This document shows, piece by piece, positions 1-64,000 of a stretch of 64,000 bases of DNA (position 1 is the first letter of the stretch; the number at the start of each line of letters is the position of its first letter). Made by a program: the position numbers and the translations under genes. This DNA comes from Chroococcidiopsis sp. TS-821 (lineage in GTDB: Bacteria; Cyanobacteriota; Cyanobacteriia; Cyanobacteriales; Chroococcidiopsidaceae), in the NCBI RefSeq assembly GCF_002939305.1, contig NZ_MVDI01000013.1, positions 1 through 64,000 on the forward strand, read 5' to 3'. The notes below the pieces were generated by a model. It was not told the origin of the DNA. It searched no databases and saw only the letters and a list, made by a program, of their open reading frames with translations.

Positions 1-159
1 TGGATCTGCTCCGTACACAATTGGTCACTCCTAATTTTCACAATGCATGACATCTGCATCTTATCCAGAAACTCAAGTTGCTGCTCTAACCTGCAATCAA
101 AGCAGTCGAACGTCCCCAATCAGCGGCAGCAATTAGCCTTGAACTCATCACAATTGCTT

Positions 160-578
160 TCAACTGTCCGCTGCATTGGGATTGTTAGCTTGTGTTGTGT
201 GCTGCCGTAGCCACTCCACAAATGCTTCACGCCCTAGCTCACCTGATACGATCGCCAAGACTATATGTTCTTGTTCATCCACAGAGGCATTAATTTCCAA
301 CCCATTCAGAACAAGAAAAGTTTCTGTTGCAGCATGACCTGTACGCTTATTTCCGTCTACAAATGGATGATTCATGATGATCGAAAAGCCTAATGCTGCT
401 GCTTTCTTTAGCAAACTTGGGTACAGGTCTTCTCCACCAAACGTCATTCGAGGCTGGGCAATCGCTGATTCCAACAAACCCACAAACCTATATCTCGAAT
501 ACCCAATGCTCCACCAGATTGTTCAAGAATTCTGCGATGTAGCTCTAATACCTCAATTAGCGTCAAATAGCGGATCAT
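160..578 (-). pseudogene. doc: Doc-type (Fic family) toxin, frameshifted
   Basis: The C-terminal part is open from a GTG at 483 and carries the Fic/Doc core HPFVDGNKRTG, which binds the nucleotide donor in the kinase-like Doc toxins. The expected N-terminus (MIRYLTLIEVLELHRRIL...GIRDIGL) is present upstream in another frame, starting at an ATG at 578 whose first bases overlap the antitoxin stop as ATGA. The two halves are separated by a net 8-bp insertion that looks like a near-tandem duplication of GGTTTGT(G) at 471-488. Full-length Doc proteins are about 125 residues, which fits the sum of both parts. Either the gene is dead, or a truncated protein starts at the internal GTG. The antitoxin is intact. 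Confidence 0.85.
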
Positions 579-772
579 GCCAAACGCCGATATAGTTCAG
601 CGTTTTTTGCGAGCACATAATCGGCTGCATCAACAAAATCACCTTTCTGTAGATTTAGCCAATCCTCAAGGCTTGCCTTCAAAAGCATTTCAGTTGCAAT
701 GCCATACACCCTTGCTAGATTCTGTAGCTTTTGGAATTGGCTGTCCGAAAGATCAATTGTGATAGAAGCCAC
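575..772 (-). CDS. antitoxin paired with Doc
   Basis: A 65-residue protein beginning MASITIDLSDSQFQKLQNLA and ending in an acidic/aromatic tail (DAADYVLAKNAELYRRLA). It resembles small cyanobacterial antitoxins that precede doc genes: an N-terminal ribbon-like DNA-binding segment followed by a toxin-binding tail. The stop codon overlaps the doc start by 4 bp (ATGA), the classic translationally coupled arrangement. In such modules the antitoxin normally represses its own operon, but no operator was identified here. It seems intact while the toxin is frameshifted, as expected for a decaying module or one kept for anti-addiction. The family assignment comes from context and pattern only. Confidence 0.75.
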   Translation of the reverse strand: MASITIDLSDSQFQKLQNLARVYGIATEMLLKASLEDWLNLQKGDFVDAADYVLAKNAELYRRLA

Positions 773-892
773 AGCAATTCTTCTCCTAGTATTTCTAAGC
801 CAAGTTTAAAATTCACTCCTAATGATACCCTTGCTGTACCATCTCAGCGCAAGAAACAAAGCCAGTTAACAATTTATTGTACAAAGTTTAGC

Positions 893-1007
893 TGTAGATC
901 CACCCTTTCTATAGTGAATAAACAAACTCTTTGCTGTAGATTTACCCCAGATGGCTGGATCTACAGCAGGGCTGCTGTGTATCTGCCTTAATTAAGGTGG
1001 ATCTACA
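893..1007. repeat. small inverted-repeat (MITE-like) element
   Basis: The 12-bp sequence TGTAGATCCACC at 893-904 is repeated exactly in inverted orientation (GGTGGATCTACA) at 996-1007. Inside lies a second nested pair: GCTGTAGAT at 933-941 and ATCTACAGC at 959-967. The whole unit is 115 bp, non-coding, and sits between a decayed toxin-antitoxin module and a decayed integrase. I see no convincing target-site duplication. It could be a MITE, a recombination site or a dispersed palindromic repeat. Confidence 0.5.
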
Positions 1008-1093
1008 TTACAGTTCCGTATATTCGCTCAGGTCGTATCAGTAAAATGACTAGAATAAAAGATATATTTTATACAAAAAGGCAAAAGTGTCTG

Positions 1094-1368
1094 ATGTTAG
1101 AATCTCGTCCTCGGAAACTGCTCGACCAAGTACGTGATGCAATTCGAGTCAAGCATTACTCAGCACACAGAAAACCTATGATTACTGGATTCGCCGTATT
1201 CTATTTCACAACAAACACCATCCCAACGAGATGAGTACAGCCGAGGTAACGCAATTCTTAAGGCATTTAGCAGTAAATGAACAAGTCACGACAACCTCTC
1301 AGAACCAAGCACTCAATACCAATCGTTTTCCTTCACTGAGTTGTCTTGCAATAATTAGTAAGTATTGA
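1094..1368 (+). pseudogene. integron-integrase-like tyrosine recombinase remnant
   Basis: One frame gives LESRPRKLLDQVRDAIRVKHYS, typical of the N-terminal SAM-like DNA-binding domain of IntI/XerC-type integrases. After a frameshift near 1160-1175 the next frame continues with TYDYWIRRILFHNKHHPNEM, then STAEVTQFLRHLAVNEQV and TTTSQNQALN, again the same domain. The reading then drifts and stops at 1366-1368. The catalytic domain with the RHRY residues is missing. It is therefore a frameshifted, 3'-truncated relic and cannot be active. Confidence 0.8.
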
Positions 1369-1754
1369 CGCAGTTCGAGCGGGCGCGATCGCGCTACTTG
1401 CCTACTATATTAACTCCTAATGGAAACGTGTCATTTCTCACGTATACGGTGTATGTAAGCTTGTGGTTCAACTAATGCTCTACCCTCAAAACGAGACGAT
1501 TGATTTAAATATTATTTGGCAGGCAGTCACGGACGACTTAATACCTCTTGGTGAGGAAATGTAATAGGTATTTCTCTAAAAATAATAAGTAGCACAAGGA
1601 TGATTTTATTTAAAGATGTAAATTAATAAATATTATCATATTTCTCTATAGTGAACTATACAAATTAAAGAAGTACACAGACATTTTCATTAAATGTTTT
1701 AGAGTTGTTATAAATGTAAAATAAAAATGAGTTAGATCAAAATAATAGTTAAAA
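1369..1754. other. gene-free AT-rich stretch
   Basis: No supported gene. A 29-codon reading frame at 1475-1564 (MLYPQNETIDLNIIW...) could be another relic, but it has no recognisable family. The last 150 bp are very AT-rich and should contain the promoter of the ABC permease at 1755. Confidence 0.4.
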
Positions 1755-2879
1755 ATGAAACTCATCGATTATCTTCTAGGAAGTCGTTTTTGGGCATTAT
1801 GTGTTAAAGAAGTCAATCAGATATTAAGAAATAAACAACTACTTTTTTTACTCTTGTTTCCACCAACAATCCAACTTTTAATCTTTGGCTTCGCACTTAA
1901 TGCCGATGTGCATAACCTGAAACTAGGAGTTGTAGACTATGCTAATACTTATGAAAGCCGCGAGTTAGTTGCTGCTTTAACAGAAAATCAAATCTTTGTT
2001 GCGCAAAATTATAGTTTTAGCGAAGAAGAAATTGCTCAGCAAGTACGCCTAGGACAAGTTACCGCTGGACTAGTGATTCCTCCAGAATTTAATCGCGATT
2101 TGGCACAAAATAAAACTGCGGAAGTACAAGTAATCATTGATGGCGTTGATGCAAATACTGCTGGAATTGCTAGCGGTTATGCTACTCAGATCGTCAATCA
2201 GTATAGTCGCAGTTTAAATGAAAACCCCACACCACCTTTAGTACAACCACAAAGCGTTTTCTTCTACAATCCTGGTTTATTAAGTAGTTGGTTTTTAGTA
2301 CCTGGAGTATTAGGAACTGTCATTACACTCACGAGTACGCTTGTTTCCTCTACAACATTAGTACGTGAAAAAGATTCTGGAACGTTAGAACAATTGTTGA
2401 TGACTCCCGCAGATGCTTGGGAAATTCTTTTAGCAAAAATTGCCCCACTATTTGTACTTTTGATGGGAGATATATTACTAGCATTAAGCGTAGCTCGGAT
2501 AGTGTTTAGAGTACCACTACAAGGAAGTTTGTTGTTATTTTTGACGCTTGGGGGACTTTACTTATTTGTGGGAATTGGTTTTGGCTTGATGTTGGCGACT
2601 TTAGCAAAAAACCAGCAACAAGTCGTTTTGACTTCATTTTTTATCAATTTACCATTGATTCAACTTTCAGGTGCGATCGCACCGATTGAAAGTATGCCAG
2701 TTTTCTTCCAATACCTTTCACTACTCAATCCCCTACGCCACTTCGTCGCTATCTCTCGTGGAATTCTCCTCAAAGGCGTTGGTATCGATATTTTATTCCC
2801 GCACGTTTTAGCACTTTTCACTTTTGTTGTTGTTTTGTTGACAGTGAGTATTAATCGCTTTCGGAGTCAGTTGAGTTAA
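1755..2879 (+). CDS. ABC-2 type transporter permease
   Basis: A 374-residue inner-membrane protein of the ABC-2 (YbhR/YhhJ-like) exporter family. It has one N-terminal membrane helix (about residues 26-48), a large periplasmic region (about 50-175) and a C-terminal group of five or more hydrophobic helices. The conserved stretch LVREKDSGTLEQLLMTP at about residues 202-218 precedes the membrane block and is the typical ABC-2 signature. Such permeases usually work with a NodI/CcmA-like ATPase and an HlyD-type membrane-fusion protein to export drugs or lipids. Neither partner is adjacent; the region upstream is decayed mobile DNA, so partners may lie elsewhere. Substrate unknown. Confidence 0.85.
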   Translation: MKLIDYLLGSRFWALCVKEVNQILRNKQLLFLLLFPPTIQLLIFGFALNADVHNLKLGVVDYANTYESRELVAALTENQIFVAQNYSFSEEEIAQQVRLGQVTAGLVIPPEFNRDLAQNKTAEVQVIIDGVDANTAGIASGYATQIVNQYSRSLNENPTPPLVQPQSVFFYNPGLLSSWFLVPGVLGTVITLTSTLVSSTTLVREKDSGTLEQLLMTPADAWEILLAKIAPLFVLLMGDILLALSVARIVFRVPLQGSLLLFLTLGGLYLFVGIGFGLMLATLAKNQQQVVLTSFFINLPLIQLSGAIAPIESMPVFFQYLSLLNPLRHFVAISRGILLKGVGIDILFPHVLALFTFVVVLLTVSINRFRSQLS

Positions 2880-2896
2880 GGATAAGTGATGAGTGG

Positions 2897-3871
2897 CTAG
2901 TCGTTAGTGGCTAGAAACGATTCTACTTCGGCTGCGGTGGGTTGCGAGGCGATCGCACCTGGTTTTGTTGTCGTCAAAGCCCCTGCGGCGTTTGCATACT
3001 TCACAACCGATCGAGCAACGTCGGGATCTTGCAAGCTACTGATACCTTGTTGATTTAATTGGTGAACAAATGCAGCGAGGAAGCTATCTCCTGCACCTGT
3101 GGTATCGACAACTTTGACAGGGAAACTAGGAACTTTGCCTTCATTTTCTCCCAAACAGTAAGCGCAGCCATGTTCGCCGTCGGTGATTAGTACGCCTTCA
3201 ATCGATTCCAATCGATAGTTGATTGCGCCTGGATCGGTCGTATCAAATAACCATTCGGCTTCTTCTTGAGAAAGTTTGAGAAAATCGATGCGGTTGTAGA
3301 GTTTGGGAATAATTTCTCTTGCAGTCGCTTCGCTATCCCAAAATACCGGACGCCAGTTGACATCTAAGACAACTTTCACATCATACTGCTCGGCTAAATC
3401 TAAAGCGCGAAATACCGCAGCGCGGCTATCAGGATAAGCAAGTTCTAAAGTTCCTAGCACGAGAAAGTCAGCGCTTTCAAATAATTGCACGGGTAACTTG
3501 TCAGCTTGCAAGTACCTATCTGCAAATTCCTCGGTTTTAAACTCGCCAAACCCTGCAAACGTGCGATCGCCGGTTTCTGAACGTACCACATAAACTTGTC
3601 GCGTCGGCGCGGTGGGATGGCGTTGTACTCCGGTTATATCAACACCGACATCTTGCAATAGCTGTACGAGGGCGTTTCCTGGTTCATCTTCACCAACACA
3701 TCCTACAAATCCAGAGGGTGTTCCTAGCTTGACTAAAGCACATGCAACGTTCGCTGGCGCGCCTCCTGGGTATGGCGTCCAAGATTCGACTTGTTCAAGC
3801 GATCGCCCGATTTGATCGGCAAGGCAATCAAATAAAATTTCTCCTAGGCACAACACGCGCGGATTCGTCAT
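2897..3871 (-). CDS. PfkB-family carbohydrate kinase (fructokinase-like)
   Basis: A 324-residue cytosolic ribokinase/PfkB-family sugar kinase that transfers the ATP gamma-phosphate to a sugar hydroxyl. The N-terminal PfkB signature is visible as PGGAPANVACALVKLG at about residues 35-50. The C-terminal signature VDTTGAGDSFLAAF at about 257-270 contains the catalytic Asp and the anion hole. Length is normal for fructokinases, which are the closest match by pattern; 2-keto-3-deoxygluconate or adenosine kinase activity cannot be excluded. It converges with the upstream ABC permease, leaving only about 17 bp between the two stops. Confidence 0.85.
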   Translation of the reverse strand: MTNPRVLCLGEILFDCLADQIGRSLEQVESWTPYPGGAPANVACALVKLGTPSGFVGCVGEDEPGNALVQLLQDVGVDITGVQRHPTAPTRQVYVVRSETGDRTFAGFGEFKTEEFADRYLQADKLPVQLFESADFLVLGTLELAYPDSRAAVFRALDLAEQYDVKVVLDVNWRPVFWDSEATAREIIPKLYNRIDFLKLSQEEAEWLFDTTDPGAINYRLESIEGVLITDGEHGCAYCLGENEGKVPSFPVKVVDTTGAGDSFLAAFVHQLNQQGISSLQDPDVARSVVKYANAAGALTTTKPGAIASQPTAAEVESFLATND

Positions 3872-4482
3872 CGGTCACGGCTATCAATCGACTATACCAG
3901 CATAGGAGAAATCGGACATTTGCGCGCGATCGCAACTGAAATTTACCGCATATGAATAGTAGCTAGCTGTTTCTCTGCTTCAGATACCGGTATTTTATTT
4001 GAATTATAAACGTTGGACTGGAGTTATTAATTGTTCGTTGCTTTAGCCATTATTGATTAGTCCTGTTGATATAAATTATCCGTTGCTCTTATAAAATAAT
4101 TTGAGTTAATTTAAATTATTACTTAGACTTTTTTAGCAATCTGTCTTAAAACGATAGAGATTTCTCTATTAACAAGATTTAATATTCCTTTAATAATTAG
4201 TGACTTAGACTGAACTAAATCTGCATTAAAAGCTGTATTCTATATGTTTGATGTACTGCTTGAGTATATTCCTCTATTCCTTAAGGAGCATATCACTATT
4301 TTTTTAATAGCGCATTTTTGAAAACTGGTGAAAGCATTATGTTGCTTCTCATTTCTTCTTCGAGCCCAGGCAACTATTTATACATATCAATATGCGTAAA
4401 TAGTGCATGAGATCTTATACATTTCTTGTCTGGTTTTGTTTGCATAGAGAGACTTTGATTCATTCATAACGATAGCCTAAGA
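3872..4482. other. long leader/promoter region of bicA
   Basis: About 610 bp without a supported gene, AT-rich apart from the first 70 bp. It separates divergent genes (pfkB-like and bicA) and must hold both promoters. I could not assign a transcription-factor site with confidence; LysR-type (CcmR/NdhR) sites are too degenerate to call by eye. Confidence 0.4.
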
Positions 4483-6225
4483 ATGCAATTAACTAATCGT
4501 ATCCATTTTCGTAACCTGCGCGGTGATTTATTTGGTGGAATCACTGCTGCAATTGTGTCGTTACCTCTCGCACTAGCCTTCGGTGTTGCCTCTGGTGCAG
4601 GTGCGGTAGCAGGTCTTTACGGTGCTGTTTGCGTCGGTTTTTTCGCAGCACTCTTCGGGGGTACGCCCACACTCATTTCTGAGCCAACCGGACCAATGAC
4701 CGTAGTCTTTACTGGGATTATCGCCAGTTTGACTGCAAGCAACCCAGAAAATGGCTTAGCAATGGCGTTTACAGTCGTCATGCTCGCGGGGCTATTTCAA
4801 ATCATCTTTGGCGTATTCAAGCTCGGAAAATACATCACGTTGATGCCCTACAGCGTGATTTCAGGCTTTATGTCTGGGATTGGAGTCATCCTCATTATTT
4901 TGCAGATTGCTCCTTTTTTAGGACAACCAACTCCCAAGGGCGGCGTTCTCGGTACGGTGCAAAACCTACCGCAGTTGTTGGCAAATATTAATCCGGCTGA
5001 GGCTATTTTAGGCGCGCTGAGTTTGGTAATTTTGTTTTTCATGCCACGCAAATTCAAGCGCATCGTTCCACCGCAACTTGTTGCCTTAATTGTTGGCACA
5101 ATAGTATCTCTTATCTTCTTTCAAGGTGTCGAGATTCGCCGCATCGGCGAGATTCCTACCGGATTGCCACAGATGCAGATGCCCGTCTTCAGTGCTGGAG
5201 AAATAACCAGGATGGTCATCGATGGTATCGTGTTAGGAATGCTGGGATGTATTGATACCCTACTCACTGCCGTTATTGCCGATAGCATCACGCGGACGCA
5301 GCACAATTCTGACAAAGAACTGGTTGGTCAAGGTATTGCTAATATCGTTTCGGGATTATTTGGGGGATTACCTGGCGCAGGCGCAACAATGGGTACGGTG
5401 GTTAACATCCAAACCGGTGCGCGAACAGCACTATCAGGACTAACTCGCGCCATTATTTTACTCGTTGTCTTGTTAGGGGCAGCAAGTTTAACGCAACCAA
5501 TTCCGATGGCAGTACTCGCGGGGATTGCGCTGAAGGTGGGGATTGATATTCTTGACTGGAGTTTCCTCAAGCGCGCGCATCGAGTTTCGCTCAAGGGAAC
5601 GCTGATCATGTACGGCGTGCTATTGCTTACTGTCTTTGTTGACTTGATTGTGGCAGTGGGAGTTGGCGTATTTATCGCAAATATCCTGACAATCGAACGG
5701 TTATCGCAGCATCAAGCGCAAGACGTTAAAGTTATCAGTGATACCGATGATGACATTATCCTTACTCAAGAAGAAAAGCAGCTTCTGGAGCAAGCAAACA
5801 ATCGCGTGTTGCTATTCTACCTCAGCGGACCAATGATTTTTGGATTGTCGAAGGCGATCGCCCGCGAACATACCGCGATGGAAGACCACGACGTTCTCAT
5901 TTTAGATTTAAGCGACGTGCCCATCCTTGGTGTCACAGCTTCGCTAGCAATTGAGAATGCCATCAAAGATGCCGTTGACCAAGGACGTCAAGTCTTTATC
6001 GTTGGTGCAACAGAAAAAATCAAGCGTCGATTAGAACGTTTGGGAATTTTCAATCTTCTCCCGCCGCAGAATATCACGATGGATCGTGTTGAAGCTTTGA
6101 GACAAGCCGTTGACTACGTTTATCGTTCAGGAAAAATTACTTCAACTAGCGATATTTTAGTCGTGGGTCCAAGCACTGCGGAAGCATATTCCAGTGATGC
6201 GCCTGATATGCCGTTACCACAGTAG
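4483..6225 (+). CDS. bicA: SulP-family bicarbonate transporter BicA
   Basis: A 580-residue SLC26/SulP transporter. The N-terminus (HFRNLRGDLFGGITAA, then LPLALAFGVASGAGA and FGGTPTLISEPTGPMTVV) closely follows the pattern of cyanobacterial BicA, the low-affinity, high-flux, Na+-dependent HCO3- importer of the CO2-concentrating mechanism. The membrane domain spans about residues 15-400. A cytosolic STAS domain occupies about 435-550, with the core LILDLSDVPILGVTASLAIEN. No ccm or carboxysome genes are adjacent. The N-terminal match makes bicarbonate more likely than sulfate. A strong hairpin follows the stop codon at a short distance. Confidence 0.88.
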   Translation: MQLTNRIHFRNLRGDLFGGITAAIVSLPLALAFGVASGAGAVAGLYGAVCVGFFAALFGGTPTLISEPTGPMTVVFTGIIASLTASNPENGLAMAFTVVMLAGLFQIIFGVFKLGKYITLMPYSVISGFMSGIGVILIILQIAPFLGQPTPKGGVLGTVQNLPQLLANINPAEAILGALSLVILFFMPRKFKRIVPPQLVALIVGTIVSLIFFQGVEIRRIGEIPTGLPQMQMPVFSAGEITRMVIDGIVLGMLGCIDTLLTAVIADSITRTQHNSDKELVGQGIANIVSGLFGGLPGAGATMGTVVNIQTGARTALSGLTRAIILLVVLLGAASLTQPIPMAVLAGIALKVGIDILDWSFLKRAHRVSLKGTLIMYGVLLLTVFVDLIVAVGVGVFIANILTIERLSQHQAQDVKVISDTDDDIILTQEEKQLLEQANNRVLLFYLSGPMIFGLSKAIAREHTAMEDHDVLILDLSDVPILGVTASLAIENAIKDAVDQGRQVFIVGATEKIKRRLERLGIFNLLPPQNITMDRVEALRQAVDYVYRSGKITSTSDILVVGPSTAEAYSSDAPDMPLPQ

Positions 6226-6280
6226 TACGTCATTTATACTACCAGCCAGCAATTGCTTTCATTAGGCTGTCTTGTGAAAA

Positions 6281-6326
6281 AAGCTCTTGGGAGTCTTGCC
6301 GTGTTTCGACCCCAAGAGCCTTTTTG
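6281..6326. terminator. bidirectional intrinsic terminator
   Basis: A perfect 9-bp stem, GCTCTTGGG (6283-6291) with CCCAAGAGC (6311-6319). A T-run follows on the + strand and an A-run (AAAAAA) precedes on the + strand, so it can end transcripts from both sides. It lies between bicA and the degraded minus-strand ORF at 6333-6616. Confidence 0.8.
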
Positions 6327-6332
6327 TTCGTA

Positions 6333-6616
6333 TTACTCCTCACACAACTTGAAGTGTACATCGGTTCTCGCTAAATTCTGAGGAGGATGAATGACACTTT
6401 GCAAATTGTCATAACAATTTTGAGCAAAAATCTGAGCCAGTGGCTCGATTTCAGCGAGATTGTTTATAAATGAGCTTATATCGCGTTGCTGTGTGGAGTT
6501 ATACCGTTTCACTAAAGTTTTTACAAATAGGTAGCTTCGGGTGCTTATGGTGCTAAGAAATCTATGAGTTCTCGATGTTGTGGAGTGAAAAAACCTTTCT
6601 TTAATTCAAACCGCAA
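6333..6616 (-). pseudogene. degraded ORF of unknown family
   Basis: On the minus strand a TTG at 6616 opens a frame (RFELKKGFFTPQHRELIDFLAP) that stops at 6545-6547. A different frame then encodes YLFVKTLVKRYNSTQQRDIS and continues through FINNLAEIEPLAQIFAQNCY to a stop at 6333-6335. Amino-acid composition in both parts is protein-like, and a terminator lies directly downstream. This suggests one former gene of about 90 codons broken by a stop and a frameshift. The family was not recognised. The second part alone could be a 59-residue ORF from a GTG at 6512. The remaining 6617-6702 is the promoter region of ycf23. Confidence 0.35.
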
Positions 6617-6702
6617 AACTTTTCCCTATTCCCCTAGCTTCTAGCTGCTGAGGAATGTCACAATGCATAGCGTAACTTTTTTGTAGCTGTGTCGGATAAA
6701 TC

Positions 6703-7446
6703 ATGACAATGCATCCTGAAATGCAGCGCGCTTTTGAACAAAGACGCGTCCTCAAAATCATCAGTGGTTTGAATAACTTTGATGCAGATCGAGTCGCTGC
6801 TACGGTCATTGCAGCCGATCGCGGTGGTGCTACTTTCGTTGATATTGCGGCTGAGCCTGAACTCGTAAAACTGGCTAAAAGCTTGACAAATCTACCAATT
6901 TGTGTATCAGCAGTAGAGCCGGAAAAATTTGTTGCGGCGCAAGCAGCTGGGGCTGATTTAATTGAAATTGGTAACTTTGATAGTTTCTACGCGCAAGGGC
7001 GGCGATTTGAAGCGGCAGAAGTGCTGGAGTTAACACAAGCTACGCGATCGCTTTTACCCAACATTACGCTATCAGTCACTGTTCCGCATATTCTGGAACT
7101 CGACCAGCAAGTGCAGCTAGCAGAAGAACTCGTCAAAGCTGGCGCTGACATTATCCAAACCGAAGGCGGAACGAGCAGTCAACCCGCGCATTCAGGAACG
7201 CTAGGACTGATTGAAAAAGCCGCACCTACTTTAGCCGCTGCTTACGAAATCTCTCGCGCTGTATCGGTTCCGGTACTGTGTGCTTCGGGAATTTCTAACG
7301 TCACGGCACCACTGGCGATCGCCGCTGGGGCTGCAGGTGTTGGCGTTGGTTCGGCAATTAATCAGCTAAACAGCGAAGTCGCGATGATTGCTGCAGTGCG
7401 TAGTCTAGTTGATGCTTTAGCAACTCGAAAGCACACTTGGGTGTAA
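6703..7446 (+). CDS. ycf23: Ycf23/DUF561 family protein
   Basis: A 247-residue TIM-barrel-like protein of the DUF561/Ycf23 family, conserved in cyanobacteria and in plastid genomes of red algae. Visible landmarks are the N-terminal RVLKIISGLNNFDADRVAAT, several beta-strand/Gly segments (GADLIEIGNFDSFY, GADIIQTEGG) and a C-terminal phosphate-binding-like loop (ASGISNVTAPLAIAAGAAGVGVGS), as in phosphate-binding (beta-alpha)8 barrels. The biochemical function is unknown as far as I know. Two start codons are possible (6703 and 6709). It stands alone, with a terminator hairpin shared with the convergent aminotransferase gene. Confidence 0.85.
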   Translation: MTMHPEMQRAFEQRRVLKIISGLNNFDADRVAATVIAADRGGATFVDIAAEPELVKLAKSLTNLPICVSAVEPEKFVAAQAAGADLIEIGNFDSFYAQGRRFEAAEVLELTQATRSLLPNITLSVTVPHILELDQQVQLAEELVKAGADIIQTEGGTSSQPAHSGTLGLIEKAAPTLAAAYEISRAVSVPVLCASGISNVTAPLAIAAGAAGVGVGSAINQLNSEVAMIAAVRSLVDALATRKHTWV

Positions 7447-7458
7447 TTATTGGTGATA

Positions 7459-7513
7459 GGTAATAGGTAATTGGAATTGTATAGTCCTGAGCGATTACCG
7501 ATTACCTATTACC
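7459..7513. terminator. hairpin between convergent genes
   Basis: GGTAATAGGTAAT (7459-7471) is an exact inverted repeat of ATTACCTATTACC (7501-7513), a 13-bp stem with a 29-nt loop. It sits between the ycf23 stop and the DegT stop. There is no long T-run. The wording of the repeat (GGTAATAGGTAAT) resembles short repeats commonly scattered in cyanobacterial intergenic DNA. Confidence 0.55.
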
Positions 7514-7516
7514 GCT

Positions 7517-8647
7517 TTAGCTTAGACAATCTTTGAGCGTATAGATTACGTGGTCTTGCTGCTCGATTGTCATCTCTGGAAACATTGGTAGAGAGAGAAC
7601 TTCGCGGCTAGCTTGTTCTGAAACTGGTAAGCTACCTGGTTGATAACCAAGATTTTCATAAACTGGTTGTAAATGCAGAGCAAGCGGATAGTACACCATT
7701 GAACTTACACCGCGTTCTTGCAGCATTTGACGGATGCGATCGCGATAGTTGCTGTCATTTTTTGTCAGCCGAATTGTATACTGATTCCAAACACCAATAC
7801 CACCTGTCAGTTCTTGCGGAATCGCAACGTTGGGAATGTGCGCCAAAAATTCGTGATAGCGTTGGGCGATCGCCCGTCGCTGTTCGTTCCATTGGTCAAG
7901 ATAGCGAAGTTTAATTTGTAAAATCGCGGCTTGAATCGCATCTAATCGGCTATTTACGCCGATTTCTTCATGTATATAGCGCGTTTTACTACCGTGTTCG
8001 CGGAGCATGCGGATTTTCGCCGCGATCGCTGCATCATTTGTTGTCATCGCCCCGCCATCGCCACACGCCCCTAAATTTTTTGTCGGGTAAAAACTAAAAC
8101 AGCCAATGTGTCCGATACTACCGACTTTCTGCCCTGCCCACGTTGCCCCTGTAGATTGGGCGCAGTCTTCAATAACATATAAATTGCGTGCTTGCGCAAT
8201 TTCCATCACCGCCGTCATATCGACAGGTTGCCCAAACAAGTGAACGGGCATAATTGCTTTAGTTTTGGGCGTAATTGCACTTGCTAACTTCTTTGCATCG
8301 AGATTAAACGTCGCTGCGTCAATATCCACAAAAACAGGCGTTGCACCGACCGCCGTAATCACCTCAGTCGTCGCAAAGAAGGTAAACGGCGAGGTAATTA
8401 CTTCATCACCTGCACCAATTCCTACGGCTTTGAGTGCCAAAAATAACGCATCCGTACCTGAATTACACGCAACGCATTCGGCAACATCTGTATAAGCAGC
8501 AAACTGCTGTTCAAAGTCTTTGACAACAGGACCGCCAATATAACCACCAGAAGCCAAAACTTTTAAAACAGCATGGCTGACTTCTGCTTCAATCGTTGTA
8601 TACTGCCGCACTAAATCTAAAGGAGGGATATTCACGCTGAGACCCAT
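7517..8647 (-). CDS. DegT/DnrJ/EryC1/StrS aminotransferase
   Basis: A 376-residue PLP-dependent sugar aminotransferase (fold type I). The catalytic lysine lies in CFSFYPTKNLGACGDGGAM at about residues 180-198. The cofactor-binding ACNSGTDAL motif (about 59-67) and VIEDCAQSTGA (about 158-168) are also intact. Members transfer an amino group to keto-sugars for nucleotide-activated amino sugars of surface polysaccharides. No sugar-nucleotide genes are adjacent; the nearest are gmd/fcl at 55-57 kb. Substrate not deducible. Confidence 0.9.
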   Translation of the reverse strand: MGLSVNIPPLDLVRQYTTIEAEVSHAVLKVLASGGYIGGPVVKDFEQQFAAYTDVAECVACNSGTDALFLALKAVGIGAGDEVITSPFTFFATTEVITAVGATPVFVDIDAATFNLDAKKLASAITPKTKAIMPVHLFGQPVDMTAVMEIAQARNLYVIEDCAQSTGATWAGQKVGSIGHIGCFSFYPTKNLGACGDGGAMTTNDAAIAAKIRMLREHGSKTRYIHEEIGVNSRLDAIQAAILQIKLRYLDQWNEQRRAIAQRYHEFLAHIPNVAIPQELTGGIGVWNQYTIRLTKNDSNYRDRIRQMLQERGVSSMVYYPLALHLQPVYENLGYQPGSLPVSEQASREVLSLPMFPEMTIEQQDHVIYTLKDCLS

Positions 8648-8830
8648 GAGTATTTATTCTTGAAAATATCAAATCAAATGTCGTGCTACAAGAAAATCCG
8701 GTTTCGGCTTCTTTTAAGCATTTAGAATGAGAAATTCAGCAAGTTGTTTCGCCAATGAGAGGTCAGAGGTTGCAGGTCAGAAATTAAGGTTTCTCTGGTC
8801 ACCCACCTCTCACTTCTATTCAAGAAAACT

Positions 8831-9613
8831 ATGGAATCAACAGGTTTAATTAGCTTAGATTTCCTCGATTTAGTGCTTGCGGTGGGATTAATTGCGATCG
8901 CCATCGGGTTATCAGCGTGGGAACGGTTAGGACTTGAAATCAATTTAGCGATCGCCGCAGGCAGAACAATTCTACAACTTTTGGTAGTTGGATATGTTTT
9001 AGCGTTTGTCTTTGCGCTAGATAATCCTTGGGCAGTTTTGGCGATTTTAGCAGTGATGCTCACGATCGCGGCAGTTGTAGCGCGCAATCGCATTAGTAAA
9101 AAAATTCCTTTTGTTTTACCGTTAGTGTGGGGAGCAATCTTTCTGAGCACGGCGGTGACGCTTGCCTACACAAACTTGCTGATTATTCAACCGGTGCGGT
9201 GGTACGACCCACAATACCTCATTCCACTTGCAGGAATTGTTTTTGGCAGTGCAATTAACGGCGCAGCGATCGCCGGAGAACGCCTTGTCAGTACAATTAA
9301 TGCAAGTCAGCTAGAAATCGAAACGCATTTAAGTTTAGGGGCAACTCCCCGACAAGCCGTCGCGCAGTATCGCAGAGATGCCATCAAAGCAGGACTTATT
9401 CCGATTCTCAACCAAATGACTGTTGTAGGGATTGTAACGCTTCCAGGAATTATCACAGGTCAACTTTTAAGTGGTGTCGATCCACTTGATGCAGCATCGT
9501 ACCAAATATTAATTTTGTTTATTCTGGCGTTTGCCAACTTAATTACGGCAATTTTAGTGACGCAAGGGTTGTGTCGCCAGTTTTTTAATGCTGCTGCACA
9601 GTTAATCAGGTAG
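8831..9613 (+). CDS. fetB: FetB/YbbM-type ABC permease (UPF0014)
   Basis: A 260-residue, very hydrophobic inner-membrane protein of the UPF0014 family, whose E. coli member FetB forms an iron exporter with the ATPase FetA. Family motifs are GRTILQLLVVGYVL (about residues 44-57), a central GSAINGAAIAGERL (about 138-151) and SLGATPRQA (about 168-176). The last is the short helix that resembles a coupling helix. The C-terminal MTVVGIVTLPGIITGQLL is typical. No FetA-like ATPase lies next to it. Iron export is inferred from the family; resistance to oxidative stress is another proposed role. Confidence 0.8.
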   Translation: MESTGLISLDFLDLVLAVGLIAIAIGLSAWERLGLEINLAIAAGRTILQLLVVGYVLAFVFALDNPWAVLAILAVMLTIAAVVARNRISKKIPFVLPLVWGAIFLSTAVTLAYTNLLIIQPVRWYDPQYLIPLAGIVFGSAINGAAIAGERLVSTINASQLEIETHLSLGATPRQAVAQYRRDAIKAGLIPILNQMTVVGIVTLPGIITGQLLSGVDPLDAASYQILILFILAFANLITAILVTQGLCRQFFNAAAQLIR

Positions 9614-9690
9614 AGCAAAAATCTCTCCTGAGTTGATATTGTTGCATCTTAAATTAGAAGACAATTATGAAATAAATAAGCAACATCAAT

Positions 9691-10599
9691 ATGTCTTCTT
9701 TATCGGAACAAGTAATACTCATTACTGGAGCTTCCACAGGCATTGGTGCGGCGCTGGCAAAAACTTTATCCGAGCGCTACATGGGTATTCGCTTAGCAAT
9801 CGCTGCCCGCAATGTCGAAAAACTTGAAGCTGTGGCTGATTTTTGCCGCAAAGCTGGAGCCGAAGTTTTAACAGTACCTACAGATTTAGAAAACCTTGAG
9901 CAAGTCGAGGCACTTGCCCAAAGCGCGATCGCGCATTTTGGTCGCATTGATGCTTTAGTCAATAACGCAGGTTACGGACAAATGGGACCTGTGGAGTTGA
10001 TTCCCATACAAGCCATTCAAAAGCAATTTCAAGTCAACTTAATTGCGCCGCTAGTGCTGATCCGCGCGGTTGTACCGCAAATGCGCAGTCAAGGTGGTGG
10101 CAGAATTATTAACATTAGTTCCTTAGGAGGAAGATTAGCGTTCCCCTTCGGAGGTTTATATAGTTCGTCAAAATTTGCTTTAGAAGGGTTGAGCGATGCT
10201 TTGCGGATGGAACTTGCTCCATTCAATATTAAAGTTAGTGTTATAGAACCAGGACCTGTCAGCACTAACTTCTTTGCCGCATCAGCCCAAGCAGTCGAGG
10301 AAAATGTGACTGCACCTGAAACAAGTCCTTATCGTGCGGCGTTTGCCAAGCTGAAAAACTTAGAAAAACAAACGAGTAACCAAGCTTGGACATCTGAACG
10401 CGTTGCTGAAGTGATTATTAAAGCCTTAGTGGCACGTAACCCCCGTCCGCGCTATGTAGCGGCAACAGGTGGCAGAATTTTACTATTTATGATGACTAAA
10501 GTTTTACCAACCAAAATAGTAGACGCTTTTTGGCAGAAATTTTATGGTATAGATCTGGTAGCAAAAGACTGGCAAAATAGTCAAGCAGCGAGGAAGTAG
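9691..10599 (+). CDS. SDR-family NAD(P)-dependent oxidoreductase
   Basis: A 302-residue classical short-chain dehydrogenase. The Rossmann motif TGASTGIG is near residues 12-19, the NNAG motif near 90-93, and the catalytic Ser-Tyr-Lys set is visible as NISSLGG and YSSSKFALEGL (Tyr-x3-Lys). The C-terminal extension after the catalytic core (about residues 200-302) is as in retinol- or dihydrosphingosine-type reductases that act on lipid substrates. It is monocistronic by spacing (77 bp from fetB). Substrate unknown. Confidence 0.85.
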   Translation: MSSLSEQVILITGASTGIGAALAKTLSERYMGIRLAIAARNVEKLEAVADFCRKAGAEVLTVPTDLENLEQVEALAQSAIAHFGRIDALVNNAGYGQMGPVELIPIQAIQKQFQVNLIAPLVLIRAVVPQMRSQGGGRIINISSLGGRLAFPFGGLYSSSKFALEGLSDALRMELAPFNIKVSVIEPGPVSTNFFAASAQAVEENVTAPETSPYRAAFAKLKNLEKQTSNQAWTSERVAEVIIKALVARNPRPRYVAATGGRILLFMMTKVLPTKIVDAFWQKFYGIDLVAKDWQNSQAARK

Positions 10600-10779
10600 A
10601 AAGTTGTGTAGCTTATCTCGGTAGAAATTGCTTTGCGTAATTGGTTATCAGCTACTACTACAAAGAGGCTACAGGCGATACATTAAAGGATGAATCAGTT
10701 CAAAAAGGGGTTAGCATCTGTGCAGAGCCTTGATTCAAATTCCCCGAACCCCAAACTCTGACCTCTCTCAAAGCTAAAC

Positions 10780-11967
10780 ATGGATTTATTAGAGTACCAA
10801 GCAAAGGAATGGTTTCGGGAGATGGGCATACCCGTCTTACCGTCGCAACGCATCGATCGCCCAAGCGATATCAAACGACTCAAAATTCCTTATCCTGTGG
10901 TACTCAAGTCGCAAGTACGCGTTGGTGGTAGAGGAAGAGCAGGCGGAGTGCGATTTGTGACGAATACAATTGATGCGATCGCCGCTGCGCAAACAATTTT
11001 TCACTTATCAATTTTGGGTGAATTACCTGAAGTCTTGCTAGCAGAAGCAAAATACGACGCGGACCGAGAATTTTATTTAGCAATCGTTTTAGATGCAGCG
11101 GCGCATCGTCCACTGCTTTTAGGTTCTCCCCAGGGGGGGATTGACGTTGAATCCGCACCTGAACTCTTACAGCAAGTCGTCGTCGATCAAGAATTTTCGC
11201 CATTTTATGCGCGACGCTTGACGATCAAAATGGGTTTGCAAGGAGCGCTGATTCAATCAGTTAGCGGGATCGTCGAGAAAATGTATCAGTTGTTCGTGCA
11301 GAAAGACTTGGACTTAATAGAAATTAATCCTCTGGGTGTAAGTTCAACAGGAGAACTGATGGCACTCGATGGCAAAGTCAGCGTCAACGATTGCGCGATC
11401 GCTCGCCATCCTGATGTTGCTGCGATGGCGGAAAAAATGCTACAGCGCGAGCCAGGACGCAAGTATTCGCTAGAATTAGGAACTTGGGATGAAGTCGATC
11501 CCACAAGCCATATCGCGGTTTTGGGAAATGGCGCGGGATTAGTGATGGCAACGATGGATTTACTCGCCGATGCCGGATGTAAGCCTGCAATTTGTCTCAA
11601 TATAGGACATGGCAGAAGTTGGAATGCAACAACACCCAGCTTTAGCGATCGCCTACAGCAAGGACTCGAATTCTTGAGCGAACAAAAAAATATTCAAATC
11701 GTGCTAGTTAATATCCTCGGTACAGTACCCACCCCCGCTGAGTTAGCACAAGTGATTGTGAATTTTGTGCAACGTCGAGAACGAATGACGACGAGCAGAT
11801 CGCGCGCGCAAACATACTCGCCACGCGTGATTGTGCGGTTTGCAGGTGCAGAGATAGACGCCGCAAAAGAACAACTTGCCGCCGTACAAGTTTCCCTCTT
11901 TGAAAGTCTAGATGAAGCAGCAGCACAAGTATCGCGTTTTGCCAAGTCCTCTGGAAGAAGAAAATGA
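10780..11967 (+). CDS. sucC: succinate-CoA ligase, beta subunit
   Basis: A 395-residue protein with an N-terminal ATP-grasp domain (MDLLEYQAKEWFREMGIPV..., and the nucleotide loop GGRGRAGGVRF at about residues 48-58). The C-terminal CoA-ligase domain follows, with the phosphate-site segment LGNGAGLVMATMDLL at about 248-262. The family makes ATP from succinyl-CoA, or the reverse, in the TCA cycle. The gene overlaps sucD by 4 bp (ATGA), so translation is coupled. Length is normal. Cyanobacteria generally lack a standard 2-oxoglutarate dehydrogenase and often use other bypasses, so this pair may serve succinyl-CoA supply. Confidence 0.88.
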   Translation: MDLLEYQAKEWFREMGIPVLPSQRIDRPSDIKRLKIPYPVVLKSQVRVGGRGRAGGVRFVTNTIDAIAAAQTIFHLSILGELPEVLLAEAKYDADREFYLAIVLDAAAHRPLLLGSPQGGIDVESAPELLQQVVVDQEFSPFYARRLTIKMGLQGALIQSVSGIVEKMYQLFVQKDLDLIEINPLGVSSTGELMALDGKVSVNDCAIARHPDVAAMAEKMLQREPGRKYSLELGTWDEVDPTSHIAVLGNGAGLVMATMDLLADAGCKPAICLNIGHGRSWNATTPSFSDRLQQGLEFLSEQKNIQIVLVNILGTVPTPAELAQVIVNFVQRRERMTTSRSRAQTYSPRVIVRFAGAEIDAAKEQLAAVQVSLFESLDEAAAQVSRFAKSSGRRK

Positions 11968-12845
11968 ACCTCACCCCAGAAAGTAAAGTTGTCATCCAAG
12001 GCATTTGCGAACCACTCATGGCAACGCACGCCGCCCGCATGAAAGCCTATGGCACAAATGTGATTGCGGCAATTAGTCCAGGACAAAGTGGGCAAACGCT
12101 TGACGATATACCTGTGTTTGATTTAGTCGAACAAGTAGTCGCCGAGTATGGGGCGATCGACACTACGATTATCTTAGTGCCTCCGTATCAAGCACTCGAT
12201 GCAGCGTTAGAAGCGATCGCGGCTGGAATTCGCCAAATTGCGATTATCCCTGCGGGAGTTCCACCGATTGATATGGTGCATCTGTTGCGCAAAGCTGAAG
12301 CGACAGAAACTTTAATCGTTGGACCAAATAGCCCTGGAATCATTGTCCCAGGCAAAATTCTCTTAGGAACTCATGCTAGTGAATTTTACACTCCTGGACC
12401 TGTAGGAATCGTTAGTCGTAGTAGTACGCTCACTTATGAAATTGCTTTAGAGTTAACCAAAGCAGGTATAGGGCAATCAATCGGAGTCAGCATTGGTAGC
12501 GATGCCATTACAGGGTCTTCTTTCCTGCAATGGTTGCAAATTTTAGATGAAGACGAAAATACCCAAGCGATCGTCTTAGTCGGAGAACCTGGCGGAAATA
12601 GCGAAGAAGCAGCCGCCCGCTACATTGCAGAAACAATCGATAAACCTGTAATTGCCTATATTGCTGGGAGAAACGCCCCCCCAGGTAAACATTGGGGACA
12701 CACAGGAACTCTCGCTGCGGTTGTCGGACGCGGTGTGAATATTGGGACAACCCAAAGTAAACTGACCGCATTTAAAGAAGCCAAAGTCCCCGTTGCCGAT
12801 CGCCCTTCTCAGATTCCAAGCTTAGTAAAAAAGGCATTGAAGTAA
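11964..12845 (+). CDS. sucD: succinate-CoA ligase, alpha subunit
   Basis: A 293-residue partner of SucC. The N-terminal CoA-binding Rossmann domain includes VIQGICEPLMATHAARM, a counterpart of the GxTG(x)G...H region, and VGPNSPGII near residue 118. The phosphohistidine loop HWGHTGTLAAVVGRG near residue 240 retains the histidine that is transiently phosphorylated. It overlaps sucC by 4 bp, and a short GC-rich hairpin with a T-run follows about 85 bp downstream. Confidence 0.88.
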   Translation: MNLTPESKVVIQGICEPLMATHAARMKAYGTNVIAAISPGQSGQTLDDIPVFDLVEQVVAEYGAIDTTIILVPPYQALDAALEAIAAGIRQIAIIPAGVPPIDMVHLLRKAEATETLIVGPNSPGIIVPGKILLGTHASEFYTPGPVGIVSRSSTLTYEIALELTKAGIGQSIGVSIGSDAITGSSFLQWLQILDEDENTQAIVLVGEPGGNSEEAAARYIAETIDKPVIAYIAGRNAPPGKHWGHTGTLAAVVGRGVNIGTTQSKLTAFKEAKVPVADRPSQIPSLVKKALK

Positions 12846-12931
12846 CGGTAGTTTAATACTGTTTCGCTTTGAAGTTGCGACAAATAGAGAGCATCAGAGG
12901 CATTGCCTTGTTAATGTGCTTACCTTCAAAT

Positions 12932-12951
12932 ACCTCCGCACGGGGGTTTTT
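12932..12951 (+). terminator. intrinsic terminator after sucCD
   Basis: Stem ACCTCC (12932-12937) with GGGGGT (12942-12947), one G-T pair, a 4-nt loop, then TTTTT. It lies downstream of sucD and just before the convergent ParB-like gene. Confidence 0.6.
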
Positions 12952-12957
12952 GTTGCT

Positions 12958-13701
12958 TCACTTAGCTTTTGACGCTGACCCCTCCCCGACCCCTGCTATG
13001 TAACCTGGTAATTGACTCGCTTGCGGTTTTCGACACAGAATGAGGGCTTCATTAACTGCTTTTGTAAATTCCTCGTCGGTGTCCTCAAATGATATGTGTT
13101 GGCGAAAGTAATTACCCCACATAAATTCTTGAAAGGGAACGTTCGATTCTTGATACCCGCCTGCTTCTAAAACAGCCCAAGCTAAACTGCGATACTTGTC
13201 ATCTTGCAATAGAGCTAAGTTAGCAGGAATTTCATCGGGTTCGATCGGATTTCCATCCTTGTCATACAAGTAAACCCACGCATTCTCCTGCATCATTTGC
13301 CAAAACTCTGCTTCTGTTGAGTCTTTACAGTTTTCTAAAACTTTGATGTACACGGTTTCTCTTAGCCCTGTTAGCTGGATAGCACGAGCGCGATGATGAT
13401 GATCCACGACATAAGGAACTCCATCAGGTGCGATCGCTACCGGAAGAAAGTGTTCGCGCAGATAAGTATCTAACTCTTTGCTACTCATGGCTTTGAATTG
13501 TTGAACGCGATAGTTCACCTCGCGATAACCTAACGCTGGCTGGGCTGGATGCAGCAAAGAAACTTCAATCTCACTGAGTGTACCAACTGGTAGTTCACTC
13601 GTGTACGTTGGTATTGTTGCCATGTTGAAAAATCCAAATCCTGCAATAAAGATGTAGGCAAGTATCAACACAACAAATGTAACGCGGTTAAATTGGGTCA
13701 C
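12958..13701 (-). CDS. membrane-anchored ParB-like (ParBc_2) protein
   Basis: A 247-residue protein that starts at a GTG. Residues about 8-28 form a single hydrophobic helix (signal anchor), followed by a domain with DHHHRARAIQLTG near residue 103. This is the pattern of the ParBc_2 'putative ParB-like nuclease' family rather than of true chromosome-partitioning ParB. No helix-turn-helix domain is visible. The anchored topology implies a location outside the cytosol, so a DNA-partitioning role is unlikely. Function unknown. It converges with sucD. Confidence 0.7.
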   Translation of the reverse strand: MTQFNRVTFVVLILAYIFIAGFGFFNMATIPTYTSELPVGTLSEIEVSLLHPAQPALGYREVNYRVQQFKAMSSKELDTYLREHFLPVAIAPDGVPYVVDHHHRARAIQLTGLRETVYIKVLENCKDSTEAEFWQMMQENAWVYLYDKDGNPIEPDEIPANLALLQDDKYRSLAWAVLEAGGYQESNVPFQEFMWGNYFRQHISFEDTDEEFTKAVNEALILCRKPQASQLPGYIAGVGEGSASKAK

Positions 13702-13913
13702 GACAAGTTACAGAAACTATAGCAGAGGTCAGAGGTTAAGGATCGGGGTTAAACTCCCCTTAGGGAGACCATTATAAGCTTCTGCAATATCCTAACTTTA
13801 CTGACTAGGGCTATACGTGGTTTGAGCTTGAGTATCTATTCAGAATAGCTGTAAAACTTGATGTGTTGGCACGCAGTCAAATCACAAAGCGATCGCACTT
13901 GATACAATAACCT

Positions 13914-14693
13914 ATGACTTTTGCTCCTTTGTTGTATTTTGCTACCGATGCTCGCAATATTCGGTTGGTAGCTACAGATATGGATGGCACGCTCACGCAA
14001 AATGGTAAATTCACAACAGAGCTTCTACAAGCATTAGCAGATTTAGCGTCCGCAGGCATTGATGTGTTGATTGTTACAGGACGCTCGGCAGGTTGGGTAA
14101 GTGGTTTAACGAATTATTTACCCATCGCAGGGGCGATCGCCGAAAATGGCGGTTTGTTCTATGACTCTGGTTGCGAAACCCCTGCAGCCTTAACAGCGAT
14201 TCCCGATAAAACTCGCCACCGTACAAAACTCGCACAATGCTTTCAACAACTCCAAACTGAAGTTCCTCAAATTCGCGAATCGAGTGATAATTGTTTTCGC
14301 ATCACCGATTGGACATTCGATGTCTCTGGGCTAAATACAGTGCAATTGCAAAGACTTGCAGAACTTTGTCAGATTCAAGGCTGGGGCTTTACCTATAGCA
14401 ATGTGCAATGTCACATCAAACCACTAGGGCAAGATAAAGCTATTGGATTATTGCAAGTATTACACCAATACTATCCGCACTTGACTTTAGAGCAAGTTGT
14501 CACTGTAGGCGATAGCCCAAATGACGAAAGTCTATTTGATGCGAGTAAATTTCCGCTTTCTGTAGGCGTTGCCAATGTATTGCATTATACGGAACAACTC
14601 GCTCATCAACCAATGTATATTACTGATGCTGCTGAGGGTAAAGGCTTTTGTGAATTGGCTCAATTTTTAATCCAAGCCTCACAGCAAATTTAG
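13914..14693 (+). CDS. HAD-superfamily hydrolase (Cof/SPP-like, type IIB)
   Basis: A 259-residue cytosolic phosphatase. HAD motif I is ATDMDGTLT at about residues 19-27 (the first Asp is the nucleophile). Motif II is around VTGRS (about 54-58), a cap domain lies at about 85-190, and motif IV is VGDSPNDESLFD at about 196-207. The cap position is that of class IIB enzymes such as sucrose-phosphate, mannosyl-3-phosphoglycerate and Cof-type sugar phosphatases. The exact substrate cannot be told. It is a single gene and transcription probably starts just upstream. Confidence 0.85.
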   Translation: MTFAPLLYFATDARNIRLVATDMDGTLTQNGKFTTELLQALADLASAGIDVLIVTGRSAGWVSGLTNYLPIAGAIAENGGLFYDSGCETPAALTAIPDKTRHRTKLAQCFQQLQTEVPQIRESSDNCFRITDWTFDVSGLNTVQLQRLAELCQIQGWGFTYSNVQCHIKPLGQDKAIGLLQVLHQYYPHLTLEQVVTVGDSPNDESLFDASKFPLSVGVANVLHYTEQLAHQPMYITDAAEGKGFCELAQFLIQASQQI

Positions 14694-14695
14694 TG

Positions 14696-14770
14696 TAAGA
14701 CTTACACAGCAGTCATTGGGATTAAATTATTACTTATTCTCAATCTTTTGTAACTACAATGTAAGTCTTA
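14696..14770. repeat. inverted repeat between convergent genes
   Basis: TAAGACTTACA (14696-14706) is exactly inverted as TGTAAGTCTTA (14760-14770). It directly follows the HAD hydrolase stop and precedes the end of the minus-strand hypothetical gene. It may act as a weak bidirectional terminator. Confidence 0.5.
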
Positions 14771-14814
14771 TTGATTGGTCTACTGCCAGCTTATAAATGC
14801 TTAACTTATTATCT

Positions 14815-15264
14815 TTAAGTATATCCAACATTTATTATGGAAGAAATAAATTGAGCATTACTTCTTCTAGCACGTTCATAATTACTAATTACTCTATTTT
14901 GTATAGCTCTTTCGGCACCATATATAATTAATACTCCTAACAGCACATCAGGTTCAACAATCGGTAAATCGCTGTTAAGATAATTATTTGTTGTTACCTG
15001 CAAAACACTTTCATTCTGATAAATAATCACTGGTGGCTCAATTGAGTATGGGTTGTAAGGGCTGTGCAATCCATGGGTTCCGCCATACATGCTGTGAGGA
15101 TTTCTGATACTTGCTAGTCCGTAGTTACTACCGTGTAAACCTTGAGAATTACAAATCGAAAGTGGGTGGTCGAAATCGCTCGAAACTAAACCAAGAAATT
15201 CGCCATCAGGTGCATACAAAGAACTGCGTCCATCAATTGCTAATAGGAAATCTACAAGTTGCAT
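14815..15264 (-). CDS. hypothetical protein with Asn/His/Ser/Pro-rich middle
   Basis: 149 residues from the ATG at 15264 (a TTG two codons upstream is also possible). The N-terminus (QLVDFLLAIDGRSSLYAPDGEFLGLVSSD) looks like a small folded unit. The middle has imperfect short repeats of the type SQGLHGSNYGLASIRNPHSMYGG / HGLHSPYNPYS. The tail is hydrophobic and charged. I recognise no family. The repeats resemble those of some 4-fold beta-propeller-like or surface proteins, but this is only an impression. It is isolated between a HAD hydrolase and an AT-rich gap. Confidence 0.6.
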   Translation of the reverse strand: MQLVDFLLAIDGRSSLYAPDGEFLGLVSSDFDHPLSICNSQGLHGSNYGLASIRNPHSMYGGTHGLHSPYNPYSIEPPVIIYQNESVLQVTTNNYLNSDLPIVEPDVLLGVLIIYGAERAIQNRVISNYERARRSNAQFISSIINVGYT

Positions 15265-15584
15265 TGTCAATAAATATAAACGGTTACTCCTAAAATAAAC
15301 TTGTGGAATTAGAGACTAACACAGAGTATTTACTGAAATTTGCTAGCATCTATTTGCGAGTGAATTTGTAACTAAATAAGTAGAATTTACTTACATAAAA
15401 CTACTTAAAGATTATTGACTACGTTTATGCGATCGCCAACTTCATTTGAGCAAACTTGAAGGGAATCGTAGAGCCTTTGTGATTCATGCAAGAAGACTAC
15501 TGACGCGATCGCTTCTGTTTTAACCTCACAAATTTATCATTATTATTCCATAAGATGAGGTAAACATTATAAAAGGTATTCTTA
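15265..15584. other. AT-rich intergenic stretch
   Basis: No gene found on either strand. It holds two HIP1 palindromes and probably the promoter of the minus-strand hypothetical gene. Confidence 0.4.
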
Positions 15585-15752
15585 TTACTTTTCTTCTTTT
15601 CTCTTTCCCCCTCCAAATAGTAGGGAAATAAGACCTAATACAATCAGTCCGCCGCCTTTAGTATAGAGAAAAATACTAATAATGTTTTCCCACCACGTAC
15701 ATCCCCACCGACTACTACAAACCTCTAAAAAAAATAGTTGGTTGAGAATCAT
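15585..15752 (-). CDS. small single-pass membrane protein
   Basis: A 55-codon frame starting with ATG at 15752, preceded by AGGAG at good spacing. The translation begins MILNQLFFLEVCSSRWGCTW. One clear membrane helix follows (TKGGGLIVLGLISLLFG, about residues 31-47), then a lysine/glutamate tail (GGKRKEEK), as expected for an N-out or small anchored peptide. Two cysteines sit at 12 and 18. No family recognised. It lies downstream of the ABC exporter pair in the same orientation, about 270 bp away. Confidence 0.5.
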   Translation of the reverse strand: MILNQLFFLEVCSSRWGCTWWENIISIFLYTKGGGLIVLGLISLLFGGGKRKEEK

Positions 15753-16023
15753 TAAAAATTTCTCCTATTTTATATACAATTCTTGCTCTGCGAAGCAAGT
15801 AACATATTCATTGCAATTATATCTTTATCAAAGTAGCAATCAATACTGAGTATTTACGGAAAAATAACAGGACAAACTAAGTCGCAAACTTAGGTAGGTT
15901 TACGAGTAATAACTCAAGAAGCATCAGCTAGAGTAGATACACAGAAAATTGCGATCGTCAAATCACCTCAAGTTTCTTAAAGTACAACAAATCTTCTCTA
16001 TATTTTTTTTGATAAGAGTTTCA

Positions 16024-17736
16024 CTAATTTTTGGTATCAATTACTAATTCTTTTTCTTTTACAGATAAGTTGCGTGGTGTAAATAATGCTTTAGATGCAG
16101 ATTCACCCGCTTTTTTAATGTCATTTAGCATCGATAAAGTACATAAACCTAAAATCAGCCATTGCACAAAAATTGCTAGTAAAATACTACCTTGAGCTGA
16201 TTTGATAGCTTCCCAAGCATAAGGAGTAAATAACCACAGTAAATTTTCACCTGCAAAATAACGAGAAACTAAATTAAATATTACGGGCCACATAAATATA
16301 GCAATAAACAATCCAGCAATCCATAGTACTGTTTTTTGAGTTATTCTTAGGACAATGATTTGTGTAATAATAGTACAAAACAGCATGAAGTTGCAGTAAA
16401 CTAGTAAACTTAATAGACCTATTACTCGGTCTGACATTGCTAAATTGAGAAATAACCAATTAATTAAGAAAATTGATGCGATCGCTAAATTCAATAATAT
16501 CGCTAATACCGCAGGACTCTTCTCCTTCCACATCAAATCTTTAATAAGTGAAAACTGCCAAAGTTGTTTACTCGGAAATAATTGTCTATATCTTGCCCAA
16601 TCTTGTACCGCTTGACGCGACGGTGTTATCGACGCAATCAAGGCTAAAAACATTATTAAATTGAAATCTAGAAGAAATTGAAAGTCATACCACGATCCCT
16701 CATGCGTAGGAATACCTTTTGTTGAAAATGTTGCAAAACCTAAGATGGTAATTTGGAAGCAGAATATTAAAAAATAACTTTGTCGTTTACTTAATAAAGT
16801 CTGACGGGGATTTGGAAATCGTCGCTGTAAAGCTTGCCAGACCCAATATGTCCACAAACTGTAATTTAATATAATAGCACCAGCTAAGCTCAGAACATTG
16901 GCTCCTATTGGTAAAGAAAACCACCGCCATGCATTTAAAGCTGGCATAGATAAACCAGGATAAAAACTTAAACGAGTCGCTACACTTAGATAAGGAATTA
17001 TTTGATTAGGTGAAAATAAAAATAGCCAATCAATAAGCGTACCTGTAGGAGAAGAAAAATAAGTCATCCACAAAAAAAATAAAACTCCACCGATAGCTAA
17101 CCAAGCTGACATAGCGAAGGAAGAATTGATTAAGCTGAATAATAAAGCAGCACTGTAAAAGAAACCACATCCAGCAATCAAAATGGCATAAAAAATTAAA
17201 ATAAGGTGTAAAGGAATTTGAGCAGCTAGACCGGCTTTTAAATGCAAAGGAATTGCTAAAATAGCTATAAAATAAAGTAAACTTGGTACTCCTAATAATT
17301 TACCAATTAAAATAGTTTTTGGCGACTGAGGACTGAGCAGAAGAAAATTTATTGTGCCTCGATGCTGTTCGGTATATAAATCATGTATTAATAGATATGT
17401 TCCTCCTACTAATAAAGCAAAAGTGCCAACAAGAGTTAGACTTATAAATAAGTTTAGCCACCAAAATTGCCAACTTATAAGAAGATCGCCAAAATTACTT
17501 ACAATACATACGCGTAGCCCTTCATAAACTCTGTCTCCTGTACAATTTCTATGAAAAACCACTGCTTTATTTGAGGGAATTGGCAATTGAAATTGCAACA
17601 TCATATAAAGTAAAGTTTGACCAAGTATGGATATTGCTCCTGCAATAAATACATTACTCCGCGTGACTTTACTTTTAAGTTCGCGCAGTAGTTGAGGATT
17701 CCAATCTCCTGGCGCATCAATTAGATTGAGTTTCAT
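16024..17736 (-). CDS. ABC-2 type exporter permease
   Basis: A 570-residue polytopic membrane protein with about twelve hydrophobic segments. The LYTEQHRGTINFLLLSPQSPKTILIGKLLG motif at about residues 124-153 is the intracellular ABC-2 signature found in NatB/GldF-like permeases; its first part only is shown by other members. It is clearly the partner of the ATPase gene 130 bp upstream. The twelve-segment size suggests two ABC-2 halves in one chain. Substrate unknown. Confidence 0.8.
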   Translation of the reverse strand: MKLNLIDAPGDWNPQLLRELKSKVTRSNVFIAGAISILGQTLLYMMLQFQLPIPSNKAVVFHRNCTGDRVYEGLRVCIVSNFGDLLISWQFWWLNLFISLTLVGTFALLVGGTYLLIHDLYTEQHRGTINFLLLSPQSPKTILIGKLLGVPSLLYFIAILAIPLHLKAGLAAQIPLHLILIFYAILIAGCGFFYSAALLFSLINSSFAMSAWLAIGGVLFFLWMTYFSSPTGTLIDWLFLFSPNQIIPYLSVATRLSFYPGLSMPALNAWRWFSLPIGANVLSLAGAIILNYSLWTYWVWQALQRRFPNPRQTLLSKRQSYFLIFCFQITILGFATFSTKGIPTHEGSWYDFQFLLDFNLIMFLALIASITPSRQAVQDWARYRQLFPSKQLWQFSLIKDLMWKEKSPAVLAILLNLAIASIFLINWLFLNLAMSDRVIGLLSLLVYCNFMLFCTIITQIIVLRITQKTVLWIAGLFIAIFMWPVIFNLVSRYFAGENLLWLFTPYAWEAIKSAQGSILLAIFVQWLILGLCTLSMLNDIKKAGESASKALFTPRNLSVKEKELVIDTKN

Positions 17737-17868
17737 AGATAGTAGTTATTCAATAAGAATTAAATACCAAGGTAATGAGTTAAATAGTATTCTTATTTGA
17801 GTTGCGTTTTTTGAACTAAATAGAAAGAATATTAAAAATACAGTAGGAATAAATATTTACTTGTTAAA

Positions 17869-18816
17869 TCACGATACTTGTTTATGACCCAAACTTAGAA
17901 AAATTGTTTCTAAATCCTCTTGAGTACATTGAAAATTAGTTAAAAGAATATTTGCTTGAATAAGCGATCGCAGTAATTCTGCACAATCTTTCTCATTACC
18001 ATCAAAATCTATGCTTACTTGCTTTGGGGCGATAACTTCCCACGCTTTGACTAAAGGATGGTTATTCAATTGTATTTGCAGATCTTGTAAATCACCTAAA
18101 GTTGATAACAATATTTGACGATGACTTAAGCGCCGATACAAATCTTCTAACCGCGCACTTTCGACAAGATAGCCTAACTCCATAATCCCTACTGAAGTAC
18201 ATAATTCAGCTAAGTCACTCAAAATGTGTGAGGAAATGAGAATTGTCATTCCGGCTTCTTGAAGTACCTTAATAATCTCGCGAAATTGCCTTCTGGCGAT
18301 TGGGTCAAGTCCCGAAACTGGTTCATCGAGTAGAAGTAAAATTGGTTCGTGTAGAATTGTTCGTGCTAAACTTAGGCGCTGTTTCATCCCTCGCGAAAGC
18401 GTGGAAATCAAACTTTTACGCTTGTATTGCAGTTGCACAAGTTCTAAAACTTCATGGAGTCGTTGCGTGCGACGCGGTTCTCGTAAGTAATATAACCGTG
18501 CAAAATAATCGAGGTAATCCCAAACTGTGAGATTGTCGTACAGCGGAAAATTATCAGGAAGATAGCCCAAGCGGCGTTTGAGCGTAACATGACTTTGGTC
18601 TAATAATAAGCGATCGCCATGAAGATAAATCTCGCCCTTTGTTGGTTCTTCCGCTGTTGCTAACATCCGAATTAATGTTGTTTTACCCGCGCCGTTTGGT
18701 CCAATTAACCCATAAACTTCACCCGTTGCGATTTGTAAATCAACGTCATTGACAGCAACATGACGGTCAAATTGCTTCGTCAAACCGCAAGTCCGAACCG
18801 CGAGTTCTCTTGCCAT
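17869..18816 (-). CDS. ABC transporter ATP-binding protein
   Basis: A 315-residue cytosolic ATPase of the DRA/CcmA-NatA group. Walker A GPNGAGKTT is at about residues 38-46 and the ABC signature LSRGMKQRLSLARTI at about 138-152. Walker B LLLLDEPVSGLD follows at about 160-171, with the switch His in SSHILSDL. The C-terminal region after 220 is the extension typical of ATPases that drive ABC-2 permeases. It pairs with the permease directly downstream and is divergent from leuB. Confidence 0.88.
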   Translation of the reverse strand: MARELAVRTCGLTKQFDRHVAVNDVDLQIATGEVYGLIGPNGAGKTTLIRMLATAEEPTKGEIYLHGDRLLLDQSHVTLKRRLGYLPDNFPLYDNLTVWDYLDYFARLYYLREPRRTQRLHEVLELVQLQYKRKSLISTLSRGMKQRLSLARTILHEPILLLLDEPVSGLDPIARRQFREIIKVLQEAGMTILISSHILSDLAELCTSVGIMELGYLVESARLEDLYRRLSHRQILLSTLGDLQDLQIQLNNHPLVKAWEVIAPKQVSIDFDGNEKDCAELLRSLIQANILLTNFQCTQEDLETIFLSLGHKQVS

Positions 18817-18949
18817 AAATGCTTAGTAACATATTTGACACTAGCGTAACTCTTTTTTGGGCGACACACTATCCATTCCCAAAACTGTAACGCCCCTCAC
18901 CCCTCCTTTGCTGTATGATCAATGACTTGCAAGCGTTGCCAGAAAAACT

Positions 18950-20041
18950 ATGACTACTCAGTACCGCATTACCCTCTTACCAGGCGATGGCATTGGTCCA
19001 GAAATCATGTTAGTCGCGGTAGATGTACTGAAGGTAGTGGGTAAACAGCTAGATATCCGTTTTGAATTTCAAGAAGCCTTGATTGGAGGTGCAGCGATTG
19101 ATGCGACAGGAGAACCGCTACCACCCACGACACTAGAAATGTGTAAAAACAGCGATGCTGTTTTGCTTGCGGCGATCGGTGGTTACAAGTGGGACAATCT
19201 ACCGCGTCATCTCCGCCCAGAAACCGGATTACTTGCACTGCGTGCGGGTTTGGGACTATTTGCTAACTTGCGCCCAGCTAAAATTTTGCCACAACTAATC
19301 GATGCCTCTAGCTTGAAGCCGGAAGTTGTTGCTGGCGTAGATATCATGGTGGTACGCGAACTGACTGGCGGAGTTTATTTTGGTCAACCCAAAGGCATTT
19401 TCACCACCGAAACCGGAGAAAAACGCGGTGTGAATACAATGGCGTACACCGAAGCCGAAATCGATCGCATCGGGCGCGTCGCGTTTGAAACCGCACGAAA
19501 ACGCCAAAGAAAACTTTGTTCAGTCGATAAAGCAAATGTGTTAGAAGTTTCGCAGTTGTGGCGCGATCGCATGACGCAATTAGCCACCGAATACCCGGAC
19601 GTCGAACTTTCGCATATGTACGTCGATAACGCCGCGATGCAGTTGGTGCGCTATCCCAAGCAATTTGACACGATTGTGACAGGTAATCTCTTCGGTGACA
19701 TCCTTTCGGATGCAGCGGCGATGTTGACAGGAAGTATCGGAATGTTACCTTCTGCCAGTTTAGGCGCTTCTGGTCCTGGAGTGTTTGAACCTGTTCATGG
19801 TTCCGCCCCCGACATTGCAGGACAAGATAAAGCGAATCCTTTAGCGCAAGTTCTAAGTGCGGCGATGATGCTGCGCTATGGATTAAATCAACCTGTAGCC
19901 GCCGATCGCATCGAAAATGCGGTGTTGCAAGTTTTAGATCGCGGCGATCGCACTGGCGATATTATGTCTCCAGGAATGAATCTCTTAGGCTGTCGGGCAA
20001 TGGGTGAAGCTTTGATTGAAGTTTTGAGAAATGAGGGGTGA
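18950..20041 (+). CDS. leuB: 3-isopropylmalate dehydrogenase
   Basis: A 363-residue enzyme of leucine biosynthesis that oxidises and decarboxylates 3-isopropylmalate with NAD+. Landmarks are the N-terminal [12 protein letters not shown], the substrate-binding arginines in [15 protein letters not shown] (about residues 92-106), [10 protein letters not shown] (about 135-144) and the metal-site segment [28 protein letters not shown] (about 244-271). The NAD-binding [14 protein letters not shown] closes the set. Length is normal. No other leu genes are near, as usual in cyanobacteria. Confidence 0.95.
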
Positions 20042-20127
20042 GTTAACCTCATTAAAACTCATAACAGGGTGCAACAAAGATCGGTAGTGCATATAAAATC
20101 TAAACGAACTTAATTGACCTACTAGAA

Positions 20128-20343
20128 TTGAGTGACCCTATACTACTAAGAGCGGCTCGTCAAATCTATCTCACCTATCGAGAATTGCGACCAGACACCG
20201 CCAAACAACCAACAGGTGTGGTAATCAATCGCTTAACCTATCGTGGGAGGTTACTTTTTTCCAAAAAACCAATTCTTCTACCTTTAGAGGAATTCATTCC
20301 CATCGGTGAAATTGAAAACAACGAAGACGAATCTGATTTTTGA
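20128..20343 (+). CDS. small conserved-type hypothetical protein
   Basis: 71 residues starting at a TTG (TTGAGTGACCCT). The sequence is basic and aromatic in the middle (YLTYRELRPDTAKQPTGVV, RLTYRGRLLFSKKP) and acidic at the end (EIENNEDESDF). It lacks membrane helices and I recognise no named family. It lies between leuB and pilD with the same direction, 86 bp after leuB. The reading frame and composition argue that it is real. Confidence 0.6.
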   Translation: MSDPILLRAARQIYLTYRELRPDTAKQPTGVVINRLTYRGRLLFSKKPILLPLEEFIPIGEIENNEDESDF

Positions 20344-20419
20344 TCGCTGATGGCGAGTGCTTCTAAACAAAGTAGGGAAACATAATGAAGGAAAAAGCCC
20401 TACACTATAGTTCCTCTTA

Positions 20420-21244
20420 ATGATCGACTTTCTATTTACGAGCTTCGCTACTGTCATTGTATTTGCCTTAGGCGCATCCATTGGTAGCTTTATCAATGTC
20501 GTTGTTTACCGCTTACCCGCTGGATTATCTATTGTTTCGCCACCTTCGCGCTGTCCGCGTTGCTTGCATCGGTTAGGGAAAGGAGAAAATATTCCCGTTC
20601 TAGGTTGGTTACGGTTAAAAGGGCGCTGTCGTCACTGTCGTGCAGCGATCGCCGTTCGCTATCCGCTGGTAGAAGCTGCGACAGGATTGATATTTTTACT
20701 GATTTTTTGGCGATTTGGTGTTTCGATGCAAACAATCGGATCTTGGATATTTTGCAGTTGGCTATTGGCATTATCACTGATCGACCTTGATACAATGACG
20801 CTACCAGATCGCTTGACAAAATCAGGATTAGTTGTCGGTTTGCTCTTTGGCGTCATCGCCAGTTTAATCGTACAAGCCCCTGTCGAGGGGGTCGCGTATC
20901 AGTTCATGTCGCGTGTCGTTGGCGCAGTGTTAGGAATCTGGATGTTTGATGCGATCGCGCTATTCGGTTCGCTAGCACTAGGACAAGCAGCAATGGGCGC
21001 AGGAGATGCTAAATTAGCTGCAATGTTGGGCGCATGGTTAGGGTGGAAATATCTCTTGTTAGCGGGGTTTCTAGCGTGTGCTATTGGCGCATTTATAGGT
21101 GGCGGGGCGATCGCCTTAGGTATCCTCTCTAGACGGCAGAAAATGCCTTTTGGTCCCTTTCTCGCGCTAGGTGCAGTCATTGCCCTCTTCAGTGGCGATG
21201 CGATTCTCGCTGCCTATTTCCGGTTAATCTTTCCGGCAATTTAA
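20420..21244 (+). CDS. pilD: type IV prepilin peptidase
   Basis: A 274-residue polytopic A24 aspartic protease that cleaves and N-methylates type IV pilin precursors in the inner membrane. The N-terminal domain is present, with two CxxC pairs (CPRC and CRHC) forming the cytosolic zinc site at about residues 41-73. The two catalytic aspartates are visible in DLDTMTLPD (about 115-123) and GAGDAKLAAMLG (about 193-204). About seven further hydrophobic segments follow. Type IV pili drive phototaxis and DNA uptake; a comFB gene lies at 62 kb. Confidence 0.92.
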   Translation: MIDFLFTSFATVIVFALGASIGSFINVVVYRLPAGLSIVSPPSRCPRCLHRLGKGENIPVLGWLRLKGRCRHCRAAIAVRYPLVEAATGLIFLLIFWRFGVSMQTIGSWIFCSWLLALSLIDLDTMTLPDRLTKSGLVVGLLFGVIASLIVQAPVEGVAYQFMSRVVGAVLGIWMFDAIALFGSLALGQAAMGAGDAKLAAMLGAWLGWKYLLLAGFLACAIGAFIGGGAIALGILSRRQKMPFGPFLALGAVIALFSGDAILAAYFRLIFPAI

Positions 21245-21304
21245 TTTATTCTCCTCTGCGTCCTGTACTCTCTCCGACTGCCTCAGTTCTGCTAAAATCT
21301 CTGT

Positions 21305-21535
21305 GTGTCATGGATCACGCTAAGAACCACAAGCAGGCGCTGGGAAGCTGAGTTAATGTGTCAATTGTTAACGGCGCACGATATTCCTGCGCGGGTAGTT
21401 GACTTGGGAATAGCGTCATATTTTGGCAGCGGTAGCCCAGCTGCGTTACAAGTCCACGCTCAAGATCGATGGGCAGCGCTACTTTTACTCAGCCCGATTG
21501 AAGCCGAGGACGATGATACATCGTCTAGCGAATAG
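21305..21535 (+). CDS. DUF2007-like small protein
   Basis: 76 residues from a GTG start (GTGTCATGGATC). The pattern is LRTTSRRWEAELMCQLLTAHDIPARVVD...SGSPAALQVHAQDRWAALLLL, followed by an acidic tail. It matches the DUF2007 'putative prokaryotic signal-transducing protein' style, a small PII-like alpha/beta fold. No ligand or partner is known to me. It lies between pilD and accD, same strand. Confidence 0.65.
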   Translation: MSWITLRTTSRRWEAELMCQLLTAHDIPARVVDLGIASYFGSGSPAALQVHAQDRWAALLLLSPIEAEDDDTSSSE

Positions 21536-21707
21536 TTGGAATACCAAGATTTTTGGGGTTAGGCAATTATCTGAGTTTTCACCCTCTGCCTTCTTGCTTC
21601 CTACCCCTCGCCACACCATCCAAAACTAAAAATTATAGGAGTTTATTTCCAAGCGGCTCCTGACTTGATTAATATAAATATTGCTACTCAAAATATGGCA
21701 AAGTTTA

Positions 21708-22628
21708 ATGTCTCTGTTTGATTGGTTTGCAAATCGGCGAAAGTCTGGTCCTATTAGCCAGGAACGCCAAGAGCGTGACATTGCTGATGGGTTGTGGAGT
21801 AAATGTGCGGCTTGTGGAGTTTTGGCGTATACCAAAGACCTGCGAGCTAATCAAATGGTCTGCCCAGAGTGTGGACATCACGTACGGGTAGATAGCAACG
21901 AACGCATCCGACAATTGATCGACGCGAATACCTGGCAACCACTCGATGAGTCGATCGGCCCAACCGATCCGCTACAATTTCGCGATCGCAAAGCGTATAG
22001 CGATCGCCTCCGCGAAACGCAGGAAAAAACTGGGTTAGTCGATGCTGTCCAAACAGGTTTCGGGCAACTCGATAAATTGCCTGTCGCTTTGGCAGTGATG
22101 GACTTCCGATTTATGGGCGGTAGTATGGGTTCGGTTGTCGGCGAAAAAATTACGCGCTTAATCGAACGCGCCACCCAAAAGCGCTATCCCGTAATTATTG
22201 TTTGTGCATCGGGTGGAGCAAGAATGCAAGAGGGAATGCTCAGCCTCATGCAAATGGCAAAAATTTCCGCTGCCTTAGAATGCCATCGCGAAGCTCGACT
22301 TTTATACATTCCTGTTTTGACAAATCCAACAACCGGTGGAGTCACTGCCAGCTTTGCCATGTTGGGCGATATCATCATCGCCGAACCCAAAGCAACGATC
22401 GGATTTGCTGGTCGCCGCGTTATCGAACAAACGTTACGCGAAAAGTTACCAGAAGAGTTTCAAACTGCAGAAGATTTATTGCAGCACGGCTTTGTCGATG
22501 CGATCGTGCCGAGAACTCAACTGAAAAAAACGCTAGCACAGCTAATCGACCTGCACCAACCCGTCGCCCCTACGCATCACCAGATATTGCAACTAGAAGC
22601 AATTGCGTTAACGGCGAGAGAAGGATGA
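21708..22628 (+). CDS. accD: acetyl-CoA carboxylase carboxyltransferase, beta subunit
   Basis: 306 residues from the ATG at 21708 ([12 protein letters not shown]); an upstream in-frame TTG is less likely. An N-terminal C4 zinc finger (CAACGVLAY...CPECGHH, about residues 29-53) precedes the crotonase-like carboxyltransferase domain, with [21 protein letters not shown] near 165-185 and [13 protein letters not shown] near 205-217. With AccA it moves the carboxyl group from biotin to acetyl-CoA in fatty acid synthesis. AccA, AccB and AccC are not in the window. Confidence 0.95.
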
Positions 22629-22826
22629 GTGGCTAGTGATGAGTGATGAGTTATGTTCGCGTAGCGTGCCAAAGGCATTTATTAAAAGAATCTTAATAAC
22701 TCAACACGCCTCGGCTTCCCTGCTGGAAAAACTCAGATTCTTATCAAAAGTAAACAAATTGCTCAGTGACATGATATTGATATTAGAGCAGCTTAATCTC
22801 TAACAGTCACTTAACAATCATTCATT

Positions 22827-23024
22827 ATGGGTTTTGCAGATGTGTCCATTGCAGAATTAGCAGCGGACTACAACCTCACAGTAGAAGAAGTGTTTTCTTT
22901 GTGCGAGCAACTGGGTATTGCTTACAAGTCGTCTAAGACTCGTCTGCCCTTAGAAGATGCCAAAGCAATTATCTCCCACATTAAGGAGAAAGAGACAGAT
23001 TCTCAAACAGAGACTTCTACATGA
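22827..23024 (+). CDS. IF-2 N-terminal-like small protein
   Basis: 65 residues. MGFADVSIAELAADYNLTVEEVFSLCEQLGI is the helix-rich pattern of the translation initiation factor IF-2 N-terminal (IF2_N) module. The rest is a short linker and an acidic/Thr-rich tail. It is far too small to be IF-2. The small size and the site upstream of psbV are as in other cyanobacteria. Function unknown. Confidence 0.65.
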   Translation: MGFADVSIAELAADYNLTVEEVFSLCEQLGIAYKSSKTRLPLEDAKAIISHIKEKETDSQTETST

Positions 23025-23181
23025 TATTGCGTCAGAACTTCCTTGTACGAGTGTCGCGTATCTTCAGGTGCAAAGCCCGTAACTGGCAAGCGCCATCACA
23101 ACTCAAATGAAATGTGATGAGGAAGAGATTAAGCTATCGCTTATAAAGCTGTGTTGAGGTCGAAATTTTTAAGAGGAAACA

Positions 23182-23673
23182 ATGTTTAAAAGATTGATCG
23201 GGCTTGCGGTGGCTACTATATTGCTGACATTTGGTGTCATTGTCGGCAAGGCAGCCGCAGTGGAACTAAGCGAAGCTGTGCGAACAGTACCGCTGAATGA
23301 CCAAGGCGATACCATGGTGCTGAGCCTCAAACAAGTCCAAGAAGGGAAACGCTTATTTAACTTTGCTTGCGCGCAGTGTCACGTTGGAGGTGTCACTAAG
23401 ACAAACCAAAACGTAGGGCTAGACCCCGAAACACTTGCTTTGGCAACCCCACCCCGCAATAATATTGAGGGACTTGTGGATTACATGCACAACCCCACTA
23501 CCTATGACGGTGAAGAAGAAATTGCAGAGTTACACCCTAGCACCAAGAGTGCGGATATTTACCCAGCAATGCGGAATCTTACCGAGGATGACTTAGTGGC
23601 GATCGCAGGTCATATTCTGCTCCAGCCCAAAATTGTCGGCGATCGCTGGGGCGGCGGCAAGATTTACTACTAA
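23182..23673 (+). CDS. psbV: photosystem II cytochrome c-550
   Basis: A 163-residue precursor: signal peptide about 1-26 (cleavage after GKAAA), mature start VELSEAVRTVPLN. The haem site CAQCH is at residues 63-67 and the second axial ligand is His118 in AELHPSTKS. It is an extrinsic lumenal subunit of PSII that stabilises the Mn cluster and its Ca2+/Cl- requirement. The sequence ends with DRWGGGKIYY, the normal PsbV terminus. GAGGAAACA precedes the ATG. A hairpin follows, then psbV2 and petE. Confidence 0.96.
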   Translation: MFKRLIGLAVATILLTFGVIVGKAAAVELSEAVRTVPLNDQGDTMVLSLKQVQEGKRLFNFACAQCHVGGVTKTNQNVGLDPETLALATPPRNNIEGLVDYMHNPTTYDGEEEIAELHPSTKSADIYPAMRNLTEDDLVAIAGHILLQPKIVGDRWGGGKIYY

Positions 23674-23685
23674 ACTCTTGTCAAC

Positions 23686-23745
23686 AAGCGATTAGCTTTT
23701 AGCCATTAGCTAACCAAAGCAAAGCTAAGAGCTAATTGCTTTTCT
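23686..23745 (+). terminator. hairpin after psbV
   Basis: AAGCGATTAGCTTTTAGC (23686-23703) pairs with GCTAAGAGCTAATTGCTT (23724-23741), leaving a few mismatches, and a T-rich tail (TTTCTG) follows. It probably ends psbV transcription before psbV2, or lets part of it read through. Confidence 0.6.
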
Positions 23746-23831
23746 GTTATTTAGATTAACTGCAATTTTTCTCACGAGTATCTCAATTTCTAGCCATTCA
23801 CCCTACCGTAATCGCGTTTCAATTTAAATAA

Positions 23832-24326
23832 ATGTTAAGTACAAGCTGCGTGCGCCGTGTAATTATAATTTGGTCTATCGTTGTCGTTCTATTCCTACAG
23901 ATTACTTCTCCCGCTCTTGCTGCTGTTGACCCTTATCTCGCGCGCTATTTGCGTCTTACTGAACCAATTGCCTTAGAAGTTGACGAACAAGGCACTACCC
24001 GCGAGTTTTCCCTCGAAGAAATATCACAAGGCAAAGTACTTTTTGAGAACAACTGCCTAAACTGTCACGTAGGCGGCGCAACACTCCCAGATCCCCAAAC
24101 CTCACTAGCACTGAATAAGCTAAAAGGAGCCAACCCTCCCAGAGATAATGTGAATAATCTTGTCGCCTTTCTCCGACAGCCAATGACCTACGATGGCTCG
24201 GAAGAAACATACTGGTGTCGCCAAGTACCTGAATCCTGGATGTCACAAGAGGAAATAGAAAGCTTAGCCGCGTTTGTTCTTACAGCAGCACAAAAGGCTA
24301 AAGGATGGGGTGCAGAAGAGTTCTAA
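23832..24326 (+). CDS. psbV2: cytochrome c-550-like protein PsbV2
   Basis: A 164-residue paralogue of PsbV. The signal peptide is about residues 1-30 (cleavage after ALA), then AVDPYLARYL. The haem motif CLNCH is at 75-79. In the PsbV counterpart of the second axial-ligand segment this protein has ETYWCRQ, so Cys129 stands where PsbV has His. PsbV2 of Thermosynechococcus is known for a His/Cys haem with a very low potential. The C-terminal GWGAEEF differs from PsbV. Placed directly after psbV and before petE. Its role in the lumen is not settled. Confidence 0.9.
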   Translation: MLSTSCVRRVIIIWSIVVVLFLQITSPALAAVDPYLARYLRLTEPIALEVDEQGTTREFSLEEISQGKVLFENNCLNCHVGGATLPDPQTSLALNKLKGANPPRDNVNNLVAFLRQPMTYDGSEETYWCRQVPESWMSQEEIESLAAFVLTAAQKAKGWGAEEF

Positions 24327-24459
24327 GGCATTTTTGTGTCACATCCAGTGCGTTTTTTGATTTTTTATAAGAAAAAATGTATCTATGACAACTTGTCGTA
24401 CTTGGTGTTTGTTTTTATTTAAAATTAAATAGCGACGATAAACCTCTTTGGAGAAAACT

Positions 24460-24879
24460 ATGAAATTTATTGCTGCAACTTTGCGGCGCTTCGGTACAGT
24501 TGTATTAGCACTCGTACTCGTTGTCGGTAGCTTTGCGTTCTTTGCTCCTACAGCAGCGGCCGAAACTTACCAAGTTAAACTAGGTTCAGATAAAGGAATG
24601 TTAGTTTTCGATCCAGCAAAACTAACAATTAAACCTGGTGACACAATTGAATGGATAAACAACAAAGTACCTCCCCATAACGTTGTCTTCGATGCAGCCA
24701 AGAATCCCACTAAGAGTGCAGATTTAGCAAAAAGTCTGTCTCACAAGCAGTTGCTCATGACACCAGGTCAACAAGTTAAAACCACCTTCCCAGAAGATGC
24801 ACCTGCAGGCGATTACACCTACTACTGCGAACCCCACCGCGGTGCTGGTATGATTGGCACCATCACTGTTGAAGGCTAA
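24460..24879 (+). CDS. petE: plastocyanin
   Basis: 139 residues from the ATG at 24460 (GGAGAAAACT precedes it; a TTG four codons upstream is less likely). The lumenal signal peptide ends after PTAAA, and the mature protein begins ETYQVKLGS. The four type-1 copper ligands are His73 (PPHNVVF), Cys123, His126 and Met131 (YYCEPHRGAGM). It carries electrons from cytochrome b6f to photosystem I. Plastocyanin is copper-induced in many cyanobacteria, but no regulatory site was identified here. A terminator follows. Confidence 0.96.
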   Translation: MKFIAATLRRFGTVVLALVLVVGSFAFFAPTAAAETYQVKLGSDKGMLVFDPAKLTIKPGDTIEWINNKVPPHNVVFDAAKNPTKSADLAKSLSHKQLLMTPGQQVKTTFPEDAPAGDYTYYCEPHRGAGMIGTITVEG

Positions 24880-24938
24880 TCGTGCTACTTGCGAGTTGCG
24901 TGGTATAAATTAATTTCGCACGAGATAACTTCATATCA

Positions 24939-24979
24939 ATGCCTCAAGAGCCACAACATCAACTCTTGGGGCATTTTGA
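24939..24979 (+). terminator. terminator after petE
   Basis: AATGCCTCAAGAG (from 24939) pairs with CTCTTGGGGCATT (24963-24975), a long stem with few mismatches, followed by TTTGATT. It lies about 60 bp after the plastocyanin stop. Confidence 0.7.
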
Positions 24980-25244
24980 TTGTTGAATAGCATAGAGTGG
25001 CTCTTCTCCCAGTTTTGGGCTACCGCGTACGTATCCCCTAAATACACCCTAGTGCGCCTTTGGCAGTATTATCCCGTGGTAGCAACTGGCGTGGATTTAA
25101 GAGGCTGAAGTTGGTATAGTTACTCAGCAATAACACTCTTTCAATACACTTTCACACCAACTCGTTGCTAAATCCATCCACTAGTTAGAAGATATAAAGT
25201 TAAAAATTGGTTATTGTGGTTGCCAGTTTCGCACAACAAAACGC

Positions 25245-25958
25245 ATGGTTCCTATTCGAGATAATAATCCCACGTCAATTACGCCTTACGTTACCTACGG
25301 GCTAATTGCGGCTAACGTTCTAGCCTTCTTATATGAAGCAAGTCTATCACCACAGCAACTTGATGCCTTTTTCCATTTAGCGGCAATTGTCCCGCGCGAA
25401 CTATCTGCTAGCTTTGCCGGAATTCCCGTAAATCAACCTGTACCAGAGTGGGCGACTTTAATCACATCGCAATTCCTCCACGGTGGGCTTTTGCATCTAG
25501 GAGGAAATATGCTGTTTTTGTGGATTTTTGGCAATAATGTCGAAGACCGTTTGGGACATTTTAAGTTTTTGTTCTTCTACCTAACTTGCGGCGTTTTAGC
25601 AGGCTTAGCGCAGTGGTTCTTCTCGCAAGGTTCGTCAATTCCTTCGTTGGGTGCAAGTGGCGCGATCGCAGGCGTGATGGGTGCATACATTATTCGCTTC
25701 CCCACGGCTGAGGTGTTAACGCTCATTCCCTTAGGATTTTACTTTCCGGCAGTGCGACTTCCCGCGTTTTACTTTCTCGGTTTTTGGTTTCTCCAGCAAG
25801 CTGCGTATGGCTTTGCGAGCTTAGAAGCTCGTACTAATATTGGTATGGAAAGCGGTGGAATTGCCTACTGGGCGCACGCTGGTGGTTTCGTCTTCGGTGC
25901 GATTTTAGGTCCACTCTTAGGCTTATTTAAAGACGATTCGCAGCAAGAATATCTCTAA
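25245..25958 (+). CDS. rhomboid intramembrane serine protease (copy 1)
   Basis: A 237-residue polytopic protein of about six or seven membrane helices. The catalytic serine lies in GASGAIAGVMGAY at about residues 140-152, and the histidine lies in YWAHAGGFVFGAILG at about 203-217. The HGGLLHLGGNMLFLWIFGNNVEDRLGH segment (loop 1, conserved Asn and Arg) is present. Rhomboids cleave transmembrane substrates in the bilayer. The start MVPIRDNNPTSITPYV is shared with copy 2. The two are tandem duplicates with 240 bp between them. Confidence 0.88.
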   Translation: MVPIRDNNPTSITPYVTYGLIAANVLAFLYEASLSPQQLDAFFHLAAIVPRELSASFAGIPVNQPVPEWATLITSQFLHGGLLHLGGNMLFLWIFGNNVEDRLGHFKFLFFYLTCGVLAGLAQWFFSQGSSIPSLGASGAIAGVMGAYIIRFPTAEVLTLIPLGFYFPAVRLPAFYFLGFWFLQQAAYGFASLEARTNIGMESGGIAYWAHAGGFVFGAILGPLLGLFKDDSQQEYL

Positions 25959-26196
25959 GCACAGAATGTAAAGGGAAAACACTTTCCTTTTACTTCTGCA
26001 TCAAATGGGGCAAAAAATATAGATTTAAAACTTAGCCTTTATTACCGTTCATTTCAAGAAAAAACACGCTGGTAACTGCTTAAAGATTGCATGCCAGCAA
26101 TAAAGGATTTAGCTTTTAGCTATCATGAATAATTAGTGGTGGTAAAGCAGCAGACGATACATTAGCATTTGTATTTGATGAATAGGAAGCAAATCT

Positions 26197-26889
26197 GTGG
26201 TACCACTGCGAGATAATAACCCAACATCGATCACTCCCTATGTAACCTATGCGCTAGTTGGCGCAAATATATTCATTTTCTTATATCAAGCTACGCTGTC
26301 ACCGCAAGAACTACAAGCATTTTTCAATCGCGCAGCAGTTGTACCGTGTCAACTCTCATCAACCTGTCCTGTTCCTGTCGATCAGGGCATTCCCGAATGG
26401 TTGACGCTCATTACATCGCAATTTTTGCACGGCGGTCTGCTGCATTTAGGCGGCAATATGCTCTTTTTGTGGGTGTTTGGTAACAATATTGAAGATCGTT
26501 TAGGTCATATCAAATATCTGATTTTCTACCTCAGTTGTGGTGTTTTAGCGGCATTAGCACAGTGGTTTTTTTCCCAAAATTCTACGACTCCGATGGTAGG
26601 TGCGAGTGGCGCGATCGCTGGAGTCATGGGCGCATACATTCTCCGCTATCCTAAAGCTCAAGTATTAACTCTCGTTCCTATCGGGTTTTTCATCACAACA
26701 TTCCGCATTCCGGCGTATTTCTTTTTAGGATTTTGGTTCGTTCAGCAAGCATTCTACGGTATAGCAAGCTTACCTGCACGCACTAACATAGGAATGGAAG
26801 GCGGCGGTGTTGCCTACTGGGCGCACGCTGGTGGTTTCGTATTTGGCGCAATTTTAGGTCCGATGTTGGGTTTAATGCGGCGCGATTAG
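26197..26889 (+). CDS. rhomboid intramembrane serine protease (copy 2)
   Basis: 230 residues from a GTG start; the first residues VPLRDNNPTSITPYVTYA align with copy 1. The catalytic Ser is in GASGAIAGVMGAY, the His in YWAHAGGFVFGAILG, and loop 1 is HGGLLHLGGNMLFLWVFGNNIEDRLGH. A cysteine-containing insert (PCQLSSTCPVP) replaces the shorter loop of copy 1, and the C-terminus ends in a short MRRD tail. Both copies look active. The split into two copies suggests different substrates. The ~235-bp gap between the copies holds only promoter-like AT-rich DNA. Confidence 0.87.
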   Translation: MVPLRDNNPTSITPYVTYALVGANIFIFLYQATLSPQELQAFFNRAAVVPCQLSSTCPVPVDQGIPEWLTLITSQFLHGGLLHLGGNMLFLWVFGNNIEDRLGHIKYLIFYLSCGVLAALAQWFFSQNSTTPMVGASGAIAGVMGAYILRYPKAQVLTLVPIGFFITTFRIPAYFFLGFWFVQQAFYGIASLPARTNIGMEGGGVAYWAHAGGFVFGAILGPMLGLMRRD

Positions 26890-26973
26890 GTAAAGGGGTA
26901 AGGGATGTGCCTTACCCTGCTAACCATTCACGACAGGAAATCCTTTGCAATTGCCTTCAGATAATACGAGCAA

Positions 26974-29160
26974 ATGAACGCAAATCGCACACAGCAAATT
27001 GCCAGCATTGTCGAAAAACGCCGTCCTTTGGCAGATAAAATTGCAACAACAGCAGCAAATTTAGCAACGCTTTCGCAAGCACTACGAAATCTCGAAGCGC
27101 ATCGCCAACACATTCTCGCGCAAGTAGATGATGAGAGTAGCTACGGACGGTTGCAAGAAATTGATTTAGCGTCAATACAGAATAACATTGCCATAGAATT
27201 GCGATCGCTAGCGCAACTTCAGCAACGTTTTGCGCGCAATACACTCAATATTGGCGTAGTAGGACGCGCCCGCCAAGGAAAAAGTCGATTCCTGCAAAGT
27301 TTAACAGGATTGACCGCCGCTGAGATTCCGGATGGCGATCGCCAACATTGTACAGGAGTACGCAGTACAATTCATCACAATCCGAGTAGCGATATTTACG
27401 GAGAAGTGTGGTTTCATTCAGAGCGCTCGTTTTTGGAGGAAGTCATCGCGCCTTATTACGAACAGCTACGTTTAGGCGCAAAACCAATTACACTTACAGA
27501 GTTTACAAGTAAACCGCTACCACCATTACCGCGCGAACTACCTGGATATGCTGAACCAGGGGCAATGTACGAACATTTAGGCAGGTATCACGCCAATATC
27601 GACAAATACCGTCACTTACTGCGATCGCCTTCGCCGCGTAAAATACCCAGAGAAGAAATTCGCGAATACGTCGCGCAAGATACAACCGATGGTCAGCGCG
27701 TGTTTTTCAACTATCTTGCAGTTCGGGAAGTGAAAATCGTCTGTAGCTTTCCGCACGCAGATGTTGGACAAATTGCCTTAGTTGATATGCCAGGATTAGG
27801 CGATACTGGCGTTGGCGATGCAGAAAGACTTGTCAAAACCTTAGGAAACGATGTCGATGTGGTATTGTTTGTACGGATGCCAAAATCCTCCGGTGACTAC
27901 TGGGCGGATGTTGATGTCCGGTTGTATGATACTGCACGCGCGGCATTAGTTGACTTACCACTCGAATTGTGGTCGTTTATGGTGCTAAATCGCACCGCTG
28001 CTGACTCGAAAAACGGCGATAACTTCAACAACTGCAAAGACTTAGCCGACACATTAGCCGAAAAACACATCAAAGTAGTCGATTGTGCGATCGCAAATTG
28101 TGCCGATCCTGCGGCGGCAAACCAAGTTTTAGACCAAATTCTCGACTATCTGGCAACGCATATTACAACTTTAGATGAGAAGTATGCGACCTCTTGCCAA
28201 GAGCGATTACTGCAACTTCAGAATACAGTAAATATAGAGCTAGAAAAAGCCAACAAAGCTTTAGCCCTAGCAGTCGGTGAGAATTGGTTTCCTTTATTCG
28301 TCGAATTGTTTGAGCAATTATGGAATGAACTAACAAGTGGTTTAGAAGCACTGCTACGACATCTCAAAGCACAACGCAACGAACAAAATAGCGATTTTAA
28401 ACAACAAGTCGCCACCGCAATTGCTGCGTGTCGTCAGGATACCGGAATTCCGAGTATCGAGCAAATTGAAAAACGACGCGATCGCACCGGTGGTTATCCG
28501 AATGCTTACTACCAGTATATGCACGAAATTCGCGCGCATCTATCGCAGCATTTTTTAGCTTTGGATGTTGGTTTACAGCGATCGCTAACGCGAGTAAAGT
28601 CACAAGTTGCTGATGTGTTAATCCATCAAGCGCGGTTAGGCGGTATAACTTCGGCAACAGGTGTGGAATTTTTACAAGAAATTGCGCAGCAACTACCCGA
28701 TACTTTACCAACGTTGAAACTGGGATTTGAAATCTTAGCAGAGTTTGAGATTTCCTATCGCGGGTTGATTCAACATCGAATTCGCAAGCATTTGGATGGA
28801 TTAACACCCGATGAAACAACGTTGCAACTTTCTAAATCGCCTTCGGCAAAAGAAATTTTATCTAACCTAAAAACACTTCATGCAGAAGCGGTGTATGGCT
28901 GCGAGACGGCGTTAGAAGACTTACTCAGCGAACCTAGTTTAGCAGCGTTTGCAATCGTGGAAGAGTTTGTCGATCGCATTCTTCGCGCAGAAGGGGCAAA
29001 ATCAGAATGGCGGATCTTTTTAGAAGAAGCAAGGGCGGAAGTTTGGCAAGCGGAGTTTATGGCTTTAGGCGATCGCACGCGACTGCGACGGGAATGGTTT
29101 GATGCGATCGCGCGCGCTACGGCGGCGAATCAATCGAATGCGATGCAGTTTTTGGGTTAG
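26974..29160 (+). CDS. dynamin-like P-loop GTPase
   Basis: 728 residues. A helical N-terminal segment (1-90, likely coiled coil) precedes a GTPase domain: P-loop GRARQGKS at 97-104, G3 DMPGLGDTGVG at 271-281, and a G4-like VLNRTAADS near 337-345 in place of the classical NKxD. About 170 residues separate G1 and G3, more than in Ras-type domains and similar to dynamin-like proteins. The remainder (about 400-728) is mostly helical, with no strong membrane helix. Bacterial dynamin-like proteins remodel membranes or act in conflict systems. The partner genes follow within 100 bp on the same strand. The family name is uncertain. Confidence 0.7.
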   Translation: MNANRTQQIASIVEKRRPLADKIATTAANLATLSQALRNLEAHRQHILAQVDDESSYGRLQEIDLASIQNNIAIELRSLAQLQQRFARNTLNIGVVGRARQGKSRFLQSLTGLTAAEIPDGDRQHCTGVRSTIHHNPSSDIYGEVWFHSERSFLEEVIAPYYEQLRLGAKPITLTEFTSKPLPPLPRELPGYAEPGAMYEHLGRYHANIDKYRHLLRSPSPRKIPREEIREYVAQDTTDGQRVFFNYLAVREVKIVCSFPHADVGQIALVDMPGLGDTGVGDAERLVKTLGNDVDVVLFVRMPKSSGDYWADVDVRLYDTARAALVDLPLELWSFMVLNRTAADSKNGDNFNNCKDLADTLAEKHIKVVDCAIANCADPAAANQVLDQILDYLATHITTLDEKYATSCQERLLQLQNTVNIELEKANKALALAVGENWFPLFVELFEQLWNELTSGLEALLRHLKAQRNEQNSDFKQQVATAIAACRQDTGIPSIEQIEKRRDRTGGYPNAYYQYMHEIRAHLSQHFLALDVGLQRSLTRVKSQVADVLIHQARLGGITSATGVEFLQEIAQQLPDTLPTLKLGFEILAEFEISYRGLIQHRIRKHLDGLTPDETTLQLSKSPSAKEILSNLKTLHAEAVYGCETALEDLLSEPSLAAFAIVEEFVDRILRAEGAKSEWRIFLEEARAEVWQAEFMALGDRTRLRREWFDAIARATAANQSNAMQFLG

Positions 29161-29230
29161 ATTCGGGGCGGATAGAGGGCACGATGTTGCGATTATTGGG
29201 TGTAGGTATATAGAGGAAAGATGAGGGTTG

Positions 29231-30211
29231 ATGCACGAAATTAAAATTACGATGTTGGGTCCTAGTGGGGTGGGTAAGACGACTTTACTGACCGCAATTT
29301 ATGAGCAATTCGAAAGTAATATTGGGAAAACGAATTTACAACTTACACCTGATGAAGAGAGTTCGGCGATTCTACAAGAAAGGTTAGTGGAACTAAAAAC
29401 TTTACTCGACGATTTTGAAGCAACTGGGGGAATTCAAGGAACCGAAGGCGAACCGGAAGAGTTGCGATCGTTTATCTTTGGTTTAGGGCAAAAAGGTCAA
29501 AAACCTTCTTTACAATTACATTTTCAAGATTATCCTGGTGGCTATCATGCAGCAAAAGCCACACCAGAAAAAAGACAATTTGTCAAGAGTTTACTGACTG
29601 ATTGTGTCGCGGTTCTCATTGCAATTGATGCACCAGCATTGATGGAACAAAACGGTAAATGGCATGAATTTATTAATCGTCCACAGCAAATGACAGATTT
29701 ATTCAAAACAGCGTATCAAGATTTAGATTCACCGCGATTAGTCATCTTTGCGCCCGTAAAATGTGAAAAATATCTCCAAAGCGAAGCGTCCGCTAAAGAA
29801 CTTTTGCAACGCGTCAGAGAAGGATATAGCAAACTTATCGACTTATTTAACTCAGCCAATCTACTTCCTAAAGTTGCTGCGGTGGTGACTCCGGTACAAA
29901 CAGTCGGTAGCGTCGTTTTTTCCAGAATTGATACAAACAATAGTACACCACATTTTCGCTTTCGTAAAATTAGCCACGACGCCGTGTATAATCCACAAAA
30001 TAGCGAACAACCACTAAGATACTTATTGCGGTTTATCTTAAAGTTGCATATCGACACGCGATCGCGTAGTTGGGGAATATTTAGTTTCCTCCGCGATTGG
30101 CTAGGAAGAGACTATCATCTCAAGCAAGCCGTTAGTCAATTTGCCAGTGAGTGTAAAACAAACAATGGCTTCGCCTTACTTCAAGGAGAAGACTTATTAA
30201 AAATTAGCTAA
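29231..30211 (+). CDS. small GTPase-like protein (TRAFAC-type)
   Basis: 326 residues from the ATG at 29231 (a TTG sits one codon before). The N-terminus HEIKITMLGPSGVGKTTLL has a P-loop at 10-17. G3 is in LQLHFQDYPGGYH, where DYPGG replaces DxxG. A G4-like PVKCEKY follows. This is the layout of SRP-receptor-beta- or 'double-GTPase'-like NTPases that regulate multi-gene conflict systems in bacteria. The C-terminal part (about 240-326) is basic and helical. It lies 70 bp after the dynamin-like GTPase and is followed, 100 bp on, by a membrane-anchored partner. It may be the switch that signals to the large GTPase. Confidence 0.65.
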   Translation: MHEIKITMLGPSGVGKTTLLTAIYEQFESNIGKTNLQLTPDEESSAILQERLVELKTLLDDFEATGGIQGTEGEPEELRSFIFGLGQKGQKPSLQLHFQDYPGGYHAAKATPEKRQFVKSLLTDCVAVLIAIDAPALMEQNGKWHEFINRPQQMTDLFKTAYQDLDSPRLVIFAPVKCEKYLQSEASAKELLQRVREGYSKLIDLFNSANLLPKVAAVVTPVQTVGSVVFSRIDTNNSTPHFRFRKISHDAVYNPQNSEQPLRYLLRFILKLHIDTRSRSWGIFSFLRDWLGRDYHLKQAVSQFASECKTNNGFALLQGEDLLKIS

Positions 30212-30238
30212 AACCTCCAAAATCTCTCCCTATCTCTT

Positions 30239-30262
30239 ATCCTTTGTGTCTTTGTGGTTCGT
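30239..30262. repeat. dispersed 'CACAAAGACAC' repeat
   Basis: The + strand reads CCTTTGTGTCTTTGTGGTTCG, the reverse complement of CGAACCACAAAGACACAAAGG. A close copy (ACCACAAAGACACGAAGGACG) lies inside the 5-oxoprolinase gene at 58911-58940. It sits in the gap between the two genes of the GTPase cluster. Confidence 0.6.
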
Positions 30263-30310
30263 TGGTTCGTTTCAACAAGATTACTATTTACACATTAAAT
30301 ATTATGAACT

Positions 30311-31165
30311 ATGAATATCTACATCCAAAGTCGCGGTGTTCCTCCAGACGATGATTATTGCTGGCAACCCGAAGTACCAAATATTCTCAAAAAAAATCGT
30401 ATCAATGACTTAATTCAAAGCGAATCACCGTCAGTAATTTTAGCGCGGTTTGATAGCACACTCCTCCTACTCATCACCAGCTTAGAATCAAGCGAAAGAA
30501 AAGATTTTCAAGGACGTACAATCCGAAATTCTGTGGCTTGGGTAGGAGAAGATACAGAAGCAAATGAAAAAAAACTACGCGCGATCGCAGCGTGTGCTTT
30601 ACGCGATGAACTGCGAGAAAATTTAAGAGCAGAAATTGACAATGCCGTAACTTTTGGTAGTAACAACGGTTTTCAAGTCAACTTCGATGCCTTAAGTCAT
30701 TTAGCAATTGAAGAAGTTATTAGCGTACGCAACTTTCCCGCCAATTTAGATAAAAAACTTGGCAAAAATTCAAAACAGCAACGCGACGAACTTGCTTACG
30801 AACTCGAACAACACAATTTACCAAAAGAAAATGCGCCCTTACTTGTTGTCACAGGTATTAAATCCGAATCAACTTTAATGGCAGCCGGAGTGTGGCGGGG
30901 GTTATCTAATCTCGTACAAACAGGAGGATGGAAAGACCCTTATAAAAAAAGTTCCACGTCCGAAAAAACAATTACGAGCAGTCACTCGAAAAATCAGAAA
31001 AACAATCACTTAGTTTTACTCATTTTATTACTCGCAGGCATCGCGATCGCAATTCTACTTTTATTTGTCATTGCCGAAACTAACCTCCAGTCGCAACCAG
31101 AACTCAAACCAACTTCGCAATCAATTTTTCCGCTGCGTCTAGTTAAGTTCGTTCACTCTTTATAG
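30311..31165 (+). CDS. C-terminally membrane-anchored partner protein
   Basis: 284 residues. The N-terminus (MNIYIQSRGVPPDDDYCWQPEVPN) and an alpha/beta-like body extend to about 215. A Ser/Lys-rich linker follows, then one transmembrane helix (LVLLILLLAGIAIAILLLFVIA, about 233-254) and a short tail. It is a tail-anchored protein that would face the cytosol. I do not recognise the family. It follows the two GTPases and ends 23 bp inside the convergent MFS gene. It could be a membrane tether or effector recruited by the GTPases. Confidence 0.7.
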   Translation: MNIYIQSRGVPPDDDYCWQPEVPNILKKNRINDLIQSESPSVILARFDSTLLLLITSLESSERKDFQGRTIRNSVAWVGEDTEANEKKLRAIAACALRDELRENLRAEIDNAVTFGSNNGFQVNFDALSHLAIEEVISVRNFPANLDKKLGKNSKQQRDELAYELEQHNLPKENAPLLVVTGIKSESTLMAAGVWRGLSNLVQTGGWKDPYKKSSTSEKTITSSHSKNQKNNHLVLLILLLAGIAIAILLLFVIAETNLQSQPELKPTSQSIFPLRLVKFVHSL

Positions 31166-32318
31166 GCGCATACCTCACCAACCAACGATGTAACCCCAAC
31201 ACGACAACAGCCAGCGGAATCATCAATACAGGAATAATTTCTAACCCAGCTTGATTTGCAATCCAACCAACAAGCGTTGGCACCGTTGCTGCACCTAAAC
31301 TAGCAACGCTAGTGACAAATCCGATCGCCGCTGGCACCATATGAGAAGAAACGCGCTGCGGCATCAACCAGATCGTTGCGGGAAAAATGGGGGCAAGTGC
31401 AAAACCAATGACAGGTAAACTAAATAACTGATTTGGCAACAACCACCAAGCAATTAAACCAATCGTTAGCAACGCGATCGCTAAATCCAGCGTGCGAATT
31501 GCACCCCAGCGCGCGACGAAACGCCCCATAATCAAGCGTCCAATTGTTAGCCCTAACCAATACGCCGTAACGCTGTAACCGGCAATAACTTCAGGAGTTC
31601 CGCGACTTAAACTTTGAACGGTATACGCCCAGTTACCTAAAGAGGCTTCTGTACCAACGTAAACGAGTAACAAGACCCCTGCAACTAAGACGGCGGGTGT
31701 TCTCAATGCTAATTTAAGACTTGTCCTCGCATCAGTATCTTGTGTGATGACACGCTTAGCCATCGGTTTATAGTTAGAGACGACCGCCCACAACATCCCA
31801 ATTACAGTAACGCCGACAATCGCAGCGATGTGCAAATAGATGCGTCGCCAGTTCATTCCGAAAGCAAGAAGAGTTGTCGCTAAGGCAGGACCTAGTAATG
31901 CACCAACACCGTAGAATGCGTGTAACACGCCCATAATATTTGCGTTACGCTGATTGGCAATGTAGGTGTTGAGTCCAGCATCGATCAGTCCAACTCCTAA
32001 CCCTAAAAACGTTCCCGCCGCAACCATAATATGCCAACGCGGGGCGATCGCATAAACGACTAACGTACTCGTCAGCGTCAGCGACGCCATCAGCAACATC
32101 CGCGCCAATCCGATGCGGCTAACCAATAAACTACTAGAAAATGCCGCAACCATGTAACCGCTGACTTGGCTGAGAAACAAAAAAGTTACCGTTGCTGGAG
32201 TAAGATTATAAGCAGTCAAGATGGAAGGTAATAAGACTCCGAGACCTCCCTCTGCAATCCCAATGGCAATAAAAGCGTAAAATGCAAGCGCAATACCGAT
32301 CCACCCTGGAGCACGCAT
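31143..32318 (-). CDS. MFS transporter
   Basis: A 391-residue protein with about 12 hydrophobic helices in two groups (about residues 8-170 and 205-380). The region LLVSRIGLARMLLMASL (about 63-79) is the loop between helices 2 and 3. LTIGRLIMGRFVARWGAIRT (about 254-273) is the equivalent loop in the second half, the usual internal repeat of the family. The substrate is not predictable (sugar or drug efflux are both common for this type). Its 3' end overlaps the membrane-anchored partner protein by 23 bp; it lies next to pyrE. Confidence 0.85.
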   Translation of the reverse strand: MRAPGWIGIALAFYAFIAIGIAEGGLGVLLPSILTAYNLTPATVTFLFLSQVSGYMVAAFSSSLLVSRIGLARMLLMASLTLTSTLVVYAIAPRWHIMVAAGTFLGLGVGLIDAGLNTYIANQRNANIMGVLHAFYGVGALLGPALATTLLAFGMNWRRIYLHIAAIVGVTVIGMLWAVVSNYKPMAKRVITQDTDARTSLKLALRTPAVLVAGVLLLVYVGTEASLGNWAYTVQSLSRGTPEVIAGYSVTAYWLGLTIGRLIMGRFVARWGAIRTLDLAIALLTIGLIAWWLLPNQLFSLPVIGFALAPIFPATIWLMPQRVSSHMVPAAIGFVTSVASLGAATVPTLVGWIANQAGLEIIPVLMIPLAVVVLGLHRWLVRYAPIKSERT

Positions 32319-32365
32319 AAAATAAATTTAACTTGTAACCTTGACAGGATAACAGGATATACAAG

Positions 32366-32923
32366 TCAAGTAGTGAGCGGTATTTGCTGCTGACACAAAG
32401 TGCAATCTTCTGGAGACATTGCATCCATACCCTGTAGTGAAATTAAAACTTCAGTGCGACAAGATAAATCAACATTAAATAACCCTTTAGTTGCAACAAG
32501 TCCCACACCTACAGGTTCCGCACCCGCTTGACGCGCGATCGCAAGCAATTGTTTTGCAGTACCTCCGGTTGTCGTGATGTCATCAACGACTAAAACCCGC
32601 GCCCCAACAGGAAAAGTAAAACCTTCAATCAACGCATAAGTCCCAGATTTTTCGCGGGCGATCGCAACTTCTACTCCTAAATGCTTCGCGACTTCAAAAG
32701 CTAAAATACTCCCAGCTTCGTTTGCACCTAAAACATAATCAATGTTCTCATTCGCAAACCGGCGAGCGATTTCTGCAAAAATAATCTCAGCGGCTTGGGG
32801 ATAGCGCAGCAGTTTGATGCAACGAAAAAATCGAGACGCATGAAGTCCACTTGCTAGCTGAAAATGTCCACTTTGCAGTGCTTCTGTTTTTTCAATAAGT
32901 TGGGCGATTGCGTGTTCTGACAT
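32366..32923 (-). CDS. pyrE: orotate phosphoribosyltransferase
   Basis: A 185-residue enzyme that converts orotate plus PRPP to orotidine 5'-phosphate in de novo UMP synthesis. The PRPP-binding motif VLVVDDITTTGGTAKQLL is at about residues 110-127. VLGANEAGSILAFEVAKHLGVEVAIAREKSG (about 60-90) holds the substrate lysine. Length is normal for the short bacterial form. It sits beside the predicted N-heterocycle locus, which may be chance. It lies about 50 bp downstream of the amidohydrolase, in the same orientation. Confidence 0.9.
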   Translation of the reverse strand: MSEHAIAQLIEKTEALQSGHFQLASGLHASRFFRCIKLLRYPQAAEIIFAEIARRFANENIDYVLGANEAGSILAFEVAKHLGVEVAIAREKSGTYALIEGFTFPVGARVLVVDDITTTGGTAKQLLAIARQAGAEPVGVGLVATKGLFNVDLSCRTEVLISLQGMDAMSPEDCTLCQQQIPLTT

Positions 32924-32940
32924 TGGGGTTGGAAAATTAA

Positions 32941-32998
32941 CAAGACGCTTGGCGACTGAAGTCGCAGCTAAAAAACTAAGTCCAACTTCGTGGACTCA
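32941..32998. repeat. double-hairpin dispersed repeat, copy 1
   Basis: Consists of GCGACTGAAGTCGC (hairpin, near 32952-32965) and, after AAAAACTAAGTCCA, a second inverted pair AGTCCAACTTCGTGGACT. The same arrangement occurs at 46181-46231. This copy overlaps the last codons of the amidohydrolase gene. Confidence 0.75.
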
Positions 32999-34226
32999 TC
33001 AAATTAGAGTTGTATAAACTTGGCACTTTCTCCTGTATTGTACCTGCAACGAGATTGCCAGATTTGAAGACAGCTAATCGTGTTGCTTGATGTAAAATTG
33101 CTTCGGGAATTGAGTAAGCATCGAAGACAACTAAATCGGCTGCATGACCAGGTTCAATTCCATAGGATAACCGTAACATCTTGGCGGCGTTTTCTGAAAT
33201 TGTCTGCCAAAGTCTTTCTAAATCTCGGTTTGCCATGTAGCCTGTTAACTGTGCCAGCAATAATACAGCCTTCAGTAAATCTGCGTCGCCATAACGCACA
33301 AACGGATCGCGTAAATTATCAGTACCGCAAACAACATTCACATTGGCTTCAAGAAGTTCGGCAACTCGCGTTAACTTAATTCGTGTTGGTAACACAGTGA
33401 CTGAAATTTCAGCGTTTTTCACCAGTTCAATCGCCGCTTGGGCTTGACTAGGGGAAACATACGCCAGCGAAGCAATATGTGAAACTGCGACTCGCCCTTG
33501 ATAATTATGTTCAATCGTTTTCTGCGCGACATACGGTAGTGTAAATGCTTCCGCGCCATCCCAGTTATCCAGATGCAAATCGAGGTCGCAGTCGTAGCGC
33601 AGTGCTAAATCAAATAACGCATCAACTTGCGCTTCTGGATTTGACGACCATAAACCTTGATTGACATTACCGCCAATCACTTTTATACCACGTTGTAGTG
33701 CTTGTTCAATGTATGGCGCTGCACCCGATTCTAGTGTGTCTGGAACTGCAAACCATCCCTCTTGCGGAAACGCAACTAATTGAATATCGATTTGATGCGC
33801 CAGCGATCGCTGCACATTTAATAATCCTTCTACCGCGCGCAACTCGACAAATCTATCCGCTTCCACATGCGTGCGAATTGTTGTTGTTCCTGCGGCTATA
33901 CTCCACTGCAAAGCTTGCGAGGCGCGTTGTTCGACATCTGCAACTGTAAAACGTGACTTTAACTGTCGTACGGCTTGAATTGCTGAGGCTAGTCCGTTTT
34001 GAGCAAAAACATCGCCTACAAACTCGGCGGTTAATGCTTTATCCAGGTGCGCGTGTGCATCAACTAAACCCGCAGTTAAAACTTTACCATCGAGATTCCA
34101 CACCGTTTGCGCAGCGAGAAAATCACCTTCAATAACTGTCGCAATCTTACCCTCTACTACACCAATACACCACCGCCCTGCACGATCTGGCAAAGTCGCG
34201 TTCGTCAACGCACAATCTAGATTCAC
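32976..34226 (-). CDS. cytosine-deaminase-like amidohydrolase
   Basis: 416 residues from a GTG at 34226, chosen because GAGGAT lies 8 bp upstream; a start at 34277 would overlap the previous gene. It is a metal-dependent amidohydrolase of the CodA type: HAHLDKAL (metal site, near residue 62), the RTHVEADRF strand, HLDNWD, ASHIASLAY and CGTDNLRDPF. The family deaminates cytosine or opens ring amides. In this locus it may act on the ring or on an intermediate from the ring-opening enzymes. Its last seven codons (SPRSWT stop) lie inside a dispersed repeat, so the C-terminus may be secondary. It follows the ABC lipoprotein gene by 10 bp, so the two are co-transcribed. Confidence 0.85.
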   Translation of the reverse strand: MNLDCALTNATLPDRAGRWCIGVVEGKIATVIEGDFLAAQTVWNLDGKVLTAGLVDAHAHLDKALTAEFVGDVFAQNGLASAIQAVRQLKSRFTVADVEQRASQALQWSIAAGTTTIRTHVEADRFVELRAVEGLLNVQRSLAHQIDIQLVAFPQEGWFAVPDTLESGAAPYIEQALQRGIKVIGGNVNQGLWSSNPEAQVDALFDLALRYDCDLDLHLDNWDGAEAFTLPYVAQKTIEHNYQGRVAVSHIASLAYVSPSQAQAAIELVKNAEISVTVLPTRIKLTRVAELLEANVNVVCGTDNLRDPFVRYGDADLLKAVLLLAQLTGYMANRDLERLWQTISENAAKMLRLSYGIEPGHAADLVVFDAYSIPEAILHQATRLAVFKSGNLVAGTIQEKVPSLYNSNLMSPRSWT

Positions 34227-34236
34227 GCTTATATCC

Positions 34237-35337
34237 TCAAATTGTCCGCTGTTCTTTAGGCGGCAAAAAGCTATCATTAAACACGTCTTCGGGTGTGGGA
34301 ACCTCAGCTAACCCAAAGCCTTTTGCAACTTGTTCTAGCGTCGTTTGCAATCGCGCGCGATCGACACCACCCAAGCCGTTTTGCTCAACTTCAGGGCTAA
34401 CATAGAGCGAATCTAACGCAATTTGGAGTCTTTCTCGTTCTTGCGCTTGATCCATCAATCCGTCTTCACTCAGTTCCATGACAGCAGCTAAACCCTCATC
34501 AGGATTTCTAATCGTGTCTTGCAAGCCGCGTAAATACGCACTGACAAATCCCCGCACTACTTCTGGATTTTGTTCTAAGAAAGATTCGCGGACAATCAAC
34601 GCGTTACCGTAAAGGTCTAAACCATGATCTGCATAAAGAAAAGTATTCAGGCGATCGGGACCGTAACCTAACTTGTTGAGTGGTGGCAAACTCGAAATAT
34701 TAAAGCCAGAAATTGCATCAAATTCTCCTTGTACAAGCAGCGCCTCGCGCAATCTTGGTTCGACGTTATTCCAAGTCACAGAATCAGGATTTACCCCTGT
34801 TACTTGCGCAAAAACAGGCCAAAGTCGCCTTGCTGCATCACCTGCGGGGGCGGCTAACCGCTTACCTTCAAGTTGTTGAGGAGAAGAAATTCCAGCCCTA
34901 TCAAGAGCCATAATCGCAAATGGCGAACGATTATACTTAATAGCAACGGCAACTAATTTATCGTTGGGGTTCTTTTGGTTAAACTCGACCATCGAGTACA
35001 TATCGCCTTCGCCAATATCATAGACACCACTGGCAATTTTATTAATCGAGTCTGCCGAACCGTATCCGCGATCGAATCTGACGGCAATTCCTTCTTCGGC
35101 GAAGTATCCTTTTTGAATTGCGATCGCAAGTGGTGCATCCACCGCTTGCAATAACCAAGATAAGGTAAAGCGCACCTCGCGTAACTCGCGATTTGGATTA
35201 TTGACGGCTGTTTGTGCTGTTGTTGGAGGCTGAGACGTTGTTTGATTAGCACAGCTACCGAGATATACTGCTGATCCGGCAACTAATGCAAGTGCAATAA
35301 ATTTTGTCCAAACCTTCGGCATGATTGTCTTGCTCAT
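34237..35337 (-). CDS. ABC-type substrate-binding lipoprotein (NMT1/ThiY-like)
   Basis: A 366-residue precursor with a lipobox near residues 25-29 (YLGSCAN, Cys29), so the mature protein would be tethered to the inner membrane. The body has the two-lobed NMT1/SsuA/ThiY fold: TLSWLLQAVDAPLAIAIQKGYFAEEGI near residue 58 and GYGSADSINKIASGVYDIGEGD near 90. NMT1/ThiY proteins bind thiamine-pyrimidine, riboflavin or similar heterocycles. No permease or ATPase gene is in the window, so it must share a transporter elsewhere or one outside this region. The ring-degrading enzymes on the other strand suggest a heterocycle ligand. Confidence 0.82.
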   Translation of the reverse strand: MSKTIMPKVWTKFIALALVAGSAVYLGSCANQTTSQPPTTAQTAVNNPNRELREVRFTLSWLLQAVDAPLAIAIQKGYFAEEGIAVRFDRGYGSADSINKIASGVYDIGEGDMYSMVEFNQKNPNDKLVAVAIKYNRSPFAIMALDRAGISSPQQLEGKRLAAPAGDAARRLWPVFAQVTGVNPDSVTWNNVEPRLREALLVQGEFDAISGFNISSLPPLNKLGYGPDRLNTFLYADHGLDLYGNALIVRESFLEQNPEVVRGFVSAYLRGLQDTIRNPDEGLAAVMELSEDGLMDQAQERERLQIALDSLYVSPEVEQNGLGGVDRARLQTTLEQVAKGFGLAEVPTPEDVFNDSFLPPKEQRTI

Positions 35338-35651
35338 AACTATATCTGTCTTTGGGATTCGACGGCAGGAAATCTTTCAACGCGATCGCAGCAACGATTT
35401 GTAACCAAGCCACATGAAATAAAACTGGCGTATTTGCCCTAGAATTGGGAAACAAGGTTAAGGTCAAAAGGTGTGTCCACAGGACTAGGAAGTGGACTTC
35501 ATTCAACTGCGTAACACTTCATAACGATGTCAATGAATTTATTGTTTAAATCGTGACTAGAAACAATCGATCGTATATGATATATAAAACCTAGGCGTTC
35601 GCAATTTAACTGTAAGCATCGCTACAAAAACTGCGCCCAAAGGAGCGAACC
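35338..35651. promoter_or_regulatory. divergent promoter region with candidate operator
   Basis: The 314 bp between the lipoprotein gene and the GntR gene hold the perfect palindrome TATATGATATA (35574-35584). It is about 70 bp upstream of the regulator start. GntR/FCD regulators bind short palindromes of this size, so it is a candidate operator for both directions. The rest is AT-rich and shows no other gene. Confidence 0.45.
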
Positions 35652-36323
35652 TTGACCGCAAAGCTGCAATTTCCAGCCGTTACAGGACTTTCACGCACGA
35701 CGCAAGCAAGTGTTACAGATTATTTACGAAAAGCAATTCTTTCAGGAGAGTTACCTGCGGGTACTCGTCTTGTACAAGCAGAATTATCGCAAGCACTCAA
35801 CGTGAGTGTTACTCCCATCCGCGAAGCACTCCGCGAACTAAGTACGCAAGGTTTAGTTGACTTAGATGCCTTTCGCGGTGCTGTAGTCCACACGCCAACG
35901 CTGGCAGAATTAGAAGAAATTTTTGAGATTCGGGCGGCGTTACTGCCGTTGAGTATTCAAAGAGGAGTATATGCGATTACCGAGCGAGAACTTCAGCAGG
36001 CAGAATTGCTGTTAATGCAAATGGAAGTTGAAAGCGATCGCCCCCGCTGGGTAGAACTGAATCGCCAATTTCACGATTTGCTGTATCAAGCAGACCGCAG
36101 TTTGCATTTAAAAACTTTACTACAACGCTTATCAGATATTGCAGCGATTTATATCAACTTATCGTTTGCCGAAAGACCATTACAAAAAGAATCAGCCGAT
36201 AAAGAACACCGCGAACTTTTAGCAGCATATCGTAGTAAAGATGCAGTGCGGGCAACAAATATATCTCTCAACCACATCAATTCAACGCTAGAAGCCGCCA
36301 GAAAAGTCTTACAAAGTCATTAG
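35652..36323 (+). CDS. GntR-family regulator (FCD domain)
   Basis: 223 residues from a TTG start with AAAGGAG about 8 bp before it. The N-terminal winged helix includes TDYLRKAILSGELPAGTRLVQAELSQALNVSVTPIREALREL (about residues 20-63). The C-terminal FCD ligand-binding domain is helical, with conserved histidines in NRQFHDLLYQADR and NISLNHINSTL. FCD regulators respond to small organic acids or metabolites. It is divergent from the lipoprotein/amidohydrolase pair and in front of the ring-opening genes, so it probably controls the locus. Confidence 0.85.
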   Translation: MTAKLQFPAVTGLSRTTQASVTDYLRKAILSGELPAGTRLVQAELSQALNVSVTPIREALRELSTQGLVDLDAFRGAVVHTPTLAELEEIFEIRAALLPLSIQRGVYAITERELQQAELLLMQMEVESDRPRWVELNRQFHDLLYQADRSLHLKTLLQRLSDIAAIYINLSFAERPLQKESADKEHRELLAAYRSKDAVRATNISLNHINSTLEAARKVLQSH

Positions 36324-36333
36324 TAAATAGATT

Positions 36334-37464
36334 ATGAGTACTTCAACTTCGCAACAGTGGATTGATGTTGGCGTCTTTCGCTTACCAATGTCTGCACCAG
36401 AGGATGTAAGTGGTTTACAACATCTTTTAGAAACACAGCAAATTCAAGCCGAAGATATTGTCGCGATTATTGCCCAAACCGAAGGCACAGGATACGTACG
36501 CGGCTATGCATCTTTGTGTATGCAACTATTGCTGTCGCAGTATTTGCAAATTTCTGTAGAAGACGTTTTTCGTCGCATTCCGATGATGATGATTGGGTTA
36601 TGTGGCGGCTTGATGAGTCCGCACTATACGATATTTACACGTAAGGCAGTTGCTGCACCCGCAACACCTCCTCCAGAAAAACGATTAGCTGTAGGAATTG
36701 CCGATACTCGCGTGTTGCTACCCGAAGAATACGGCACCATGACGCAAGTCAAGTTAGTAGCCGAAGCCGTAGAAGCCGCGATCGCGCAAGCTGGAATAAG
36801 TTCCTTAGACGACGTTCATTGCGTTGAAATCAAATGTCCCGCAATGACTCCAGCGCGGCTGCAAGATGCCGAAAGGCGTGGGGTGAAGGTTGTGAGTACT
36901 CATCTCAATCAAGCAAGTTCGATGGCGAAGGGTGCGTGTGCGTTGGGTATTGGTTTGGCTTTAAAAGAAATACCTCAAGAAAAGCTAGACGATCGCGCGA
37001 TTAACTCGAATCACGCACTTTACACAAATCGCGGTTCAGTGTCTGCTGGCGGAGAACAATCAGCGTGTCGCGTTTTAGTAATGGGTAACTCTGCGTTGTC
37101 GGTAAGTCGCTATCGCGTCGGAAGTGGAGTCATGCAAGATCAGTTGGATACAACTGGGGTGTACGTAGCCTTGAAATCCGCAGGGTTAGATTGTCAGATT
37201 CCACTCACAACCGATCGACAAAATAAGATTGCGCAAGTCTTTGTCAACTGTGGTGCAGATGCCGTCACTGCGGTGGGCAATCGCCGTCACACAATGCACA
37301 GTGATTTTTTAGCAGGCTATGCCGGAATTATGGCAAAAGCGGTAGCAAATGCGATCGTGGCTTCGGTAGTCGGCGATACGATGATTCTGGCGTCGGCAGG
37401 AAATGAACATCAAGGTGCGCGAGGAAGTAATTTGGTGGCGGCGATCGTTGATGTGGGAAATTAG
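36334..37464 (+). CDS. ring-opening amidohydrolase, diverged paralogue
   Basis: 376 residues of the cyanuric acid hydrolase (AtzD)/barbiturase family, which opens N-heterocycles with Ser-Lys dyads in three pseudo-symmetric domains. Domain 2 (DVHCVEIKCPAMTPAR, then SVSAGGEQSACRVLVMGNSA) and domain 3 (GNRRHTMHSDFLAGYA, ASAGNEHQGARG) are intact. In domain 1 the residues that match Lys and Ser of its neighbour are different: AQTEGTG replaces GKTEGNG, and IGLCGG replaces SGGTEG. In known enzymes the catalytic pair is generally taken from domain 2. The gene begins 10 bp after the regulator. Confidence 0.78.
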   Translation: MSTSTSQQWIDVGVFRLPMSAPEDVSGLQHLLETQQIQAEDIVAIIAQTEGTGYVRGYASLCMQLLLSQYLQISVEDVFRRIPMMMIGLCGGLMSPHYTIFTRKAVAAPATPPPEKRLAVGIADTRVLLPEEYGTMTQVKLVAEAVEAAIAQAGISSLDDVHCVEIKCPAMTPARLQDAERRGVKVVSTHLNQASSMAKGACALGIGLALKEIPQEKLDDRAINSNHALYTNRGSVSAGGEQSACRVLVMGNSALSVSRYRVGSGVMQDQLDTTGVYVALKSAGLDCQIPLTTDRQNKIAQVFVNCGADAVTAVGNRRHTMHSDFLAGYAGIMAKAVANAIVASVVGDTMILASAGNEHQGARGSNLVAAIVDVGN

Positions 37465-37568
37465 CAGGGTTTCATAGCGCCCGCTTCCTCGATTCTAGAG
37501 GAGAAAATGTCGTTGAGGGGCAAATTGAGGATTTTTAGACAACAGCCATTTGACAAGGAAGTAAAAAT

Positions 37569-37982
37569 ATGTATTTGCGTCAAACGCGAGAGTTAACTCA
37601 CCAAGGGGCGATGGTAGTGTTGCAAGGGGCGATCGCCAAAGCTGAAGAAATGGGCGTACCGCAGTGTATTGCGATTGTGGATACTGGGGGAAATTTATTG
37701 GCGTTTGTGCGGATGGATGGCGCGAAAATTTTGAGTCAAATTTCGGCAACGCAAAAAGCCGTGACGGCGGTTTCTTCGCGAGTACCAACAGGAGGAGTTG
37801 CGCAAGATGTCGAAATCAAACTGGCATTGGCAACGGGGGGACAATTAACGAATTTAAAAGGTGGAGTTCCGATTACGATTGATGACCAAATCGTCGGGGC
37901 GATCGGTGTGGGGTCGGGGACTGGACAACAAGATGTCGAAGTCGCTTTAGCTGGAATCGCTGCGTTACAGGCAGTTATGTAA
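37569..37982 (+). CDS. HbpS/GlcG-family protein
   Basis: A 137-residue protein of the HbpS/GlcG/PduO-C fold. Motifs are [19 protein letters not shown]-like (here [20 protein letters not shown], about residues 35-54) and [29 protein letters not shown] (about 99-127). Members bind haem, cobalamin-type cofactors or small metabolites. They are often fused to or near degradation genes. It lies between the two ring-opening amidohydrolase genes, with 5 bp to the second, so it is in the same operon. A role as an accessory or intermediate-binding protein is inferred. Confidence 0.75.
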
Positions 37983-37987
37983 TACTT

Positions 37988-39025
37988 ATGAAAGTAGAAG
38001 TTCACAAAATACCGCAAAATAGCCCTGATGACTTATCGCAATTCGACGCCCTGATTCATAGCGGCAAGATCGATCCGCATAAAATTGTGGCAATTCTTGG
38101 TAAAACGGAGGGTAACGGTTGCGTTAATGACTTTACGCGCGGGTTCGCAGTGCAAACGTTGAAAACATACCTGCGCGAAAAAGCGAATCTTGAAGTTGCA
38201 CAACGAATTATTTATGTGATGTCAGGCGGTACGGAAGGAGTTTTAAGTCCGCACCTAAATATTTTTACGCGAGACGAGGAAGAAGGAGCACAACGCTGGG
38301 GCTTAGCGATTGGAATTAGCCGGACGCGGGACTTTTTACCAACCGAGATTGGTACGCTCGCAATGGTTGAAGAAGTAGCTGTGGGGGTAGAAGCTGCGAT
38401 CGCTGACGCGAAGTTAAATAAAACGGATGTTCATTTTGTGCAAATTAAATGCCCGTTAATCGTTTCTACGCAACAGGTAAAAGCGAGTAACAGCTATCAA
38501 TCGATGGCGTATTCGCGCGGGGCGTCTGCATTAGGTGTGGCTGTGGCGTTGGGAGAGATTAGTTTTGAGCAAATAACAGCAACAGATATTTGTGCAAACT
38601 ATACGTTGTATTCTCAAGTTGCTTCGACTTCAGCAGGAGTGGAGTTGCGTAACTGTGAAATTATCGTACTGGGTAACTCGCCGCATTCCACAAGTAACTT
38701 TGTTATCGGACACAGTGTCATGCAACACGCGTTGGATCGCGAGGCAATTTGTCAAGCAGTGCGCAGTACCAATCAACCCTTAGAACGCGTTGTCAATATC
38801 TTTGCCAAAGCTGAAGCCGATCCTTCGGGATTTATTTTAGGACGCCGACACACGATGTTAGATGACTCGGATATCAATCATACACGCATGGCAAGAGCCG
38901 TTGTTGGGGCGATCGCGGCTTCTGTCGTGCAAGACCCAATGGTGTATGTTTCCGGTGGTAGCGAACATCAAGGTCCTCCTGGCGGCGGTCCTGTCGCGGC
39001 GATCGCCTACTTGCCAACACAATGA
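37988..39025 (+). CDS. ring-opening amidohydrolase (cyanuric acid hydrolase/barbiturase family)
   Basis: 345 residues. Family motifs of all three domains are conserved: [17 protein letters not shown] (near 38) and [17 protein letters not shown] (near 78), [13 protein letters not shown] (near 149) with [20 protein letters not shown] (near 214), and [20 protein letters not shown] (near 285) with [19 protein letters not shown] (near 323). The family hydrolyses cyanuric acid to carboxybiuret or barbituric acid to ureidomalonate. Which is used here cannot be decided from sequence. It is the last gene of the operon, and an inserted element follows about 0.5 kb on. Confidence 0.85.
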
Positions 39026-39084
39026 GTAAACTACCCGCCGCTAAGCACCGATAAACCCGCTCGTTACTATAGTGGAGGCTTTTT

Positions 39085-39136
39085 GTAGCCCTAGAACCAC
39101 ACGTTCCAAGGAACAATATAGTTCCGAACCTCTAGG
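39085..39136. repeat. structured palindromic region
   Basis: CCTAGA at 39090-39095 is inverted as TCTAGG at 39131-39136, and GTTCC/GGAAC pairs lie between them. It precedes the tnpB insertion and could be a mobile-element end or a structured RNA. The function is not known. Confidence 0.4.
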
Positions 39137-39231
39137 CTGGTTTACTAATACAGCCCCAAGTTTTTTAATATTAACTGCACCATTTTATGTCTTATTAAAT
39201 TCTAAATAACAACAACAACAACAGCGTAGCT

Positions 39232-39260
39232 GATATGAAGTTTTATCACTACGCTGTTTT
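39232..39260 (+). terminator. hairpin with T-run
   Basis: CAGCGTAG (39232-39239) pairs perfectly with CTACGCTG (39249-39256) and is followed by TTTT. It is the first strong terminator after the ring-opening operon and lies in front of the integrase remnant. A short (AAC)n run precedes it. Confidence 0.7.
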
Positions 39261-39324
39261 CATGTCTATACAAATTCCTCTTTTAACTCTACAATGTAAA
39301 CAACGATATTGAGGGTAGGCGAGG

Positions 39325-39615
39325 ATGAAAGTCCAAAAAGGTATCCTCCCAGACAGTGACTATCCGGTTTGGATGGTACTGGATGATGATTATTTACCTA
39401 TCGAGCCAATCCAGAAATACCTGCATTACTTAGACAGCGTAGGGCGTTCTCCAAATACGATTCAGACTTATGCCCACAACCTCAAACTATTCTGGGAGTT
39501 TTTACGGGATTCAAAGTTAAACTGGCTCGAAATTGATTTGGAGCAGCTATCAAACTTTATTCACTGGTTGAGAAACCCTAATAAATACAAGTATGGTGGA
39601 TGGGTAACGTTGTAG
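39325..39615 (+). pseudogene. tyrosine recombinase N-terminal fragment cut by a tnpB element
   Basis: 96 codons. QKYLHYLDSVGRSPNTIQTYAHNLKLFWEFLRDSKLNWLEI and LSNFIHWLRNPN form the SAM-like N-terminal DNA-binding domain of phage-type integrases. The match ends near 39590, where the 3' end of tnpB on the opposite strand begins, and a stop follows at 39615. The catalytic domain is absent; I could not find its continuation on the far side of the insertion. It differs in sequence from the relic at 1.1 kb. Confidence 0.75.
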
Positions 39616-40738
39616 AAAATGAAAACAACGTAGAATGTTTACCCAGCAAACGCTGTAGACGTTGTAAACGACATAAACCATTGTAGTCAGCATCTCCAGT
39701 CCAATTGCAAACAGCATTAATACACTTAAAGGACTTGCCGTTACGTTCTCCAATTACATTGCAACAATGGCAGGTTTTTGATGTGTATCGTGGGTCAACT
39801 AATACTATTTCAACTCCCGCAGCCAAGCTTTTATAAGTTATAAATTGTCTCAGTTCAAAAAACGACCAAGAGTTAGACAATCTTCGTTCTTTCTTGCTGC
39901 GAGGTAGCTGATTTGTTCTTTCCCTGATCCCTTCTAAATTCTCTAACGCAATTACAGAATTAGATGCGAGAGCTTGCTGAACTAGGATTTTGCTGACGAC
40001 ATGGTTGGCGTGTTTCTGAAAACGTCGCTCTTTGCCCGATAACCGTTTCAGGAGTTGCCGACATCTACGCCGACTACTCCTTGTGCCTTTAGACGCTTTT
40101 TGTTGCAACGACGCTCTCAGTCTTGAATGATGGTTTCTAATTTTAGTTATTTGTTTTCCACTTGCTCTAAACCCATTTGTTGTTACGCATATGTCCGTCC
40201 TTCCTAAATCGACACCCAAAACGTCTTTCGATTCAATTGGTTGGGGCGCTTCATCTTTAACTTGAATGTTGATGAAGTATTCCCCCTTTTTTGTTTTAAC
40301 CAACGTAGCAGAGGTAGGCTTTTTCCCTTTAAGCTTACCGATTTGATAGCTACCTAAAGATAATTTAAACTTCTCTCTACCACCTACCAACTTTAAACTT
40401 ACTGTTTGATTCTTCTCGTTATAGGCAAATATTCGAGCATCGTAATCAACACTAGTCGGTTTAAAGTCTTTAACAGACTTGCCCTTTTGTTTAGCCGTCT
40501 TACGATTTCCTGCTACTCGATTAATGGCTCGAATGGCTAGGTTTGCAGATAGGTCGAACTGTTGCCTTACCTGCTCGTAAACCAAAGACTGAATCCGAAC
40601 GTTGTTGGTTAGCTTGGAATCTACTGACTGATTTATCCAGTTGCAAGCAGCAGCAAAATTAACCAGCGTCGCATCTAGTTTGGCAACCTGGTCACCCTGG
40701 GTTATTAACTTGCAACTTATAGTCAGTATTGTTTCCAT
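39578..40738 (-). CDS. tnpB: TnpB (IS200/IS605-type, RNA-guided nuclease)
   Basis: 386 residues with a RuvC-like nuclease: VLGVDLGRTDICV (first Asp), SNSVIALENLEGIRERTNQ (Glu) and WTGDADYNG (last Asp), plus a C4 zinc finger (CHCCNVIGERNGKSFKCINAVC). No tnpA transposase is present, so the element is of the tnpB-only (IS1341) kind. The C-terminus (LCRLQRLQRLLGKHS to HHTCIY) runs across the end of the element into the disrupted integrase. TnpB proteins use a reRNA from the 3' end of their gene to cut DNA. Confidence 0.88.
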   Translation of the reverse strand: METILTISCKLITQGDQVAKLDATLVNFAAACNWINQSVDSKLTNNVRIQSLVYEQVRQQFDLSANLAIRAINRVAGNRKTAKQKGKSVKDFKPTSVDYDARIFAYNEKNQTVSLKLVGGREKFKLSLGSYQIGKLKGKKPTSATLVKTKKGEYFINIQVKDEAPQPIESKDVLGVDLGRTDICVTTNGFRASGKQITKIRNHHSRLRASLQQKASKGTRSSRRRCRQLLKRLSGKERRFQKHANHVVSKILVQQALASNSVIALENLEGIRERTNQLPRSKKERRLSNSWSFFELRQFITYKSLAAGVEIVLVDPRYTSKTCHCCNVIGERNGKSFKCINAVCNWTGDADYNGLCRLQRLQRLLGKHSTLFSFSTTLPIHHTCIY

Positions 40739-40845
40739 GCACTCAGTATATCACTACAATGATAAAAGTAGTGTAAAGCCTTGCACTACTTTTAATTGAT
40801 ATATTGGTTGCAATTCCTCCCACCACCAAACTTCGTTATGGTGGG
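39590..40845 (-). mobile_element. tnpB-only IS200/IS605-type element
   Basis: The approximate element runs from the integrase break near 39590 to the hairpins upstream of tnpB. A 10-bp perfect stem AAAAGTAGTG/CACTACTTTT (40764-40773 with 40784-40793) and a second CCCACCA/TGGTGGG (40819-40825 with 40839-40845) lie in front of tnpB, as for the subterminal hairpins of this family. Exact ends were not resolved. Confidence 0.65.
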
Positions 40846-41417
40846 GGCATCCTTGCGATACCTAGGTGAAAAGTCAGCAGAAAACGGTTGCAATTGTGGC
40901 AGAAACAGCAATACCAGTAGTGTTTCAATACTCGGTGGTTTACCCTGTTCTGTGTTTATTTGCTTGATATACGCGCGTACAGCTGACAGTACGCTTTTCT
41001 TTTTTTAACTACAGTCGGTGTAGATTTAGTTCTTCATGTGGCTACAGTAAGTGAGACGCAAAGCCCTATAATCCTGAAGGATACAATGGGTTTATTCGCG
41101 TCATAAATTAGCGGCTTTATTTAAAGCACGCGGCGCAGTAGAATAACGGCGATTGAATAATAAAATCAAGGTAACAAACGCTGTATGTAGTGATTGAATG
41201 CTTCAATGCAGGCGCGTCAGCTGATATCTATCGTCGCGATCGCGGTCGTCAATTACTCTAGATGCTTTCAACTCATGCGTACTAACGGTCCATCATTATT
41301 TGATATCTGGATTCAAGCTTGGCGCGATCTCAGTCATTTTGAGATTAATCCCCGTACGCACTTCAGCAGAAGTCGCTTAAGCATATCGCAGTTCAGCTTT
41401 AGCAACGCGGCAGTAAT
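40846..41417. other. intergenic stretch after the tnpB element
   Basis: No supported gene. Frames here (for example a TTG-started one from 41194) lack recognisable domains. It lies between the insertion and the convergent acetamidase gene and may be decayed DNA. Confidence 0.35.
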
Positions 41418-42380
41418 TTACAATGCGATCGCTCTTGGTAAAATTGCCTTTGATAACATTGCGTGAACGCCTTTTTGGGGCAAATTGACCACTTGCGTAA
41501 TGCGAAAATTGACGGCTAAACTGCACAATACATAAGCTTCTTCGGCACTCAATCCTACAAAGCGCTTGAGTAGCTCAATCATATGCTGTAATGCAGATTC
41601 AAACGCTGCGTCTAAAGTCTGCCCAAAGCCCATTGTAATAATGTCGGTGGGCGTTTCAGCAATGGGAGTTGTGAGCTTGAGATCTTTACGCAGTGTTATC
41701 TTAATTCTGCCATTCATTGATGTTTCAATCGCAGTCAAATCAACTTCACCATCGCCTTGCGCTGAGTGTCCGTCACCAATGGAAAATAACGCGCCAGGAA
41801 CAAAAACGGGTAGAAATATTCGCGAACCTGCTTGCAGTTCTTTGTTGTCAATATTTCCGCCATAATTACCAGGCGGAACCGAGGAACGATTTTCTGCGGT
41901 CGCAACACCAAGAATCCCAAAAAAAGGCTTGAGGGGAATTTTTATCCCACTTCCTAACGGAAACTCCGCAATTTGTTTGTCTAAATCTAATGGAATAAAT
42001 TGTATCTTTTGTTCTGAAAAGTATTTAGGTAATGCACCTTTATTCGGGTAGATTGCATTAAAACCAACGGGTAATCGTGGATAAATTGCTTCTAAATTGA
42101 CTTCCAAGACATCTCCAGGTTGAGCATCAGCGATCCAAATTGGTCCTGTGAGCAAGTGAGGTCCTAAATCAACTTTACGCTTGCTAGGAAGATGGTGACA
42201 AATCTCTTGCAATTCCGGCGTTAGAAATTCTGGCGGGGCTTTGTCGTAAACATAGAAGCCGGTGTATGTTTCAATGTCAATACTATCGCCTGAATGAATC
42301 GTTAAAACAGGTTTTAATTGAGGAGAAAAACCGCCTAGGTGTACCGTTTCACGACTAGCTTTAAGAATATGATGCGCCAT
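41418..42380 (-). CDS. acetamidase/formamidase family protein
   Basis: 320 residues. The FmdA/AmdA pattern is visible: HLGGFSPQLKPVLTIHSGDSIDIETYTG (about residues 16-43), GPHLLTGPIWIADAQPGDVLEVNL (about 74-97), the PGNYGGNIDNKEL and GALFSIGDGHSAQGDGEVDLTAIE segments (about 168-220). The family hydrolyses acetamide or formamide to the acid and ammonia. With the ring-opening enzymes upstream, it could finish the release of ammonia from a ring-derived amide. The IS element separates it from that operon and it is transcribed towards the element. Substrate inferred. Confidence 0.85.
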   Translation of the reverse strand: MAHHILKASRETVHLGGFSPQLKPVLTIHSGDSIDIETYTGFYVYDKAPPEFLTPELQEICHHLPSKRKVDLGPHLLTGPIWIADAQPGDVLEVNLEAIYPRLPVGFNAIYPNKGALPKYFSEQKIQFIPLDLDKQIAEFPLGSGIKIPLKPFFGILGVATAENRSSVPPGNYGGNIDNKELQAGSRIFLPVFVPGALFSIGDGHSAQGDGEVDLTAIETSMNGRIKITLRKDLKLTTPIAETPTDIITMGFGQTLDAAFESALQHMIELLKRFVGLSAEEAYVLCSLAVNFRITQVVNLPQKGVHAMLSKAILPRAIAL

Positions 42381-42457
42381 GCGATCGCAAGATAGTCAAA
42401 AATTTTATTCTGTCGAGTTTATTTCAGTATTTTACTATCTTTATGTAATCAATTTAA

Positions 42458-42646
42458 CAGAAAAATATTAAAAATTATGCTGGGAAAGATAGTGGAGTAC
42501 AGTACGAGTTTGAAGCAACGTATTTCTACCTGATAAGAAACAACATCGCGCTTGTTCCCGCATTTTATATCATTGGCAATCCCAAAAATTTTAGCGATAA
42601 CCCAACAGTCTATGTTGGTAACTTACGCGCCCAGTTTAGCTTTTAG
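42458..42646 (+). pseudogene. porin C-terminal fragment
   Basis: A 62-codon open stretch reads KNYAGKDSGVQYEFEATYFY, then LIRNNIALVPAFYIIGNPKN and FSDNPTVYVGNLRAQFSF before a TAG at 42644-42646. The alternating strands and the terminal LRAQFSF with a last Phe are the pattern of the closing beta-strands of cyanobacterial OprB/SLH-type porins. An in-frame stop lies upstream at 42455, and no start or other part is present. A relic of a deleted outer-membrane porin gene. Confidence 0.6.
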
Positions 42647-42712
42647 TTGTTAGCCCTAGAAATTGTACCCTTCACTAAAGGAAAATTACGACATAATTTA
42701 AGTTCTCCTCAT

Positions 42713-44707
42713 TTAAAGTAAAACAGTCACGTGTCGAATGACTTCTGCAACTGACCAAGCTTGGGCGATCGCACCTCTGGGAGTATGCGGCGCGTCACCG
42801 TCAAAAATTTCAGAAATTGAGCCAATACAAGCTTGCGCGTGAAAGTGTTCGAGTAAAGGTTGCCAATCGAAGGGAACAGGTTCTTCCAAGTTGTAACGTT
42901 GCCAAGCACGGATAAACGAACCAATCAGCCAACTCCATACCGTACCTTGATGATAAGCGCGATCGCGGTGTTCCGCATCTCCGATACATTTACCAACGTA
43001 TTGTACGTCTTCTGGTGCTAAACTCCGCAATCCATAAGGCGTGAGCAGTTTTGCCCTAGCAACTTCTAAAATTTGCCGTCCTTGGTGTGAGGGAAATGCA
43101 GAATGATGAAATGACAGTGCTAAAACCGCATTTGGGCGAATTTGCGGATTGCGGCGATCGTCCGGTTCAATCGTGTCGTATAAGTAGCCTTTTGTCGGAT
43201 TCCAAAACTTCTGCATCGAGTCTTTGACTTGTTCGGCTTGTTGTTGATAGCGTCGTGCTTGATTTAATAAACGGGCTTGTTCAAATCCATCCTCTTGACT
43301 TAAACGTTCTGCCCAAGTACTCGCCCAACACAAAGCAGAGTACCATAAAGCATTAATTTCGACAGGCTTACCGCGACGCGGCGTGACAGGTTGTCCGCGA
43401 ACAATAGCATCCATCCACGTCAGCGCGACACCTGGTGCGTCCCAACTCACAAGTCCATCCGCAGCATCGACTTGGATATTAAACTTTGTCCCCGTCATAA
43501 AGGCTTTATAAATTTGCTGTACGACGGCGTACTCCTCGACTAAAAAATCCCAATCTTGAGTAGCTTCGAAATACAACCCTAAAGTTTCAATCCAAAGTAA
43601 AGCCGCATCAATACTGTTGTAAGACGGTTCAGCACCAATATCAGGAAACGTATTCGGAATCAAACCATGACGACAATAACGACCGAAAGTTTGTAATAGT
43701 CCTTTTGCTAAATCAAAGCGCTGCGTTGTCAGTGCTAATCCTGGTAACGCAATTAATGTATCGCGTCCCCAATCATTAAACCAGTGATAACCGGCAATAA
43801 CTGTAGGTCCAGCAATCGAAGCGCGGTACACGACAAATTGGTCGCCTGCACGGAGTAATTGTCGCAGTTGTGTAGAAGTTGAAGAGTCAAAATTGAACGT
43901 TTGGGCAAGTCGTTGCTGTTCTAGTTGTACAGCATCAGTAAAATCGGTGTTTTGCAGTGCGGGTAAAGCGCTATTTGGAAATCCTACCCGTGCTTCTATG
44001 GTAAGACAACTTTCTGTGTCTAAGTGAATTGTAAGATAACCAGGACTATACAAGTCTTCGCGATCGCTTAACCCTCGATTTGTTTCTTCAGGCAAACGAT
44101 AATTCCAGTACCATACGGGGTCGTGTTGATATTCACCCGCTGTCCAACGTAACTGCCAAGGTGTTCCTACCCATCCAGGGCGTAATGCCTGCAAAAATAC
44201 CTGCTGTTGCCCCAAAAGTTGCGAAAATTGTAGATTTGGATCGGCTTGCTGCTGATGATGAAAATCGCGATCGGCAATCATGAACCGCAAGCGTAAAGTT
44301 GCTGGTAACTCTCCTTTGTAGCAATACTGAATCAGAACGCGATTTGTGTTGCTTTGTGAGGGTACAGTACCTACATGCGGCATAATAATTTGTCTCGTTA
44401 GCTGCCAATGATCTTCTTGCCATATCCAGGTAGGAACTGGGTCAATTTCAAAGCGATGCAGCAACTGAAAGCCTTTCGGCTCAATCACGTTGTTACCCCA
44501 ATAATTTGTTCCCAAGGCAATAACTTTGCCTGCTACTTCTAAACTTGCTTCGATGTGCGACAGTAGTAACGTGCGCTGACTTGGTGGGTTTAATGCTGCA
44601 ATTAACCAACCATGATACGTCCGCGTGCGCGCGTCAGTCACTGTACCACTCGCAAAACTTCCTAATCCATTCGTCAGCAGCCACTCGCGATCGTCTAAAT
44701 TCTTCAT
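42713..44707 (-). CDS. glycogen debranching enzyme (GDE-type amylo-alpha-1,6-glucosidase)
   Basis: 664 residues. An N-terminal GDE_N domain (EWLLTNGLGSFASGTVTDARTRTYHGWL, about residues 8-35) precedes the C-terminal GH133-like (alpha/alpha)6 barrel, with GYHWFNDWGRDTLIALPGLAL (about 307-327) and GRYCRHGLIPNTFPDIGAEPSYNSIDAALLWIETL (about 345-379). It removes alpha-1,6 branches of glycogen. With glgC and the GH13 enzyme nearby it makes this region a storage-polysaccharide cluster. Length is normal for the bacterial/archaeal type. Confidence 0.88.
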   Translation of the reverse strand: MKNLDDREWLLTNGLGSFASGTVTDARTRTYHGWLIAALNPPSQRTLLLSHIEASLEVAGKVIALGTNYWGNNVIEPKGFQLLHRFEIDPVPTWIWQEDHWQLTRQIIMPHVGTVPSQSNTNRVLIQYCYKGELPATLRLRFMIADRDFHHQQQADPNLQFSQLLGQQQVFLQALRPGWVGTPWQLRWTAGEYQHDPVWYWNYRLPEETNRGLSDREDLYSPGYLTIHLDTESCLTIEARVGFPNSALPALQNTDFTDAVQLEQQRLAQTFNFDSSTSTQLRQLLRAGDQFVVYRASIAGPTVIAGYHWFNDWGRDTLIALPGLALTTQRFDLAKGLLQTFGRYCRHGLIPNTFPDIGAEPSYNSIDAALLWIETLGLYFEATQDWDFLVEEYAVVQQIYKAFMTGTKFNIQVDAADGLVSWDAPGVALTWMDAIVRGQPVTPRRGKPVEINALWYSALCWASTWAERLSQEDGFEQARLLNQARRYQQQAEQVKDSMQKFWNPTKGYLYDTIEPDDRRNPQIRPNAVLALSFHHSAFPSHQGRQILEVARAKLLTPYGLRSLAPEDVQYVGKCIGDAEHRDRAYHQGTVWSWLIGSFIRAWQRYNLEEPVPFDWQPLLEHFHAQACIGSISEIFDGDAPHTPRGAIAQAWSVAEVIRHVTVLL

Positions 44708-44844
44708 TTGCTACTCAAAATCGTTATGAGTATGATATAGTTGTAACAGTTCGACATAATCAAGATTCGCGTGCATGAGTTAGTTGTATCAAACTTGCTC
44801 ATAGTCACCTGATGAAAGTAGACGCATCAAGGAGAAATAGTTTA

Positions 44845-45456
44845 ATGCCTCTAAGTTACGCAGCAGATGGATGCCTCAGAGTTGGTCAAACTGCTCCCGA
44901 TTTTACAGCTACCGCTGTTGTCGATCAGGAGTTTAAGACAATCAAACTCTCTGACTATCGGGGCAAGTATGTAATCCTATTTTTCTATCCTCTCGACTTT
45001 ACCTTTGTTTGCCCAACTGAGATTACCGCATTTAGCGATCGCTTTGATGAGTTTAAGGCAATCAATACAGAAATTTTAGGCGTTTCTGTTGATAGTGAAT
45101 TTTCACACTTAGCTTGGATTCAAACAGATCGTAAATCTGGTGGTGTAGGCGATCTCAACTATCCGCTTGTTTCGGACATCAAGAAAGAAATTAGTGCTGC
45201 TTACAACGTTCTCGATCCAGAAGCAGGTGTTGCGCTGCGTGGTTTGTTTATCATCGATAAAGACGGAATTATCCAGCACTCGACAATCAATAACCTGTCC
45301 TTTGGTCGCAACGTAGACGAAACACTACGCACGCTCAAAGCGATTCAGTACGTACAAGATCACCCAGATGAGGTATGTCCTGCTGGTTGGCAGCCTGGTG
45401 ATAAGACAATGACACCAGACCCTGTTAAAGCTAAAGTTTATTTTGCTTCGGTGTAA
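44845..45456 (+). CDS. typical 2-Cys peroxiredoxin
   Basis: 203 residues from the ATG at 44845, preceded by AAGGAG; an ATG 11 codons upstream lacks a good ribosome site. Redoxin fold: peroxidatic Cys in FTFVCPTE (about residues 47-54) and resolving Cys in [12 protein letters not shown] (about 173-184). It reduces H2O2 and organic peroxides with thioredoxin. Downstream there is a strong terminator. A second, atypical redoxin gene follows; the two may share stress functions. Confidence 0.92.
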
Positions 45457-45490
45457 ACCTCAAGAAGACACTAACAAGATAGAAGCTTAC

Positions 45491-45533
45491 AACCCAACAC
45501 AACTTGAAACGAGTAGCAATGTGTTGGGTTTTT
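45491..45533 (+). terminator. strong terminator after peroxiredoxin
   Basis: AACCCAACACA (45491-45501) pairs perfectly with TGTGTTGGGTT (from 45520), then TTTT. It lies about 35 bp after the stop. Confidence 0.85.
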
Positions 45534-45634
45534 CATCAAGGTAAAAGTGTTAATATTAGACAGTTTTCTCAGACAAAATAGCTAAATTTAGCATAGTATT
45601 TCTCATTTTCCTCAAAGTTGATAAAGAAAAGATT

Positions 45635-46171
45635 ATGCTAACTTCAACAGATTTTAGTGGTTTATTAAACGAACGTTTTTTTCGGAATTTGTTGCCGATT
45701 CCTGCCGAAGATGCGTTAAGTTTAGGCAAAACTACACCAAATTTTACGCTACCCGATATTACGAATGGTCGGCTAGTCAAGTTATCAGATTATCTAGGCA
45801 AGCCAGTTTTATTAGCTTTTACGCGGATTTTTACAGAAAAGCAATATTGTCCCTTCTGCTACCCTCATATCATCGATTTGAACGAAAACTACGATCGCTT
45901 TACAAGTCGCGGTATTGAAGTTTTGATGATTACCAGTACCGATGAACGTCAAAGTCAAATCGTTATCAAAGATTTGGGGCTAAAACTTCCCTTACTCAGC
46001 GATCCGAGTTGTAGTACATTCCGTAACTATAAAGTAGGACAAGCATTAGGCGCGCCTTTACCCGCACAGTTCGTTCTAGACGCCCAAGGTAAACTGCAAT
46101 ACAGACATCTGTTTTCTTTCTTCTCACACAATGCCAGTATCGAAACTTTATTAGCGCAGTTTGAGAAATAG
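45635..46171 (+). CDS. redoxin/AhpC-TSA-like protein
   Basis: 178 residues. A thioredoxin-fold redoxin domain spans about 28-175: LGKTTPNFTLPDITNGRLVKLSDYLGKPVLLAF, then TEKQYCPFCYPHI with a CxxC-like CPFC motif. This is unlike the typical peroxiredoxin VCP motif, so it may be a thiol-dependent peroxidase or a disulfide reductase of the AhpC/TSA superfamily. There is no signal peptide. It is placed 180 bp after the 2-Cys peroxiredoxin, past its terminator. Confidence 0.75.
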   Translation: MLTSTDFSGLLNERFFRNLLPIPAEDALSLGKTTPNFTLPDITNGRLVKLSDYLGKPVLLAFTRIFTEKQYCPFCYPHIIDLNENYDRFTSRGIEVLMITSTDERQSQIVIKDLGLKLPLLSDPSCSTFRNYKVGQALGAPLPAQFVLDAQGKLQYRHLFSFFSHNASIETLLAQFEK

Positions 46172-46180
46172 AATAAAAAT

Positions 46181-46231
46181 CGCCTGGCGAATAAATTCGC
46201 GGCTGAAAAACTAAGTCCACCTGCGTGGACT
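46181..46231. repeat. double-hairpin dispersed repeat, copy 2
   Basis: Pairs CGCCTGGCGAATAAATTCGC (hairpin GCGAATAAATTCGC) with a second hairpin AGTCCACCTGCGTGGACT, joined by GGCTGAAAAACTA. It has the same order and spacing as the copy at 32941-32998. It directly follows the redoxin stop. A third small inverted pair (ACCTG/CAGGT near 46260) lies just after. Confidence 0.75.
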
Positions 46232-46302
46232 ACTAACAAGAGACGATTTGTAGAAACCTGTAGACAGGTTTTGTTTGAATAGCTGCGGTTGCAACCGAGC
46301 TA

Positions 46303-47325
46303 TTACAGTTTCACCTGCTGCAAGTGACTGCGAGGATTGTAAGTCCGGTTGTCGCGAATTTTTTCGTAGTACTCGCGTTCAATTGGGGTGAGTTCTTTTG
46401 GGGATGCGATCGCAATTTTCACCAGTTGATCGCCGCGTCCACCTTTTGGTAATGTCCAACCTTTACCGCGCAATCGTAGCGTTTGACCCGAACGAATTCC
46501 CGCAGGTATATTCATTTTTACGGTGCCATCAGGTGTAGGAACTTCAATTACCGCACCAAGTACCGCCTCATCAGGAGTAATTGGCACTTCACACACTAAA
46601 TTATCTCCCTCAAATTGGAAGAAAGAATGCGGTAACAATTCGACTTTCAAATAGAGATCGCCACGATGCTGATGGTAAGGGCTAGTTTTGCCTTTGCCAC
46701 GTACGCGAATTTTACTACCAGGTTTTGCGCCTGGTGGAATTCGGACTTCGATCGCTTCGTTACCTAAACTAATTCGCTTCTGCACGCCATTGAACGCTTC
46801 TGCAAAACTCAGCTTGATGGAGGCTTCAGTATCCAAAGACGCACTAGAAGTTGCAGCAGTATCAAAATTCGAGAAATCGCCAAAGCCATCAAAGCCGCTA
46901 AAACCGCTTGAGCGCGGAGTCGTGCGATAAGTATAAGTTTGGCTACCAGTAGTACCACTACGACTCGCCCCAGCTCGACCAAATCCGCCTAAAAGGTCAT
47001 TGAGAAACTCATCAAACGAGCTGTATTTACCAAAGTCAAATTCTTCAAAGCCGACACCGGTACCACCGCCCGATGGCCATCCCTGTCCAGCTTGTTTCCA
47101 GTATTGCCCAAACGAGTCGTACTTTCTGCGCTTTTCGGCATCCGAGAGAACTTCGTAAGCTTCGTTGACTTCTTTAAATTTTGCTTCAGCTTGTTTGTTC
47201 CCAGGGTTAACATCTGGGTGATATTTTCGCGCTAGTCGGCGAAACGCTTGTTTAATTTCGTCATTCGTGGCAGTCTTACTAACTCCCAAAATACTGTAAT
47301 AATCTTTGAAGTCGGTCGCAGCCAT
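46303..47325 (-). CDS. DnaJ/CbpA-type co-chaperone
   Basis: 340 residues. The J domain (about 5-72) has the HPD motif in [16 protein letters not shown]-rich stretch follows (about 78-115), then two C-terminal beta-domains with [17 protein letters not shown] and [23 protein letters not shown]. The CxxCxGxG zinc finger is missing, so it is a class B (CbpA-like) DnaJ. It stimulates DnaK ATPase. GAGGAGG precedes the ATG. No dnaK or grpE gene is nearby. Confidence 0.9.
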
Positions 47326-47728
47326 CCACTAGCCTCCTCAAGATAAATTTACTTTATTATTTTATGTAGGTTTTTTCTGAACAACTGACCGCCTTTGTGC
47401 GTTGAACGCTCTTCTACTAGAGTTAAACAAGACGCGTACCATTCGCGGCAACAGCGATCGCAGCCCCATACCACAAAAGAGAATACCCTTCTTAAATTAG
47501 AGCAATTTTGAGATGTTGTATTTTAGAAATGCATCAGCACGTTAAAACGATTTCGAGCCAATTGAAAAATAATTTTCCTCTGCACCCCTGCGTATCAACT
47601 CTCAAGCAAAACGACATAACCTCCGTACCCTCAGCTTAGCTTCAGAGTGTGACAAGTGCCAACGCAGTTACGTTCGGTTGTTTGTCAAAGTGGCTGCGTG
47701 ATATCCGTACTTTAAATCAGAAAAGTCG
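47326..47728. other. intergenic stretch upstream of dnaJ
   Basis: About 400 bp without a gene or a clear repeat. It should hold the dnaJ promoter. No CIRCE-like inverted repeat was seen. Confidence 0.35.
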
Positions 47729-48259
47729 CTAGGTTATTACTCTAATTCCCTGACCTCTTGTTCGGCGAATCAAGCGGTCGAAGCCTTCTGCTAGTGTTGG
47801 TGGTGCATCGCGTAGTTGACGATGCATTCGCAGCACGACTTCTTCGGGTACGATGCGTTCTCGTCTTTTATTACGTGCCAAGCACAACCAAACGGGAGTA
47901 TCAATCCATAATCCCGTAATGTCATTAAAGCCAGTACTGCGAGCAAGGGCAATGACTTCACGGCGATGGCGGCGTTGGGCATTTGTAGCATCATAAATTG
48001 CTTCAGTCGCAATTCCTTGAGAAATTTGTAAAATTGCTTGCTGAAATTGAATCTGTATTTGACGCCAAATTAATAACCAAGGTCCTTGAATACTTTCACT
48101 GCCAAACAACTGTTGACGCAGCATATCGGTAGAAATCAGCCGCCGACGGGGATCTTCCATCAGCAGCTGTCGCGCGCGAGTTGATTTACCACTACCTGGT
48201 AATCCAATAAGTAAAATCAAGGGGCAAGTTGTCACCGAGCTAGAATGTTGATGTTCCAT
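47729..48259 (-). CDS. AAA/polynucleotide-kinase-like ATP-binding protein
   Basis: About 176 residues from an ATG at 48259 (a GTG four codons upstream, at 48271, is the alternative). Walker A LIGLPGSGKSTRARQLL is near residue 17. The rest contains segments IYDATNAQRRHRREVIALARS (an RNA/polynucleotide-kinase-like lid) and RERIVPEEVVLRMHRQL. The pattern is of small P-loop kinases such as the T4 PNK kinase domain. It starts 14 bp after glgC ends, so it may be in the same transcript. Substrate unknown. Confidence 0.75.
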   Translation of the reverse strand: MEHQHSSSVTTCPLILLIGLPGSGKSTRARQLLMEDPRRRLISTDMLRQQLFGSESIQGPWLLIWRQIQIQFQQAILQISQGIATEAIYDATNAQRRHRREVIALARSTGFNDITGLWIDTPVWLCLARNKRRERIVPEEVVLRMHRQLRDAPPTLAEGFDRLIRRTRGQGIRVIT

Positions 48260-48273
48260 CTTACCCCTCACCC

Positions 48274-49563
48274 CTAAATCACTGTACCATCAGGAATGAC
48301 AGCGTTTTTGAGAACAACCGTAATGCCACTACGAATGTAAAACCCTTGGTCTTCACGTTCTGCCTCTTCGATACGATCTTTGTTAATGATGCGAACATCG
48401 CAACCAATCCGCGCATTTTTATCGATGATTGCCCGCCGGATCGTTGTGTTTGCACCAATTCCTAATGGAATATTGCCATCCTTGCAGTCTGATTGTCGTT
48501 CGGCAAACGGCTGATAAAAGTCTGCACCCATGATCAGCGAGTCTTCGATTGTGCAACCTGCTTCAATTCTGGCGCGTACACCCAAAATTGAATGGTGAAT
48601 GCGACAATTTTTTAAAATGCAGCCATCACCGACAATCGATTCGGTAACTTGGCAGTCTAACAGCTTACTAGGAGGTAAGTAACGCGCCCGCGAGTAGATT
48701 GGTGCATTTTCATCATAGAAGCTAAACGCTGGCTGTGGCTGCCGCGTCAACGCCAAATTGGCCTCATAAAATGCTTCAATTGTTCCAATATCTTCCCAAT
48801 AACCATCAAACAAGTAAGCTTGAACGTTATGGTCTTTCGCGGAAGCAGGGATAATTTCTTTACCAAAATCTGTTTGTTCTTGAGACTTTTTCAAAAGCTT
48901 AATAAGGACATCTTTTTTAAAGACATAGATTCCCATCGACGCAATGTACGGTTTTTGTCGCGCTTGCTCTTGTGTCAACCCTAAAATACTGGTATCAACT
49001 TGCATCTGACGCAACGCCTCACCTTTTGGTTTTTCGCTAAAGTCAACGACGCGCCCAGAATCATCAATTTTCATAAGTCCAAAATCCGATGCGCGGCGCT
49101 CGTCCATTGGTACGACCGAAAGCGTAATATCGGCATTAGTGTCGCGGTGTCTTTGGACAAATAGGCGATAATCCATGCGGTAAAGATGATCGCCGGATAA
49201 AATTAGGTATTCATCAACATCCCACTCTTCCAGTAGCCATATGTATTGGCGAACCGCGTCGGCGGTTCCTTGGAACCAGTTGGGGTTTTCTGGCGTTTGT
49301 TGGGCTGCTAGTACTTCGACAAAACCATCGGTAAAACCCGAAAAGCTGTACGCACGAGCAATATGACGATTGAGTGAAGCTGAATTGAATTGTGTCAGAA
49401 CGTAGATTTTAAATATTTCTGAATTAATACAGTTACTTACAGGAATATCAATTAAGCGATACTTCCCTGCTAATGGTACTGCTGGCTTGGCACGTAGCTT
49501 CGTCAGTGGATAAAGCCGCGTACCTGCACCGCCCCCTAGAATAATCGCTAGTACTCTTTTCAC
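48274..49563 (-). CDS. glgC: glucose-1-phosphate adenylyltransferase
   Basis: 429 residues from a GTG at 49563, chosen because GGAGGA lies just upstream; a start 20 codons earlier has no support. Landmarks are [18 protein letters not shown] (nucleotide loop), [22 protein letters not shown] (substrate binding) and the C-terminal left-handed beta-helix (about 295-429), with the final [19 protein letters not shown]. It makes ADP-glucose, the precursor of glycogen, and is the regulated step (3-PGA activated, Pi inhibited in cyanobacteria). Length is exactly the usual 429. Confidence 0.95.
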
Positions 49564-49849
49564 AAAAAAATCCTCCCAACTGCCATTCGATTCCCAAGTA
49601 CAGTGTAGGACTGTGCGGGACAACTGGTAAGGGGGAAAATCAGAAAATGGGTAACTGATAACAGGTAATTAAAAAGCTTTTAGTATTTGGCAATTGGCAT
49701 TTAGCTCCACAGACACTAACCGAAGAGCGAAGAGCTCTATGAATAATCAATGACCGATTACCAAAAAATTGCTGTTTATTTCCATCTCTAGTTAGAACCG
49801 CCAAACTATTAATATCTGTACCTTGTCAATGAAGGACTAGGGAGTATTT

Positions 49850-51313
49850 ATGCTGATTCAAACCCCAGATTGGGTCAAGCACGCTGTTTTTTATCAAATT
49901 TTTCCTGACCGTTTTGCTCAAAGTAAACTACCGCGCAAGCGATTATTGAAAAATGCCTCGTGGCAAGATTGGCATGAGATGCCGACACTCCAAGGTTACA
50001 AGGGTGGCGATTTATGGGGTGTCACCGAACAGCTAGACTACTTGCAGAATTTGGGGATTACCGCTATCTATTTTACCCCCATCTTTCAGTCGGCAAGCAA
50101 TCACCGCTATCACACGCACGATTATTATCAAGTCGATCCATTGTTGGGAGGAAATAGCGCGTTTCGCGAATTACTTGATGCTTGTCACGATCGCAATATG
50201 AAAGTCGTTTTAGATGGAGTGTTTAACCACTCAAGTCGCGGCTTTTTCTTTTTCCACGATGTCTTAGAAAACGGTCAATATTCGCCTTGGGTAGATTGGT
50301 TTAAAATCTACGATTGGCCTTTACATCCTTATGACGATAATTTTCCGGCAAACTACGGTTGTTGGGCTGGGATTCGGGCGCTACCAGAGTTTAATCATGA
50401 TAACCCAGAAGTGCGCGAGTACATCATGGAAATTGCAGAATATTGGATTAAGTTTGGTATCGACGGCTGGCGCTTAGATGTACCGTTTGAAGTGAAAACG
50501 CCTGGTTTTTGGCAAGAGTTTCGCGATCGCGTCAAAGCAATTAACCCCGACGCTTACATTGTCGGTGAAGTTTGGGGCGATTCGCGGCAGTGGCTTGATG
50601 GTACGCAGTTTGATGGCGTAATGAATTACTTGTTCGCAGGTCCTACGATTGCTTTTGCCGCCGGCGATCGCGTCGTTCCTGAACAAGTCCAAGGTCCTTC
50701 TTACGAGGCGTATCCGCCCCTATCTGCGCCTGAATATGCCAAGAAAATGCAAGAACTGCTGCAACTTTACCCGTGGGAAATTCAACTGACGCAGTTAAAC
50801 TTACTGGCAAGTCACGATACGGCGCGATTAATGACAATTGCTGATGGCGATCTTTCCAGCATCAAATTAGCAACGCTACTGCTTTTAACGTTTCCTGGTG
50901 CGCCTAGTATTTATTATGGTGATGAAGTTGGCTTAGCTGGTGGTCTAGACCCTGATTCGCGTCGTGGTTTTCCGCTAGAAGCACACTGGGAACGCGATAT
51001 CTTAGAATGCCATCGCCAACTGATTGCGTTGCGACACGCTTATCCTGCATTACGCACTGGGACGTATCGAGTTCTCTATGCAGATGCTGATATTTATGTT
51101 TTTGCGCGAATCTTAGACAAGGAAGAAATTATTGTTGCTGTTAATACAGGTAATGCATCAGCAAATGTCACTGTATTCGCAAATGATTTAAAGTCGCAAC
51201 CGAATAAAGTGTTGTATGGAGAGGGTATCGTGCAATGGCACAACGCAGGTGAATCGATTCAAATCGAGTTAAGTTTATCTGCGCGTTCTGGGTGTATTGT
51301 TGGTGTAGGGTAG
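49850..51313 (+). CDS. alpha-amylase family (GH13) glycosidase
   Basis: 487 residues. The (beta/alpha)8 barrel begins at once with PDWVKHAVFYQIFPDRFA, so the N-terminal CBM34-like domain of neopullulanases is lacking. The catalytic triad is visible: GWRLDVP (nucleophile Asp), YIVGEVWGD (acid Glu) and LLASHDTAR (third Asp). The C-terminal beta-domain runs about 405-487. It probably cleaves malto-oligosaccharides or cyclodextrins. With glgC and the debranching enzyme nearby, a role in glycogen turnover is likely. Confidence 0.88.
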   Translation: MLIQTPDWVKHAVFYQIFPDRFAQSKLPRKRLLKNASWQDWHEMPTLQGYKGGDLWGVTEQLDYLQNLGITAIYFTPIFQSASNHRYHTHDYYQVDPLLGGNSAFRELLDACHDRNMKVVLDGVFNHSSRGFFFFHDVLENGQYSPWVDWFKIYDWPLHPYDDNFPANYGCWAGIRALPEFNHDNPEVREYIMEIAEYWIKFGIDGWRLDVPFEVKTPGFWQEFRDRVKAINPDAYIVGEVWGDSRQWLDGTQFDGVMNYLFAGPTIAFAAGDRVVPEQVQGPSYEAYPPLSAPEYAKKMQELLQLYPWEIQLTQLNLLASHDTARLMTIADGDLSSIKLATLLLLTFPGAPSIYYGDEVGLAGGLDPDSRRGFPLEAHWERDILECHRQLIALRHAYPALRTGTYRVLYADADIYVFARILDKEEIIVAVNTGNASANVTVFANDLKSQPNKVLYGEGIVQWHNAGESIQIELSLSARSGCIVGVG

Positions 51314-51320
51314 AGTCGGA

Positions 51321-51354
51321 GCCAAAAAAAAGGGTTTGGTAATGCCAAACCCTT
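51321..51354 (-). terminator. terminator for the minus-strand gene at 51386
   Basis: AAGGGTTTGG (51330-51339) pairs perfectly with CCAAACCCTT (51345-51354). On the minus strand the stem is followed by a run of at least eight T, so it ends transcription of the small helical gene. It lies about 15 bp past the amylase stop. Confidence 0.85.
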
Positions 51355-51385
51355 ACACGTACAGGTATAGAGATGATTCTTGAGC

Positions 51386-51697
51386 TTAGGAGATGGAGTT
51401 TCCGGCTTGGGTGAGCATTTGACCGAGTTGCTGTGCTTTTGTACCAGCTTCGCCACCAACACTTGCAGCAGCTTCAGTTGTTTTGCTGCCAACTTGCTTT
51501 AACGCTTGCGCAATACCAGAAGCATTGCCACTTGCCAATTGGCTTTTCAGTTCGCCCAAAGCGCTAGCAATTTCAGGGGCTGCGTCTTTTAGTTGCTCTT
51601 GCCAGCTTTCAATATTAGCTAAAGCTGCTTCCGCAGGAATAGATGTTAAACCACCTTGCAAAGCGGCAATGGTGGTATCTAAGTCTGCTTGTGCCAT
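51386..51697 (-). CDS. small alpha-helical protein, alanine-rich
   Basis: 103 residues, Ala/Gly/Gln-rich, with one long amphipathic helix set (LDTTIAALQGGLTSIPAEAALANIESWQEQLKDAAPEI...). No signal peptide, Cys or catalytic motif. AGGAG precedes the ATG. The pattern is like small helical proteins of stress or phycobilisome-related type, but I cannot name a family. It has its own terminator. The 300 bp before the next gene (51698-52001) hold only AT-rich, non-coding DNA. Confidence 0.6.
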   Translation of the reverse strand: MAQADLDTTIAALQGGLTSIPAEAALANIESWQEQLKDAAPEIASALGELKSQLASGNASGIAQALKQVGSKTTEAAASVGGEAGTKAQQLGQMLTQAGNSIS

Positions 51698-52001
51698 GAT
51701 GTTCTCCTAGGAGAGTGTTTCCTTAATTTATTGTAAAGATATATTCACTTTTGTAAAGAGAGATTAAATTAAATTAAGTTTAAGTAAAGATAATGAGTTC
51801 TAATTGTCCAGAAGCAATGCTCTTGCTCGCAGATTAATAAGAAAAAGTTGCAACAAGCAGAAACTAATTTGTGAGAGTGACGTTATGCTAGAGAAAATTT
51901 ACACAATACAGAGGCGATCGCACTTTCTAAGTGTAATCGTATCTAACATTTGCCACTTTCGGATGTTTGCCGGAACACAATCTCCATAAAACGAATTTGT
52001 G

Positions 52002-52424
52002 CTACTCAGCAGCGACTAAACCTGGTACGAGTACTGCGTCAATCACATGAATTACGCCGTTATCTGCCAAAATATCCGACTGCAAAATATTAGCATTATT
52101 AACTTTAAGGTTGCCAGATGAAGATTCAACCGCGACAACTGAGCCTTCGACGGTTTCGGCTTCCTCAATTTGCATTAAATCTTCAGCTCTAACATCTCCA
52201 AAGGCGACATGATACGTTAGTATCCGCTTGAGCTTGTGATTGTCTTGCAGCAACGCATCAAGGGTCACGCCTTCTGGCAGCTTATTAAATGCTTCGTCTG
52301 TTGGTGCAAAGACCGTGTACGGACCAGGACTTTTCAGGATATCAATTAAGTCAGTGGCTTTGATTGCTTCTACTAAGGTGTTGAAAGTTCCAGCGTTAAC
52401 TGCAGTTTCGATAAGATCAGCCAT
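52002..52424 (-). CDS. fasciclin (FAS1) domain protein
   Basis: 140 residues and one FAS1 domain: AGTFNTLVEAIKATDLIDILKSPGPYTVFAPTDEAFNKLP (about 12-51), LKRILTYHVAFGDVRAEDL and the closing NGVIHVIDAVLVPG. There is no signal peptide, so unlike most FAS1 adhesion proteins it would stay in the cytosol. FAS1 modules bind other proteins or glycans. Such single-domain proteins are common in cyanobacteria, with unclear roles. It is divergent from rpoZ. Confidence 0.85.
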   Translation of the reverse strand: MADLIETAVNAGTFNTLVEAIKATDLIDILKSPGPYTVFAPTDEAFNKLPEGVTLDALLQDNHKLKRILTYHVAFGDVRAEDLMQIEEAETVEGSVVAVESSSGNLKVNNANILQSDILADNGVIHVIDAVLVPGLVAAE

Positions 52425-52569
52425 GAGGTTTCAAAGAGCCGTTCAAGTAGTATTAAAAATCATTAATAAAATGAAAATAGCGGCTTAGCATCTATCAACA
52501 GAGAGGTTGTAGCTAATAGCAAATTGAAACGTATTGATAAACTAAGAGAGATCCCCAGTACAAAAGACT

Positions 52570-52803
52570 ATGCTCAAGCGTTCTAAGTTCGAAACAACCC
52601 AAACTCAAATTATGCATCGGGCAGAAGAATTAATCGGTGCAGCTTCTAACCGGTACCGGATCACGGTTCAAGTGGCTAACCGCGCGAAGCGTCGTCGTTA
52701 TGAAGATTTTGACAATATAGACGATCCGATGATGAAGCCAGTGATTCGGGCAATCATTGAAATGTCTGATGAATTAACGCAACCGGAAATTATCGGGGAG
52801 TAA
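52570..52803 (+). CDS. rpoZ: DNA-directed RNA polymerase omega subunit
   Basis: 77 residues of the cyanobacterial/plastid-type omega: [33 protein letters not shown] is the core helix pair. Omega helps assemble the beta' subunit. The C-terminus is short and acidic. A gene for a secreted or anchored hypothetical protein starts 9 bp downstream, so the two are probably co-transcribed. Confidence 0.85.
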
Positions 52804-52812
52804 CAATCGATT

Positions 52813-53316
52813 GTGAGACGCAAGCGATCGCTGAGCTTATTCATCACTGCAATTGGAGTCGCGTGTTTAGTTATTTTAGGTTCAGGAAAACATAACTTCC
52901 TGCAATTGGGCTTTTTGCAACAACCGCCAGCGATCGCCCAAAGCGTAAGAATTAGCGATGCTTGGCAACAAGTTTATCAACAGCTACCAGATTTACCGCT
53001 CGAAAACCAGTACGTTAACCGACAAACGGGAAAAGTCGACCCAGAAAACACTTTAGTACGACGCTTGATTAGCTACCATACCTACGTTAAAGGACGTCCG
53101 CCGAATTATCGACTCGACTGGAAATTGACTTTAGCAGATTATCTTGGTGCAAACGAATGGATTCGCGAAGAAAGCTATCCAGGACACGATACACTGCGAC
53201 AAAATCCCCTAGAAGGCGATCGCGCTGCGATTGAACGCCTCAGCCGCAATCAGCGAAACGCATTAGTGCAAGCGTTGGTAAACGTTTTTAGTGGTGTTTC
53301 AAAAGACAACTCCTAA
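52813..53316 (+). CDS. hypothetical protein with N-terminal membrane anchor
   Basis: 167 residues from a GTG 9 bp after rpoZ. A hydrophobic helix at about 8-24 with basic residues before it (RRKRSLSLFITAIG) is a signal anchor. The rest, SDAWQQVYQQLPDLPLENQYVNRQTGKV...HTYVKGRPPNYRLDWKLTLADYLGANEWIREESYPG, is alpha-helical. It is a conserved cyanobacterial-looking sequence of unknown function, located outside the cytosol by prediction. Confidence 0.65.
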   Translation: MRRKRSLSLFITAIGVACLVILGSGKHNFLQLGFLQQPPAIAQSVRISDAWQQVYQQLPDLPLENQYVNRQTGKVDPENTLVRRLISYHTYVKGRPPNYRLDWKLTLADYLGANEWIREESYPGHDTLRQNPLEGDRAAIERLSRNQRNALVQALVNVFSGVSKDNS

Positions 53317-53454
53317 CACGCCACCAGAGACACAACAAAATCAATAATCAAGTTATAGTAACGGTCAATATGGTTATGACATTATCTAGGTTCAGAACCA
53401 TTAAGCAAGTTAAAATTTTACCTCTGACCCCTGACCGCTGACCTTTGCTGTCAT

Positions 53455-53820
53455 ATGAATCGTGTTGTTAAAAGTGGTAAAGGTTGGCGCGTTGGTTGGA
53501 ATCCTCATGCGGCAAAGTATCAAGCTTTAATTGGTACAGATGACTGGGCGATCGAACTGACAAGTGCGGAATTTCATGATTTTTGTCGATTAGCTCTACA
53601 GTTAACAGAAGCGATCGCTCAAATGGCGCAGGAATTAATGGAAGAGGAGAAAATTAGTTGTGAAGCCGAAAGTGAATTAATGTGGATGGCAGTGACAGGA
53701 TATCCCCATTGCTACAGTTTACGTTTTATTCTGCATACAGAAAGGGGCGTAGAAGGCAGTTGGACACCGCAAGCTGTTCCTCATTTAGTTCAAGCAGTGC
53801 AGATGATTCAGGTTTTCTAA
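53455..53820 (+). CDS. DUF1818 family protein
   Basis: 121 residues: VVKSGKGWRVGWNPHAAKYQALIGTDDWAIELTSAEFHDFCRLALQL and the C-terminal YSLRFILHTERGVEGSWTPQAVPHLVQA are typical of DUF1818, an alpha/beta fold found mostly in cyanobacteria and plant plastids. No function is known to me. The gene stands alone, just before tRNA-Pro. Confidence 0.82.
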   Translation: MNRVVKSGKGWRVGWNPHAAKYQALIGTDDWAIELTSAEFHDFCRLALQLTEAIAQMAQELMEEEKISCEAESELMWMAVTGYPHCYSLRFILHTERGVEGSWTPQAVPHLVQAVQMIQVF

Positions 53821-53919
53821 GTCGAGGTTGGTAACTGGTCATTGGTAAATATCTTTCTCATTACCGATTATCTAAATCTTTTAATTCTCATGTAACTGTG
53901 TTAGCATAAATATTCTTGA

Positions 53920-53993
53920 CGGGGCGTAGCGCAGCTTGGTAGCGCGCCACTTTGGGGTAGTGGAGGTCGTGGGTTCGAATCCCGCCGCTCCGA
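53920..53993 (+). tRNA. tRNA-Pro (TGG anticodon)
   Basis: 74 nt. The 7-bp acceptor stem (CGGGGCG with CGCTCCG), discriminator A, the anticodon arm CCACTTTGGGGTAGTGG with TGG at positions 34-36, and the GGTTCGAAT T-loop are all present. CCA is not encoded. The cloverleaf is complete. Downstream lies a truncated gene and a transposase relic, so it may be an integration site. Confidence 0.95.
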
Positions 53994-54013
53994 TATGTAA
54001 TAAAGTTAGTTGT

Positions 54014-54483
54014 TTACTGTGACTCTCGTTTAATTGCAAGTATCTGGAATCCCCTATTTAGGCTGAATAGGAGTAATCCCAAAACTAAGCCGATAGCAAG
54101 TAACGGAACAAAAATTGCGAGTCCGGATAACATAAATGCACCAATTGACTCAATTGTCGTGAGAATACTATTACCAAATCCTACAGTTAGTGCTGTTGAA
54201 GACAAGCGTGTAAATCCGGTTAAAGCTTGAATAATTCCTGCTGAACCACCGCCAGCAAGTACCGCCATTGTCCATTTAAGCAGAGGATCGGTGTTGGGAA
54301 ATAACGCCGCAGCAATCCAAGTCCCAAAAGCGATCGCAGTCGGGGTAGCAACCGTATCTAATAAGTTGTCAACCCAGGGAATGTAATAAGCCGCAATTTC
54401 AATCGCTGTAGCAACACCAAACGCATAAAGCGCGGGATACGTTCCCATCCACTCAAATCCTGACGATAAGGGAGCTTGCCAAA
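54014..54483 (-). pseudogene. DUF4126-type membrane protein, 5'-truncated
   Basis: 144 codons are open from an ATG at 54448, but the homologous frame continues upstream (PLSSGFEWMGTYPALYAFGVATAIEIAAYYIPWVDNLLD) and then meets a transposase relic near 54470. DUF4126 proteins begin with a longer Ala/Gly-rich N-terminal membrane region that is missing here. Four hydrophobic segments remain. The insertion has removed the start. It could still be translated from the internal ATG. Confidence 0.7.
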
Positions 54484-54850
54484 TCGCTGATAGCCTCGGT
54501 CAGCTAGACACAATTGCGACGGTACAAATGGCAGAAGACAGCGCTGGAGTAGCTTGAAGTCGTGCGTTTTCCCTTTCTCAACTGCCGTAGCGATAATCTT
54601 GCCAGTTTCAAATTCGACTAACCGTCGTTGCGTGCCGTCCCCAACTGGTGGCACTCTGAAACTGGCGCTCGTGATGCACGCCCCTACTTTCACGTCACAA
54701 GCAATTGGTCTTCAACGCTCAATTTGTTTTGTCCGCCACGACGACCTTGGCGCTCTACGTCAGGACGCAAGACCGCAACCATCTCGTCCAACAAAGCGCG
54801 ACTGATTCCACATAATCGCTGGAACTCTGTGGTTGAAAGGTTTTGTCAAT
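54470..54850 (-). pseudogene. IS5-family DDE transposase remnant
   Basis: On the minus strand one frame reads LSTTEFQRLCGISRALLDEM and then RQGRRGGQNKLSVEDQLLVT (N-terminal HTH-type part) before a stop. A following part reads GKIIATAVEKGKTHDFKLLQ and LCLADRGYQRFGKL, with the second catalytic Asp in LADRGY. The first catalytic region between them has been lost. The relic sits across the 5' end of the DUF4126 gene. No terminal repeats were identified. Confidence 0.75.
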
Positions 54851-55009
54851 CAGTGTCAGACATGGCAGTGCCTCGATTTGTTGACTCTCACCATACTTTT
54901 ACTCCTCTTTGCAACCCCCTGTTTCCAACTGCCACGCTTTTCTAGTCTTCTTGCAGCAGGTCTATTGTTTAATCTTAAAGGTGTTATCCCTGACCTCTGA
55001 CCCCTTACT

Positions 55010-55954
55010 TTAGTTAGCGTGTTGCCGATACCAGTCAATCGTGTTTTTGAGTCCTTGTTTAAAATCAACTTGAGCCGTGAAACCGAATTTTTGCTTGGCT
55101 CGTTCTGTATCTAAACAACGACGTGGTTGACCGTTGGGTTTATCGGTTTCGTAAACAATTTCGCCGTCAAACTCCATCAGTTCGCAAATTAAGGTAATCA
55201 AGTCACGGATGGAGATTTCATCTCCTGTACCTAAGTTGACAGGTTCAGGCTCATTGTAAGCGACAGTTCCCATAACGATGCCCCGTGCTGCATCTTGGGA
55301 ATAGAGAAACTCACGCGTAGGACTACCGTCACCCCACACGCGAATTTCTTTCTCACCATTTTGTTGCGCTTCGTAAACCTTACGAATCAACGCCGGAATC
55401 ACATGAGAGCTTTTCGGATCGAAGTTATCTTCTGGACCGTACAAGTTTACTGGCAGCAAGTAAATACCATTGAAGTTGTATTGTTGCCTGTAGGCTTGCA
55501 GCTGGACTAACAGCGCTTTTTTCGCTATACCATAGGGTGCATTGGTTTCTTCTGGGTAGCCATTCCAGAGATCGTCTTCTTTGAAGGGTACTGGTGTAAA
55601 TTTAGGATAAGCACAGATTGTGCCCACACAAACGAATTTTTCTACGCCAGCTTGATACGCAGCGTGAATCAACTGGGCGCCCATCATCAGATTATCGTAA
55701 AAAAGCTCTGCTGGTTTGGCTTGATTTAAACCAATACCACCAACGTGCGCCGCGAGGTGAATGACGATATCTTGCTGATCGACTGCGCGTTGGCAATTTT
55801 CTAAAGTACGTAAGTCACATTCTTGCGATCGCGGTACCGTGATTTTTTGCGGTTCGGCTCCTGCAAGATGCAATTGCTCAATGACTTGACGACCCAAGAA
55901 CCCAGCCCCACCCGTGACAAGAATGCGTTTGTCTTTTAAATCTAAGGCTGTCAT
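55010..55954 (-). CDS. fcl: GDP-L-fucose synthase
   Basis: 314 residues from an ATG at 55954 with AAGGA about 9 bp upstream; an ATG three codons earlier has no room for a ribosome site. SDR-extended Rossmann fold: [16 protein letters not shown], the Ser/Tyr/Lys set with [14 protein letters not shown] (Tyr-x3-Lys), and a C-terminal LINTLIDWYRQ-like end (here [12 protein letters not shown]). It epimerises and reduces the keto-intermediate from Gmd to GDP-fucose. It ends the gmd-fcl pair. Confidence 0.93.
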
Positions 55955-55986
55955 TTGTTTCATTCCTTGTCCGTTTTGCCTAAAAG

Positions 55987-57066
55987 TTAAAAGTGTAGAC
56001 TACCCAACTCTTGACGAATCGTAGCGAGATCGTGAAGCACTTGCGCACCATTACCATTGGGTGACTCTTGACCTAATGCTTTTAAATCAGCTTCTACCAT
56101 CAGTGCGACCAACTGCTCAAACGTAACCGACGGTTGCCAACCTAGTTTTTGTTTAGCTTTCGTCGGATCGCCAATCAATAATTCAACTTCTGCGGGTCGC
56201 AGATAACGCTCGTCAAATTCGACATAATCTTGCCAGTTGAGATTGACATAGCCAAATGCTAAATCAAGAAATTCGCGTACCGAGTGCGTTTCCCCTGTCG
56301 CAATCACATAATCGTCGGGTTCGGGTTGTTGTAGCATCATCCACATCGCGCGTACGTAGTCTTTCGCATAGCCCCAATCGCGCTTGGCATCGAGATTACC
56401 CATGTAGAGCTTTTTTTGTCTGCCTGCAACAATACGCGCTACTGCCCGTGTAATTTTACGCGTAACAAAAGTTTCTCCACGACGTGGCGATTCGTGGTTA
56501 AACAAAATGCCATTACACGCAAACAAACCATAGGATTCGCGGTAGTTGAGGGTTTGCCAGTGGGCGTAGACTTTCGCACACGCGTAAGGACTGCGCGGGT
56601 AAAATGGTGTCGTTTCTTTCTGGGGAACTTCTTGCACCAAACCAAACATTTCTGACGAACCGGCTTGGTAGAAGCGAACTTCGATTCCCGTACGCTGTTG
56701 ATAATCGCGAATCGCTTCGAGTAGCCGCAGCGTACCCATCGCCACTGAGTCTACAGTATATTCAGGTGAGTCAAAGCTCACGCGCACGTGTGATTGTGCG
56801 CCGAGGTTATAGATTTCGGTTGGCTGAGTTTCTTCTAGAATTCGTCGCAGCGTTGTGCCATCAGTAAGATCGCCATAGTGTAAAAATAACTTGACTCCCT
56901 CTTTGTGCGGGTCTTCGTAGATATGATCGATGCGGTCGGTGTTGAATGTTGATGTCCGCCGGATAATACCGTGAACTTCATATCCTTGTTCGAGTAAAAA
57001 CTCACTCAAATAGGAGCCATCTTGACCTGTAATCCCTGTAATTAGCGCTCGCTTGCGTTGCGTCAT
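55987..57066 (-). CDS. gmd: GDP-mannose 4,6-dehydratase
   Basis: 359 residues. NAD-binding [22 protein letters not shown] (about 10-31), the catalytic SSEMFG (about 137-142) and [10 protein letters not shown] (Tyr-x3-Lys, about 161-170), and a C-terminal [14 protein letters not shown] sugar-binding segment. It converts GDP-mannose to GDP-4-keto-6-deoxymannose, the first step to GDP-fucose for surface glycans. It is 23 bp upstream of fcl, so both are in one operon. Confidence 0.95.
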
Positions 57067-57213
57067 ACTCGATTTCTAATAACCTTTTCTGAATTGGATA
57101 CCGTAAAACTGCTACAACTTAGCATAAGAATCACAGATTCACCAGAAAAAAATTTGGTGTCGCTGTGGTAATGAACGACTGTTAAATTAAACTGTACGCG
57201 AACTCGCATCTGT

Positions 57214-57246
57214 TGCAAAGTATTCAGAAAAAATTCTGACTTTGCA
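57214..57246. repeat. inverted repeat upstream of the oxoprolinase gene
   Basis: TGCAAAG (57214-57220) is inverted as CTTTGCA (57240-57246), and CAGAA/TTCTG pair inside. It lies between the divergent gmd and the hydantoinase gene. It may be an operator; the target is unknown. Confidence 0.4.
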
Positions 57247-57335
57247 CGATATTGTTATTGCAAATCACTTTCTGTGGTTATTGATAACGTAAAGAATAGC
57301 AGCTAAAGATAAGTCAAATTTGTGTTGAGGTTAGC

Positions 57336-60300
57336 ATGAATGCCCGTTGGGAATTTTGGATCGATCGGGGCGGTACATTTACCGATATTGTGGCAAAAAG
57401 TCCCGCAGGCAAGTTAGTTGTTCACAAGCTGTTATCAGAAAATCCCGATCGCTACACTGATGCTCCTGTACAGGGTATTCGAGATATTTTAGGCATTGCA
57501 CCTGATGCACCCATTCCCGCCGAGCAAATCGCTGTGGTGAAGATGGGCACAACGGTCGCAACGAATGCACTGCTCGAACGTAAAGGCGATCGCACAGTTT
57601 TAGTCATTACCAAAGGATTTGGCGATGCTTTGCGCATTGGCTATCAAAACCGCCCAGATATTTTTGCGCGGCAAATTGTCCTGCCAGAAATGCTCTACGA
57701 GCGCGTGATTGAAGTTGCAGAACGCTACACTGCTCAAGGTGAAGAACTTATCAAACTCGATCTCGATGCCGTACGCTGTGACTTACAAGCGGCTTATGAA
57801 GATGGTATCCGTGCGTGTGCGATCGTGTTGATGCACGGTTATCGCTTTCCGGCGCACGAGCAGGAGATTGCCACTTTAGCGAGAACCATTGGCTACACTC
57901 AAGTATCAGTATCGCACGAAGTTAGCCCGTTGATGAAACTCATTAGTCGAGGCGATACGACAGTTGTAGACGCTTACTTATCTCCAATCCTCCGCAGGTA
58001 TGTAGACCAAGTATCAAGTCAGCTATCAGCGAGCAGTAAGGCAACCAACCCTTGTTTGATGTTTATGCAATCTAACGGTGGGCTGGCAGATGCTCAAACA
58101 TTTCAGGGAAAAGACAGCATTTTATCAGGACCTGCGGGCGGAATTGTTGGGGCGGTACAAACAAGTTTGATGGCTGGTTTTCATAAAATTATCAGCTTTG
58201 ACATGGGGGGAACGTCTACTGATGTCGCGCATTACAACGGCGAGTACGAACGGACTTTTGAAACTGAAGTGGCTGGAGTGCGTTTGCGTACTCCGATGAT
58301 GGCGATTCATACGGTAGCGGCTGGCGGCGGTTCAATTTTGCAGTTTGATGGCGCGCGATATCGTGTTGGACCAGAGTCGGCGGGTGCAAATCCAGGACCT
58401 GCGGCGTATGCGAAGGGTGGTCCGTTGACCGTTACCGACTGCAATGTGATGCTGGGAAAACTACAACCAGAGTTCTTTCCCAAAGTCTTTGGTGTCAACG
58501 GCGATTTGCCGCTGGATGCGGAAGTTGTGCGGCAAAAGTTTGCCGAATTGACAAGAGAAATTGGCGATAATCGCACGCCAGAACAAGTCGCGGCGGGTTT
58601 TTTGGCGATCGCTGTCGAAAAAATGGCAAACGCGATTAAAAAGATTTCGTTGCAGCGCGGGTATGACGTCTCTGATTATACTTTGTGCTGCTTTGGCGGT
58701 GCGGGTGGACAACACGCTTGTTTGATTGCAGATGCGTTGGGAATGAAGCAGGTGTTTATTCATCCGTATGCGGGGGTATTGTCTGCTTATGGGATGGGAC
58801 TGGCGGACGTGCGGGTGATTCGCGAACGTGCGGTAGAAGAGGTTTTATCTGAGGAGTTGGATTTAAAAGAGACGTTGGCGGCGTTGGAGGTTGAGGGGAG
58901 AGGGGAATTAAACCACAAAGACACGAAGGACGCAAAGGAAAGAGGTGTTGAGGTTTTATCAAAGGTGCATTTGCGGTATGAGGGGACGGATGCAGCTTTG
59001 GTGGTGGATTTTGGTGATGTGGAGGTGATGCGACGCGAGTTTGAGGATTTGCATCGTCAGCGTTATGGGTTTATTGCGCCGGAGAAGCGATTGATTGTTG
59101 AGGCAGTCTCGGTTGAAGTGGTGGCTAAGCAAGATGTTCCTGTGGAGGAGGTGGTATTACGTAAGGACAATAAAAAAGCTGTGCCTGTTGCTACGGTGCA
59201 AATGTATGCGAGGGACGCTTGGTATGCTACGCCTGTGTATCAACGCGAGGATTTGCAGCCAGAAGAGTTGATTTCTGGTCCAGCGATTATTGTGGAAGCA
59301 ACGGGGACGAATGCGATCGAACCAGGCTGGAATGCGCAAGTGAACGATCGCAATCATTTAATCCTCAAACGCTCGACAAACTCAAATGACCAATTCCCAA
59401 TGACCAATGACCAATTCCCAACTCACCCCGATCCCGTCATGCTGGAAATTTTTAATAATTTATTTCGGGCGATCGCTGAACAAATGGGAGTAACGCTGCA
59501 AAATACAAGTTCTTCGGTCAATATTAAGGAAAGGCTGGACTTTTCTTGCGCAATTTTTGATGGTGATGGACAGTTGGTTGCTAATGCACCACACATTCCG
59601 GTTCACTTGGGTTCGATGAGTGAAAGCGTGCAAGCACTCATTGGCGATCGCCGAACTACGCTCAAACCTGGAGATGTTTTTGCTTCTAATAATCCTTACA
59701 ACGGCGGTACTCACCTTCCTGATATCACTGTCATTACTCCGGTATTTCCCGCAAATCACGACAAACCTCTTTTCTACGTCGCCTCGCGCGGACATCATGC
59801 TGATATTGGAGGGATAACTCCTGGTTCTATGCCGCCCAATAGTACTACTGTAGAAGAAGAGGGCGTTTTGCTCGATAATTTTCAGCTAATTGCTGATGGT
59901 CGATTTAGAGAAAAAGAGCTGTTGTCACTTTTAGAAGGCGGGCGTTATCCAGTACGGAACCCTAACCAAAATATTGCCGATCTAAAAGCGCAAATTGCAG
60001 CAAATGAACGCGGCGTTCAGGAACTCCAAAAAATGGTAGAACACTATCAATTGGAGACTGTACAAGCTTATATGAAGTTTGTCCAAGATAACGCTGAGGA
60101 ATCAGTAAGACGTGTTATTAACGTTTTACAAGATGGCGAATTTACTTGTTATTTAGATAACGGTAGTGCCATTAAAGTAGCTATTTCTATTGATAGATCT
60201 ACTCGCAGCGCTCGCATTGATTTTACAGGAACTTCACCGCAACTCGAAAGTAACTTTAATGCTCCATCTGCAATATGTAAAGCAGCAGTTTTATACGTTT

Positions 60301-60953
60301 TTCGGACTTTGGTAAATGATGATATTCCGCTGAATGCAGGATGTTTAAAACCTCTAGAAATTATTATTCCTGAAGGTTGTTTACTCAATCCACGTTATCC
60401 TGCTGCTGTTGTTGCAGGAAATGTTGAAACTTCTCAAGCGATTACGGATGCATTGTATGGTGCTCTGGGCGTAATGGCAGCCTCGCAAGGAACGATGAAT
60501 AATTTTACCTTTGGAAGCGATCGCTATCAATATTACGAAACAATCTGCGGTGGTTCGGGCGCGGGTAAAGATTTTGATGGTACTGACGCTGTCCACACTC
60601 ACATGACAAATTCTCGCCTTACCGATCCGGAAGTTTTAGAATGGCGTTTTCCTGTCTTATTAGAAAGTTTCAGCATTCGCCCCCATAGTGGCGGTAAAGG
60701 ACTTCATCAAGGCGGTAACGGTGTTATCCGTCGCATCCAATTTCGCGAACCAATGACAGCTGCAATTCTTTCAGGGCGTCGTGTTGTTCCGCCATTTGGT
60801 TTATACGGTGGAGAAAATGGCGCCGTTGGAAAAAATACGGTGGAACGCAGCAATGGAACAATCGAACAATTGGGAGGTACTGCAACGGTAGAAATGCACC
60901 CAAAAGATGTGTTTGTGATTGAAACTCCTGGCGGTGGTGGATTTGGTAAATAA
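57336..60953 (+). CDS. fused HyuA-HyuB hydantoinase/5-oxoprolinase
   Basis: 1205 residues, the size of ATP-dependent 5-oxoprolinases. The HyuA half (about 1-680) starts with [19 protein letters not shown] (the acetate/HSP70-like ATP site), with [18 protein letters not shown] and [14 protein letters not shown] near 268-300. The HyuB half (about 700-1205) begins [20 protein letters not shown]. It contains [26 protein letters not shown] and [15 protein letters not shown]. Activity would open 5-oxoproline or a hydantoin/methylhydantoin ring with ATP. Two short repeats lie in frame (58911-58940 and 59385-59422), one of them in the linker between the halves. Confidence 0.9.
58911..58940 (+). repeat. 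dispersed 'CACAAAGACAC' repeat inside the oxoprolinase gene
   Basis: AACCACAAAGACACGAAGGA followed by CGCAAAGGAA encodes the residues [10 protein letters not shown] in frame. It is almost the reverse complement of the intergenic copy at 30239-30262. Such A/C/G-rich short repeats normally occur between cyanobacterial genes. Confidence 0.75.
59385..59422 (+). repeat. tandem TGACCAATTCCCA repeat inside the oxoprolinase gene
   Basis: Imperfect tandem units of the form TGACCAATTCCCA/TGACCAA encode [12 protein letters not shown] in frame. They lie in the linker between the HyuA and HyuB halves. This is the kind of short tandem repeat that is scattered between genes in filamentous and related cyanobacteria. 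Confidence 0.8.
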
Positions 60954-61388
60954 TAGCGTTCGACTTTAATCTTGATACAATTTGACCGTTTTGGATGCAA
61001 AGAAGAACCTATTTAAATTAAATTGATTAGCTGCATTTGAGAACGCATCGTGCAGAAATCAAGATTTTTATATGAGTGAAGAGGTAACCTATCACTATAG
61101 CAGAGGTCAGAATTAAATATCATACTTATTGAGTTTGAACAAGGCATTAATGGGAGCGCGATCGATAATCTTAGCAATTCCACCATTTTTCCTGGTCAAC
61201 CAGAGGCTTCGGCTTCCCCAGTTATCAACAATCAAGCTTTCAGTTAAGTTTATTTTCTACCCACTTACTTATCTTGTTTGTTCCTCTATATTGTTACAGC
61301 GATTCTCTATCATTAGACCGATTGCTAGCTGGCATGTTCTTTTAACATAATTTAAAACAAGAAGAAAATTACACAGAGGAGCATTACC
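60954..61388. other. intergenic region with a possible relic
   Basis: No firm gene. From 61131 to 61247 a frame reads EFEQGINGSAIDNLSNSTIF and PGQPEASASPVINNQAFS before a stop, with a protein-like but unrecognised composition. The repeat word ATAGCAGAGGTCAGA (near 61095) is shared with the region near 13720. It should also hold the promoter of the DUF2945 gene. Confidence 0.3.
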
Positions 61389-61604
61389 TTGGCTGAAGAA
61401 TTTAAAACAGGTGACAAAGTAAAGTGGAAAACTTCACAAGGTACTACAACAGGTGAAGTTAAACAAAAACTCACTTCGCCAACTGATATTAAAGGACATC
61501 ATGTTGCTGCGTCAGAAGAGAGTCCTCAATACCTTGTAAAAAGTGACAAATCAGGTAAAGAAGCTGCGCATAAACCTGACGCTTTAGAAAAGATTGAGGA
61601 ATAG
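61389..61604 (+). CDS. DUF2945 family (Tudor-like) protein
   Basis: 71 residues from a TTG start with GAGGAG about 8 bp upstream. The sequence AEEFKTGDKVKWKTSQGTTTGEVKQKLTSPTDIKGHHVAASEESPQYLV is the DUF2945 (hypervirulence-associated Tudor-domain) pattern: a small beta-barrel. It is 5 bp in front of a DUF3140 gene, a pairing that recurs in bacteria. The role is unknown; stress-related in some annotations. Confidence 0.8.
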   Translation: MAEEFKTGDKVKWKTSQGTTTGEVKQKLTSPTDIKGHHVAASEESPQYLVKSDKSGKEAAHKPDALEKIEE

Positions 61605-61609
61605 TTTTT

Positions 61610-61939
61610 ATGAATAAGGATGATACATCAGTTATTGATGAATTTTATAATGTTGTGAATATGTCCCCCAAGGAACTTAGTGCTTGGTTAGATACCGAAG
61701 AGTCGCAATCGGTTGGACAAAAAGACGGCGATGATGAATCAATTGGTCATAAATCTGGGAAACGCATTGTTGAACTTTTACAAAAGAAAAAAAGCGACTA
61801 TACTGATGACGACTTAGCGCACATGAAGAAGGTCATTAGTTACGTCCACCGCCATACAGCACAAAAGCCATCCAGCGATCTAGAAAACTCGCGATGGCGA
61901 TACTCTTTAAAAAACTGGGGACACGATCCTTTAAAGTGA
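61610..61939 (+). CDS. DUF3140 family protein
   Basis: 109 residues: MSPKELSAWLDTEESQSVGQKD, GHKSGKRIVELLQKKKSDYTDDDLAHMKKVISYVHRHTAQKP and WRYSLKNWGHDPLK are the DUF3140 core, a helical DNA-binding-like module. It is in an operon with the DUF2945 gene (5 bp apart), so the two proteins probably work together. No catalytic residues are visible. Confidence 0.85.
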   Translation: MNKDDTSVIDEFYNVVNMSPKELSAWLDTEESQSVGQKDGDDESIGHKSGKRIVELLQKKKSDYTDDDLAHMKKVISYVHRHTAQKPSSDLENSRWRYSLKNWGHDPLK

Positions 61940-61979
61940 AAATCGATAATCTTTTAGGAAGCCGCCCAGTCATTTTCTA

Positions 61980-62333
61980 TCAACCAAACCAATGCGATGG
62001 TTCGAGACCACATTGCGTCGCTTCTGGAAGGTGGCGATTTACCCAATCAGCTTTCTCCTGCAAGATCGAGTAAATACCCTGATGAATCAGGTTTTCTAAT
62101 TGTATTTGTTGCAGGGAACTTGGTAACTGATAATTGAGTATGATTGATTTTTGTTCTTTGTCGAGCGCGCTATAAACACACGGAATTCGATTAAGAACGT
62201 AAGCAATTAATTCTTGTCTTAAATCTGGAATTGCAAAGGCTTTTTGGTAAGGATGACACGGATACGTATCTAAAACGTTTTCAATTTCAGTAATGACTGC
62301 TTGTTGTGTTAAATTGACTACTGTTTTCAGCAT
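61980..62333 (-). CDS. ComFB family protein
   Basis: 117 residues with the ComFB (late competence development) pattern: VITEIENVLDTYPCHPYQKAFAIPDLRQELIAYVLNRIPCVYSAL. In Bacillus the comFB gene lies in the comF competence operon. In cyanobacteria ComFB proteins are linked to cyclic-di-nucleotide binding and motility/natural competence. A pilD gene lies at 20 kb but not in the same operon. It converges with the DUF3140 gene. Confidence 0.83.
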   Translation of the reverse strand: MLKTVVNLTQQAVITEIENVLDTYPCHPYQKAFAIPDLRQELIAYVLNRIPCVYSALDKEQKSIILNYQLPSSLQQIQLENLIHQGIYSILQEKADWVNRHLPEATQCGLEPSHWFG

Positions 62334-63058
62334 CTTTAATTTTCACCTCCAATTCAATTGATGCTATATGCAGATTACAGACTCTTAACTGTCGTAACTG
62401 ACACTCCTCTGGAGGTTAGCAAGGAGGCTTAGAATATTAGCGCGTTTGTCTAAAGTCATCGACGAGCCCCATCATAACTTGCCAACAGAATTTTATTTTG
62501 GAGAAATTGAAAAATTGGCTTTGTAAAAAAAGACAGCAATATCTGGATAAAACCTAACGCACTACTACCTTTATATATAAACTATATTAGTTTTCAGCGA
62601 TGTTAGCGCAGCACAAATCTATACAAAACAAAATATTTTAAGCAACAGGCTCAAGCATAACTGCTGAAAACATATCGAAAAATACATTGAACAAAAAGTT
62701 AGGTAGGGTAAGTAACTTAACTCAAGGCTGGATGAGTAATACAATAGACAAGGGGAAATTAGCTAAATTTTACAAATCAATAAATCAAAATCAATTGAAT
62801 TTATTTTGGCTAATTGATTGGTATTCAAAAATACCTTTAATAGAACGAAAAATAACTGATAAGCAATTGAGTATATAAGTTATGAATGCTCGTTGGCTAG
62901 ATACATTATGCTCTTGCTATCAGTAGATTACGATGAAGACAATATACGCGTAACTTTGAGTTGGCTCGACAAATTGAGTGGAAAACGACTGTGAATGAGT
63001 ACTCACCTGCAAAAGCAAAGAGTAGAATAAGGTAGCAAGGGTCTTGGAGGAAGCGACG
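62334..63058. other. AT-rich intergenic stretch
   Basis: About 720 bp with no firm gene. A TTG-started frame at 62687-62878 (63 codons, basic, no known domain) is weakly supported; it may be a relic. The CCTCTGGAGG palindrome near 62404 is short. Confidence 0.3.
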
Positions 63059-63895
63059 TTGGACGAGCTAAGAGCGGCGCTAGAATTAGCCACTGAAGAA
63101 GAGTTAGAGCAACTGACACATATCTTATTTCGTCGTAAATTTAATCCGCTTGATTATTTACACACTCCTGAACCAATAGAAGTGCAAAGTCGCGATCGCT
63201 CTTCATGGCTCGACGCCATTGAGCAACGATTTCGCTATTTAGCTGCGGATGGCATGACTGTGTTGCAAGGGCGTACGGAACAAGTCACCTATCGTCAAAC
63301 ATTAATTCGAGTGTGTCGTTATTTAAAAATTCCGTTTTCGAATAGCCTAACAACAACTGATCTAGAGGCAGAAGTCTTTTTAAATCTATTAGGGCGTGCC
63401 TGGCGGCAACTACCAGCGCGCGAGCAACAAAGCTTAACAAAGCGAATCCAGCGATCGCTGACACAGCTGCATGCCGAATTTCCTTCAATTGTCCAGCAAA
63501 ATCCGCTAGCGCTACTGATTAAAGGTGGGAGCGCTTTAGCTGTCAGTTCAGTTTTAAAACCAATTCTACTCCAGCAAATTGCCCGACAGTTTGCCATTCA
63601 TTTTGCGAGTTATCAAGTTGCTAAACAAGCGCTCGTGAAAGGTGGTACTGCCGCAGCAACGCAGCTTCAGACTCACTTAGCAATGCAAGCGGCACAACGC
63701 GGTATGGCGATGAGTGCTGCGCGATACGGTGCAGTTCGCGGCGCGTTCGCCTGTGTCGCACCAGTACTGTGGACGTGGTTCTTTGCTGATTTAGGATGGC
63801 GCGCGATCGCCACAAACTATGGTCGTATTATTCCCACGATCTTTGCGCTGGCTCAAATTCGCCTAACTCGTGCTGAGTACTGGCAGCCTGCATAA
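63059..63895 (+). CDS. YaaW-family (UPF0174) protein
   Basis: 278 residues from a TTG at 63059, chosen because GGAGG stands 8 bp upstream; an upstream TTG at 63044 overlaps the ribosome site. ELRAALELATEEELEQLTHILFRRKFNPLDY is the family N-terminus. The C-terminal half contains two or three hydrophobic helices (about residues 190-260), so the protein is probably membrane-bound. YaaW proteins are of unknown function. Confidence 0.75.
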   Translation: MDELRAALELATEEELEQLTHILFRRKFNPLDYLHTPEPIEVQSRDRSSWLDAIEQRFRYLAADGMTVLQGRTEQVTYRQTLIRVCRYLKIPFSNSLTTTDLEAEVFLNLLGRAWRQLPAREQQSLTKRIQRSLTQLHAEFPSIVQQNPLALLIKGGSALAVSSVLKPILLQQIARQFAIHFASYQVAKQALVKGGTAAATQLQTHLAMQAAQRGMAMSAARYGAVRGAFACVAPVLWTWFFADLGWRAIATNYGRIIPTIFALAQIRLTRAEYWQPA

Positions 63896-63914
63896 AAAAA
63901 TTGGAGATTGCCAG

Positions 63915-64000
63915 ATGGGCAAGCGCAACCAAATATTACAATCGCACCCTGTTACTCGTTTGCGACTTGCCTGGAACTTTGCTCAGCTAGGATTACTGAC
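63915..64000 (+). CDS. partial CDS at right edge
   Basis: An ATG at 63915, 19 bp after the YaaW gene, opens 28 codons (MGKRNQILQSHPVTRLRLAW, then NFAQLGLL) up to the window edge without a stop. It could be the second gene of a YaaW operon. Too short to classify. Confidence 0.4.
   Translation, partial: MGKRNQILQSHPVTRLRLAWNFAQLGLL

Follow-up and report, generated by a model that had tools for sequence, protein, structure and literature searches.

Kaur et al. (2020, PMC7159879) tied a clade of GTPases, the DO-GTPases, to conflict systems. According to the main text of that paper, the DO-GTPase/GAP1 systems combine GAP1, which has N, M and C domains, with GASH or FNIII and with effectors that vary. 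A conserved Walker B glutamate belongs to their description, and they are enriched in multicellular hosts. Another reference point is the dynamin DynA, which according to the abstract of PMC8844932 guards Bacillus subtilis populations against phage lysis. We analysed a stretch of 64,000 nucleotides from Chroococcidiopsis sp. TS-821 (contig NZ_MVDI01000013.1), hereafter the window. Three co-directional genes, all on the + strand and spanning 26974-31165, encode proteins P1, P2 and P3 with the following features.

26974..29160, + strand: P1, dynamin-like GTPase, 728 aa (open reading frame list)
27262..27285, + strand: P1 G1/P-loop GRARQGKS, residues 97-104 (GxxxQGKS in 32 of 32 aligned members)
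27784..27804, + strand: P1 G3 DMPGLGD, residues 271-277 (D[MLV]PGLGD in 32 of 32 members)
27982..27990, + strand: P1 VLN at the place of G4, residues 337-339 (Asn339 invariant)
29228..30211, + strand: P2, DO-GTPase-clade GTPase, 327 aa counted from TTG, 326 aa from ATG (open reading frame list)
29258..29281, + strand: P2 G1 GPSGVGKT (sequence and member alignment)
29528..29542, + strand: P2 G3 DYPGG (sequence and member alignment)
30311..31165, + strand: P3, predicted tail-anchored partner, 284 aa (open reading frame list)
30311..30646, + strand: P3 residues 1-112, longin-like b-b-a-b-b-b-a-a region (DSSP of the predicted model; weak Foldseek matches of longin/DENN type)
31016..31072, + strand: P3 predicted transmembrane segment, residues 236-254 (Kyte-Doolittle)

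P2 has two candidate start codons, TTG at 29228 and ATG at 29231. The ATG is the likelier start, judging from the alignment, since the majority of the P2 relatives begin at or near its position. With this start, the intergenic gaps are 70 bp and 99 bp, in line with the 70-100 bp given in an earlier note on this DNA. The open reading frames, motifs and hydrophobic stretch likewise agreed with that note's description of a co-directional set of a dynamin-like protein, a GTPase with a DYPGG box and a tail-anchored protein.

All three genes were found in 25 of 386 cyanobacterial genomes, adjacent, in one order and on one strand in all 25. Strand and order were also kept at every trio locus examined (33 of 33, 32 of them distinct). 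Therefore, chance is excluded and P1-P2-P3 is a real gene unit. The actinobacterium Nonomuraea carries the trio as well, with a P3 profile match of probability 98.6, so that the trio spans a phylum boundary and includes, besides cyanobacteria, at least one distant actinobacterium. Co-occurrence across genomes, which the earlier note had named as one check of its reading, is thus borne out. In Streptomyces, the third gene was missed by a whole-record search with the P3 profile, although its first ~100 residues could be aligned when the profiles were compared directly.

The distances between members correlated at 0.68 for P1-P2, 0.67 for P2-P3 and 0.41 for P1-P3; the corresponding correlations with GyrA were 0.30 for P1, 0.16 for P2 and 0.36 for P3. 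The P1-P3 value barely exceeds that of P3 with GyrA. P2 looks like the hub of the trio, as its correlations with both partners exceed those with GyrA. In three close relatives (G308, G024 and G042), the trio was absent next to a conserved flank. Given these absences and the co-variation of P2 with P1 and P3 over GyrA, the trio is accessory. Rhomboid genes mark the place at which it is inserted; rhomboid proteases were rejected as partners because all 13 genomes tested had relatives of them, whether or not the trio lay alongside.

The Dynamin_N profile (PF00350) matched P1 with an E-value of 1e-5 and 26.1 bits, just below the cut-off of 27, and gave 27.2-33.7 bits in the three P1 relatives scanned, all of them above the cut-off. 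On these scores, we counted the Dynamin_N GTPase domain as present in the P1 family. The best Foldseek match of the predicted P1 model was BDLP (2j69; E 2.5e-13, probability 1.00, TM-score 0.29/0.31), and 59 rows at E<=0.001 included BDLP, SynDLP, IniA and mitofusin; the TM-scores against full dynamins were low. The model thus predicts a BDLP-like fold with a helical stalk, like those of BDLP, SynDLP (7zw6), IniA and the oligomerised dynamin pair 5oxf/5owv. P1 differs from these bacterial dynamin-like proteins in its GxxxQGKS motif followed by LQ and in its constant partners, a DO-GTPase and a tail-anchored protein. In addition, the member alignment showed no NKxD motif at the G4 position of P1, which makes its nucleotide specificity uncertain.

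P2 scored 28.5 bits against DO-GTPase2 (PF19993; cut-off 27), and 31 of the 32 P2 members matched this family at E<=0.01. These matches assign P2 to the DO-GTPase clade known from the GTPase-centric conflict systems. Its G3 box varies among the members, with DYPGG in 15 of 32 and DxxGE in 9 of 32.

We compared the trio with the DO-GTPase/GAP1 systems as presented in the main text of PMC7159879. Beyond the GTPase, the two have in common a dedicated third protein downstream of it and the presence of a transmembrane helix. Relatives of P1 also adjoin GTPases of the DO-GTPase1 type (L104 and L134, and L133 with a GTPase homologous to that of L104). In contrast, a dynamin is a core member of the trio, whereas the word dynamin is absent from that main text; P3 has 284 aa instead of three domains; and no regular variable effector gene was seen beside the trio. 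Pfam gave no GAP1 match in the window P3 or in the third proteins of Nonomuraea and Streptomyces, nor was GAP1 among the 25 commonest of the 111 Pfam families matched at E<=1 by 30 P3 members. Searches for GAP1-M in five genomes and for GAP1-N2 in one record were empty, and a GAP1 relation of P3 was rejected. The trio is, on these sequence comparisons, a variant related to the DO-GTPase/GAP1 systems; it is not classed as a member because P3 has no GAP1 match. The likeness to NTPase-regulated conflict systems drawn in the earlier note is therefore supported for P2 and its clade, but not for P3 or for a regular effector.

At L133 and L104, the third proteins have ~1000 aa, occupy the usual place of GAP1 and are homologs of one another (E 1e-35). 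Neither matched a Pfam family above cut-off, and that of L133 had no similarity to P3. These two proteins may resemble GAP1-N.

In P3, a single stretch is strongly hydrophobic, with a Kyte-Doolittle value of 3.42 from residue 236. Its model has a helix at residues 229-260, and a tail of ~25-30 residues follows the stretch. A hydrophobic segment (Kyte-Doolittle >=1.9 past residue 150) was present in 26 of the 33 loci; among the 7 without a clear transmembrane helix, only L034 was plainly split. P3 is predicted to have a tail-anchored architecture, with one C-terminal transmembrane helix and a putatively cytosolic N-terminal domain, and this helix makes the earlier suggestion of a membrane tether plausible. 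No family could be named for P3, then or now. Pfam gave the window protein no match above cut-off, searches of NCBIfam and PADLOC at E<=1 were empty, no Pfam family was common to more than 3 of 30 members, and the matches to PDB sequences were weak and lay mainly in the helix and tail region.

The mean pLDDT of the P3 model was 81, with ~90 across residues 1-200 and a dip at 131-140. Longin domains have the strand and helix order b-b-a-b-b-b-a-a, which P3 residues 1-112 share. Longin/DENN-type chains made up 11 of the best 50 PDB rows of the Foldseek search, with a best longin-type E-value of 0.017 and TM-scores of 0.14-0.34. LOV (PAS-like) chains made up 10 of these rows, TagF stood at rows 1, 2 and 4, and no row reached E<=0.001 among the matches listed. 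The model therefore weakly resembles longin-type GTPase regulators, and a longin identity is what we infer from it. P3 is like the longin/DENN regulators (GATOR1, FLCN-FNIP, Lst4 and VAMP7) and the MglB roadblock protein in this strand and helix order, and its gene adjoins that of a GTPase, although it gave no sequence match to them. Longin SNAREs such as VAMP7 join a longin domain to a C-terminal tail anchor like that of P3, but P3 is bacterial. The weak Foldseek scores and the leading position of TagF would also suit a mere membrane anchor of an unrelated alpha/beta fold that regulates no GTPase. We find this doubtful, given that the strand-helix order suits a longin domain, that longin-type chains recur among the matches listed, and that the P2 and P3 distances are correlated.

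We propose that the three proteins form one membrane-associated GTPase module, in which P3 anchors and controls P2, and P2 in turn permits P1 to act at the membrane during stress or invasion; we give this about an even chance. The C-terminal helix of P3 would sit in the membrane, with the longin-like domain facing the cytosol. P3 would bind and regulate P2, as longin and roadblock proteins do with small GTPases, and active P2 would recruit or license P1, a BDLP-like dynamin that would assemble on the membrane. The module would most likely be deployed upon envelope damage or a sensed invader. The membrane might then be held together, as when DynA delays phage lysis; where HEPN or AAA partners are present, a damaging response might be triggered instead. 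We infer that the proteins bind directly, that events follow this order and that the role lies in stress or conflict. DynA is taken as a model for P1 because of its phage-related membrane role; the abstract of PMC8844932 mentions neither a DO-GTPase nor a tail-anchored partner.

P1 could instead remodel or repair plasma or thylakoid membranes outside any conflict, with P2 and P3 determining where and when it acts, a task that dynamin pairs and GTPases linked to PSP may likewise perform. The nearness of its predicted fold to BDLP and SynDLP is consistent with such upkeep, as is the prediction in PMC11237479 that a DO-GTPase in psp operons serves in membrane-related stresses. We compared 134 neighbours of 18 trio loci (of 26 G-genome loci) with 134 neighbours of 19 gyrA loci (sampled from 154); the gyrA neighbourhood of G066 was excluded because it borders the trio. 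Trio neighbours matched 144 PADLOC models and gyrA neighbours 53 (E<=1e-15), counts of models of which many belong to one system, and the most-matched model counted 2 members near the trio against 5 near gyrA. The comparison thus gave no clear defence-island signal, which would also suit upkeep. However, upkeep fits poorly with the patchy occurrence of the trio, its absence beside conserved flanks in close kin and the poor tracking of GyrA by the P1 and P2 distances. Broken copies at some loci, relatives on plasmids (P1 in 10 records of a plasmid collection, P2 in 4) and HEPN and AAA fusions or neighbours also speak against it, and we regard it as rather unlikely. The trio looks to be moving horizontally. 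The Nonomuraea record in the plasmid collection has 11.85 million bases and is chromosome-like; viral contigs held no P1 or P2 relatives, and a phage collection held no P1 relatives.

At L127, P1 is fused to AAA_35 and a Swt1-like HEPN domain with the motif RNEEAH. An AAA gene follows P3 as a fourth gene at L127 and L101, and a CHAT-domain gene lies immediately upstream of the trio in Nonomuraea. The fusion, the AAA genes and the other DO-GTPases beside P1 relatives favour a conflict role. The same partners, together with the conflict-system ties of the DO-GTPase clade (main text of PMC7159879), would suit an abortive-infection switch, in which the trio senses the threat, sets the threshold and kills or arrests the cell through P1 on the membrane or through linked or unlinked AAA/HEPN effectors. 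This is possible, though we would not expect it, as such partners were few among the neighbours scanned (HEPN at one locus, AAA at two, CHAT at one), none lay in the window, and the neighbour comparison yielded no fourth gene family that recurs past close relatives. PADLOC-DB 2.0.0 showed no component match to known anti-phage systems (best E 0.0039 for P1, to JAB, and 0.013 for P2; none for P3).

It is unlikely that the trio is simply the 'HSR1 group' of cyanobacterial dynamins, in which an HSR1-type GTP-binding protein is encoded downstream of the dynamin (PMC5827413): MMR_HSR1 did match 14 of 32 P2 members weakly (best E 4.9e-4), but the window P2 fell under its cut-off (17.0 against 21.9 bits), the HSR1 section of that paper mentions no third gene, and the extended P-loop GKS/TxL/INALL/I of cBDLPs, whose (L/I)NAL(L/I) extension is reported there in nearly all dynamins, is absent from P1, which has LQ in place of NA and an invariant Gln108 (32 of 32 members). 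The novelty of the trio may still be partly covered by this group as described there.

The membrane-associated module favoured here would link bacterial dynamins, few of whose cellular partners are known, to a dedicated switch GTPase and to a regulator anchored in the membrane. It would also put them within the DO-GTPase network, so far described with GAP1. A bolder and quite improbable reading sees in the operon a bacterial equivalent of the membrane-traffic machinery of eukaryotes: a tail-anchored longin protein of VAMP7-like architecture with a GTPase switch of its own, and a mitofusin/BDLP-like dynamin to act on the membrane, would together serve as an inducible envelope defence common to cyanobacteria and actinobacteria. 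The trio can be tested in culturable cyanobacteria. If P3 is indeed a longin protein, the trio would be a bacterial tail-anchored longin-GTPase-dynamin set, with a bearing on the origin of membrane traffic.

The P1-P2-P3 trio lies where the earlier note placed its three co-directional reading frames; two rhomboid genes precede it:

25245-25958 and 26197-26889, plus strand: a tandem pair of rhomboid protease genes immediately before P1
26974-29160: P1, dynamin-like GTPase
29228 (TTG) or, more likely, 29231 (ATG) to 30211: P2, GTPase of the DO-GTPase clade
30311-31165: P3, with a C-terminal transmembrane (TM) helix

A gene for an MFS transporter converges on P3 and shares 23 bp with its end. No sigma-70-type promoter-like site was found within the gaps of the trio, and promoter- and terminator-like counts around it resembled those of shuffled sequence, with no excess standing out. 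The closest named genome is Gloeocapsopsis crepidinum, whose P2 is 96% identical to that of the window. The rhomboid genes were rejected as partners of the trio; since their relatives were found in 13 of 13 relatives tested, they are a landmark of the insertion site. At 23182-24879, the window also holds two related genes (163 and 164 aa) and a further gene that, by eye, look like haem c proteins and a copper protein, respectively, an order kept in genomes G308 and G005.

The trio forms a gene unit. Among 386 cyanobacterial genomes (the same set for each protein, judging by genome handles), P1, P2 and P3 had matches in 33, 26 and 26, and 25 carried all three. P3 occurred alone only in G181 (marginal, E 6.5e-4) and P2 alone only in G016 (marginal, E 3.8e-4, internal stops), while eight genomes had P1 without P2 or P3, three of them by weak matches (G231, G338, G044). 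As to whether the trio stays together across genomes, the genes were adjacent, in the order P1-P2-P3 and on a single strand in 25/25 carriers. Order and strand were conserved in all 33 trio loci, namely the 25 genomes, seven loci from named genomes and a second copy in G255; 32 of these are distinct, L033 and L118 apparently being one contig. The gaps, approximate because the first start codon of each gene was taken as its start, were ≤45 bp between P1 and P2 in 26/33 loci and between P2 and P3 in 29/33. P2 and P3 of L032 lie where a contig ends, and the P3 of G091 is split by an inserted transposase gene. At L034:12787-13887, a partial second P1 copy (residues 1-364) lies about 900 bp after a split P3.

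The trio is an accessory unit, and its genes tend to travel together. The Spearman correlation of pairwise distances, computed across 25 genomes (24 where P3 is involved), was 0.68 for P1-P2, 0.67 for P2-P3 and 0.41 for P1-P3. Against GyrA it was 0.30, 0.16 and 0.36 for P1, P2 and P3, respectively, GyrA being an imperfect reference because the best match per genome was used while a paralog exists. The Mantel p (500 permutations) was 0.002 for each of the three pairs within the trio and also for P3-GyrA, 0.012 for P1-GyrA and 0.062 for P2-GyrA. Given these GyrA correlations and p values, the history of P2 clearly departs from that of the genome, and that of P3 less clearly. Between G157 and G255, of one genus, GyrA differs by 11% and P1 and P2 by 64–66% (first G255 copy); P1 of the second G255 copy is likewise only 35% identical. 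G308 belongs to the window's family, lacks the trio and matches window 18950-26889 in the same order through two rhomboid genes, after which different genes follow. Similarly, G024 and G042 share with G019, of the same genus, four consecutive genes (75–98% identity) ending in a rhomboid gene; the G019 trio adjoins this gene, and G024 and G042 lack the trio there, G042 having a P1 relative elsewhere. Each of these comparisons has one conserved flank, so they are not clean two-sided empty sites.

In P1, the motifs GxxxQGKS and D[MLV]PGLGD were invariant in 32/32 aligned members, and at the G4 place Asn alone was conserved (32/32). The best Foldseek match of its predicted model (pLDDT 86, pTM 0.60) was BDLP 2j69 (E 2.5e-13, TM-score 0.29/0.31); SynDLP, IniA, the dynamin pair 5oxf/5owv and mitofusin also matched. 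DO-GTPase2 matched 31/32 P2 members, and all 32 carry P[VI][KR]CE and P[VI][QE]T, which we read as G4 and G5. P3 matched no named family. Its nearly invariant residues are W18, P23, S41, R69, W77, W195 and R196, and its predicted model (about 90 pLDDT over residues 1-200) runs b-b-a-b-b-b-a-a and continues through a small alpha/beta region into the TM helix. Foldseek returned 559 rows at E≤10 and none of these at E≤0.001. TagF gave the top row (E 1.7e-3) and 3 of the best 50 of 559, LOV chains 10 and longin/DENN-type chains 11, including GATOR1, FLCN-FNIP2, Lst4, VAMP7 and Lokiarchaeal roadblock-longin. Some of these chains are the longin subunits. The longin fold is described as PAS-like, and longin and roadblock domains as binding GTPases (PMC3521125, consulted in part). 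With moderate confidence, the model suggests that P3 is longin-like.

The theme common to the trio and its variants is a dynamin, a DO-GTPase and a third protein. Variants and neighbouring genes include:

L127:9279-13181, minus strand: single 1300 aa frame of AAA_35 (E 5e-18), Swt1-like HEPN (E 2.5e-26; RNEEAH at 493) and P1 dynamin
L133:7001-14907 (Stanieria plasmid pSTA7437.02) and L104:8061-14779 (G320): P1-like dynamin, DO-GTPase1-type GTPase and protein of about 1000 aa
L129:5233-7962 (Nonomuraea), plus strand: CHAT-domain/TPR gene immediately upstream of the trio, same strand

In L127 and L101, P3 lacks the TM helix and is directly followed by an AAA-type fourth gene. The two fourth genes are homologs (E 8e-92), and both are also homologous to the AAA portion of the fusion; AAA_35 was above the cut-off in that of L101 only, which also had a sub-threshold vWA match. 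P3 of L113 ends in WD40 repeats, and L119, L125 and L131 have a small, related fourth gene after P3. The GTPase after P1 is a DO-GTPase1 in L104 and its 28% identical homolog in L133; the proteins of about 1000 aa matched no Pfam family above cut-off, and L133 has an additional 473 aa protein with a zinc ribbon and TM helices by eye. On the Nostoc plasmid pNsp_h (L134), a P1-like dynamin is divergent to an operon containing a DO-GTPase1 gene. On two Calothrix plasmids (L132, L136), without a P2 match on either record, P1 relatives adjoin filamentous-haemagglutinin-type genes, with a D15-type outer-membrane gene also nearby in L132.

Sequence homology indicates that the trio crosses a phylum boundary. 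Nonomuraea gerenzanensis, in the plasmid collection, has P1 and P2 together (40–41% identity); after them comes a gene homologous to P3 (profile comparison prob 98.6, E 1e-15), whose product has a hydrophobic stretch at its C-terminus. On a plasmid of Streptomyces aurantiacus, P1 (27% identical) and a weak P2 (23%, under the Pfam cut-off) are accompanied by a third gene, whose 290 aa product looks hydrophobic by eye in a stretch at the C-terminus. The first 100 or so residues of this third protein align to P3 less firmly than Nonomuraea's (prob 81), and a P3 profile search of the whole record did not recover it. The trio in L037, a contig labelled Chloroflexaceae, has P1 and P2 62–65% identical to the window's, so this contig is possibly mis-binned.

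The kind nearest to the trio is the DO-GTPase/GAP1 systems, as far as the text consulted of PMC7159879 goes, although P3, unlike those systems, has no GAP1 match; we rate the trio as a variant of the DO-GTPase type with this difference. The word dynamin is absent from the main text of PMC7159879 and PMC11237479. The trio may overlap the 'HSR1 group' of cyanobacterial dynamins, likewise a dynamin and then a GTP-binding protein in the part consulted of PMC5827413. No description of the trio was found in the dynamin or longin literature covered, a partial coverage outside which most subscription papers fall.

For this DO-GTPase variant, the simplest reading is that membrane-anchored P3 would be a regulator that sets P2, and P2 a GTPase switch governing the P1 dynamin. 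A place for P2 in the middle would fit, because its distances correlate with those of both P1 and P3 while the P1-P3 correlation is weaker. A conflict role rather than upkeep is not certain, since HEPN/AAA-kind partners are few and a comparison of PADLOC matches beside the trio and beside gyrA gave a mixed picture; it is preferred because of the P2 clade, the HEPN/AAA partners, plasmid carriage, patchiness and broken copies. DynA, one dynamin on its own, can slow phage lysis (PMC8844932, consulted in part), and therefore P1 itself could possibly be an effector.
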